Assembly: GCA_012719395.1 (NCBI GenBank)
Contig: JAAYAL010000036.1
Coordinates: 1 to 32,027, forward strand
DNA: 32,027 nt
Direction: 5' to 3'
Source: Gaiellales bacterium
GTDB lineage: Bacteria; Actinomycetota; Thermoleophilia; RBG-16-64-13
Position numbers and translations under genes: made by a program. Positions within the stretch are counted from its first letter, which is position 1. Every line of letters begins with the position of its first letter. The notes beneath the pieces were generated by a model. The model ran no database searches and was not told where the DNA came from. It was given only the letters and a program-made list of their open reading frames with translations. Of the stretch, positions 1 through 32,027 are shown piece after piece.

Positions 1-39
1 GGGGATACGCCAGCCATCGTCGCGATCGACGAGTCCCAT
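1..39 (-). CDS. N-terminal start of a truncated ORF, possibly a transposase
   Basis: Only the first 13 codons are in the window (MGLVDRDDGWRIP), starting at the ATG at 39-37 and running off the left edge. A strong ribosome site (AGGAGG, complement of 44-49) lies just upstream, so a real start is likely. The peptide recalls the N-terminus of IS5-type DDE transposases, where a short acidic stretch precedes a 'W-x-I-P-D' segment. That resemblance is from memory and too short to prove; the product should be treated as unknown. An inverted repeat overlaps the edge of its ribosome site. Confidence 0.45.
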   Translation of the reverse strand, partial: MGLVDRDDGWRIP

Positions 40-47
40 GGTTCCTC

Positions 48-82
48 CTCTGATCGGTGCTCAGATGGCCGGCCGATCAGAG
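48..82 (-). promoter_or_regulatory. Inverted repeat overlapping the ribosome site of the left-edge ORF
   Basis: CTCTGATCGG (48-57) is perfectly repeated in inverse at 73-82, with 15 nt between. On the minus-strand transcript this gives a 10-bp stem whose 3' arm touches the first bases of the AGGAGG site (44-49) of the ORF at 39. It could partly mask the ribosome site, or be a protein-binding palindrome or an element end. The structure is seen; the role is inferred. Confidence 0.4.
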
Positions 83-206
83 TATTCGATGGGTGCTTCA
101 GGATTCCTACCGGGATAGGCCCTTAGCATCTGCTCACATCCCTCCTTCTGACGAGCGCACCGCCCGAAACCCCACCGCCTCCCGATTCCGCGCGGCCGCC
201 GTCGCG

Positions 207-1391
207 CTACTCGGTCTCGCTCAGCGCGCCTGCAATCTCCAGCACGGCCACCCTCGTCCCCGGCTCGCCCACGACCACCCGCGAAGGCACGCCGGGCAAC
301 GTGGCGATAACCTCCTCCCGGCCCACGAACACCCGCACCGCGCGGCCGTCCACCAGCACCCAGTGGAACGGCATCTCGCCCCAATCGCCCACCTGGTACG
401 CGGTCAGGGCAGCCACCCGCCCGCCGTCGGTGAAGGTCACCCGGTATGTCGTAGGAGAGGCGCCTCCTCCGCTGGGTTGTATCCAGGGGTTCGGCTCCTC
501 GCCGGTGGCCACCGCCCAGTCCTCGGGCAACTCCGCCGGGAGGATCACGGCCTGATCATCGGGCAACCGCTCCGCCAGCCACTGCCGCACTTCCTCCAGC
601 GACTGATCACTTCTGTGCCACGTCCCCTCCGTGCCGCCGCCCTCGCGCCCATCCCCCGCGGCGGCCGCCGCCTCCGCCGCGGCCCTCACCGTGTCGATAT
701 CCACCGACTGCTCGGCGCCGCCGGCAGCCTCGGCCGGTCGCAGAAAATCACCGCCCTCCCCCTGAACGAACGCCCCCGCCGCACCCTGGTGGAGCCAATA
801 GCCGATGGGCTCATAGGTGCCGCCGTAGCGCAGGTCGTCCTGCGTCAGGAAGAGAAGGACGTGGTCCCCGGGACGGAGCGCGGGGTCCGCCCGCTCCAGC
901 GTCATGGCCACCGGCTGGGACCCGGGCACCGTGCCCCCCTCGGTGTGCACGGTGATCACATCGCCCACGGGGGCGAACCCGGCCACCGCCCCCATAGCCT
1001 GGACCAGCCAGCTTCGGTAGATGATGCAAGAATCGCCCGCACGCTCCGGCGTCCACTGCTCCCTGTTGGGCCCGTTCCAGCGGCCGGGCAGCTCCGCCAG
1101 GATCTCGCCGTACAGGACCAGGTCGGAGTCGGCCGCCATGGCCTCCAGAGTGAGAGCCTCAGGGTCCGGCGCCGGAAGCGCCAGTTGGACCACGGTGGCT
1201 GCCGCCGGGGTGGTGGTTGAGGTGCTGGGGCTGGTCGGGGGCACCGTGGCAGCGGTGGTGGCCGTGGTCTCCGGCATGGTGGTGGACGTGGCGGCCGGTG
1301 ACCCATCCGTGCAGCCTGACGCCGGCATGGCAACCACACACACCATCAGCATCAGCACCCACGGCGCCACGCGGGTGGCTATCCTGTTCAC
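207..1391 (-). CDS. Secreted lipoprotein with Thr/Ser-rich linker, function unknown
   Basis: This 394-residue protein begins with a lipoprotein signal: basic residues (MNRIATR), a hydrophobic stretch, and a lipobox ending at Cys27 (PASGC). A low-complexity Thr/Ser/Pro linker (about residues 30-65) probably spans the cell wall. The remainder shows two globular parts. One starts 'ADSDLVLYGEI' and has a beta-rich pattern; the other (about 290-390) includes 'TYRVTFTDGGRVAALTAYQVGDWG'-type strands. No catalytic motif is recognisable. The start is GTG at 1391, chosen because GAGGAG lies just upstream and the signal peptide begins there. It is one of several lipoproteins of similar design on this strand, suggesting an envelope-exposed role. 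I do not recognise the family. Confidence 0.8.
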   Translation of the reverse strand: MNRIATRVAPWVLMLMVCVVAMPASGCTDGSPAATSTTMPETTATTAATVPPTSPSTSTTTPAAATVVQLALPAPDPEALTLEAMAADSDLVLYGEILAELPGRWNGPNREQWTPERAGDSCIIYRSWLVQAMGAVAGFAPVGDVITVHTEGGTVPGSQPVAMTLERADPALRPGDHVLLFLTQDDLRYGGTYEPIGYWLHQGAAGAFVQGEGGDFLRPAEAAGGAEQSVDIDTVRAAAEAAAAAGDGREGGGTEGTWHRSDQSLEEVRQWLAERLPDDQAVILPAELPEDWAVATGEEPNPWIQPSGGGASPTTYRVTFTDGGRVAALTAYQVGDWGEMPFHWVLVDGRAVRVFVGREEVIATLPGVPSRVVVGEPGTRVAVLEIAGALSETE

Positions 1392-1458
1392 AGGCTCCTC
1401 TCCTCCCTATGCGGCCGTGCCGGCCATGGCGTACCCTCCGCGCACGGGCGGCATGGCG

Positions 1459-2010
1459 CTATTTGAACCACTTGTGATCGGGGTCCACAATCATCTTCTC
1501 AACGGCAGAAAGCCGCGCATCGGCCAATCGCAGCATCTGGAGCACGAGCTTCCCGGACTTCACCCTCTGCGCATATGAGTACTCATCGCCCACCGCGCCT
1601 GAAACCAGGATGGATGCCCCATCAGGTGGGAATTCCGGAGCTATCTGAATCCGCACGGTTCGTTGGCTGGTGACCAGGATGGCCACGAGAGGACGAGCCC
1701 TCAGTTCCCCGGGAGCGGCCCAATCGGAAGGCAGCGACTCGTTGTAAGCGCAAATCAGCGGCACGAGGTCTTTGTCCGGGGCCGGCAGCGAGACTTGGGA
1801 CGGGTTCGGAGCAGTCTGCGCGGGACCAAGCCAGAACCCAGTGACTTCTTTGTCATCAATCCGATATGGGAAATCCTTCCGGACCGTCGATGGGGCACTA
1901 CCGACGGTGCTTGACGACCCCGATGAACCGGCCAGTGTGCAGCCTCCAACAACAAACACGATCAAGAACAATGCGGAAAGCCGCGCCACGGGTCGAGCGT
2001 ATTGCTTCAT
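1459..2010 (-). CDS. Small lipoprotein, function unknown
   Basis: The reading frame is open further upstream, but the ATG at 2010 gives a classic lipoprotein start: MKQYARPVAR, then a hydrophobic stretch, then lipobox VGGC with Cys24. AGGAGG lies about 11 nt before this ATG. The mature protein (about 160 residues) has a short Ser-rich linker followed by a compact alpha/beta-like domain ending 'DPDHKWFK'. No active-site motif is visible. It lies 67 nt upstream of the 394-residue lipoprotein on the same strand, so the two may be co-transcribed. Family not recognised. Confidence 0.75.
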   Translation of the reverse strand: MKQYARPVARLSALFLIVFVVGGCTLAGSSGSSSTVGSAPSTVRKDFPYRIDDKEVTGFWLGPAQTAPNPSQVSLPAPDKDLVPLICAYNESLPSDWAAPGELRARPLVAILVTSQRTVRIQIAPEFPPDGASILVSGAVGDEYSYAQRVKSGKLVLQMLRLADARLSAVEKMIVDPDHKWFK

Positions 2011-2211
2011 ACCGGGGAATGCCTCCTGTGCTGCGTGCTCCCATATCGGCTCCAATTGAACATCTCGATAGTTCGAAAGCGAAACTTGGGACTTCTTCCT
2101 CTCCGCGTGCTGACGACATCGGAGGCCATTTGCGCCGACGTCGTCAGCACGATGGTCACATCGCTTCAAGCTGTTCCGGCTGTGAGGCTATTGAACGGTT
2201 AGCACCCTTCC

Positions 2212-2397
2212 CTAAACACTAGCCTCCCTAGGTGCCTCCGCTTGCTGCACCTGCTCACCATTTAGATCTACCCAGCGCCCTGGAACAAGTGGATCACTAA
2301 GCATTGGTAGGATTATCATCAATCCAAGTGGACCGCTCGCATCCTCAACAAACAACTCCCACTCGCCTTTGTCGGGAAGCCCGCGCCCTCCCTCCAT
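2212..2397 (-). CDS. Possible small protein or gene remnant
   Basis: A 61-codon frame (MEGGRGLPDKG...PREASV) has a composition plausible for a protein C-terminus and no signal peptide. The frame stays open another 17 or so codons upstream without a convincing ribosome site. It lies in a stretch of about 550 bases (2011-2564) that otherwise shows nothing. It may be the eroded end of a larger gene. Coding status is uncertain. Confidence 0.25.
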   Translation of the reverse strand: MEGGRGLPDKGEWELFVEDASGPLGLMIILPMLSDPLVPGRWVDLNGEQVQQAEAPREASV

Positions 2398-2564
2398 GGT
2401 GATTCTCAGGGCCAGGCCACGTCCCCGGATGTGGTGTAAGAGCCAAGGTGCTCATTGAACGGCACCGTTCCTCCATCCATTTCCGATCCCGCTCACGGCG
2501 GCATCTTGTTCCCTTTCCTTCAACACACCGCAGAGGCCGGGAATCATGACACGATCCCCTGAAT

Positions 2565-3035
2565 GTGATGGTCAAGGCGACCGGTGATCCTCTTGCCTGC
2601 GAGCTACGGCTCCGCGACGGCATCGCGCTCGGCAACCGGGACCCCCTCCTCTACTACCCCGCCATCTGCGACGGCGAGACCGCCTGGGTGGAACTGGATT
2701 CCCAATGGGGGGACCAGGGTACTGCTTTCCTTCGATTGGCCGACGGCAGCTGTGACGAGGTGCCCGGCGTTACCACGAAGGTTCGCTTCTGCGGGCCCGA
2801 CCTCTTGGTCTTGGAGCAGCGCGATGTTGGGTCAGAGAAGCCGTATCTCATCGTCGGAATCGACATACCGAAAGGGGAGCGCTTCGAAATCGTGGCCGCC
2901 GCGGGAGAGGACTGTTGGATCCTTCCCGGCGCGAGCCACGGGAACGACCCATCTCTCACGATTCAGACGAACCTGCAGGATGCGGGCGGCTTGAGCGGCA
3001 TAAAGGTGGCATTCATCCAGTTCGCGCAGGAGTAG
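2565..3035 (+). CDS. Beta-propeller-like protein fragment, hypothetical
   Basis: The frame encodes 156 residues starting MMVKATGDPLACELRLRDG. Repeated elements of the type 'ICDGETAWVEL', 'RFCGPDLLVLEQRD' and 'GEDCWILPGAS' resemble single blades of the TolB/DUF5050-like propellers found in the SLH proteins of this window. Unlike those, it has no signal peptide, no clear ribosome site, and too few blades to close a propeller. It runs opposite to the surrounding lipoprotein genes. The most economical reading is a surviving piece of a larger secreted propeller gene, though a small functional protein cannot be excluded. Confidence 0.45.
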   Translation: MMVKATGDPLACELRLRDGIALGNRDPLLYYPAICDGETAWVELDSQWGDQGTAFLRLADGSCDEVPGVTTKVRFCGPDLLVLEQRDVGSEKPYLIVGIDIPKGERFEIVAAAGEDCWILPGASHGNDPSLTIQTNLQDAGGLSGIKVAFIQFAQE

Positions 3036-3135
3036 CGCCCAGGTTCCTCCGGGAAGGATGTGTGGCGGCGTGCCATCCGGCGCCATTGGGAAAACGAGCT
3101 TCTGTGACTTGCAAAGGCAGAGAAGAGGCCCGGCA

Positions 3136-3240
3136 CAACCTCCCGCCGCGCATCGGCCGGAGTTGCTCCACGGCCTGCCGGTAGGTCTCAAAGGCCCTTG
3201 GGCCTCACAGCGCGTCCATCGACCTCCCCGTCTCGAGGAG
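3136..3240 (-). pseudogene. Decayed 3' end of a paralog of the 610-residue lipoprotein (repeat copy A)
   Basis: This stretch aligns with 3971-4070 at roughly 80% identity. In minus-strand reading it gives 'ETGRSMDAL*', matching 'ETAMSMGAL' at the C-terminus of the lipoprotein at 4023-5855. It then gives 'TYRQAVEQLRPMRGGRL', matching 'AYRQAVKQLRPMRGGRL' just past that gene's stop. Of eight base differences in the second block, five are synonymous third positions, so this block was probably once translated. The Phd/ParE module lies between the two copies. Confidence 0.6.
3192..3205. terminator. Short perfect hairpin in repeat copy A
   Basis: AGGCCC-TT-GGGCCT is a perfect 6-bp inverted repeat. 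The equivalent place in copy B (4026-4040) is AGGACC-TTG-GGTCCT: the sequence differs but pairing is kept. There is no T-tract, so a terminator role is only a guess. Confidence 0.35.
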
Positions 3241-3345
3241 CCTGGCTCCGCCTGTGAGAGGGTGGTTCTCCGGTCGCTTCTGGCAGATGCCTCCCGGCCG
3301 CGTCTCGACAGTCTCTCCCGGTCGGCTCTGTTCGGCAGGCTCATG

Positions 3346-3380
3346 TATACTGCAAATTGTACATCGTAGCGTACAAGGAG
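3346..3380 (+). promoter_or_regulatory. Promoter and operator of the Phd/YefM-ParE module
   Basis: A near-consensus -10 (TATACT, 3346-3351) is followed by an inverted repeat TTGTAC (3357-3362) / GTACAA (3371-3376). The two cores, TGTACA at 3358 and CGTACA at 3370, are 12 bp apart. YefM-YoeB operators are known for paired TGTACA cores, so autorepression by the antitoxin, alone or with toxin, is the natural inference. No convincing -35 is seen. AAGGAG (3375-3380) is the ribosome site, 7 nt before the ATG. Confidence 0.7.
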
Positions 3381-3387
3381 CGACATC

Positions 3388-3666
3388 ATGCGCCCACTCA
3401 AGCTCGATGAGGACATCCGGCCCCTTTCGGAATTCCGCGCTCAGATCGCGTCGTTCGTCAAGCGCGTGAACGAAACCAAGCGTCCGCTCGTGCTCACGCA
3501 GCATGGCCGCGGCACTGTCGTCGTTGTCGACATCGCGGAGTATGCAGCAATGCGCGAGCGGCTCGAGACCATCGACGACATCGCCACCGCACGGGCGCAG
3601 CTTGCCGCCGGCGAGGGCATCGCGCATGGCCAAGCCAAGGTGAAGGTACTTGACCGACTTGCCTAG
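3388..3666 (+). CDS. Phd/YefM-family antitoxin
   Basis: The 92-residue protein has the antitoxin plan: an N-terminal DNA-binding segment 'RPLSEFRAQIASFVKRVNETKRPLVLTQHGRG' (about 11-42), the hydrophobic strand 'TVVVVDIAEYAAM', and a C-terminal helical tail (about 58-92) that should wrap the toxin. It should neutralise the downstream ParE-like toxin and repress their shared promoter, whose TGTACA-type operator is visible at 3357-3376. The start has AAGGAG 7 nt upstream. Its stop (TAG) comes one base before the toxin ATG at 3668, so the two are translationally coupled. The pair lies between two diverged copies of a lipoprotein 3' end. Confidence 0.85.
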   Translation: MRPLKLDEDIRPLSEFRAQIASFVKRVNETKRPLVLTQHGRGTVVVVDIAEYAAMRERLETIDDIATARAQLAAGEGIAHGQAKVKVLDRLA

Positions 3667-3667
3667 G

Positions 3668-3997
3668 ATGCGCGTCGTCTGGTCACCGCGCGCCATCGAC
3701 CGTGTGGTCGAGATTGCCGCCTACATCGCCAAAGACAGCCCCGCCGCCGCACGCGATTGGGTCGAGCGGCTCTTCGCACATGTGGACACACAGCTCGCGG
3801 CGTTCCCACTCAGCGGCAAGCCCGCCCGTGATGTGGACGCAGGCGATGCGCGCGAGCTCGTCTTCGAGTCCTATCGCGTCTTCTACGACGTGAGGGATAC
3901 GGTCCAGATCCTCACGGTCAGGCGCGGCAGCGAGCTCATCGACGCAGATGAGCTGCGCTCAGGCCCCAAGCAATCTCCCACCGCGCATCGGCCGTAG
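3668..3997 (+). CDS. ParE/RelE-superfamily toxin
   Basis: Starting MRVVWSPRAIDRVVEIAAYIAKDSP, this 109-residue protein matches the ParE/RelE fold: an early beta strand, two helices ('AARDWVERLFAHVDTQLAAFP'), then 'LVFESYRVFYDVRDTVQILTVRRG'. ParE relatives poison DNA gyrase and RelE relatives cleave mRNA; the sequence resembles ParE more, but the target is not decided. A TTG at 3650 with AGGTGA upstream would give six more residues and a 17-base overlap with the antitoxin; I prefer ATG at 3668. The last codons (about 'KQSPTAHRP') are encoded inside repeat copy B, so the natural C-terminus may have been replaced when the module landed here. Confidence 0.8.
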   Translation: MRVVWSPRAIDRVVEIAAYIAKDSPAAARDWVERLFAHVDTQLAAFPLSGKPARDVDAGDARELVFESYRVFYDVRDTVQILTVRRGSELIDADELRSGPKQSPTAHRP

Positions 3998-4070
3998 CTG
4001 CTTCACCGCCTGCCGGTAGGCGTCAAGGACCTTGGGTCCTCTCCAGCGCCCCCATCGACATAGCCGTCTC
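3971..4070. repeat. Repeat copy B, at the 3' end of the 610-residue lipoprotein gene
   Basis: This is the second copy of the sequence at 3136-3240. It covers the last 16 codons of the lipoprotein (minus), its stop, and about 50 downstream bases that can be read 'DAYRQAVKQLRPMRGGRL' in another frame. On the plus strand it supplies the last nine codons and the stop of the ParE toxin. Confidence 0.65.
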
Positions 4071-5855
4071 CACCATGGCCCCCTCCAGGGCGGCGGGTCC
4101 CACCAGGTAGAGGGCAGGCTGGCCGACACCCACGCGCACCCAGGTCACGTCGCCCCAGGCCGCCACGCTCACCGCGCCCAGCGCGGCCGTCTCCCCCACC
4201 TCACGCCAGGCCGCCCCGGCCGGTGCCGTGGACAGGCCGGCCAGCAACCAGAAGCTCGCCTCGCGCGTCTCGGGGTCGCTGGTATAGCGCATTCCCCACC
4301 AGGTGGGCGATAGGTTGGGGCAGTCCACCACCGGCGGGGTGGCGGAACCGGCCGAGGCACCGCCCGGCGCCGCCGATGGGCTGTAGCTCTCCGCGAGCAC
4401 GAAGCCGTCCGGCAACGTCCCAGGCAGTGCCAGGAGCATGTCGATGCCGCGGTAGCCGGCGCTGAGCAGGTCGGCCAACTCCCCCCGCGAGAGAGGCTGC
4501 CGCCGCGCGTCGTTCTCCACCGCCCGGTACGGCGACTCCAGCGTGGCCTGTGCCAGCATCTGGAAGACCCAATTCGGCGAGCTCATCTCCTTCTCCGCCT
4601 CTGCATTGCCCCAGGTGAAGACACCCAGCCCGCCCTCTTTCTGCCACGGGTACCAGGGGCGTATCTGCAGACTCATGGGCGCCGACGACGTTCCGCTGGC
4701 GTTGTCCTCGATGCCCATGGCCGCCTCGGCCACCTCCTCGGTGGTGGCGTAGAACATGATGGGTCGATCAGCCGCGGCGGCGGCGCGGATGCGCTCCACG
4801 TAGTCCAGGGGGTCCACCTCGTCCCCCATCACCCAGAGCGGCTTGTTGATGGCCGTGGGGTCCACGAAGGCCGATGGCTGTTCCGTGCGCGGCGCGGGAA
4901 GCGGCGTGGGACCAGAGTAGAAGAAATCGGGAAGATGAACGCTCTTCTCCGGGATGACCTCCACGTTGCCCGCCCAGAAGCCGAGGTACATGCCGCTCTC
5001 GAGCGCCCGAGCCAGCCCCTCCTCCTCCGACAGGGCCGGGGGGTCCGCCTGCAGCGTGGCCAGCGTCAGCGCATCGTAGACCTCAGTGCGGGTGGGCGTG
5101 GGCCCGATCTCCTTCGGCGGCTGCACCCAGTAGTCGACGGGCACGATCTCGCCTTGGGCGAGGGGCTCCTTCGTCCAGGGCAAGTAGCGCACGAAGGTCC
5201 GGGCGGTGACGGTGTCATTCAACGGCTGATTGGCGCCCGGCGGCACCCCCAGCACCTCCGACACGGCGGCCAGAGCAGCACCCACCACCAGGATGGGCCG
5301 CCCCGCCTCCTTGGCCGCGGTCATGATGGACCGGGCGGAGCTGAGGTCCTCGCCTTCCGCGAACACCCACAGGGGCTCGAGGATGGAAGCTGGATCCAGG
5401 AAGGTGGCCGTCGAAGTGATGAAGTCCGGCAGCTGGGGTAATCCGTTGTCCGGCGGCTCCTGGTAGAACTCAGGCGGGAACCGGTCGGTGTCCGCCGGGA
5501 AGACCTCCACGTTCCCCGCCCATAGCCCCCATTCCTGGCCGGAGGGCCACACGAAGGAGAACCTCGGGTCTTCCGAGATTGGCCTGCGGCCGGTGACGGC
5601 GTACTCCAGGTAGGCGAGGACCTCGTCCGCGCCGGAGGGCGGTGGGACGTCCGCGACCGATGGCGGCGGCGTGGACGCGGTGGTCGACGAGGAGGCCACG
5701 GCGGTTGAGGATGCGTCCGTGCCGGAGGGAGCACCGCTTTCCGTGGTACTGGAGCCACAGCCGGCCACCGCGACCACAAGCAGGACCAAGAGCACTGATG
5801 CGCCCACGCATCGCCGCAGGGTAGAACCACCATATGATCGACGACCGTTTTCCAT
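4023..5855 (-). CDS. Lipoprotein with internally duplicated domain, function unknown
   Basis: The start is the ATG at 5855 (MENGRRSYGG), preceded by GGAGG at ideal spacing; the upstream extension lacks sense. A signal peptide ends in lipobox VAGC, followed by a Ser/Thr/Pro linker to about residue 72. Two similar modules follow. Module 1 (about 75-250) has 'WAGNVEVFP', then 'FLDPASILEPLWVFAEGED'. Module 2 (about 255-420) has 'WAGNVEVIP', then 'FVDPTAINKPLWVMGDEVD'. Each continues with a helix, a strand '(R)PI(L/M)(V/F)' and a 'PW' segment. A different C-terminal domain (about 425-610) ends 'SMGALERTQGP'. No enzyme motif is apparent. Broken copies of the same family lie at 8329-8421 (N-terminal part) and 3136-3240 (C-terminal end), both on this strand, pointing to past tandem copies. 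Envelope localisation is well supported; function is unknown. Confidence 0.8.
   Translation of the reverse strand: MENGRRSYGGSTLRRCVGASVLLVLLVVAVAGCGSSTTESGAPSGTDASSTAVASSSTTASTPPPSVADVPPPSGADEVLAYLEYAVTGRRPISEDPRFSFVWPSGQEWGLWAGNVEVFPADTDRFPPEFYQEPPDNGLPQLPDFITSTATFLDPASILEPLWVFAEGEDLSSARSIMTAAKEAGRPILVVGAALAAVSEVLGVPPGANQPLNDTVTARTFVRYLPWTKEPLAQGEIVPVDYWVQPPKEIGPTPTRTEVYDALTLATLQADPPALSEEEGLARALESGMYLGFWAGNVEVIPEKSVHLPDFFYSGPTPLPAPRTEQPSAFVDPTAINKPLWVMGDEVDPLDYVERIRAAAAADRPIMFYATTEEVAEAAMGIEDNASGTSSAPMSLQIRPWYPWQKEGGLGVFTWGNAEAEKEMSSPNWVFQMLAQATLESPYRAVENDARRQPLSRGELADLLSAGYRGIDMLLALPGTLPDGFVLAESYSPSAAPGGASAGSATPPVVDCPNLSPTWWGMRYTSDPETREASFWLLAGLSTAPAGAAWREVGETAALGAVSVAAWGDVTWVRVGVGQPALYLVGPAALEGAMVETAMSMGALERTQGP
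4026..4040. terminator. Short perfect hairpin at the stop of the 610-residue lipoprotein gene
   Basis: AGGACC-TTG-GGTCCT spans the stop codon region of the minus-strand gene. Pairing is conserved in the diverged copy at 3192-3205 through paired base changes. It lacks a T-tract; it may be a weak terminator or an mRNA-end structure. Confidence 0.35.
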
Positions 5856-5953
5856 CGGCCCTCCTTCCTTCGTAGCCCAGAGCCCAGTTGCCCCCGCCCC
5901 ACCAGTGACACGCAAACGCGGCACCCTACTCCTTCCCAACCTGGATCAGTGCG

Positions 5954-8254
5954 TCAGCCAACCCCACCAGCTTGTCTAGCCCACCACAGCTGATACGGAA
6001 CCTTCTCCGCGGCAGCTTGAGGTGCAATCCAGGCAACTGCCGGAGGGGTGGGACGCTCTTCGCCATCCGCCGTCACCCGACTCGCCTCGAGGGTCTCCCT
6101 GAGCCAGCCCGCCACCTGCGACGCCTCCAGCACCAGCGCACGCTCGCTCGTCGAGATCTGGCCGGAGGGCAGCGCGAGTGAGTACCAGCCCATCTCCGCA
6201 TCTGTCTCGTTCCAGAAGTCAAGCCCCACGCGACCGCCATCTGCCGTGTGCAGAATGGCCCCCCATTCGGACGTTGGGGGATCCCAGGTTCGGTCCCGTC
6301 CCGCCTTGAGGGTCGCCGACGTGAGCCGCGCTCGAAGGGCGTCAAGCTCGGCGGAAGTCAGCGGCCGGGAGGCGGCCCCGTGAGACCACCGCCCCTCCGC
6401 GGTGAGTTCTTGGTCGGCGGTGATCGCGGCGATAGCCTGCTGGAGAAGCTGAGTGTCGCTCGGTCTCAGATCCATACGCAGCAGGTTCCACAAGAGCTGC
6501 GCACCCTCCCCACGGGTGGCCGCCTGCCACGGATCCCACTCTCGACCGTAGCCGAGCAGGCCGTTCATGAGGCCGTTGTCCTCAGCCACAGCCAGGCTGC
6601 GAGCGTGTGTGGCATCGAAGTTGCCCGGGAGAGGCGCGTAGCTTGACTGGGTATCAAGCAGCAATCCGGGCTGTATTTGCTGCGCCGCCCGCACGGTGAG
6701 CGTGACCAACTGGGCCCGACCAGCCGGCTGCCAGGGGTGGAAGGAGCCGTCGGGATAGCCCTGGATGAGCCCCGCCTCAGAGGCCGCCGCGATGTAATCG
6801 TGAGGGTACAGGGAATCGGGGTCGTCGGGACCCAGGTCCCAGAACGGCGCCCTCAGGCCCTCGTCCACGGTCAGGTCCAGTGCTTCCACCAGCATCTTGG
6901 CGTACTGGGCGCGCAGGTAGGTCTCCTCAGGGCGAAAGACCGCATGACCTCCGCTCTCGTACCCGGCGACAACGCCTTCCTCGAATAGCGAGACGATGGC
7001 CGTACGGTACAGATGGGTGCCCGAGATGTCGGCGAAGGGTTCCGCCTCCGCGGCCGGTGCAGTGCCCACGAAGAGATGCTCCGAGGCCGCGATGGAGCTG
7101 GAGGATTCGGGGAACCAGTGCGGCGGCAACCGTGGCCACCCGTCATTCTCGAGCACCGTGCTGATCCAGTAGGCCCGGGTCCCGTCGGTCGCGAAGGGCA
7201 GCCCCCGCAACAGTTGCCCAAGCTCAGTCAGATGGTGGTCCGTGATGTCGTAGGCGAAGAGCGTCATGGGAGCGGAGGAGAGAAGACCATAACCGGCCTG
7301 AGCCCGGAACAGGACGGTGTCTCCCGCGATCTTGATAGGTCCCAACAGATGGTGGGGCATGGGCACTCGCTCGTGGGACCCCGCTTCCAGGTCATAAATC
7401 GCCACGAAGGCGCCTGCCTCGTCCATGGCCGTCCAGGCCAGCCTCTGGGCGGTCTCGTCTGCGGCCAGTGAGGAGATACGACCATCCTCCGACTCAGGGA
7501 TACGCGTGAAGGTCCGGTCGCGAAGATCCATGAGAGCCAGGCCTTTGGCCACGGACTCCCCCGGCAAGACCGGTGCCGACACAACCACCCGGTCGCCCAG
7601 AAGAGCGTAGAGGCCGCCCTGGACCTCCGGGTACACGTGTTTCTCGGCTGCTTTGGTGTCGTAGGCGAAGAGAAGATCGCTCCCGTCCGCCTGGTGCTCC
7701 CGCCACACCACCCAGCGATCACTCAAGAGCAGGGGCAGACTCCACCCGAAAGTGCCTTCGTTCAACGCCGTATTGGTGCCGGCGGCGATGTCATAGAGGT
7801 TGAGTACGACGCTCTCGTTGCTGCCTCCCAGCCACAGCAGCCTTCCGCCCTCCAACACCGGAGCCCCATAGACGAATCCGGAGGCTATCCGGCGGTCATC
7901 TTCGCCCGAGAGCGAATGTAGGAGGAGCCCATCGATGCCTTGGTCTGAAGACAAGGTGAGCCAAGCTACCCAGTCCCCTTCGATCACGGGAGCAGCCCCC
8001 CGGGTGCCTGGCGCTGTGAGCGTGACCGTGGTGCCGGCGACGGCATTGCGCAGCACCACTGCATCCTCGGCAGTGTGGTAGACGATACGGCCCGCGTCGA
8101 CCGATAACTGCTGCCAATCCCCCACCGCCGCACGCTCCGCGGTCCACTCCACCTCCCAGCCGGCCGGCGCCCCCATGGCGGGCTGTGCCCACTGGAGGGC
8201 CGCCAGCAGCGCGAATGCCAGCGTCGCCCACAGTAGTCGATTGCTCCTTGGCAT
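5954..8254 (-). CDS. Secreted beta-propeller protein with three SLH modules and a fused C-terminal domain
   Basis: The 766-residue protein starts at the ATG at 8254 (AGGAGG upstream) with a signal peptide cleavable near Ala29. Residues about 35-395 form TolB/DUF5050-like propeller blades, with repeats such as 'DRWVVWREHQADGSDLLFAYD'. Three SLH modules follow: about 406-465 ('FADISGTHLYRTAIVSLFEEG'), 470-525 ('DYIAAASEAGLIQGYPDGSF') and 540-598. These typically bind secondary cell-wall polymer and hold the protein in the S-layer. From about residue 602, 'LLQQAIAAITAD' opens a domain also found right after the lipobox of the lipoprotein at 10383-11537 ('LLQQALASIAAD', 'GRDR(T/S)WDPPT', 'EMGWYSL'). 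The fused form thus joins two neighbouring genes. Likely a surface-attached binding or structural protein; ligand unknown. Confidence 0.85.
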   Translation of the reverse strand: MPRSNRLLWATLAFALLAALQWAQPAMGAPAGWEVEWTAERAAVGDWQQLSVDAGRIVYHTAEDAVVLRNAVAGTTVTLTAPGTRGAAPVIEGDWVAWLTLSSDQGIDGLLLHSLSGEDDRRIASGFVYGAPVLEGGRLLWLGGSNESVVLNLYDIAAGTNTALNEGTFGWSLPLLLSDRWVVWREHQADGSDLLFAYDTKAAEKHVYPEVQGGLYALLGDRVVVSAPVLPGESVAKGLALMDLRDRTFTRIPESEDGRISSLAADETAQRLAWTAMDEAGAFVAIYDLEAGSHERVPMPHHLLGPIKIAGDTVLFRAQAGYGLLSSAPMTLFAYDITDHHLTELGQLLRGLPFATDGTRAYWISTVLENDGWPRLPPHWFPESSSSIAASEHLFVGTAPAAEAEPFADISGTHLYRTAIVSLFEEGVVAGYESGGHAVFRPEETYLRAQYAKMLVEALDLTVDEGLRAPFWDLGPDDPDSLYPHDYIAAASEAGLIQGYPDGSFHPWQPAGRAQLVTLTVRAAQQIQPGLLLDTQSSYAPLPGNFDATHARSLAVAEDNGLMNGLLGYGREWDPWQAATRGEGAQLLWNLLRMDLRPSDTQLLQQAIAAITADQELTAEGRWSHGAASRPLTSAELDALRARLTSATLKAGRDRTWDPPTSEWGAILHTADGGRVGLDFWNETDAEMGWYSLALPSGQISTSERALVLEASQVAGWLRETLEASRVTADGEERPTPPAVAWIAPQAAAEKVPYQLWWARQAGGVG

Positions 8255-8328
8255 CCTGCCCCTCCTCTTACGCCAGACTCGCCGCTTCTACCACGTAACA
8301 CACCGAACGAAGCCTGATTCTCCACTGC

Positions 8329-8421
8329 CCCCGTTTCCTGGCCGGACGGCCACGCGAAGGAGAACCTCAGATCCTCACTCAGCGGCCTGGGGCCGGTGAT
8401 GGCATACTCCAGGCACGCGAT
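8329..8421 (-). pseudogene. Fragment of a paralog of the 610-residue lipoprotein (module 1)
   Basis: Read on the minus strand, this piece gives 'CLEYAITGPRPLSEDLRF' and 'SFAWPSGQE', matching 'YLEYAVTGRRPISEDPRF' and 'SFVWPSGQE' in the lipoprotein at 4023-5855. DNA identity is about 80%. Neither the signal peptide nor the continuation is present, and the frame breaks down past this point. It sits between the two SLH genes, showing that a second copy once lay here. Confidence 0.7.
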
Positions 8422-8462
8422 CCCTCCTTCGCGCCGCATCCAGTCACACCCGCCGCGCGCTG

Positions 8463-10292
8463 CTACTCTCCCACGTCGCGCAGGTGGACCACCCGCGACA
8501 GCACCACAGCCGCTTCCTCCCTTGTCGCCGGCCGCCAGGGATCCCAGCCCGGGCCGAAACCGGCAATCCCCCTCAGCAGGCCGTGGTATTCGGCCACGCG
8601 CATGGCCTCGGCGTGAGCCGGATCAAAGTTGCCCAGCGCACCGACGAAATCCCCGGGCGCGGAGAGCTCGCCCACCGACATGACGGCCGCCGCCCGCACG
8701 GCCAGCGTCACCAACTGCGCGCGGCTACGCTCCGCCCAGGGTGCGAACGTACTGCCATCGATACCACGTACCAGCTTCGCCTCAACCGTGGCGTTGATCG
8801 CCTGTCGGGTCAGACCGGTCATGGCGTCATCCAGATCAGTGAACGGCGCCGGGGGAGACGCAGCCGGGTTGAGATCGGCCGTGTACATGAGCGCCACGGC
8901 CGCCTGCGACCGCAGCAGCGGCTCTTTGGGCCGGAACTCAATGCCGTCCGCCAGGCGATAGCCGCGCATGAGGCCCCAGCGACCGGCATCTGCCACCTCA
9001 TCGGGGTAGGCGCTCGCCTCGAGATCGCAGAAGGTCACATAGGGCGGGGTGGGGCCAGGTGGCGTGGCCGGTGGCGTGCCGGCCGTGGTGACCACGATCT
9101 CGCGGCTGTCGGTGAGAGCGCCCTCGATCTCCCGATACCAGACCACCCGCCCCTCGTCCAGTTGCGGCCAGCTGCCCTGGAGCCCTGGCGTACCCTGCAC
9201 GGAGGTGATGCCTGTGCCTACATCGTAGAGGTGAAGCTCGTTGAACAGCTGCGCGCTGTCGGTCCAGATGGCCAAGGCGCCGTCCTTCTGCAGGCGCCCC
9301 ATCGCGAACCCGGCAGCCAGGGTGGTGACATGGCCGGTGGCGAGGTCGCAGAGCATGACGTCCCGCGCGGTCGCGGAGAGCCAGGCGACGCTCGGCAGCG
9401 GCGAGGCGTGCCAGAGCACCATGTTGCCGCCCACCTCCGGTTCGTAGTCGGTGAGGTCGTTGTCGGTGAGCCGCTGGGTGGTGTCCGCAGCGATGTCGTG
9501 GACGTAGATCTCCAGGTCCTGGCCGTCGAAGGCGGCCCAGACGGCCTTGCCCGCGGCCAAGAGCCTATGGTCGCTGTAGTCGGCGAGCGGCGCCGCCAGT
9601 TCGGCCAGGGTCGTCCAGGAGCCCGTCGTCCAATCGTAGAGCCGCAGGACAGCGCCGCCTGCGGCCGCCGTCTCCTGGGCGAGTACGTACCGGCCGTCGG
9701 TCCACGCCCGCGCCGGAGACGCGCTGGAAAGCGTGCGCACCTCACCGGAAACCAGGTTCTTACCGAGAAGCGTGGTGACCGGAGCGCCATTGCCGCCGGC
9801 TTGGGAGGTGACCCAGACCACGAGGTCGCCTTCCAGGTCATACCCGCCGATGCCGGACGGCCCACCCAACCGTGCGGCTCCGCCCGTCTCCAGATCCAGC
9901 GCCCAGAGGTCCATGGCCGGGTAGTACTCGCGGGAGGCAGGGTCGGCCTGATGCAGCCAGACGACGTGATTGCCGGACACCTCGGGGTAGTCGTCCCGGC
10001 CCAAGTCATCCGTCAGTTGCCGTATCTCGCCCGTGGCGAAGTCGTAGAACATGATCTCGTGATCGTGGCCGTCCCAGGCACGCCACACCATGCGGTCACC
10101 GCAGACAAACGGGATCTCGTCGTCCACGTTGTTGCGGGTGACCTCGGTGGTGACGAAGGCCTGAGCCCCCAGGGCAGGGCCCGCCGGAACAACACTCACC
10201 GCCACCGCAGCGACCACCACGGCGAGGCCCAGCACCACGCGCCACACCAACCTCCACCCTGGCCTGGCAACCCGGTTCTTCGTCTGCCTCAT
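8463..10292 (-). CDS. Secreted beta-propeller protein with three C-terminal SLH modules
   Basis: I take the ATG at 10292 (MRQTKNRVARPGWR), with AAGGAG 6 nt upstream, because it begins a good signal peptide ending near 'GPALGAQA'; the longer frame is not supported. The 609-residue product has propeller blades of the TolB/DUF5050 kind up to about residue 395: 'DEIPFVCGDRMVWRAWDG', 'EIMFYDFATGEIRQLTDD', 'EIYVHDIAADTTQRLTDN'. Three SLH modules fill about 421-609, including 'FTDLDDAMTGLTRQAINATVEAKL' split as strand-helix, and 'ATREEAAVVLSRVVHLRD'. It is a paralog of the 766-residue protein but stops after the third SLH module, without the extra C-terminal domain. It lies 90 nt downstream of the lipoprotein gene that encodes that domain separately, so the two are probably one transcript. 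Confidence 0.85.
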   Translation of the reverse strand: MRQTKNRVARPGWRLVWRVVLGLAVVVAAVAVSVVPAGPALGAQAFVTTEVTRNNVDDEIPFVCGDRMVWRAWDGHDHEIMFYDFATGEIRQLTDDLGRDDYPEVSGNHVVWLHQADPASREYYPAMDLWALDLETGGAARLGGPSGIGGYDLEGDLVVWVTSQAGGNGAPVTTLLGKNLVSGEVRTLSSASPARAWTDGRYVLAQETAAAGGAVLRLYDWTTGSWTTLAELAAPLADYSDHRLLAAGKAVWAAFDGQDLEIYVHDIAADTTQRLTDNDLTDYEPEVGGNMVLWHASPLPSVAWLSATARDVMLCDLATGHVTTLAAGFAMGRLQKDGALAIWTDSAQLFNELHLYDVGTGITSVQGTPGLQGSWPQLDEGRVVWYREIEGALTDSREIVVTTAGTPPATPPGPTPPYVTFCDLEASAYPDEVADAGRWGLMRGYRLADGIEFRPKEPLLRSQAAVALMYTADLNPAASPPAPFTDLDDAMTGLTRQAINATVEAKLVRGIDGSTFAPWAERSRAQLVTLAVRAAAVMSVGELSAPGDFVGALGNFDPAHAEAMRVAEYHGLLRGIAGFGPGWDPWRPATREEAAVVLSRVVHLRDVGE

Positions 10293-10382
10293 GCCCCACT
10301 CCTTCCTGTCATCGCCCGGTACCGGCGATCGGCCGCCGCCGCCACCTCGCCAGGACACCGACACCATTCTCGCTCCCCTCGC

Positions 10383-11537
10383 CTACTCACCCTCGAACGA
10401 CTCGAGGTAGGCCGAGACACCCATCACCTGCGCCCCGTCGACCTCCCACACATCCCGCACCCAACCGACACGTTGCGCGGTGATCAGATCACCGAAGTAG
10501 GCCACGTTCGTCTCCAGCGGCCGGCCCCAGGTGTCCACCGTGAGCGTCACCGGGATCTCGATACGGACTATGTACCCCAGCTCCATGGCCCAATCCGTGG
10601 CGGCGCCCAGGTAGGGCCGGCAGAGGTCATCGCTGCGCACGACGCCGCGGACCGTGAAGGTGGACCCATCGGTGCTTCTCTCCACGCCCGCCTCCGGCCG
10701 AATGAGCTTGAGGGCGTGATAGGGCTCGCTGAGCAACCCCCACCACACGGCGATGACCCGCTCCGCGGCCTGGACGCCGGCCCTCTCGGGGAAGTCCGCC
10801 GCCGAGATCTCCCAGTAGCGGGGAGCCGCGGGAACCTCGCTCTCCGCCGGCGCGGACAGCAGATCGAATTGGCCATTCACGGCCACCAGCAGGCGGTCAC
10901 CGGTGATGACCATCGACCCTCCATAGCCCACGGCGGCCTCGCCCCCCTGACGATAGAACCAGGCGTTCCCCGGCTGCGCGAGGTCCAGTACGATGGCCAT
11001 GCAATCGGCCGCCTCGATCCACCTCACCGCCGCGGCCACCACCTGCCCGGCCGTGGGGTCGGCGGGGAGGGCGGCAGGCCACGCTCCCTCCTTGAGCCAC
11101 GACGCCACCTGCGCCGCCTCCAACACCAGCGAGCGCTCGCTATTGGAAACCTCACCGGTGGGAAGCCGAAGCGAGTACCAGCCCATCTCGACGTCCGTCT
11201 CATCCCAGCAGTTGAGCTCCACCCGACCGCCCCCGGCCGTGCTCAGGATCGCGCCCCATTCCCCCGTGGGAGGATCCCAGCTGCGGTCCCGCCCCGTCTT
11301 CAGCGTGGCCGCTCCCAGGCGCGTCACCAGTTCCTCCGCCTCCGCCGGAGTGAGCGCGCGCATCCCCCGGCCGCCGTACCAGGCTTCCACGGTGACGCCC
11401 TTATCGGCCGCGATGGAGGCCAAGGCCTGCTGGAGAAGCTGTTCATCGTCCGGGCCGCAGCCGCAGAGGGAAAGACCGAGCGCCGTAGCCAGCAGCGTCC
11501 AGAGGCCGAAGTCCACGCGTTTCACGCGGCGGATCAC
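10383..11537 (-). CDS. Lipoprotein carrying the domain that is fused to SLH modules in its paralog
   Basis: The GTG at 11537 is the likely start (MIRRVKRVDFGLW). GAGG lies 5 nt before it and it gives a proper signal peptide with lipobox LCGC (Cys27). It also overlaps a relic TGA stop by GTGA, as coupled genes do. Immediately after the lipobox, 'LLQQALASIAADKGVTVEAW' begins a domain (about 32-150) closely matching residues 602-720 of the 766-residue SLH protein. The rest (about 150-384) is extra: a beta-rich segment around 'MVITGDRLLVAVNGQFDLL' and a C-terminal part ending 'VSAYLESFEGE'. No catalytic signature is seen. The ATG at 11558 would give a poor signal peptide. Located on the outer face of the membrane; function unknown. 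Confidence 0.8.
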   Translation of the reverse strand: MIRRVKRVDFGLWTLLATALGLSLCGCGPDDEQLLQQALASIAADKGVTVEAWYGGRGMRALTPAEAEELVTRLGAATLKTGRDRSWDPPTGEWGAILSTAGGGRVELNCWDETDVEMGWYSLRLPTGEVSNSERSLVLEAAQVASWLKEGAWPAALPADPTAGQVVAAAVRWIEAADCMAIVLDLAQPGNAWFYRQGGEAAVGYGGSMVITGDRLLVAVNGQFDLLSAPAESEVPAAPRYWEISAADFPERAGVQAAERVIAVWWGLLSEPYHALKLIRPEAGVERSTDGSTFTVRGVVRSDDLCRPYLGAATDWAMELGYIVRIEIPVTLTVDTWGRPLETNVAYFGDLITAQRVGWVRDVWEVDGAQVMGVSAYLESFEGE

Positions 11538-11593
11538 GGTTGCCTCAGATCCATACACAGCAGGTTCCTCAGCACCTGGGCGCCCTCCGCCGC
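11534..11593 (-). pseudogene. Relic C-terminus of an SLH protein directly upstream of the lipoprotein
   Basis: In minus-strand reading, 11593-11534 gives 'EGAQVLRNLLCMDLRQP' and a TGA stop. It aligns with 'EGAQLLWNLLRMDLRPS' at the end of the third SLH module in the 766-residue protein. The upstream part of that SLH gene is gone. The TGA overlaps the GTG start of the lipoprotein, preserving the ancestral two-gene junction. Confidence 0.7.
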
Positions 11594-11838
11594 CGTCCTG
11601 CCCCTTTGCGCCTCACCAAACGCCACAACGCCGCCGCCCCCATGGCAAGCAGCGTGACCAGGGAGATCAGGACAGCGATGGGAAGGGGGCGCTCATCCTC
11701 CTCGATCGGCCGGTTGCTCTCCCCTCGCCGTGCCCTCAGCATCCAGTAGGAGGTGCCCGCGTTGCCCATGCCGAAGGCGGTTTCGGAGCCCAGGTACCCC
11801 ATCTTCTCCCGCGATTCCTGCGACTGCTCGTGCATCAC
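11569..11838 (-). CDS. Short protein with C-terminal membrane anchor, possibly a gene fragment
   Basis: With GTG at 11838 (GGGAGG 8 nt upstream) this encodes 89 residues: a polar N-terminus (MHEQSQESREKMG), then a single hydrophobic helix 'PLPIAVLISLVTLLAMG' near the C-terminus, followed by 'LVRRKGAGRRRR'. The helix-plus-basic-tail layout is that of a C-terminal anchor of a surface protein, but no LPXTG-type motif precedes it. The last codons run into the SLH relic in a different frame, so the natural end was probably altered by the same rearrangement. It may be a small membrane protein or the surviving tail of a larger one. Confidence 0.4.
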   Translation of the reverse strand: MMHEQSQESREKMGYLGSETAFGMGNAGTSYWMLRARRGESNRPIEEDERPLPIAVLISLVTLLAMGAAALWRLVRRKGAGRRRRAPRC

Positions 11839-11930
11839 GCGCTCGCCCTCCCTTGCACCTGGCATCGACCCATTGCGTCCTCGGATCGCCGCCGATTCCG
11901 GGCCTTCTGTTCACGTCCTGTACCGGCGAT

Positions 11931-12845
11931 TCACACCCAGGGGCCCGGGTACCTCCATCTCAGATGATACGACCTGCCTTCCTGCAGGACCTCCAGCACC
12001 GGGGTCACGAAGCCCGCAATCCGTCCCACCACTTCGCCGAAGCTCGCCGGCGCCCCATCCAACCGGCTCTTGCGGAGGAATGATGACCATTGCGCTTGCT
12101 TCTCGACGCTGTTGGCGAACCCGTCACTCAGTGCCGTCACCGTGGACACAGTCACTGTGCCACGCGCTGCGAAGGTGGCAGCGATCGCTGCGCCGAGAGT
12201 CTCTCCGTCGAAATCGAAGGTGGTCGACAGGTACCACAGGTCGAAGAAGTCGTTCATGCGACTGTTGATGGCGCCGAGCTTGACCATGGCATGGAGTTTC
12301 TCGGCGATCGAGCTTTCGCGCGTGTAGGCACGGACGGGACCAGAGACATAGTCCAACACCGGACGAAGGCTCACCGTGTCGACTCCCGGGATGACCACAT
12401 CGCCGAATCCGACATCGACCTGCATCGGCACTCGTGCTGATCCCAGCCGAGCCTCGAAACGCATCCTCACGCCGTGGTACTCAGCGTCTTCTGTGATTCT
12501 CTCGGCCCTGCCCTTCTCAGCTGAGAAGACGAGCCCGTCGGGCTCAACCTGGGTGGAGCACACGTCGCGGATGATGGATTCGATGGTCGCGGGTTGGTTG
12601 ATGACGTAACCGAGGAGGTCGATGTCTACGGTTGGTCGGGTGATTGAGGCACTCCAGGCGTCCATGAGCAGACCGCCTTTCAGAACAAACCGCTCAGCAT
12701 GCGGAGACCGAGCGAGCCTTGCCATGAACCGTTTCATGGCATAGTGCTGCAGGAGTTCGTTGAAAGGACGTCCGCCGGCGCGCGCTTCGTTTAGAAGCCT
12801 CCGATGTATCGACGCGGCAAGGTTCACCACCGATCTCTGGCTCAC
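11931..12845 (-). CDS. abiEii: AbiEii-type nucleotidyltransferase toxin
   Basis: This 304-residue protein has the marks of the AbiEii (DUF1814) family, the toxin of type IV toxin-antitoxin and abortive-infection systems. A glycine-rich nucleotidyltransferase motif 'VLKGGLLMDAW' (about 54-64) precedes the metal-binding Asp pair in 'RPTVDIDLLGY'. A further acidic strand 'VPMQVDVGFGDVV' follows, then the helical motif 'AEKLHAMVKLGAINSRMNDFFDLWYL' split over about 185-210. The C-terminal helix bundle ends 'RWRYPGPWV'. Family members transfer nucleotides to targets such as tRNA acceptor ends in studied cases; the target here is unknown. It starts at GTG 12845, overlapping the antitoxin stop as GTGA. 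The key residues look intact. Confidence 0.85.
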   Translation of the reverse strand: MSQRSVVNLAASIHRRLLNEARAGGRPFNELLQHYAMKRFMARLARSPHAERFVLKGGLLMDAWSASITRPTVDIDLLGYVINQPATIESIIRDVCSTQVEPDGLVFSAEKGRAERITEDAEYHGVRMRFEARLGSARVPMQVDVGFGDVVIPGVDTVSLRPVLDYVSGPVRAYTRESSIAEKLHAMVKLGAINSRMNDFFDLWYLSTTFDFDGETLGAAIAATFAARGTVTVSTVTALSDGFANSVEKQAQWSSFLRKSRLDGAPASFGEVVGRIAGFVTPVLEVLQEGRSYHLRWRYPGPWV

Positions 12846-13462
12846 GTCAGCGCCTGGAGATATGGCTTGATGACGGTCTCCGCGCGGCAGATGCGCGCGA
12901 AGCCGATGACCTGGTCAGGGTCGAGCACCCCTCGTGCCTTGAGCATCCTGAGGGCCTCGACTGCCACTCCTATGCCTATCTTGTTCCGGTATTTGAAGCA
13001 ATCCACCACCGTCTTCGCCGGCCCGTAGATGCGAACCGTGACACCGTCCAGGGTATGGATCTCCACCCCCGCCCGGAAGACCCGTTCGGTGAGCCAGAAC
13101 ACCCGAAGCGGCGGATGCTCCAGCCGGGGTGGCCTGTCGCCCCTGGGGAGGGCCAGGTACACGTAGTGAGGGATCTCCCGCGTGAGTTGATGAAAGGCCA
13201 GCGCTGAAACGAGACAGATCACTCCCTCCGGGATGCGTGTGGCCACGGTCACCAGGTCGGGCTCCGAGAGCGGCGGAAGAGAGGTCAGGCGGTAGACTCC
13301 ACGACTGATCCGCTCGAGTGCCCCCGAGTCCCGCATGGAGTACAGCGTGCGCGGATGGATGCCGAGCCGAAGCGCGTCCCGCGTCCTGAGGATACCGTTG
13401 TGCTCGCGAAAGGCCGCGATCGCACGCTGCCCTGTCCGGCTTGTGTCCGTTGTTCTCATCAT
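12842..13462 (-). CDS. abiEi: AbiEi-type antitoxin and autorepressor
   Basis: The protein (206 residues from the ATG at 13462) has an N-terminal winged-helix segment, 'HNGILRTRDALRLGIHPRTLYSMRDSGALERISRGVYRL' in pieces over about 18-60. The AbiEi C-terminal domain follows with 'ISALAFHQL'-like and 'HYVYLALPRG' elements and 'YGPAKTVVDCFKYRNKIG' (about 145-165). AbiEi proteins neutralise AbiEii without stable complex formation and repress their own operon through paired inverted repeats. The start sits 7 nt after a -10-like TATATT, so the mRNA may be leaderless. Its stop overlaps the toxin start by four bases. Starting further upstream (13489) is possible but would place the start above the -10. 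Confidence 0.85.
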   Translation of the reverse strand: MMRTTDTSRTGQRAIAAFREHNGILRTRDALRLGIHPRTLYSMRDSGALERISRGVYRLTSLPPLSEPDLVTVATRIPEGVICLVSALAFHQLTREIPHYVYLALPRGDRPPRLEHPPLRVFWLTERVFRAGVEIHTLDGVTVRIYGPAKTVVDCFKYRNKIGIGVAVEALRMLKARGVLDPDQVIGFARICRAETVIKPYLQALT

Positions 13463-13469
13463 GTGGATG

Positions 13470-13497
13470 AATATAGCATCATTCTTCAAGATATGCT
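13470..13497 (-). promoter_or_regulatory. Putative AbiE promoter in an AT-rich patch
   Basis: The patch 13467-13515 is clearly AT-richer than its surroundings. On the minus strand it has TATATT (13475-13470) 7 nt before the ATG, which would fit leaderless transcription. Five-base arms AGCAT/ATGCT (13476-13480 and 13493-13497) flank it and could be part of an autorepressor site. No convincing -35 is seen. Confidence 0.4.
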
Positions 13498-13593
13498 GCT
13501 TTTCTTATCCACCCCACTCGCCTTCATCGACCGTCGTGGCCATCCGCACCGGCGGTTCCCTGATCGCCTACCGCCCACCGCCTCCCCATCCCG

Positions 13594-15609
13594 CTACTCC
13601 GCCACCGTGGTCTCCGGCGCCGGCACCGGTTGAGACATGTAGGGCGGCCCGTAGGAGTCCATCGTCACGCCGGGCGCGGTCCACCTGCTGTAGCTCCCGC
13701 CGCCGATGGTCCAATCGTTGGTGGTGCGGAGCAGCGGCTCGCCCGCCTTGCTGTCGACGGAGAGGTTGAACACCGGGATCTTCACGCCGCGCTCCGCGAG
13801 GTCGGTCACCGCCTGCAGCGCGCGCTCGGAGACCAGCGCGGTCTGTGCCGAGACGTCACCCTCCACCGACACCACCAGGTGGGGATGGAAACCGTCGTCG
13901 CCCGGGCCCAGATCGAGAGAGACAAGCGTGGCGCCGGCCTGCTTCGCCGCCTCACGCAGCGCCTCCTCCAGAAGCGCCCGCGACTCCTCCTCGCCCACCG
14001 TGCCCGGGAGGTCCCACGTGTTGGAATAGGCCAGGTCACCCAGCATGCCCAGGCTCTCACTGTGCTCGCTGCCATCGTCGTTGACGCTGACCACGGCCAG
14101 TATGCGCAGGGGCACGCCGTGCCGGACCATGTACAGCACCTCGTGTTCGATGGCCCGGCGCCGGAAGATGCCGTCCGGAGGTGCGAGCGTGGCCGCCGGC
14201 ACGCGCACACACACCAGGGGCAGCACGTCGCCCGGGGGGAGGCCGCTCTGGGCCACCTGCATGTCCGCCGCGTTGCCGGTGTCCGTGGTCACGCTGACGA
14301 CCTCGATGCCGCGCGCCACCAAGCGCGCCTCAAGCGCCTCCAGGTAGCCTTGGACGAGGTTCTCCGCGGGTTGGATGACGTAGGCCACGTCCGTCTCCAG
14401 CCCGTAGCGGACGAAGCGCAGACCCGTGGCGCTTCCCTGGAAGTCGTAGACCTGGCCGTCGGAACTGATCTCGAAACCACCGCCGAGCTCGTGGACGCCC
14501 GGCCACCGCACCTGCCCCAGTTGCCCGCCGGTGGGAGTCAGCCCCACCACGCACCAGCCGGCCTCAGCGGGCTCGCCGCCGCCGGGCGGGCCCACCAGAA
14601 CCGCCAGGTAGTAGTTGCCGGCCGCATCGGAGCCCAGCGGCCGATAGCTCTCCTCCAGAGGCAACTCGGAGACGATGCTCCAGAGCAGCGGTTGCCCCTG
14701 CTCAGGCGTGATCCGCACCTGCAGGAGGGCGCTCGATCGCTGGATCAGCTCGAAGCTGGCCCCCGCCGCCACCCAGCCCTCCCGGCTCCCGGCGGCCGCC
14801 GCCTCCCGTGAGATCACGTCACCATCGAGCAGGAAGGGATAGCTGCGCACCCGCCCGTCGGCCCCGGAAGCCCGCTGCGTGCCCATGATCCAAAGGTCGG
14901 CACCGCTCCTCAGCAGCTGCTCCGGCAGGAAGCCGTCCCAGCCGATGGCGTGGCGGCCCAGCACCTCCCCATTGAGGGTGATGAGCACCACCTCCTGGGC
15001 GGCGAGCAGCGCCAGGTTGCCGTCTGCGCAGATGGCCAGGTCCAGGAAGGGCCCACCCTCGGGAAGCGGCGTGGGCGAGGAGCGCCAGCCGCCGCCGGGC
15101 TCCAGCATCTGCACGCGGTTGTTGGCCGAATCCAGGACGGCGATGAATGGCGTGTCCGGGGCCGTGGCGAAGACGGTGGGCCCCAAGCCGGCGCCGTCGG
15201 CGGCGCGGCCGAAACGGCCGGCCTCCGCCCCCCACTCGTAGGAAGAGACCGGGATGGCCAGGCGCGGCCCGATGAGATCGGCCGTCCCGGCGATACTGGT
15301 GACGATCTCCACGGGTTCCGGAGCCCCAGCGACCGCCGCCCCGGCGGACGTGGTAGGGGTGATCGACTCCCCGCCGGTCTCATAGTCATCGGTGATGACC
15401 ACCACCGGCGCCGGCTGCAACACCTGCCAGGCCCCCCACCCGGCCAGGAAGACCAGGGCAAACACGGCCACGGCGGCCACTCCCCGCCACGCCACCCTTC
15501 TGCGGCGGGCGGCCGTCACTTTGGCCCGGACCTGCCGCAAGGCGCCCTCGACGTCGCAGGGCCCGGTCAGCGCCTTGAGATCGTAGGGGAACAGCTCGTC
15601 TTCATTCAT
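13594..15609 (-). CDS. Putative anti-sigma factor / membrane sensor with large extracellular part
   Basis: The ATG at 15609 (MNEDELFPYDLKALTG) has GGAGGG upstream and overlaps the sigma-factor stop by eight bases. Residues 1-38 should be cytoplasmic. A single transmembrane helix (about 42-62, 'GVAAVAVFALVFLAGWGAW') is followed by about 600 extracellular residues. The first part (about 100-400) looks like an NHL/propeller-type fold with 'TPFIAVLDSANNRVQML' and 'GNLALLAAQEVVLITLNG'. The C-terminal part (about 430-671) is alpha/beta and not recognised. Gene overlap and topology argue for an anti-sigma factor, but the cytoplasmic part is very short and has no zinc-binding His-Cys motif. A signal sensed outside could be passed to the sigma factor; this is inference. 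Confidence 0.65.
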   Translation of the reverse strand: MNEDELFPYDLKALTGPCDVEGALRQVRAKVTAARRRRVAWRGVAAVAVFALVFLAGWGAWQVLQPAPVVVITDDYETGGESITPTTSAGAAVAGAPEPVEIVTSIAGTADLIGPRLAIPVSSYEWGAEAGRFGRAADGAGLGPTVFATAPDTPFIAVLDSANNRVQMLEPGGGWRSSPTPLPEGGPFLDLAICADGNLALLAAQEVVLITLNGEVLGRHAIGWDGFLPEQLLRSGADLWIMGTQRASGADGRVRSYPFLLDGDVISREAAAAGSREGWVAAGASFELIQRSSALLQVRITPEQGQPLLWSIVSELPLEESYRPLGSDAAGNYYLAVLVGPPGGGEPAEAGWCVVGLTPTGGQLGQVRWPGVHELGGGFEISSDGQVYDFQGSATGLRFVRYGLETDVAYVIQPAENLVQGYLEALEARLVARGIEVVSVTTDTGNAADMQVAQSGLPPGDVLPLVCVRVPAATLAPPDGIFRRRAIEHEVLYMVRHGVPLRILAVVSVNDDGSEHSESLGMLGDLAYSNTWDLPGTVGEEESRALLEEALREAAKQAGATLVSLDLGPGDDGFHPHLVVSVEGDVSAQTALVSERALQAVTDLAERGVKIPVFNLSVDSKAGEPLLRTTNDWTIGGGSYSRWTAPGVTMDSYGPPYMSQPVPAPETTVAE

Positions 15610-16111
15610 GGTGGCCCTCCAACAACGTGCGAAGTCGAGCACGACCGCGGGCAAGATGCTGGCTCACCGTCCCTTCCGAGACACCCATGACCGCGGCTAT
15701 CTCGGCCAGGGACAGGTCGTCGACGTAGCGCAGGACCGTGGCCAGCCGCTGCTGGGTGGGCAGCGCCTGCAGCGCCGCGGCCAGGTCCAGCCGGCCATCG
15801 GGGTCCGCTACCGCCTCCGTGGGCTGGAGCGCCCGGGGCTGGAGCCGCAAGAGCGCCCTCGCCCGGCGCAGGAGGGACCGCCTCCGATTCAGCAACCGGT
15901 TGACGGCCACGCGGCGCAGCCACGCCTCCGGCCGGTCGAGGCCACGAACGCGCGACCAATGGAGCCAGGCCTCCACAAAGGCCTCCTGGGCGGCGTCGGC
16001 CGCCATCTCCTCGTTGCCGCAGAAGACAGACAACGTGCGGTAGAGCGGCGCATACTGTGCCCGGAACAACGCTTCGGGAGAGGCATAGCCCCGCGAAGAC
16101 GAAGCCGCCAT
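15602..16111 (-). CDS. ECF-type RNA polymerase sigma factor
   Basis: The 169-residue protein has sigma region 2 (about 10-80: 'ALFRAQYAPLYRTLSVFCGN', 'AQEAFVEAWLHW', 'RPEAWLRRVAVNRLLNRRRS') and region 4 (about 110-165: 'LQALPTQQRLATVLRYVDDL' and the helix-turn-helix 'LAEIAAVMGVSEGTVSQHLAR'). It would direct RNA polymerase to a small regulon in response to an envelope signal. I place the start at ATG 16111, just ahead of the conserved region; its ribosome site is weak, and a GTG slightly upstream is possible. The overlap with the downstream membrane protein implies coupled expression. The neighbouring lipoproteins and SLH proteins are plausible targets, but I could not confirm a shared promoter motif. 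Confidence 0.85.
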   Translation of the reverse strand: MAASSSRGYASPEALFRAQYAPLYRTLSVFCGNEEMAADAAQEAFVEAWLHWSRVRGLDRPEAWLRRVAVNRLLNRRRSLLRRARALLRLQPRALQPTEAVADPDGRLDLAAALQALPTQQRLATVLRYVDDLSLAEIAAVMGVSEGTVSQHLARGRARLRTLLEGHHE

Positions 16112-16313
16112 GGGAAGCTCGGCCCTGCCCGGATCCACTGCCTCCACCCACCCCCCGTCTGTGCCCGTGTCTCTGCGGTGTCCTCTCCCGTCACCCCCAA
16201 CACACCGCCGGACCTGGAAACTATGACATGCGCGCGGATTTGGGAAGAGCCATCGGCTATGCTGCGGTCGTCGCCCACACCACGACCTGCCGTCCCCACC
16301 CCAAGGAGGCGCC

Positions 16314-16556
16314 ATGCCCGCCTACATCATCGCCAACATCGACGTCACCGATCCCGCAGCCTACGAGCCCTACAAGGAGATGGCGGCCACCTGCAACCGG
16401 AGCCATGGATCTCGCTACCTAGCCCGGGGCGGCCGCGTGGAGGTGCTGGAGGGAGACTGCGATGCGAAGCGCATAGCGATCGCGACGCCAAAGGTCCGCC
16501 CGCTCCATCATGGTCCTGTTGGACGGAGTATCCCAGGCACCGCGCTTGCAGCCTAA
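16314..16556 (+). pseudogene. DUF1330 protein with frameshifted C-terminus
   Basis: The first about 55 residues fit the DUF1330 family well (MPAYIIANIDVTDPAAYEPY..., 'GSRYLARGGRVEVLEGD', 'DAKRIAIA'), with GGAGG at good spacing. Intact members run to about 95 residues, with an 'EF(P)S-x-E-x-A-x-x-W...EY' half. Here the frame instead gives 'TPKVRPLHHGPVGRSIPG' and stops at residue 80. Pieces resembling the expected second half ('ARSIM', 'TEYPRHRA') appear in the other two frames over 16485-16590, pointing to more than one indel. Probably a decaying gene of a small dimeric ferredoxin-like fold protein. Confidence 0.6.
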
Positions 16557-16621
16557 CGAAAGCGCCTCTCCGAGGCTCACGCGGAGAACGCCGTCTCTGA
16601 GAACATGCCGTGCAGAAACAC

Positions 16622-16654
16622 GGGGGTGGGACCGGCTCCGCCGGTCCCACCCCC
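16622..16654. terminator. Strong perfect hairpin between convergent genes
   Basis: A 15-bp perfectly paired stem (GGGGGTGGGACCGGC at 16622-16636 with its complement at 16640-16654) closes on a 3-nt loop. It lies between the plus-strand DUF1330 gene and the end of the minus-strand Gly-rich gene, as expected for a bidirectional terminator. Neither side has a clear T-tract. Confidence 0.65.
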
Positions 16655-16709
16655 GCTCACATCCACTATCCCCACTCAGGCCCGGAACACGTCCAGGTCA
16701 GAAGATGCC

Positions 16710-16832
16710 TCAACCCCCGCCACCGGAACCTCCGCCACCGGAACCTCCGCCCCCCGAGCCTCCACCACGGCGGCCGAAGACCATGGCACCTACGATGATG
16801 ATCATGATCACAACAACGAGCGCGATTTCCGT
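16710..16832 (-). CDS. 40-residue membrane protein with Gly4Ser-repeat tail, apparent ACG start
   Basis: One hydrophobic helix (EIALVVVIMIIIVGAMVFG) is followed by Arg-Arg and then a tail of pure Gly4Ser-type repeats (RRGGGSGGGGSGGGGSGGGG). A consensus ribosome site AAGGAGGT (complement of 16838-16845) stands 5 nt before the in-frame codon ACG at 16832-16830, exactly where an ATG would be expected. The next in-frame Met is in the middle of the helix, and the upstream open frame (to 16967) runs through the promoter. A TATAAT box (16874-16869) and a palindrome resembling a CsoR operator precede it. Function unknown; it may be a small envelope peptide with a flexible glycine arm. Confidence 0.6.
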   Translation of the reverse strand, partial: TEIALVVVIMIIIVGAMVFGRRGGGSGGGGSGGGGSGGGG

Positions 16833-16868
16833 GGCCGACCTCCTTATCCGCCGGGAACATCCGTTTCT

Positions 16869-16892
16869 ATTATACCCCATAGGGTATATATG
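16869..16892. promoter_or_regulatory. Divergent promoter region with CsoR-type palindrome
   Basis: TATACCC (16871-16877) and GGGTATA (16882-16888) form a perfect inverted repeat with a 4-nt centre. The form ATACCC-N4-GGGTAT is like operators of the CsoR/RcnR/FrmR metal- or thiol-sensing repressors. A consensus minus-strand -10, TATAAT (16874-16869), overlaps the left arm. A plus-strand TATATA (16885-16890) overlaps the right. Binding would therefore shut off both the Gly-rich peptide and the MgtC gene. No repressor gene is in the window. Confidence 0.5.
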
Positions 16893-16936
16893 GAACGACC
16901 CCCGGGAGGAAGGGGGGGCCACTCGTTGAACAACTT

Positions 16937-17674
16937 GTGCACGCACTACCGGCTCAGCCGCAATCACCGCCGGCCGCCGCGAGGAGGTTTCACATAGCCA
17001 CCAGTGATCTCATCATCCGCATCGCCGTATCTGTAGTGCTGGGAGGGCTCATCGGACTGGAGCGCGAACTGCGCGACCAACCCGCCGGTCTGCGCACCCA
17101 CCTTCTGGTCTGCTTGGGCTCCACAGTCTTCACCCTCACGTCAATCCACGGTTTCGACGGGCTCATCGCCTCCTCACCGCTGCCTCTCACCAGTGACCCC
17201 GCCCGGATCGCGGCGCAGGTGGTGGTAGGAGTGGGCTTTCTGGGGGCTGGCGCCATCATCCGTCAGGGCGTCTCCGTGCACGGGCTCACCACGGCCGCCA
17301 GTCTCTGGACCATGGCCGCGCTGGGCATGGTGGTGGGCTTGGGTTGGTTTGTGCTGGCAGCGATCGTGACGCTGGCCGTGGCCGTCAGCTTGGTGGCGCT
17401 GCGCCTGCTGGAGGAGAAGCTGATCAACCCCCGGGCGCAGGAGCGCTCGATCGTTCACGTGGTGTTGCCCCCCGAGGACGAGAGCGCGTTGGATGGGCTC
17501 ATCAACGCTCTGGATCAGTTGGGAGTGAGCGTTCAGGACATGGAGGCCAGTGTCGGCACGGAGGAGAGCGGCGGCGTGACCATGAACGTGAGGCTGCCGG
17601 CCGGATTGACCAAGGCCCGGCTGGTCCAGGAGCTCACCCGTCTGGAAGGAGTGCACACGGCGGCCGCCCGGTAG
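16937..17674 (+). CDS. MgtC/SapB-family membrane protein
   Basis: The protein has the conserved MgtC N-terminal membrane part: 'LGGLIGLERELRDQPAGLRTHLLVCLGS', here cited in pieces at about 35-62, and 'GVGFLGAGAIIRQGVSVHGLTTAASLW' at about 96-122. Four to five helices are followed by a soluble C-terminal ACT-like domain (about 170-245, 'SIVHVVLPPEDES'). MgtC proteins are linked to magnesium limitation and modulation of membrane ATPases rather than simple uptake. The only standard start is GTG at 16937 without a ribosome site. GAGGAGG at 16981-16987 points instead to the in-frame ATA at 16994, which would give the natural N-terminus 'MATSDLIIRIAVS'. The gene ends 8 nt from the end of the convergent uvrB. 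Confidence 0.85.
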   Translation: MHALPAQPQSPPAAARRFHIATSDLIIRIAVSVVLGGLIGLERELRDQPAGLRTHLLVCLGSTVFTLTSIHGFDGLIASSPLPLTSDPARIAAQVVVGVGFLGAGAIIRQGVSVHGLTTAASLWTMAALGMVVGLGWFVLAAIVTLAVAVSLVALRLLEEKLINPRAQERSIVHVVLPPEDESALDGLINALDQLGVSVQDMEASVGTEESGGVTMNVRLPAGLTKARLVQELTRLEGVHTAAAR

Positions 17675-17682
17675 GCCACAGC

Positions 17683-19701
17683 CTATGCCACCCCGCTACT
17701 CTGCCGTAGGAAGGCCAGCTCCCGCGTCAGTTCCTTGAGCTCGTCGCGCAGAGTGGCGGCGTATTCAAAACGCAGATCCTCCGCCGCGGCAAGCATCTCC
17801 TCCTCCAGCGTGGCCATGAGCTTCTCCATCTCTTCCACCGTCATCTCCGTCCCGGACTCGCCCATGCGGCGCTTGGGCTTCCGCGGCGCACCACGCACGT
17901 CATCCAGTCCCAGAAGCTCGGTGATGTCGGAGACACCTTTGACCACGGTCTGCGGAGTGATGCCGTGCTCGCGGTTGAACTCCTCCTGGATGACGCGGCG
18001 GCGGTTGGTCTCACTCACAGCTGTGCGGATGGAATCCGTTTCCTTGTCCGCGTACATCAGCACCTTGCCGGACAGATTGCGCGCCGCCCGGCCGATGGTC
18101 TGAATGAGCGAGGTGGCCCCACGCAGGAAGCCCTCCTTGTCCGCGTCCAGGATGGCCACCAGCGAGACCTCGGGCAGATCCAGGCCTTCCCGCAGCAGGT
18201 TGATGCCCACCAACACGTCAAACTCGCCCAGACGCAGCTCACGCACCAACCGGATACGCTCCAGCGTGTCCACCTCCGAGTGCAGGTAGCGGGTGCGAAA
18301 GCCCATGTCCAGCAGGTAGTCGGTGAGATCCTCCGCCATCTTCTTGGTGAGCGTGGTGACCAGCACCCGCTCCTTGCGCTCCACGCGATGGCGGATCTCG
18401 TTCATGAGATCGTCAATCTGGTTCTTGGTGGGACGGACCTCCACCGCCGGCTCCACCAGGCCGGTGGGCCGCACCAGCTGCTCCACCACCTGGGCGGAGG
18501 CGCTCAGCTCCCACTCCCCAGGCGTGGCCGAGACAAATACCGCCCGCGGGACCTTGGCGATGAACTCCTCGAAGCGCAGCGGCCGGTTGTCCAGGGCCGA
18601 GGGGAGGCGAAAGCCGTTCTCGATGAGGGCGATCTTGCGGCTGCGGTCCCCGTGGTACATGCCGTGCAACTGTGGCACCGTCATGTGCGACTCATCAATG
18701 AGGACCATGTAGTCATCCGGGAAGTAGTCCAACAGCGTGTGCGGCGGCTCGCCCGGCCGCCGCCCGTCGATGATGCGTGAGTAGTTCTCCACCCCGCTGC
18801 AGTACCCGATCTCCCGCAGCATCTCCATGTCATAGCGCGTGCGCTGGCGTAGGCGGTAAGCCTCCAGCTGCTTGCCCTGCTCCTCCAGCTTGGCCGTCTG
18901 CTCCGCCAACTCCGCCCCTATATCAGCCACCACCCGATCCATGGTGCCCTCCGGCGTGACGAAGTGGGTGGCGGGATACACCGCCACGTGGGGCAGCCGC
19001 TCCAGCACCCGGCCGCTCACCGGATCCAGCCGCACGATCTCCTCCACGGTGTCTCCCCACAGGCTGACCCGCACCGCCACGTCTTCGTAGGCAGGCCACA
19101 CCTCAAAGCTGTCACCGCGCACGCGGAACTTGCCGCGGGCGAAGCCCACATCGTTCCGCTCATACTGGATGGAGACCAGCTTGCGCAGCACCTGGTCGCG
19201 ATCGATCTCCTCTCCCTCGCGCAGCAGCACCACCCGCGCCAGGTACTCCTCCGGCGAGCCCAGGCCGTAGATGCAGGAGACGGAGGCCACAATCACCACA
19301 TCCTGTCGCGCGATGAGACTGCTGGTGGCGGAGTGGCGCAGCCGGTCTATCTCCTCATTGATGGCCGCGTCCTTCTCGATGTAGGTGTCGGTGGCGGCGA
19401 TGTAGGCTTCCGGCTGGTAGTAGTCGTAGTAGGAGACGAAGTACTCCACGGCGTTGTCCGGCAGGAACTCGCGGAACTCGTTGCAGAGCTGAGCGGCCAG
19501 CGTCTTGTTGTGGGCGATAACCAAGGTGGGCTTCTGCGCCTGCGCGATGAGGTTGGCCATGGTGTAGGTCTTGCCGGAGCCGGTCACGCCCAGCAGAGTC
19601 TGGAAGCGATCCCCGCGGGCCACGCCTTCCGCCAATTTGTCTATAGCCTGTTGCTGATCACCCCGCGGCCGATACTCACCCCGGAGCATGAACCCGCCCA
19701 T
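17683..19701 (-). CDS. uvrB: UvrABC excinuclease subunit B
   Basis: UvrB (672 residues, normal length) loads onto damaged DNA from UvrA, verifies the lesion and recruits UvrC. Walker A 'GVTGSGKT' lies at about 38-45. The beta-hairpin that threads the DNA strand ('[20 protein letters not shown]') is at about 92-111. The helicase motif '[11 protein letters not shown]' and motif VI 'QTIGRAARN' are present. The C-terminal UVR domain that contacts UvrC ends the protein ('[18 protein letters not shown]'). I use ATG 19701 ([16 protein letters not shown]); an ATG at 19689 is possible. The start lies inside the end of the upstream lytic transglycosylase gene. All motifs look intact. Confidence 0.97.
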
Positions 19702-20336
19702 GACTCCCACCTCTCCCCGCCGGCAACGGGGCCCTCCACGCCCGGGCCCGTCCCGCCACCCACGATCTCACCACCGCCCAACGGTGGGTAGATGCGCACG
19801 TACAAATCCCGGTAGTCCAGCACCCGCTCCACATAGTCTCTGGTCTCCGGGTAGGGAATACCCTCCACAACCAGTTTACCGCCCGCTTCGGACAGCCACG
19901 TGCCCACCGTCCCCTGCCCGGCGTGGTACGCGGCTACCGCCGCCACTTCGGCCTCCTGGTAGAGATCCAGCAGGAAGCGGAGGTAGTAGCAACCGAGCGC
20001 TAGGTTATCCTCCACCGCCGTCAGCTCCGGGGAGGCAACACCGTCCCAGTCATTCTGGCCGGCGATCCACTCCGCGGTGGACGGCAGCACCTGCATGAGC
20101 CCCACGGCACCGGCCGGAGAACGCACGTCGCTGCGGAAACTGCTTTCGCACTTGACCACGGCCAGCACCAGATAAGGGTCGAGATGGTAGCGCCGGGACG
20201 CAGCCCTGATCTCCGTTTCGTACGAGATGGGATTGACCCACCGGCTGATGCCGGAAGGAACGCGTGGACCCAGCCAGAGACCGGCGATGGCGACGACGGC
20301 GACCACCATGAGCAGGAACGCGAGAGCAAGCTTCAC
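19641..20336 (-). CDS. Membrane-anchored lytic transglycosylase (SLT domain)
   Basis: A GTG at 20336 (GGAGG upstream) begins a basic-hydrophobic N-terminus acting as signal anchor (about 2-25). The SLT fold covers about 45-180. It contains the catalytic Glu motif '[20 protein letters not shown]' (about 62-81), '[11 protein letters not shown]', and the '[10 protein letters not shown]' motif near 147-156. It would cleave peptidoglycan glycan strands with formation of anhydro-muramyl ends. The last about 40 residues are Gly-rich and then run over the first 61 bases of uvrB in another frame, so they are probably an extension by stop loss rather than a domain. It lies between coaE and uvrB in a conserved housekeeping run. 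Confidence 0.9.
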
Positions 20337-20401
20337 CCCACCCTCCTGCCCCCGCTCCCAACCCGGGCACTGCATGAGGGGCGGCGGGAGCTACCTCCCG
20401 A

Positions 20402-21049
20402 CTACCCCTTGTCCCCCGCGGACTTGCCGGCCATGGCGAGAGCACGCTCGTAGACCATACGTGCAAAGTACTGCAGTTCGCTGATGCCCGCATCGTTGTT
20501 GAAGTGCATATCCGCGGCCGCGATCCGCTGTCCGGTGGTCAGGCGGCGCTTCTCCAAGACCTGCATGCTCTTGTCGTCGTAGCGGGCGGCCAATCGCTTC
20601 TGCCTGACACCAAACGACGCTTCGATGGTGACAACCAGGTCGTAGCCACGCTGGAAACCGCCTTCGATGAGCAATGGGGACTCAATGGCCACCACCGTCC
20701 CCGGAGAGGCCGTCTCCATGAGCCGGATGCGCTCCGCGGTAACCTGCGGGTTCACCACGCTCTCCAGCCACTTCAGGCCGTCAGGCTGCTGACCCACCTT
20801 GCGCAGGAGGACGCGACGGTCCACTTCGCCGTCAACCCCGATGATGTCCGCACCGAACCGCTGCTTGAGCATCTGCATGATGTCCGGCCTGCGGTAAAGC
20901 TCGTGGACAAAGTCATCCGCGGAGAACGTCTGAGCCCCCAACTCGCCGAGCATCTTGAGGACCGTTGTCTTCCCTGCGCCGATCCCGCCGGTGAGACCAA
21001 CCACCACGGCCCGACCCCGGATCTCCTTCAAGCCCGACTCATTCTCCAT
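20402..21049 (-). CDS. coaE: Dephospho-CoA kinase
   Basis: CoaE phosphorylates the ribose 3'-OH of dephospho-CoA, the last step of coenzyme A synthesis. The 215-residue protein has the P-loop 'GLTGGIGAGKTTV' (about 18-30), 'SADDFVHELY' (the catalytic-Asp region, about 43-52), the lid region 'RQKRLAARYDD' and 'ADMHFNNDAGISELQ' near the C-terminus. The start has GGAGG 8 nt upstream. It follows rpsA by 124 nt; a terminator hairpin lies between, so it may need its own promoter or read-through. Gene order rpsA-coaE-uvrB is typical of actinobacteria. Confidence 0.95.
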   Translation of the reverse strand: MENESGLKEIRGRAVVVGLTGGIGAGKTTVLKMLGELGAQTFSADDFVHELYRRPDIMQMLKQRFGADIIGVDGEVDRRVLLRKVGQQPDGLKWLESVVNPQVTAERIRLMETASPGTVVAIESPLLIEGGFQRGYDLVVTIEASFGVRQKRLAARYDDKSMQVLEKRRLTTGQRIAAADMHFNNDAGISELQYFARMVYERALAMAGKSAGDKG

Positions 21050-21112
21050 CTAGCGACCCTCCCACCACTCGGCAGCTCCGCCCGACTCACTACGTTCCAC
21101 CTTAGCCACAGA

Positions 21113-21136
21113 AGAGGGCGCCCGCAAGCGCCCTCT
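21113..21136 (-). terminator. Hairpin terminator after rpsA
   Basis: AGAGGGCGC and GCGCCCTCT pair perfectly over 9 bp with a 6-nt loop. On the minus strand the stem comes about 40 nt after the rpsA stop and is followed by a T-containing stretch (TTCTGTGG). It probably ends or attenuates the rpsA transcript before coaE. Confidence 0.7.
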
Positions 21137-21173
21137 CAACATACACTCTCGGTGAAGGCGTCCTTCGACCGGG

Positions 21174-22454
21174 TTACTCGTCTTCTGGGCCAGCCTGTTC
21201 GTCTGCATCCGACTCCACATCTGCTTCCGGCTGCTCGGCGGCTTCCGCCTCCTCGTAGTCGGAGGGCTCAGCAGGCGCAGGCTCCTCGTAGCCCTCTTCC
21301 TCTTGCTCCTCCATCACATCTTCGTGAATACGGTATTCCGGCTCAAGCCGCTTGAGGCTCAGGGAGAGACGCCGACGATCTGGATCTAGCTCGATGATCT
21401 TGACGTTGATCTCCTGGTTCACCCGCAGGATCTCCGAAGGCTCCTCCACGTGGTGGTTGGCCAGCTCGGAGATGTGGATGAGACCTTCCACGCCCTCCTC
21501 GATCTCCACGAAGGCACCGAAGGAGACCAGCTTGGTCACGCGACCGTGCACGATCTCGTTGACCTGGCGGTTCTCGAAGACCTGCTGCCACGGGTCCTTC
21601 TGCGTCTGCTTGAGGCCCAGGGAGATACGCTGGCGATCCCGGTCGATATCCAGGACCTTCACCGTCACCTCTTGGCCGATACCCAAGACTTCCGACGGAT
21701 GGTTGACGTGACTCCAAGAGAGCTCGGAGATGTGAATGAGGCCGTCTATGCCGTCCAGATCCACGAAAGCACCGAAGTCCACGATGTTGGAGACGGTGCC
21801 CTTCACCAGATCCCCCACGTTCATGCTGTCCAGGATCTGCTCGCGAACGCCGCGGCGCTCCTCTTCCAGCACGGCGCGACGGCTGAGGACCACGTTGTTG
21901 CGGAAACGGTTGAGCTCGATGACCCGGCACTGCAGCATCTTGCCCAGGAACTCGTCGAGGTCCGCCACCCGGCGGATGTCCACCAGGGAAGCGGGGAGGA
22001 AACCACGCACGCCCAGATCAAGGATGAGACCGCCCTTGACCACCTCGATGACCGTCCCTTCCACGGGAGTGCCTTCTTCGGCCGCCTTCTCGATCCTCTG
22101 CCAAGCACGCTCGAAGCGGGCGCGCTTCTTGGACAGGATCAGCCTGCCGTCCGCATCCTCCTTGGTGAGGACGAGAGCGTCCACAACATCCCCAACAGAC
22201 ACTTCCTCGCTGGGATCAATGGACTTCTTGATCGACAGCTCGTTGACGGGGATGACCCCTTCGCTCTTGTAGCCGATGTCAACAAGGACTTCATCCTTGT
22301 CTACCCTCACTACCGTCCCGGTGACGATGTCTCCCTCTTCGAAGGTGACGAGAGTGGCGTCATAGTTGGGGACCATCTGGCCATCAACTTCGATCATGAG
22401 ATCCTGGCCACCCTGGAGGGTTTCGGTTGTTTCCTCGATTGGTTGATCTGACAT
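21174..22454 (-). CDS. rpsA: 30S ribosomal protein S1
   Basis: The 426-residue protein has four S1 RNA-binding modules at about 41-110, 127-195, 212-280 and 297-365. Typical segments are 'GDIVTGTVVRVDKDEVLVDIG', 'DLVKGTVSNIVDFGAFVDL' and 'GLIHISELA'. A long acidic tail (about 385-426) follows. Four modules is the usual actinobacterial and Firmicutes form, against six in E. coli. S1 helps mRNA bind the 30S subunit. ATG 22454 (MSDQPIEETTE) follows AGGAGG at a rather long 12-nt spacing. A promoter-like TATACT lies upstream, between it and polA. Confidence 0.95.
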   Translation of the reverse strand: MSDQPIEETTETLQGGQDLMIEVDGQMVPNYDATLVTFEEGDIVTGTVVRVDKDEVLVDIGYKSEGVIPVNELSIKKSIDPSEEVSVGDVVDALVLTKEDADGRLILSKKRARFERAWQRIEKAAEEGTPVEGTVIEVVKGGLILDLGVRGFLPASLVDIRRVADLDEFLGKMLQCRVIELNRFRNNVVLSRRAVLEEERRGVREQILDSMNVGDLVKGTVSNIVDFGAFVDLDGIDGLIHISELSWSHVNHPSEVLGIGQEVTVKVLDIDRDRQRISLGLKQTQKDPWQQVFENRQVNEIVHGRVTKLVSFGAFVEIEEGVEGLIHISELANHHVEEPSEILRVNQEINVKIIELDPDRRRLSLSLKRLEPEYRIHEDVMEEQEEEGYEEPAPAEPSDYEEAEAAEQPEADVESDADEQAGPEDE

Positions 22455-22520
22455 GTAGTTTTCGTTCCTCCTCAACAAGTTTGCGCCCGGGTCTCTCACC
22501 CCACCCGCGCACTGCTCCCC

Positions 22521-22526
22521 AGTATA
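22521..22526 (-). promoter_or_regulatory. -10 element of the probable rpsA promoter
   Basis: The minus strand reads TATACT here, about 67 nt before the rpsA ATG, in the polA-rpsA gap. A weak TTTCGC lies 17 nt upstream as a possible -35. It suggests rpsA is transcribed independently of polA. Confidence 0.5.
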
Positions 22527-22550
22527 CCTGTACGAGTAGAAACGCGAAAG

Positions 22551-25169
22551 CTACTTGGCTACCAGCCAATTCTCCCCTATGCCCGCCTCCACCGCCAGTG
22601 GTGGGTCCATCTCGTACGCGGCCACCATCTCCTCCGCCACCGCCCCACACACGGACTCCGCCTGCTCCGCCGGCGTCTCAAGGATGAGCTCGTCGTGGAT
22701 CTGCAGCACCAGCCGCGCTTCCGGGTAGTCGCGCTGCAGGCGGCGGAAGCAGCGGATCATGGCCACTTTGATGATGTCCGCCGCGCTTCCCTGGATAACG
22801 CTGTTGACCGCCAGGCGCTCGCCCAATGACCGGGTCTGGAAGCTGCCGGAATGCAGCTCGGGCACGGGCCGGCGGCGACCGAACATGGTGGTCACGAAGC
22901 CCTGGGAGCGGGCGTCGGCGATGGTGGCGTCGATGAAGGCGCGCACCCGAGGCAGGCGCTCGATGTAGCGCTCGATGTAGGCTGCGGCCTCCTCCCGCTC
23001 CACGCCCAGCTGCTGTGCCAGCCCGAAGGCGGAGATGCCGTAAAGAATGCCGAAGTTGACCGCCTTGGCGTAGCGACGGTGCGTGGCATCCACCTCATCC
23101 TCCGCCAGCGCGAAGACCTCGGCGGCCGTGCGGGTGTGGATGTCCTCACCGTGGCGGAAGGAGTCCAGCAACGCCGGCTCCTGTGCCAGGTACGCCATGA
23201 GGCGCAATTCGATCTGGGAGTAGTCCGCCACCACCAAGCGACCGCCGTCCGGCGCCGTGAAACACTCCCGGATCTGGGCCCCCAGCTCCGTGCGCACCGG
23301 GATGTTCTGCAGGTTGGGGTCGCTGGAGGAGAGGCGCCCGGTGGCCGTCACGGTTTGGTGAAAGGTGGAATGGAGGCGCCCGGTGGACTCGTTGACACAC
23401 GCGGGAAGGGCCAGGAGATAGGTGGACATGAGCTTGGACAGCTCCCGATGCGTCTCTATGCGTTCGATGATGGGATGCAACGCGCGCAGGCCCTCCAAGG
23501 TCTTGGCGTCCGTGGAATAGCCGGTCTTGATCTTCCGCCCGCGCGGTAGCTGCAGACGCTCAAACAGCACCTCCGCCAGCTGTGGCGGCGAACCCAGGTT
23601 GAACGGTCCTCCAGCCAACCCGTGGATGGAGTCCTCCAACCCCTCCATCTGGTCCTGCAACTTGGCCGTGATCTCTCCCAAGCGGTAGCAGTCCAGCCTC
23701 ACCCCCGCCTCCTCCATAGCCAGCAGCACGCGCGTCAGCGGCAGCTCGATCTCCTGGAAGAGCGCCCACATGCCCTGCCGGCGCAGGAGGCGCTCCTGGA
23801 GCGGCGCCAGCGCAAGAACCTCAAGGGCGGCGGCCCCACCCGTGAGGTCGGCGGCGGCCGCGCCATCCGCGACGCCGGCGCAGGCCGCCCGGGGCAGCCC
23901 CGCCTCCGCGAGTAGCTCCTCCAGTGGGTAGGTGCGCCGTCCTGGCGCCAGCAGGTAGGCCGCAAGGTAGGTGTCGTGCGAGGGTTGCACAAGCAAGGAG
24001 TGGAGGAGCGGAGAGCCCTTGAAATCGTGGCACCAGGCTCCCGCACGGGCCAGCAGGGCGCGCAGGATGGGCACCAGCTGCAGCGTCAACTCCAGAGCCA
24101 AGAGCCGGGGCCCGCCGTCCGCCTCCTGCGCCAGCCACACCGTGCCGCCCTGCGCGGCCACGGCCACCGGGCTATCCCACCGCAGCGCCTTCTCCAGCGC
24201 GGCAGGTGCAACCACCTCCGCCCGCACCGCCTGCGCCACAGCCGCGCCGCCCGCGTCCGGCCGAGGCAGGAGATCCTGCAGGCGTTCCCATAGCACGGAG
24301 AACTCGAAGCGAGCAAACAGCTCACGAAGCTGGGCTTTGTCCAGCTGTTGGGGCTGGAGCGTGGCCGCGTGGATATCGATAGGGGCATCTCGGTCAAGCG
24401 TGGCAAGCCCCTTCGCCAACAAGGCCTGCTCCGCGTGCTCCAGCAGCGCTTGCCGACGCTTGGTGGCCCCGATCTCGCCGGCATGCGCCAGCACTTCCTC
24501 CAGGCTGCCGTACTGCGCGAGCAGCGACGCCGCCGTCTTCTCCCCTATGCCCGGCACTCCGGGGATGTTGTCCGAGGTATCACCCTTCAGACCGATGTAG
24601 TCCGGGATCTGCGAGGGCACAACCCCGAAGCGCTCACGCACACCCATGGGATCGTACACACGCACGTCCGTGACGCCGCGGGTGTTGGCGATAACGTGCA
24701 CCGAGTCCGTGACCAGCTGCAGCGCATCCTTGTCCCCGGTGACCACCGACGCCTCCAGGCCCTCCCGCTCCGCCTGCCGCGCCAGGGTGGCCAGGATGTC
24801 ATCCGCCTCGTAGCCGGCCAGGGTCACGTTCACGAAGCCGAATGCCCGGCACAGCTCCGGGAAGTAGGGCCACTGCTCGCTGAGGAGCTCCGGCATGGCC
24901 TTGCGCTGTGCCTTGTATTCCACGAACTCCTCGTGGCGGAAGGTCTTCTCCGGCCCGTCCCACGCCACTACCACGGCCGAGGGCCGGTAGTCCGCCAGCA
25001 GCTTGATGAGCATGGATGCGAAGCCGAAGAGGGCGTTGGTGGGGAAGCCGGCACTGGTGGCGATGGCTTCCGGCAGGGCAAAGAAGGCACGATAGGCCAT
25101 GTTGCTCCCATCCAACAGGAGCAACGGTCCCCGGCTGGAGAGGGATGATGAGGCGGAACACTCGTCCAT
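22551..25169 (-). CDS. polA: DNA polymerase I
   Basis: The 871-residue protein has an N-terminal 5'-3' exonuclease domain (about 1-290: 'LLLLDGSNMAYRAFFALP', 'YEADDILATLARQAE', 'IGLKGDTSDNIPGVPGIGEKT' in pieces). The central 3'-5' exonuclease-like domain lacks the acidic catalytic residues, as in other non-proofreading Pol I. The C-terminal polymerase has motif A 'DYSQIELRLMAYL' (Asp648), motif B 'RRYAKAVNFGILYG' (about 697-710) and motif C 'IHDEL' (about 825). It works in Okazaki-fragment processing and repair synthesis. The ATG at 25169 (MDECSASSSLS) is 6 nt after a TACAAT box, consistent with a leaderless transcript. Confidence 0.96.
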   Translation of the reverse strand: MDECSASSSLSSRGPLLLLDGSNMAYRAFFALPEAIATSAGFPTNALFGFASMLIKLLADYRPSAVVVAWDGPEKTFRHEEFVEYKAQRKAMPELLSEQWPYFPELCRAFGFVNVTLAGYEADDILATLARQAEREGLEASVVTGDKDALQLVTDSVHVIANTRGVTDVRVYDPMGVRERFGVVPSQIPDYIGLKGDTSDNIPGVPGIGEKTAASLLAQYGSLEEVLAHAGEIGATKRRQALLEHAEQALLAKGLATLDRDAPIDIHAATLQPQQLDKAQLRELFARFEFSVLWERLQDLLPRPDAGGAAVAQAVRAEVVAPAALEKALRWDSPVAVAAQGGTVWLAQEADGGPRLLALELTLQLVPILRALLARAGAWCHDFKGSPLLHSLLVQPSHDTYLAAYLLAPGRRTYPLEELLAEAGLPRAACAGVADGAAAADLTGGAAALEVLALAPLQERLLRRQGMWALFQEIELPLTRVLLAMEEAGVRLDCYRLGEITAKLQDQMEGLEDSIHGLAGGPFNLGSPPQLAEVLFERLQLPRGRKIKTGYSTDAKTLEGLRALHPIIERIETHRELSKLMSTYLLALPACVNESTGRLHSTFHQTVTATGRLSSSDPNLQNIPVRTELGAQIRECFTAPDGGRLVVADYSQIELRLMAYLAQEPALLDSFRHGEDIHTRTAAEVFALAEDEVDATHRRYAKAVNFGILYGISAFGLAQQLGVEREEAAAYIERYIERLPRVRAFIDATIADARSQGFVTTMFGRRRPVPELHSGSFQTRSLGERLAVNSVIQGSAADIIKVAMIRCFRRLQRDYPEARLVLQIHDELILETPAEQAESVCGAVAEEMVAAYEMDPPLAVEAGIGENWLVAK

Positions 25170-25175
25170 TTCGGC

Positions 25176-25181
25176 ATTGTA
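25176..25181 (-). promoter_or_regulatory. -10 element placed for leaderless polA transcription
   Basis: TACAAT on the minus strand ends 6 nt before the polA ATG, so transcription would begin at or next to the A of the start codon. No clear -35 is visible. Leaderless mRNAs with this spacing are common in actinobacteria. Confidence 0.45.
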
Positions 25182-25291
25182 CCTTCGGAGGGAGACAACC
25201 GCGCAGGAAGCCGAGGAGAGCACCGGCGCTCGAGATGTCGTCAGCCCGGCAGACCTGCGTAGACTACCGGCAAACGGCGGGAGGAGTCATC

Positions 25292-25651
25292 ATGCAACGC
25301 CCTGCAGGCGTGACAATCCTGGCGGCCCTGGTGATCATCGAGGCCGTGCTCGGCATCGTAGGAGGGCTGATCACCATCCTCACGCTGGGCTTCTTCACCG
25401 GCATCCTTATCATTGCCGGGGTCTTTCTCCTACTGCTATCTCTGGTTCAGTTGGTGGTGGGAATCGGCCTGTGGCGCCTGCGCAGGTGGGCCTGGACCGT
25501 GGGCGTGGTAGTCACCGGTCTCAGCCTGCTGAGCGACGTGGTGGGGCTGGCAGGCGGCGCAACCACCTTCCCCGCCGTTGTCTCGCTCATCCTGAACGCC
25601 GTCATACTCTGGTACCTGTTCCGGCAGGACGTGAAAGCGGCCTTTCACTAG
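25292..25651 (+). CDS. Small four-helix integral membrane protein
   Basis: ATG 25292 follows GGGAGGAG at good spacing. The 119 residues form four hydrophobic helices: 'GVTILAALVIIEAVLGIVGG', a Gly/Ile-rich second helix, 'LLLLSLVQLVVGIGLW', and a pair near the C-terminus, with the short loop 'RLRRWAWTVG' typical of this type. The protein ends 'LFRQDVKAAFH'. Similar small membrane proteins of unknown role are widespread in actinobacteria and archaea. It is divergent from polA and convergent with the small ORF pair at 25674-25978. Confidence 0.85.
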   Translation: MQRPAGVTILAALVIIEAVLGIVGGLITILTLGFFTGILIIAGVFLLLLSLVQLVVGIGLWRLRRWAWTVGVVVTGLSLLSDVVGLAGGATTFPAVVSLILNAVILWYLFRQDVKAAFH

Positions 25652-25673
25652 CGTCCCAGCCTCACACGCGGTA

Positions 25674-25895
25674 TCAGCCCCACAGGAGATTGTCGCGGCG
25701 CTTCTGCCAGTTTGCCTGGTGTGCTTCCATCTTTCTCCGGTCCGCCTCATGATATTCGGCCATCCCGAGTTGCTTCGCTTCCTCGGGAGTCGACCCCATG
25801 CAGGAAACGACGCACTGGCCGTTGCACCACACGCGGCACACATACTGTGGGCTCTCCGGAGTTGATCGACGCGATGCGATAATCTCCACCCTCAT
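25674..25895 (-). CDS. 73-residue conserved-looking hypothetical protein
   Basis: The protein reads as a compact alpha/beta domain: 'MRVEIIASRRS', 'QYVCRVWCNGQCVVSCMGST', then a helix 'PEEAKQLGMAEYHEADRRKME'. It has four cysteines within 15 residues of each other (CRVWC...C...C) and could bind a metal. The start ATG overlaps the stop of a 28-codon ORF as ATGA and has AGGGGG 6 nt upstream. The two are probably translated as a coupled pair. Function unknown. Confidence 0.65.
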   Translation of the reverse strand: MRVEIIASRRSTPESPQYVCRVWCNGQCVVSCMGSTPEEAKQLGMAEYHEADRRKMEAHQANWQKRRDNLLWG

Positions 25896-25978
25896 TGCTC
25901 GCCCCCTGTCGCCTGCGAGGGATTGCGCTCCGCTCCGCCTTCACTTTCGCCTTTACGCACTTGGTCACCCGTTATCAC
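25892..25978 (-). CDS. 28-codon leader-type ORF coupled to the 73-residue protein
   Basis: GTG 25978 stands 6 nt after a near-perfect ribosome site (AAGGAGGAT). The ORF encodes a highly polar peptide (MITGDQVRKGESEGGAERN, then PSQATGGEQ) and stops at TGA inside the ATGA overlap with the next gene. It may be a small protein or a leader peptide that delivers ribosomes to the downstream start. It is too short for homology arguments. Confidence 0.5.
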   Translation of the reverse strand: MITGDQVRKGESEGGAERNPSQATGGEQ

Positions 25979-26081
25979 GTTACGATCCTCCTTCTTGCGG
26001 CGTACTGAACACGGCAGCAGCCGCGTCTCTTCGCGGCGCGGCCGGGCGCGTGAGAGGGACAACACCTCCCCGGAAAGCGAA

Positions 26082-26104
26082 ACGCCGGCCGCACGGGCCG
26101 GCGT
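26082..26104 (-). terminator. Hairpin downstream of rplY
   Basis: ACGCCGGCC (26082-26090) pairs with GGCCGGCGT (26096-26104) around a 5-nt loop. On the minus strand the stem is followed by TTTCGCTTTCC, a T-rich tail, about 170 nt after the rplY stop. The remaining sequence from 25979 to 26273 shows nothing else I recognise. Confidence 0.6.
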
Positions 26105-26273
26105 CCCACCAGATCGCCTGTGGCGAGCCTCCAGAAACGGAGCTGCTTGACGACACACGAGAGGAGAAGACTGGAGACTGAGCGGAGAGGTTGCGAGGCT
26201 CGGCGCGTTCGCCTGAAGAATGTTCCTGACGGATGCTCTGGCCACTATAGCACGCGCGCCAACCGTGCGCCTC

Positions 26274-26891
26274 CTACAAGCTCTCCTCCGCTCCAGCCTC
26301 CTCCGGCTCCGCTTCCGCCTCCGTCACCCTCGGCGCCAGCACCGCCACAATCACCTCGTCGGGGTCGGCCAAGAGCACGTAGTCCGCAGACGTCAGCAAC
26401 TCGCCCGCCGTGATCCGATCTCCCACGTCCAGCCCGGTCACATCCACTTCGAACTTCACGGGCATCTTCTCGGGAAGCGCCCGAACATCCAGTTCGTGCA
26501 CCAACTGCGACAGGATGCCCCCGGCAGCGGACCCCACTGCCTCACCGTGCACCTCGACCGGCACGCGAGATTCAATCTCAACGTCCAGATAGACCTGCTC
26601 CAGGTCAACGTTGAGGATGACGTCACGCAGCATGTCGCGCTGAATCTCCTTGATCACCGCGTACTGCCGCGCCGCGCCGGCCGCCTCACGCCCGTAGTCC
26701 AGCTCCAGTAGCACAGTCTGCCCGTGGCGGAGGGCACGGCGGAACTCCCCATCGATAATGGAGATCTCCATGGTCTTGCTCTTTTTCCCGTACACAACCC
26801 CCGGGATCCCTCCCCCCGCACGCAGCCGGCGGGCCGAGGCTGAGCCCTTCTTCTCTTTCCTGGCTTGAACGGCAAGAGTGACAGCTTCCAC
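26274..26891 (-). CDS. rplY: 50S ribosomal protein L25 (general stress protein CTC form)
   Basis: The 205-residue protein has the L25 5S-rRNA-binding domain (about 1-95: 'RKEKKGSASARRLRAGGGIP', 'GVVYGKKSKTMEISI') and the C-terminal TL5/CTC beta domain (about 100-185: 'VPVEVHGEAVGSAAGGILSQ', 'LPEKMPVKFEVDVTGLDVGD'). An acidic tail ends it. L25 binds 5S rRNA in the large subunit; the two-domain form is common outside the gamma-proteobacteria. The start is GTG 26891 with AAAGGG 9 nt upstream. It often neighbours pth (peptidyl-tRNA hydrolase), but no pth is in this window. Confidence 0.95.
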   Translation of the reverse strand: MEAVTLAVQARKEKKGSASARRLRAGGGIPGVVYGKKSKTMEISIIDGEFRRALRHGQTVLLELDYGREAAGAARQYAVIKEIQRDMLRDVILNVDLEQVYLDVEIESRVPVEVHGEAVGSAAGGILSQLVHELDVRALPEKMPVKFEVDVTGLDVGDRITAGELLTSADYVLLADPDEVIVAVLAPRVTEAEAEPEEAGAEESL

Positions 26892-27253
26892 GCGATTCGT
26901 CCCTTTCTACTTGAGATGCTGGTTCCAGCCGCTTCCCCTCCGCCCCAAGGCAAGCGCCACACGACAACGGCACAAAGCACCGAATCGCCTGTTCCAGTGC
27001 GGCGAGGCCGCCGAGCGTAGCGATGTGAACGGCAACACGCGGCAGGCAATACTCGGCTGGAAATGGCTGGGCCGGTTCCTCCGACTGCGGGCCCGCCGGC
27101 CCTGGACCAGTCGGCCGCAGCCCAACAGCCACAACCATGACGCGCCTAGCATACACCGAATCGCACTGAACCGCTGGTGTAGAATCACGGGGCGAAACTG
27201 CAGGTGATGCCTTGCCCCTGCCGTCACCGGCGCATACCGACGAGGAGCGCACC
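26892..27253. other. Intergenic region between rplY and the 193-residue protein
   Basis: No gene is supported in these 362 bases. A two-part hairpin lies at 27081-27114 (CCGACTG paired with CAGTCGG, with GGGCC/GGCCC inside). A plus-strand -10-like TAGAAT is at 27180-27185. As the rplY upstream region, it may contain a long leader, but no known leader RNA was recognised. Confidence 0.4.
27180..27185 (+). promoter_or_regulatory. -10-like element upstream of the 193-residue protein
   Basis: TAGAAT lies about 70 nt before the ATG at 27254. The hexamer 17 nt upstream (near CGAATC) is a poor -35. It is the best promoter candidate for the plus-strand gene. Confidence 0.35.
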
Positions 27254-27835
27254 ATGCCCTTGGGACACACCTCTCTCAGCCACGGAGTCGTGGTGTTTGG
27301 GTTCTTCAACGTGAAATGCGACTGCCTCCTCCTCAACAACCACTTCTTCTTCGCCTCTGACTTCTGTTACTGGGTGACCGGCTGGGCGCAGGAGGGGCCA
27401 CCCGCGGAGGGCTTCCAGGACGTCTACGTCATCGAGAACCCGGTGGATATCGGGAATCGTCGTTGGGGAGAGCTGGGATGCCGGCACCACGGCTTCCTGT
27501 CCGACGTGTACGAACTCCTGCCCTTCCCCGATGACCCGGAGGACTTCAGGCAACAGCCGGAGGGCGGGCGCGTGCGCCGCGAGGTGGAGCCCATCCTGCA
27601 GAAGTGGGCAACAGCCACACAGATGCCCGTGCGCTTCGACCGGGAGCAAGGGCACATCTCCCTGGGCGAGTTCGTCTTTGACCGGCCGGGATTCCGTGAG
27701 CTCCTCCTCTATGTCTGGCGTGGCGGCCTGCCTACCTGGCGCGACAGCGTGCGGCCACAGTACGTCACAGACATGGCCCACGCTCTGCAGTGCTCCACTC
27801 ACTGGCCCTTCCAAGGGATGTGCCGGGGCGGCTGA
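27254..27835 (+). CDS. 193-residue protein of unknown function
   Basis: ATG 27254 (MPLGHTSLSHGVVVFGFFN) follows GAGGAG. The protein has no signal peptide or membrane helix. It is rich in aromatic residues ('NNHFFFASDFCYWVTGW', 'YVTDMAHALQCSTHWPFQG') and contains the motif 'RWGELGCRHHGFLSDVYELL'. Cysteines and histidines (CxC near residue 23, 'CRHH', 'CSTHW', terminal 'CRGG') could form a metal site. I do not recognise the family. A broken second copy of its 5' part lies at 28619-28670, beyond the ligase relic, so this gene has been duplicated locally. Confidence 0.7.
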   Translation: MPLGHTSLSHGVVVFGFFNVKCDCLLLNNHFFFASDFCYWVTGWAQEGPPAEGFQDVYVIENPVDIGNRRWGELGCRHHGFLSDVYELLPFPDDPEDFRQQPEGGRVRREVEPILQKWATATQMPVRFDREQGHISLGEFVFDRPGFRELLLYVWRGGLPTWRDSVRPQYVTDMAHALQCSTHWPFQGMCRGG

Positions 27836-27926
27836 TTCACCACCCGTGCGCCACGCTGTCCCTCCCGCCGCCCCACGCGCGGGTGGTTGCGTGGTCCCAC
27901 ACCCGCGTCAGCATGATGGCAATGCC

Positions 27927-28583
27927 ATGCGCACGCAGCGAGAAGGCAACTACGTGGACATGATCCCCTTCTACAAGCGGATCGTGGGAGAACTGTTCGA
28001 CAAGATCCCGGACGGCACCGTGGAACGGTCGGACAACGTGCACTCCTTCCGCGAGATTCTCAAGCGTCACCAGCCCCACCCTCCGGTGGTCTACGGTGCC
28101 TCCGAGGTGGGCTTCACCTGCCTGAGCCCGTTGGACTCGGAGCCGGTCCCCGGGACCATTAGCATCCCCATCCCCTCGCGCGAGATCCGCATCGCGGAGG
28201 TAGACGGCGACGGCGCCGTCGTGGCCGGCGAGACGGGTGAGCTCCTGGTCCACTCGGAGACGCTCCCACAAGCGTACTGGAACAAGCCTGAGGAGACGGC
28301 CGCGTCTTTCGTGGAGATAGACGGCAAGATCTGGTACCGCACCAAAGACTACGTGAGGCTGGGCGAGAACGGCCTCATCCGCTACGTGGACCGAGCGGCC
28401 GACGTCATCACGTACAAGGGGTACGTTGGCCGCAACGAGTTGCTGGGATGGTGCCGGGAGAGCCTAGCCGCCTACAAGGTGCCCAAGTACATCGAATTCA
28501 GAGACATGCTGCCCAAGTCGAAAGTGGGCAAGCTGCTGCGCCGCGAGATCAGAGACGAGGAGCGACGGAAGGCGGGCAGCTGA
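27927..28583 (+). pseudogene. Acyl-CoA ligase (AMP-binding) with two in-frame internal deletions
   Basis: The 218-residue frame carries three separated parts of a fatty-acyl-CoA ligase of about 550 residues. Part 1 is N-terminal 'MIPFYKRIVGELFDKIPDG' to 'REILKRHQPHPP'. Part 2 is 'VVYGASEVGFTCLSPLDSEP' through 'GELLVHSETLPQAYWNKPEE', 'WYRTKDYVRLGENGLIRYVD' and 'DVITYKGY'. Part 3 is the C-terminal 'WCRESLAAYKVPKYIEFRDM' and 'PKSKVGKLLRREIRDE'. The first junction (near 28085-28098) removes the phosphate-binding Ser/Thr/Gly-rich loop. The second (near 28422-28430) removes most of the small C-terminal subdomain. The frame remains open through both. The residue pattern is well kept, including the catalytic Lys near the C-terminus, so the loss is recent. 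It should be inactive as a ligase. Confidence 0.75.
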
Positions 28584-28618
28584 TCACTGCCGCCCGCTCC
28601 GTCTCAGGGGCACGGATC

Positions 28619-28670
28619 CATGGTGTTTGGCTCAGTTACCGGGTGACCAGCCGGGCGCTTGAGGGGCCGC
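28619..28670 (+). pseudogene. Remnant of a second copy of the 193-residue protein gene
   Basis: TGGTGTTTGG followed by GTTACCGGGTGACCAGCC and GGGCGCTTGAGGGGCC matches two separate stretches of the gene at 27254 (near 27290 and 27366-27402). About 75 bases between them are missing. No long frame survives. Confidence 0.55.
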
Positions 28671-28766
28671 GATATGCCGGGAGAGCTGATTGGGCCGGTC
28701 AGGACGGCTTCGGGCCGGTTCAGAGAGACGCTCACCCGGGTACACAGAGCTGACGCATGAGTCTGC

Positions 28767-29219
28767 ATGGTCTTGGGGGTGAAGGAGATGGATCCTGTGG
28801 ATCCCAGCCAGAAGCGGGGAGAGAAGGGAGAGGAAAAGGAGCGCGAGAAGGGAGAGGAAAAGGGCCAGAATTTGGACGAGAAGTACCGGCGCAACCCAGT
28901 GGGCTTCGTGGGCTTCACTGTGCTCATCATCTGGCTGGGGGTGGTGCTCCTGCTGCAGAACCTCGAGGTCATCGCCGATGACGACCGGGGGTGGGCCGTG
29001 TTCGCCTGGGGCGCCGGGGCCATACTCCTGGCTCAGGCCCTGGTCAGGCTGGCCACGCCCCGCTGGCGGACGTCCGTGCTGGGCACATTCGTGTGGGCGG
29101 CGATTCTGGTGGGGGTGGGCTTCGGCCTCTGGTTCGAGGCCTGGGAGCTGGCCGGCCCCATCGTCATCATCGCCGTCGGGGTGGCCATACTGGCCGGACG
29201 CTTCCTGCCGCGGCGTTAG
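28767..29219 (+). CDS. Membrane protein with LiaF/DUF5668-like four-helix region
   Basis: A charged N-terminus (about 1-40) is built of Lys/Glu/Gly repeats ('KRGEKGEEKEREKGEEKG'). Four hydrophobic helices follow (about 47-150: 'GFVGFTVLIIWLGVVLLLQN', 'VFAWGAGAILLAQALVRL', 'LGTFVWAAILVGVGFGLW', 'PIVIIAVGVAILAGRFLP'). The spacing and the 'LLLQNL' after helix 1 are typical of the LiaI/LiaF transmembrane region (DUF5668). Such proteins take part in envelope-stress sensing in Firmicutes, but a specific role here is not shown. ATG 28788 preceded by GGGGGTGA is an alternative start. Its TAG stop overlaps the TAA stop of the convergent GH3-like gene. Confidence 0.75.
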   Translation: MVLGVKEMDPVDPSQKRGEKGEEKEREKGEEKGQNLDEKYRRNPVGFVGFTVLIIWLGVVLLLQNLEVIADDDRGWAVFAWGAGAILLAQALVRLATPRWRTSVLGTFVWAAILVGVGFGLWFEAWELAGPIVIIAVGVAILAGRFLPRR

Positions 29220-30454
29220 AGCCTTCCCAGGTTGAGCCCGACCAGCTCCTTCCACCAGTAGTCCAGGCCGGTCCACCACTTCTCCCGCCCAATGCAACGG
29301 AAATACGGCGGGCGGAGCGCCAGAATGACATCGCCGATGCGATAGCGCGCGAGGATTGGGGTGGAGACCACCAGGCTGCCCAACTCCCCCGGCCTCATCT
29401 CGTGCATCATCTTGACGCCTCCGCGCGTCAGCACCTCAAACAAGAAGAGGTCGTAGTTGGGCACCCAGGCCCTGCGGTCGTCCCGCTGCTGGCCGAACAT
29501 GCCCTCGGTGGCGCCGTAGATCTCCCTTATGGCCACCGGGCCGTAGAGGGCGGTCAGTTGCGCAGCGTGACGGGTGTTGATGCCCGGGGTGCTGCCCAGG
29601 GTCATGACCTGTGTTTTCCAGAGATCCTTGGGGTAGACGCCGTGGCGTCGACGGAGGTACCTCCCGAACTCGAGAGCGGTCTGACACACACCCCCGATCA
29701 GCGTGACGTTCTGGCCCCCGCCCTTCTCAATGGTCAATTCGAAGCGGTTGTCCCAGTCACGCCGGGCAGTGCCGCCCCCGAGGCTGTCGATCTCCTCCTG
29801 GGCAGGGACCGAGCGAATGGGAGTGAACATGGAGACGTACTTGGTGTAGATGCCGGAACTGTAGCCATACGCGACATCCCGATCGCCCACGCGAACCGAG
29901 CCTACGACGGAGGGAAAGTTGAGGTTGAGATTGACCCCGTCAATGAGATCCAATCGTTGGCTCGCAGCCACATACGCCATCATGGCGCGCCCGGCGCTCA
30001 CCCGCATACGCAGGTCGGTCGGCGTCATGGGGATGAACTTGGGCTCGCCATCGACTGTGCCACGGGTGATAGCCCATCCCACCGGTTCCTCGCAGAGGAG
30101 CGCAGCGGTGTTACCGGCCAGGACGTCCTGAATGATCGGCCGGTAGTCGTCGTAGGTCATGATGGGAAAGGAGCGGCGGTAGGCGGCAACCAGGCCGGTG
30201 GGGGCGGCCGCCTCCGCGTCGAAGCTTCCCGAGGCCAAGGCTTCTGCTCCACGGCCGGCGCCGTAGCCGGTGCGGGCATAGTCGCGTATGAGCCCGCGAA
30301 GCACGGCGTCCTGGGCCAAAGCAGGGTCCTCCACGGCCCGCCACCAAGGCCCCAGTTGCTCTTGCAGCACCGCTGCGAGATGAGCGGCCTGCTCCCTGGC
30401 TGCCGACACCGAGCCCTCAGGGTCACCGCCGCCGCGCGATGCAATCTCCCCCAC
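29216..30454 (-). CDS. GH3-family adenylate-forming enzyme
   Basis: The protein (412 residues from GTG 30454, GGAGG upstream) matches the GH3 branch of adenylate-forming enzymes. It has 'FPIMTYDDYRPIIQDVLAGN' (about 105-124), a nucleotide-loop equivalent 'ITRGTVDGEPKFIPMTPT', the adenine motif 'REIYGATEGMFGQQ' (about 315-328) and the ribose-contact motif 'ARYRIGDVILAL'. Family members activate an acid with ATP and transfer it to an amine or thiol. Plant members conjugate auxin and jasmonate; bacterial substrates are mostly unknown. The loop 'RGTVDGEP' is less Ser/Thr-rich than usual. It ends 'ELVGLNLGRL', so the small C-terminal domain is reduced. An octamer repeat array lies just upstream. 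Confidence 0.8.
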   Translation of the reverse strand: MGEIASRGGGDPEGSVSAAREQAAHLAAVLQEQLGPWWRAVEDPALAQDAVLRGLIRDYARTGYGAGRGAEALASGSFDAEAAAPTGLVAAYRRSFPIMTYDDYRPIIQDVLAGNTAALLCEEPVGWAITRGTVDGEPKFIPMTPTDLRMRVSAGRAMMAYVAASQRLDLIDGVNLNLNFPSVVGSVRVGDRDVAYGYSSGIYTKYVSMFTPIRSVPAQEEIDSLGGGTARRDWDNRFELTIEKGGGQNVTLIGGVCQTALEFGRYLRRRHGVYPKDLWKTQVMTLGSTPGINTRHAAQLTALYGPVAIREIYGATEGMFGQQRDDRRAWVPNYDLFLFEVLTRGGVKMMHEMRPGELGSLVVSTPILARYRIGDVILALRPPYFRCIGREKWWTGLDYWWKELVGLNLGRL

Positions 30455-30486
30455 CGGCCCTCCCTCAAATACCGTTGGCCCCGCGC

Positions 30487-30533
30487 CACGCTGGCACGCT
30501 GGCACGCTGGCACGCTGGCACGCTGGCACGCTG
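30487..30533. repeat. Octamer tandem repeat (CACGCTGG, 5.9 copies)
   Basis: Five perfect copies of the 8-base unit and a sixth lacking one base run from 30487 to 30533, about 33 bases upstream of the GH3-like GTG start. On the minus strand the unit reads CCAGCGTG. Since 8 is not a multiple of 3, a change in copy number would shift any frame crossing it, or alter promoter spacing. Confidence 0.9.
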
Positions 30534-30633
30534 ATGACACTATGCGCGCCTGGGTGCGTTCGTCAAACCTGGCGCCACCCAGCAGTTGTCACCGGCTGGG
30601 AGCGGACATCCCTTTCCGCGGTTCCTGCCCGCG

Positions 30634-30999
30634 CTACCGCCACTTCAGTTCGATCTCGATCTCGTGCTCCCCATCCTTCTCCGCGTACTCGAGCTCGAAC
30701 TCCACCGACTCGGCCAGTCGTCCCACGGACACTCCACCCACGACCAAGCTGCCGCCCTCGATCTCCAGCACAATGGCCTTGAGGCGCGAAATCACCTGAG
30801 TGCACGTGAGCGTCTGCCCCACCTCCACCTCCACGCCCTCCGACTCCTCGTTTTCGGCGCAGGGCCCCGCCTCGCCGGCCGCTTCCTCGCCGGCCACATC
30901 TCGCTCGGCAACGTCCTCTTCGCCGGTGGAAGCGCCCACATCCGCCGGCTCCGGGGCCTGATCCTCCAAGGGAGGTGTTTCCTTCTGGACGTCCTCCAT
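30634..30999 (-). CDS. Amphi-Trp domain-containing protein
   Basis: ATG 30999 (MEDVQKETPPLEDQ) has AGGAGG upstream; the longer frame is not supported. The first about 60 residues are acidic and low-complexity (Glu/Ala/Pro). The C-terminal about 60 residues fit the amphi-Trp domain: a helix 'TCTQVISRLKAIVLEIEGG', a strand 'SLVVGGVSVGRLAESVEFELE' and a charged strand ending 'HEIEIELKWR', with the terminal Trp. Such domains occur in bacteria and archaea in small acidic proteins of unknown function. It is divergent from the lipoprotein stub and DUF488 genes. Confidence 0.75.
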   Translation of the reverse strand: MEDVQKETPPLEDQAPEPADVGASTGEEDVAERDVAGEEAAGEAGPCAENEESEGVEVEVGQTLTCTQVISRLKAIVLEIEGGSLVVGGVSVGRLAESVEFELEYAEKDGEHEIEIELKWR

Positions 31000-31068
31000 C
31001 TGCCTGCCTCCTGATTGGCTGTGGTTGCCGTGCCACCCGTAAGGTGTGTCGGCTCCCATCCATCGTAC

Positions 31069-31074
31069 TATTAT
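31069..31074 (+). promoter_or_regulatory. -10-like element upstream of the lipoprotein stub
   Basis: TATTAT lies about 55 nt before the ATG at 31130, in an AT-richer patch between divergent genes. The complement also contains a GATAAT that could serve the amphi-Trp gene. No -35 is convincing on either strand. Confidence 0.3.
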
Positions 31075-31129
31075 CGAACACACCAGGAACCGTCATCCAC
31101 ACGGAACCTCCACGGCCGAAGGAGCTCAC

Positions 31130-31405
31130 ATGGTGAGACGAGCAGCGGGATACGCGGTGATCCTCCCCCTGGCGCCGGCCGCCTCCTCCTGCGGCACGTC
31201 CGAGGAACCTGACGTGAGGGGCACCGGCACCGACACCTTGACCAGTTCTGCGTCGACCACGTCGGCGCCAACCACATCCATGCCCTGCTCAGCCCCCTCA
31301 GCGGCCGCCGCATACATCGCCGCCAGCAACCCTGACGGGCGGGGAGCGCCGCAGACCGGCGATGATCGTGTCATACGACTCGAACCCGGCGGGGAATCCC
31401 GCTGA
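31130..31405 (+). CDS. Short lipoprotein-like protein, probably a stub
   Basis: ATG 31130 has AAGGAG 5 nt upstream. The 91 residues start with a lipoprotein-type signal (MVRRAAGYAVILPLAPAASSC, Cys21 as possible lipid site in a weak lipobox). A Thr/Ser linker follows ('DTLTSSASTTSAPTTSMP'), as in the larger lipoproteins of this window. A short tail ends 'RVIRLEPGGESR', with no room for a domain. It looks like the N-terminal remnant of a larger lipoprotein. Its stop overlaps the DUF488 start (TGATG), so it now serves as the upstream, coupled gene. Confidence 0.55.
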   Translation: MVRRAAGYAVILPLAPAASSCGTSEEPDVRGTGTDTLTSSASTTSAPTTSMPCSAPSAAAAYIAASNPDGRGAPQTGDDRVIRLEPGGESR

Positions 31406-31986
31406 TGTCCAACCCCAAGACCCCCACCGTCTACACCGTGGGCCATTCGACCCGCCCCCTTGACGACTTCGTCGCCTTGCTGCGCGGCTTCGGAGTGCAA
31501 CGCGTGGTGGACGTGCGCACCATCCCCCACTCCCGGCACAATCCCCAGTTCGACCGCAGAACTCTGGCCACCGCTCTGCGCAACCGCCGCTTCAGCTACC
31601 GTCACCTGCGGGGGTTGGGCGGCCTGCGCCATGCCCGAGCCGACTCCCCCAACCTGGGCTGGCGCAACCTCTCCTTCCGGGGCTTCGCCGACTACATGCA
31701 GACTCAGGCGTTTGCGGAGGCGCTGGAGGCGCTCATCGCACTGGCTGAAGAGAGACCCACCGTCATCATGTGCGCTGAAGCCGTCCCCTGGCGCTGCCAC
31801 CGCTACCTGATTGCCGATGCCCTCCTGGTGCGCGGCTTGCCCGTGGCGCACCTCATGGCCCCCGGCGTGGCCCGAGCCCACAGCCTCCACCCGCTGGCCG
31901 TGGTCCACGAGGGCCTGATCACCTATCCGGCTCCCCCCAACGAGGAGCCGGCGGGAGCCATCAGCCCGCGTCACCCATCACGTTGA
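31405..31986 (+). CDS. DUF488 family protein
   Basis: The 193-residue protein begins with the family signature 'VYTVGHSTRPLDDFVALLRG' (about 9-28), then 'VVDVRTIPHSRHNPQFDRR' and 'YRHLRGLGG'. Near residue 130 it has the conserved Cys motif 'IMCAEAVPWRCHRYLIADAL'. The cysteines and His in 'CAE...CHR' suggest metal or redox chemistry. The function of DUF488 is not established. ATG 31405 overlaps the stop of the lipoprotein stub (TGATG), so translation is coupled. A hairpin lies right at its stop codon. Confidence 0.9.
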   Translation: MSNPKTPTVYTVGHSTRPLDDFVALLRGFGVQRVVDVRTIPHSRHNPQFDRRTLATALRNRRFSYRHLRGLGGLRHARADSPNLGWRNLSFRGFADYMQTQAFAEALEALIALAEERPTVIMCAEAVPWRCHRYLIADALLVRGLPVAHLMAPGVARAHSLHPLAVVHEGLITYPAPPNEEPAGAISPRHPSR

Positions 31987-32002
31987 GGGGCTGAGCCCCT
32001 CA
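31984..32002 (+). terminator. Hairpin at the DUF488 stop codon
   Basis: TGAGGGGC and GCCCCTCA pair over 8 bp around TGA, beginning at the stop codon itself. There is no T-tract in the few remaining bases. It is a likely transcription end. Confidence 0.5.
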
Positions 32003-32027
32003 GCCGATCCGGCGACACCACACACGA

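Follow-up and report, generated by a model that had tools for sequence, protein, structure and literature searches.

The 766-residue protein F766 consists of an SLH protein joined in frame to part of a lipoprotein domain, X, and an unfused paralogous form of the same junction lies in the same gene array; the DNA comes from an uncultured actinobacterium. We consider it highly probable that F766 arose through duplication of a block of genes, after which the SLH gene was lost from one copy, while in the other a deletion fused the SLH gene to X, which was then truncated. This reading is drawn from the sequence, namely from the homology of the two regions, the stretch that is missing from one of them, the reading frames, the truncation of X and the unfused outgroups. 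All of the genes of interest are on the minus strand of the window (the whole 32,027-nucleotide stretch of DNA that was analysed, which belongs to a draft genome of 92 contigs). Read 5' to 3', the array consists of an AbiEi/AbiEii pair, a 98-residue ORF, an SLH-end relic, X1, S1, a Y relic, F766 and Y. The features are as follows.

11569 to 11865, minus strand: 98-residue ORF with a C-terminal membrane-anchor-like end.
11544 to 11591, minus strand: relic of a third SLH module, of which just the end is left, with no SLH gene upstream.
11442 to 11543, minus strand: stretch missing in the fused copy, containing the last SLH codons, TGA, GTG start, signal peptide and lipobox.
11534 to 11537, minus strand: GTGA, the overlapping SLH stop (TGA) and X1 start (GTG), read from the sequence.
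10383 to 11558, minus strand: X1, an intact lipoprotein gene (ORF with a lipobox-like LCGC after a hydrophobic stretch).
8463 to 10367, minus strand: S1, an unfused propeller and SLH protein of 634 aa, an old paralog of S2.
8322 to 8436, minus strand: Y relic between S1 and F766, 79% identical to 5634 to 5526 and no longer an intact gene.
5954 to 8254, minus strand: F766, 766 residues (ORF; Pfam SLH match, E 1.4e-11; X homology; GC3 by segment).
6465 to 8254, minus strand: S2, the SLH-protein part of F766; its orthologs in two sister genera are unfused and 611 residues long.
6452 to 6464, minus strand: fusion junction, 13 nt.
6095 to 6451, minus strand: X2', the retained lipoprotein-domain core, fused in frame (DNA alignment with 11441 to 11088).
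5957 to 6094, minus strand: the F766 C-terminal tail, which lacks DNA homology to X1.
4023 to 5858, minus strand: Y, located downstream of F766 and encoding a lipoprotein of 611 aa when read from the ATG at 5858.

F766 comprises a signal peptide, a beta-propeller-like region, three SLH modules (approximately residues 400 to 597), truncated X (residues 598 to 719) and a 47-residue tail. X1 is 391 aa long if it begins at GTG 11558, as in the ORF listing, or 384 aa from GTG 11537. For Y, we chose the ATG that precedes the lipoprotein signal as the start; the ORF listing gives a TTG at 5939. The AbiEi/AbiEii pair (13489 to 11931) is a toxin-antitoxin pair located directly upstream of the SLH relic, and the stop of the 98-residue ORF falls inside the relic, as if the end of another gene had been joined there. 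Elsewhere in the window there is a direct repeat of ~170 bases (21350 to 21522 and 21608 to 21777) that is 69% identical.

An earlier note on this DNA, made from the sequence without database searches, had described DNA homology running from the end of the third SLH module into the X domain in both paralogous regions. Alignment of the two junction regions confirms this. On the minus strand, positions 11591 to 11544 align without gaps with 6512 to 6465, where the third SLH module of F766 ends (84% identity over 45 nt, with an E value of 9e-7 by blastn within the window). When the same SLH-end DNA was compared with the whole genome, the relic was recovered at E 1.9e-7, and the next-best site was no better than E 0.3. 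The relic has a local alignment score of 66, and the highest score reached by any of 300 shuffles was 40. Homology therefore does extend upstream of 11534, and the relic that the note had placed at 11534 to 11593 is real, although its aligned extent is 11544 to 11591. The X homology follows in two blocks, 11441 to 11378 with 6451 to 6388 and 11360 to 11088 with 6367 to 6095, of which the longest is 77% identical. Both the SLH-tail relic and the X homology are beyond chance.

Between the SLH and X homologies, the unfused copy has 102 nt (11543 to 11442) and the fused copy has 13 nt (6464 to 6452), so that the unfused copy is longer here by 89 nt. The SLH stop lies in this additional DNA, as do the stop/start overlap and the lipoprotein signal peptide, which we read by eye as RRVKRVDFGLWTLLATALGLSLCGC, a hydrophobic stretch followed by L-C-G-C with the lipobox cysteine. 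This lipobox signal is absent from X2', the stretch that encodes it being the one missing at the junction. The absence of a signal-peptide stretch from F766 had been noted before, with an estimate of ~85 bases near 11455 to 11541; the missing DNA amounts instead to 89 nt within 11442 to 11543. The SLH-frame TGA is at 11536 to 11534 and the X-frame GTG is at 11537 to 11535, which gives the 4-nt GTGA overlap that had been proposed; coupled neighbours in prokaryotes are most commonly arranged with a 4-nt GTGA or ATGA overlap (PMC10666635). Division of 89 by 3 leaves a remainder of 2, the sole class of length that unites the two overlapping frames, so a loss of 89 nt joins the SLH and X frames exactly as the overlap requires. 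The resulting junction is in frame, at a domain border and at the start of the mature lipoprotein. A whole-genome search with the signal-peptide stretch gave no match elsewhere in the genome, indicating that it does not derive from a copy of another gene.

The fusion described in the earlier note is indeed in frame, but only ~120 residues of X (X1 residues 36 to 157 of 391) are retained in F766. The X homology ends at 6095, so that the C-terminal ~235 residues of X1, ~60% of X, are lost; the remaining 234 residues of X1 gave no significant DNA match beyond this position. The last 47 codons of F766 have a GC3 of 0.57, compared with 0.80 in the retained core (binomial p ~0.0003) and 0.78 to 0.87 in most neighbouring genes. 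By this measure they look noncoding, and in the tail the reading frame may simply run on into DNA that was once noncoding. The end of the X homology at 6095 together with the low GC3 of the tail indicates that the event was a fusion plus a truncation.

Since X2' is truncated and is followed by codons that look noncoding, the fused domain may now be decaying. It is even possible, though we lean against it, that X2' has no role and is a dead product of decay, a pseudogene fragment reached by read-through from S2. This alternative concerns present function only and is compatible with origin of the fusion by deletion. Consistent with it are the loss of the C-terminal half of X, the GC3 of the last 47 codons and the other relics that fill the locus (the Y relic, the repeat of the Y end and the SLH relic). 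Against it, the junction falls precisely at the start of the mature lipoprotein, and all 112 aligned codons of the X1/X2' core are open, with a dN/dS of ~0.25 (bootstrap range for the larger X block, 0.13 to 0.40). Changes at codon positions 1, 2 and 3 number 26, 18 and 49, so that third positions account for approximately half. In simulations in which one copy was neutral since the duplication, a dN/dS this low was obtained in ≤0.3% of runs, and the frame was kept open in only ~20%. As judged from these substitution patterns, X2' was under constraint, rather than neutral, for most of its history, although the dN/dS signal of the core could date from before the fusion.

If the fused domain does still function, the fusion would have changed its anchor. 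X1 is predicted to be held at the membrane by its lipid, while the retained X core would be carried on an exported protein held at the wall by SLH modules. The SLH modules of F766 (44.6 bits) and S1 (24.2 bits) are above the Pfam PF00395 cut-off of 20.8 bits. The genome also has a match over the cut-off to PF04230, and its score with the CsaB equivalog model, 206.2 bits, is slightly under the cut-off of 213.1. Binding of SLH modules to a pyruvylated wall polymer would call for a CsaB-like pyruvyl transferase. From these features, we infer the surface locations of X1 and F766, and continued function of the fused domain would have to be assumed in addition. That the change was an adaptive switch, in which X was moved from membrane to wall by fusion to SLH modules while the lipoprotein copy was kept, thus placing X in two envelope layers, we regard as unlikely.

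The state of S genes elsewhere gives polarity to the fusion. Within the same family, two sister genera (G004 and G011) each encode an ortholog of S2, with 54% identity over almost the full length. Both orthologs are 611 residues long, stop within ~12 residues of the end of SLH3 and terminate in GEGAQVLWNLLKRDVGEGLAR followed directly by the stop codon, just past SLH3. A scan of genome contigs with S2 returned only these two unfused orthologs, and no X was found downstream of either one in these genomes, which are 76% and 78% complete. S1 likewise ends just past its SLH region. The unfused orthologs and the stop of S1 after its SLH region argue that the unfused S gene is ancestral. The stop codon of the relic and, independently, the unfused orthologs support the conclusion that the fused state is probably derived, in agreement with the polarity proposed in the earlier note.

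The other half of that proposal, that the ancestor had two coupled genes, stands less broadly. The 48-nt SLH relic directly before X1 does point to a former S-X adjacency within this genome, and from the relic and the fused copy together it follows that the S-X pair would pre-date the duplication. However, a survey of relatives recovered S unfused and X in none of them, and no S-X pair, coupled or fused, was found in any other genome searched. Because X was found in no relative, the ancestral coupling is read from the 48-nt relic in one genome. Unfused homologs thus exist for both partners, for S in the sister genera and for X only as X1 in the same genome.

X is an orphan, found only in this genome among the genomes searched. 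A profile of both copies found no relatives in 399 genomes drawn from the class or in 396 drawn from the phylum (the two draws overlap, for a total of somewhat fewer than 800 actinobacterial genomes), and a scan of 84,980 species with two short patterns returned nothing. There was no above-threshold match in Pfam, NCBIfam or PDB sequences, and the structure predicted from the two copies had a mean pLDDT of only 34. Two candidate carriers were rejected. A weak tblastn match of the fused tail (L034/L035) was dismissed based on our reading of the sequence, in which the 445-aa frame resembles an ABC-transporter substrate-binding protein, and an SLH protein (L018) with a match running past its SLH modules was dismissed because its C-terminal part is not X-like.

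The opposite direction of change, in which the fused gene is ancestral and X1 became separate by gaining, through insertion or in place, the DNA that holds the stop, start and signal peptide, could draw on the presence of fused and unfused frames side by side in the same genome and on the restriction of X to this genome, by which X itself gives no outgroup. We nevertheless consider such a fission very improbable. The S2 orthologs in the sister genera lack the X part and stop after SLH3, and it is the fused copy that is truncated. An insertion would have to bring a stop, a start, a ribosome-binding site and a complete lipoprotein signal together, and nowhere else in the genome is there a source for the signal-peptide stretch. 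Least credible of all, to the point that we give it almost no weight, is misassembly of the two paralogous regions into a chimera, which a draft of 92 contigs containing paralogous stretches might invite, since the paralogs, at 77 to 84% identity, are too different for ordinary short-read chimeras and the junction is in frame at a domain border.

Identities of 77 to 84% are shared by all of the duplicated stretches of the array (the two X copies, the two SLH tails, the Y relic and the Y-end repeat), while S1 and S2 have 27.5% protein identity. The similar identities agree with a single duplication of an S2-X-Y block that later lost pieces unevenly, S1 being an older paralog; that one duplication made all of the pairs is our inference, as is the order of events that follows. 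An ancestral block of S (an SLH protein), X and Y (both lipoproteins), with S and X joined by the GTGA overlap, would have been duplicated in this lineage. One copy would have lost S except for ~48 nt of its end, which still precede intact X1. From the second copy, ~89 nt would have been deleted, comprising the terminal codons and stop of S together with the start and signal peptide of X, including the cysteine that carries the lipid. S would thereby have been joined in frame to the mature start of X, whose C-terminal half would have gone in a second change. The DNA separating F766 from Y has no significant resemblance to the end of S1 or to the X1/S1 junction.

At its other end, the array contains a repeat of the Y end with ~50 downstream bases (4070 to 3971 with 3234 to 3136, 82% identity), and a Phd/RelE toxin-antitoxin pair is located on the plus strand (3388 to 3997) between the two copies of the Y end. 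Y itself holds one domain twice; a lipoprotein-like gene with a single copy is present in G009 (L005, L044).

A single genome thus shows a gene fusion both before and after the event, as the unfused paralogous junction and the fused copy, with unfused outgroups in addition. If the fused domain works, a single deletion can turn a lipid anchor into a wall anchor. F766 resembles other SLH surface proteins (PF00395), of which this bacterial family has many paralogs, in being exported and in having propeller-like repeats followed by SLH modules; unlike its orthologs, it continues past these modules into an additional orphan domain. X1 has the hydrophobic signal and L-C-G-C of bacterial lipoproteins, but its domain has no above-threshold match in Pfam, NCBIfam or the PDB sequences. 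Gene fusion by deletion is a well-known and ordinary kind of event, of which this is a well-preserved case. As in other fusions of coupled neighbours, a stop codon and an intergenic or overlap region were lost to give a single frame. In contrast with those, the lipoprotein signal peptide appears to have been deleted as well, with a predicted change of anchor, and the unfused paralogous junction survives in the same genome.

Follow-up and report, generated by a model that had tools for sequence, protein, structure and literature searches.

The Streptomyces sigma factor gene sigR starts at a GTC codon behind a AGGAGGTG site and is repressed through initiation factor 3 (IF3), and this codon is kept in 32 of 34 Streptomyces (PMC5472188). 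In Staphylococcus aureus, ccpN, citZ and cvfC1 combine AUA or AUU start codons with extended Shine-Dalgarno sites, and their output is about 10% of that from AUG, rising to as much as 30% for ccpN when the medium is rich (PMC13009471). IF3 was reported to accept only Watson-Crick pairs at the first two bases of the codon (PMC10158994). A parallel of another kind is MgtR, a Salmonella peptide that promotes the degradation of MgtC (PMC6813294). In the part of the literature covered by our search, the term 'ACG start codon' did not occur, which is not proof of its absence.

We analysed a window of 32,027 nucleotides, contig C24 of a 92-contig genome of 2.43 Mb (98% complete) from a Gaiellales bacterium, in which mgtC and a small membrane protein gene diverge from a shared operator (Table 1). 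Like sigR, the pair has non-standard starts behind extended AGGAGGTG-type sites in a probable thiol-stress context, and infC is non-standard there as well; unlike sigR, which encodes a sigma factor and has a conserved start codon, the mgtC of the window has an unconserved ATA and its control by IF3 is predicted (PMC5472188). The S. aureus genes (AUA in infC, ccpN and citZ, AUU in cvfC1) share with this locus the coupling of AUA to a strong Shine-Dalgarno site, infC again included, but they are single genes with start peaks from ribosome profiling, whereas here a divergent pair, one member with ACG, was read from sequence alone (PMC13009471). The ACG codon fits such a mechanism less well than AUA, because IF3 was reported to require Watson-Crick pairing at the first two bases (PMC10158994). 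Like the small protein, MgtR is a hydrophobic membrane peptide of very small size with a link to MgtC (PMC6813294), whereas the gene in the window is divergent from mgtC, encodes a Gly-rich tail and has four relatives that were not found beside mgtC. That the small protein might be an MgtR-like partner of MgtC is a guess from its size, helix and position. The weak-start mechanism is thus one already known, while the paired arrangement is new.

Table 1. Features of the divergent mgtC locus, in window coordinates.
Feature	Coordinates	Strand	Remarks
Small membrane protein gene	16710..16832	-	40 codons from ACG; hydrophobic helix, RR and Gly4Ser tail; stop TGA
Shine-Dalgarno site AAGGAGGT of small gene	16838..16845	-	5 nt before ACG; match of 8
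Putative -10 box TATAAT of small gene	16869..16874	-	by eye; overlaps operator
Palindromic operator TATACCCCATAGGGTATA, common to both promoters	16871..16888	.	between the two genes
Putative -10 box TATATA of mgtC	16885..16890	+	by eye; overlaps operator
GTG, first NTG of mgtC frame	16937..16939	+	judged non-start; lacks a Shine-Dalgarno site, 19-codon extension scores -4.17
Shine-Dalgarno site GAGGAGG of mgtC	16981..16987	+	6 nt before ATA; AGGAGGT, match of 7
mgtC (MgtC/SapB family membrane protein)	16994..17674	+	226 codons from ATA plus stop

The original prediction had placed AAGGAGGT on the minus strand, 5 nt before an ACG (16832-16830), and on the plus strand GAGGAGG, 6 nt before an ATA (16994-16996), and the sequence agrees with both placements. 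It had also put the two cases within 170 bases of each other; the codons span 167 bases (16830-16996). For mgtC, the frame that begins at the ATA stays open as far as its stop codon (17672-17674). Extended back to 16937, the frame matched PF02308 with E 3.8e-40 and 137.4 bits against a curated cut-off of 31.4, which assigns the product to the MgtC/SapB family. We aligned 16 mgtC loci of the bacterial family by an arginine conserved in their first helix, leaving out a second mgtC fragment of genome G017 (L030); L026, also from G017, lacked a motif match. At the position of the window's ATA, 11 of the 15 other loci carried ATG (nine) or GTG (two). The mgtC genes of G009, G011 and G014 had an NTG 11-13 codons before the arginine instead, and the G017 fragment could not be placed. 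Outside the family, 63 of 64 homologues had an NTG no more than 25 codons before the conserved arginine; these 64 were read from 72 matches, with G039, G061, G212, G237, G253, G279, G284 and G287 left out. In one mgtC start region from another family (L278, G255), no NTG lay in the 15 codons between an in-frame stop and the conserved arginine, and an ATT or ATC start is possible there.

The coding signal of mgtC sets in at 16988. By log-odds coding score, the stretch of 19 codons between GTG 16937 and the ATA scored -4.17 and the following 19, beginning with the ATA, scored +3.64, and no ribosome site precedes GTG 16937, so that we rejected this codon as the start. Because of the homologous ATG and GTG codons, the onset of the coding signal, the contrast in scores and the bare GTG, ATA 16994 is very probably the start of mgtC. 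It is a codon other than ATG, GTG or TTG at the homologous start position, and initiation there can be regarded as fairly secure. The ATA was not kept in the family relatives, in which standard starts are the commoner state.

The small gene is open from its ACG to the TGA at 16712-16710 and reads TEIALVVVIMIIIVGAMVFGRR followed by the Gly4Ser tail, and among the repeat units of the tail five of the six counted differences fall at third codon positions. No Pfam family matched the product. When 61 genomes were searched with the 40-residue peptide, G017 alone yielded a clear relative (64% identity, E 2.5e-5), the match continuing past a TGA, and G016 (E 0.012) and G006 (E 0.06) yielded weak matches amid many that looked like chance. 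A profile of four rows then matched G010 with E 2.1e-8 and, at E 0.02-0.09 amid other equally weak matches, three genes directly beside mgtC in G009, G011 and G014. We count these three because they are divergent from mgtC, encode a Gly-rich tail and have an ATACC-N6-GGTAT operator in the gap. The small-protein family thus has eight members, in the window and seven other genomes, all within one bacterial family. Four of them (window, G009, G011 and G014) diverge from mgtC, with the ATACC-N6-GGTAT operator in every gap; among the 16 family mgtC loci, these four had operator and small gene, and the other 12 showed neither under the motif and filter applied. Scored against the profile built from all eight rows, the window's own peptide reached just E 0.00143, a level that scattered chance-like matches also attained. 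Among 399 genomes of the class, matches outside the family were weak and scattered, the best of them (E 8.2e-4) lying in a 519-codon open frame.

The remaining members have other surroundings. In G016 and G017 the small gene lies directly downstream of a gene for a cysK-like PLP enzyme (PF00291), and in G006 it is preceded by an ATACC-N6-GGTAT operator and lies downstream of an open reading frame that looks similar to the cysK-like one (loci L157 in G006, L158 in G017 and L159 in G016). For G010 no upstream gene was identified.

The start codons of the small-protein family are mostly non-standard. Five of the eight members have ATA (G010, G017), ATC (G006, G016) or ACG (the window), while G009 and G014 have TTG and G011 has ATG. 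The window's ACG aligns with the TTG of G009 and G014, and it too is a codon other than ATG, GTG or TTG at the homologous start position. Thus, as the original prediction had it, both codons sit where a start is expected, the ATA aligning with ATG or GTG in 11 of 15 other family loci and the ACG with TTG in two orthologues. The conserved I-x-x-W-x-E-I segment has no NTG before it in G010 and G016, where a stop interrupts the frame just upstream, so that either initiation is non-standard or the segment is untranslated. The three other divergent pairs (G009, G011 and G014) have standard starts on both sides. Initiation of the small protein at ACG is not secure, and the AUA half of the explanation is much firmer than the ACG half.

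To place the two Shine-Dalgarno sites in context, we took the window together with another 508,262 bases of its genome (540,289 in total) as a gene sample, in which 456 genes were called (457 when pieces were left unjoined); the Shine-Dalgarno and start-codon counts exclude genes that run off the 5' edge of a stretch. The sample has 408 genes whose coding onset has an NTG nearby, and of these 29 had a match of at least 7 and 11 a match of at least 8. The sites of mgtC and the small gene, with matches of 7 and 8, are therefore strong or extended ones. The comparison is not circular, because both start positions were fixed by homology, although it covers two cases only and strong motifs lacking a start are common in the sample. 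There were 102 matches of at least 7 that were not deep inside called genes: 58 were followed by an NTG with an open frame of 30 codons and seven by an NTG whose frame is short, while the other 37 lacked an NTG. Of 15 occurrences of AAGGAGGT in the sample, eight had an NTG 2-10 nt after it. A strong motif was consequently rejected as proof of a start, given the 37 of 102 and the eight of 15; the case for both starts rests on homology, and a motif by itself says little.

Sites with a match of at least 6 that point at a codon with no NTG near gave 13 entries in the 540,289 bases, and among these only mgtC combined a near-cognate codon with a match of at least 7. Being below the length that the gene caller accepts, the small gene is not among the 13 entries. 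Wide use of non-standard starts in this genome was thus unsupported in the sample, and an ATC start candidate at L066 was rejected on finding an in-frame ATG upstream. Starts of this kind behind strong sites are so seldom seen in the sample that a single operator-linked pair with two of them is unlikely to reflect independent accidents. The original prediction had called the pairing unlikely by chance, and the rarity of such starts upholds this, with the caution that there are two cases and that strong motifs lacking a start are frequent.

The gene for IF3 itself begins with ATA. Of 18 family genomes searched for infC, all but G011 gave a match (loci L208-L224, G000:C73:17537-17746), and in 17 of these 17, the window's genome included, ATA stands at the homologous start behind GGAGGTG. 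In G001, G006, G008 and G016 a stop codon lies between the GGAGGTG site and the ATA. The lineage therefore uses ATA for infC, and non-standard starts are not general in it. As a separate observation, orthologues of a membrane protein in genus g11, of 762 residues (L194 near 11242, minus strand, G017) and 739 residues (L204 near 6707, plus strand, G010), have CTG behind AAGGAGG in the two species, with in-frame stops upstream.

The original prediction had both genes likely controlled by one palindrome, and this palindrome proved to be a recurring operator, with three exact sites in the genome and a counterpart in all four divergent pairs. TATACCCCATAGGGTATA matched once in the window against a mean of 0.00 in 100 shuffles. 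The three exact genome sites of TATACCCNNNNGGGTATA (reversed control 0) lie in the gap between mgtC and the small gene, before a thioredoxin gene and before a gene for a flavin disulphide oxidoreductase; the regulon loci are window 16871-16888, L086 1501-1518, L088 822-839 and L089. The flavin disulphide oxidoreductase matched PF07992 (E 1.4e-14) and, weakly, a sulfide dehydrogenase domain (E 0.004); we read it as a sulfide:quinone oxidoreductase. Exact operator sites were present in 11 of 61 related genomes, with the reversed control at 0 in 61 of 61.

The genome encodes one protein of the CsoR family (PF02583), and the next gene reads as a thioredoxin reductase. With the operator at other promoters and a family regulator in the same genome, the sites have the make-up of a CsoR/CstR regulon. 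The operator also resembles those of CsoR/CstR (PF02583) regulators in being a pseudo-palindrome with a C/G run and TAC/GTA ends, and here the PF02583 gene is followed by the thioredoxin-reductase-like gene; the assignment is a predicted one. Aligned with CsoR 4m1p, the PF02583 protein keeps both cysteines and has Arg for His four residues before the second. We take the His at that position in CsoR 4m1p to be a copper ligand, and Arg in its place presumably fits the fingerprint of the CstR side of the family, whose members sense persulfide. We infer that this protein binds the TATACCCCATAGGGTATA operator. The Thermus sulfur regulator TTHA1953 has a consensus, TACNNTACNNNNGTANNGTA, that is spaced differently from the operator in the window (PMC10318464). 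No mention of MgtC was found in the part of the literature on CstR regulons that was covered, which is not proof of its absence.

A consensus promoter scan reported no promoter at the operator and neither of the -10 boxes recognised by eye. Its one promoter-like site, at 16989-17016 (mean 0.1 in shuffles), lies over the mgtC start; if real, the transcript would begin after the ATA. We found no known RNA family at gathering scores within the window and nothing unusual in the mRNA structure examined for hiding of the two starts. Downstream of both the small gene and a DUF1330 gene, a perfect 16-bp inverted repeat with a 3-nt loop (16621-16655) was missed by the terminator scan because it has no T run. 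The DUF1330 gene (16314-16556), which ends 154 bases beyond the small gene, is truncated, its match covering profile positions 1-55 of 94, and this hints at decay in the neighbourhood; neither of the two other frames matched the missing remainder.

The explanation we narrowly favour is throttled, IF3-sensitive initiation from a strong site and a weak codon, in a pair under one operator of CsoR-family type. Under this explanation mgtC would be translated from AUA 16994 and the small protein from ACG 16832. The strong Shine-Dalgarno site would recruit the 30S subunit and offset a codon that pairs badly with the initiator tRNA. Under IF3 control the poorly pairing codon would mostly be rejected, so output would be low and would rise when IF3 is limiting, as for infC. 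With both promoters on the one operator, transcription of the pair would be switched together, probably in response to thiol or reactive sulfur, and the start codons would cap the protein yield per transcript. The original prediction had offered weak initiation as one option, and that option gained from the ATA of infC in the same genome, the ATA or ATC of four small-protein orthologues and the recurring operator. Against it stand the unconserved ATA of mgtC, the standard starts of the three other divergent pairs, the truncated DUF1330 gene, the weak profile score of the window's own peptide, the lack of a scanned promoter at the operator, the promoter-like site over the mgtC start and the poverty of ACG as a start by IF3 rules, and in view of such results we give weak initiation a probability slightly above one half and loss of the starts one of about a quarter. 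Selection for weak initiation is not secure.

Under parallel loss, the pair would be undergoing silencing in this lineage, a point change at each start leaving the strong ribosome sites behind and residual translation at most. Several of the results just listed against weak initiation speak for it: most family relatives keep ATG or GTG at mgtC, the other three divergent pairs are standard on both sides, the neighbouring DUF1330 gene is truncated, and ACG is a poor start codon by the IF3 rules (PMC10158994). Yet both frames are intact, with 226 codons and a full PF02308 match in mgtC, and both ribosome sites are unusually strong, which is not a product of decay; infC has ATA in the same genome, and ATA or ATC recurs in four small-protein orthologues. 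We regard such loss as less probable than weak initiation, though as its chief rival.

The alternative that translation begins elsewhere, mgtC at GTG 16937 and the small protein at an upstream or internal NTG, draws on frames that are open that far and on listed open reading frames from GTG 16937 and GTG 16967, but it meets the negatively scoring, siteless extension of mgtC described above. For the small gene, the in-frame ATG (16880-16878) sits inside the operator, and the internal GTG and ATG would drop the E-I residues kept in its family, making this very unlikely. An error of base calling or assembly, or a mixture of strains, at one or both codons would be in keeping with an assembly in 92 contigs and with codons each one base from ATG, but it would need two errors at the two start codons of one pair, and the ATA of infC in 17 independent family genomes indicates that ATA starts are no artefact of this assembly; we consider it the least probable reading of all. 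The original prediction had named reads or relatives with ATG at both positions as the refuting check. Relatives do have standard starts at both positions, but they come from other genera, with main mgtC matches 43-50% identical to the window's; for that reason their starts mark the commoner state and are not proof of error, and the codons were not shown to be errors. The genus of the window's genome is represented by this one genome, the closest comparisons being with other genera, and a scan of genome contigs gave 15 loci of at most 49% identity. Of the three options in the original prediction we rank weak initiation highest, followed by loss of the starts and then by base error.

Weak initiation also allows a wider and unlikely proposal, in which the tiny Gly-tailed family would be selected for AUA, AUC and ACG starts gated by IF3, its partner mgtC would have joined the gate in this lineage within a reactive-sulfur regulon, protein dose would follow the initiation machinery, and the small protein would act on MgtC as MgtR does. 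Gene finders use ATG, GTG and TTG, so that proteins of this kind are truncated, extended or missed, and the 40-residue protein is probably uncalled by them. Through the operator, mgtC and a new small-protein family are linked to a regulon of CsoR-family type that is probably thiol or sulfur responsive, and the family-wide AUA of infC provides an internal control for IF3 dependence. If initiation at AUA and ACG is real, this divergent, operator-linked pair would extend the small set of bacterial genes whose output is throttled by a weak start behind a strong site.
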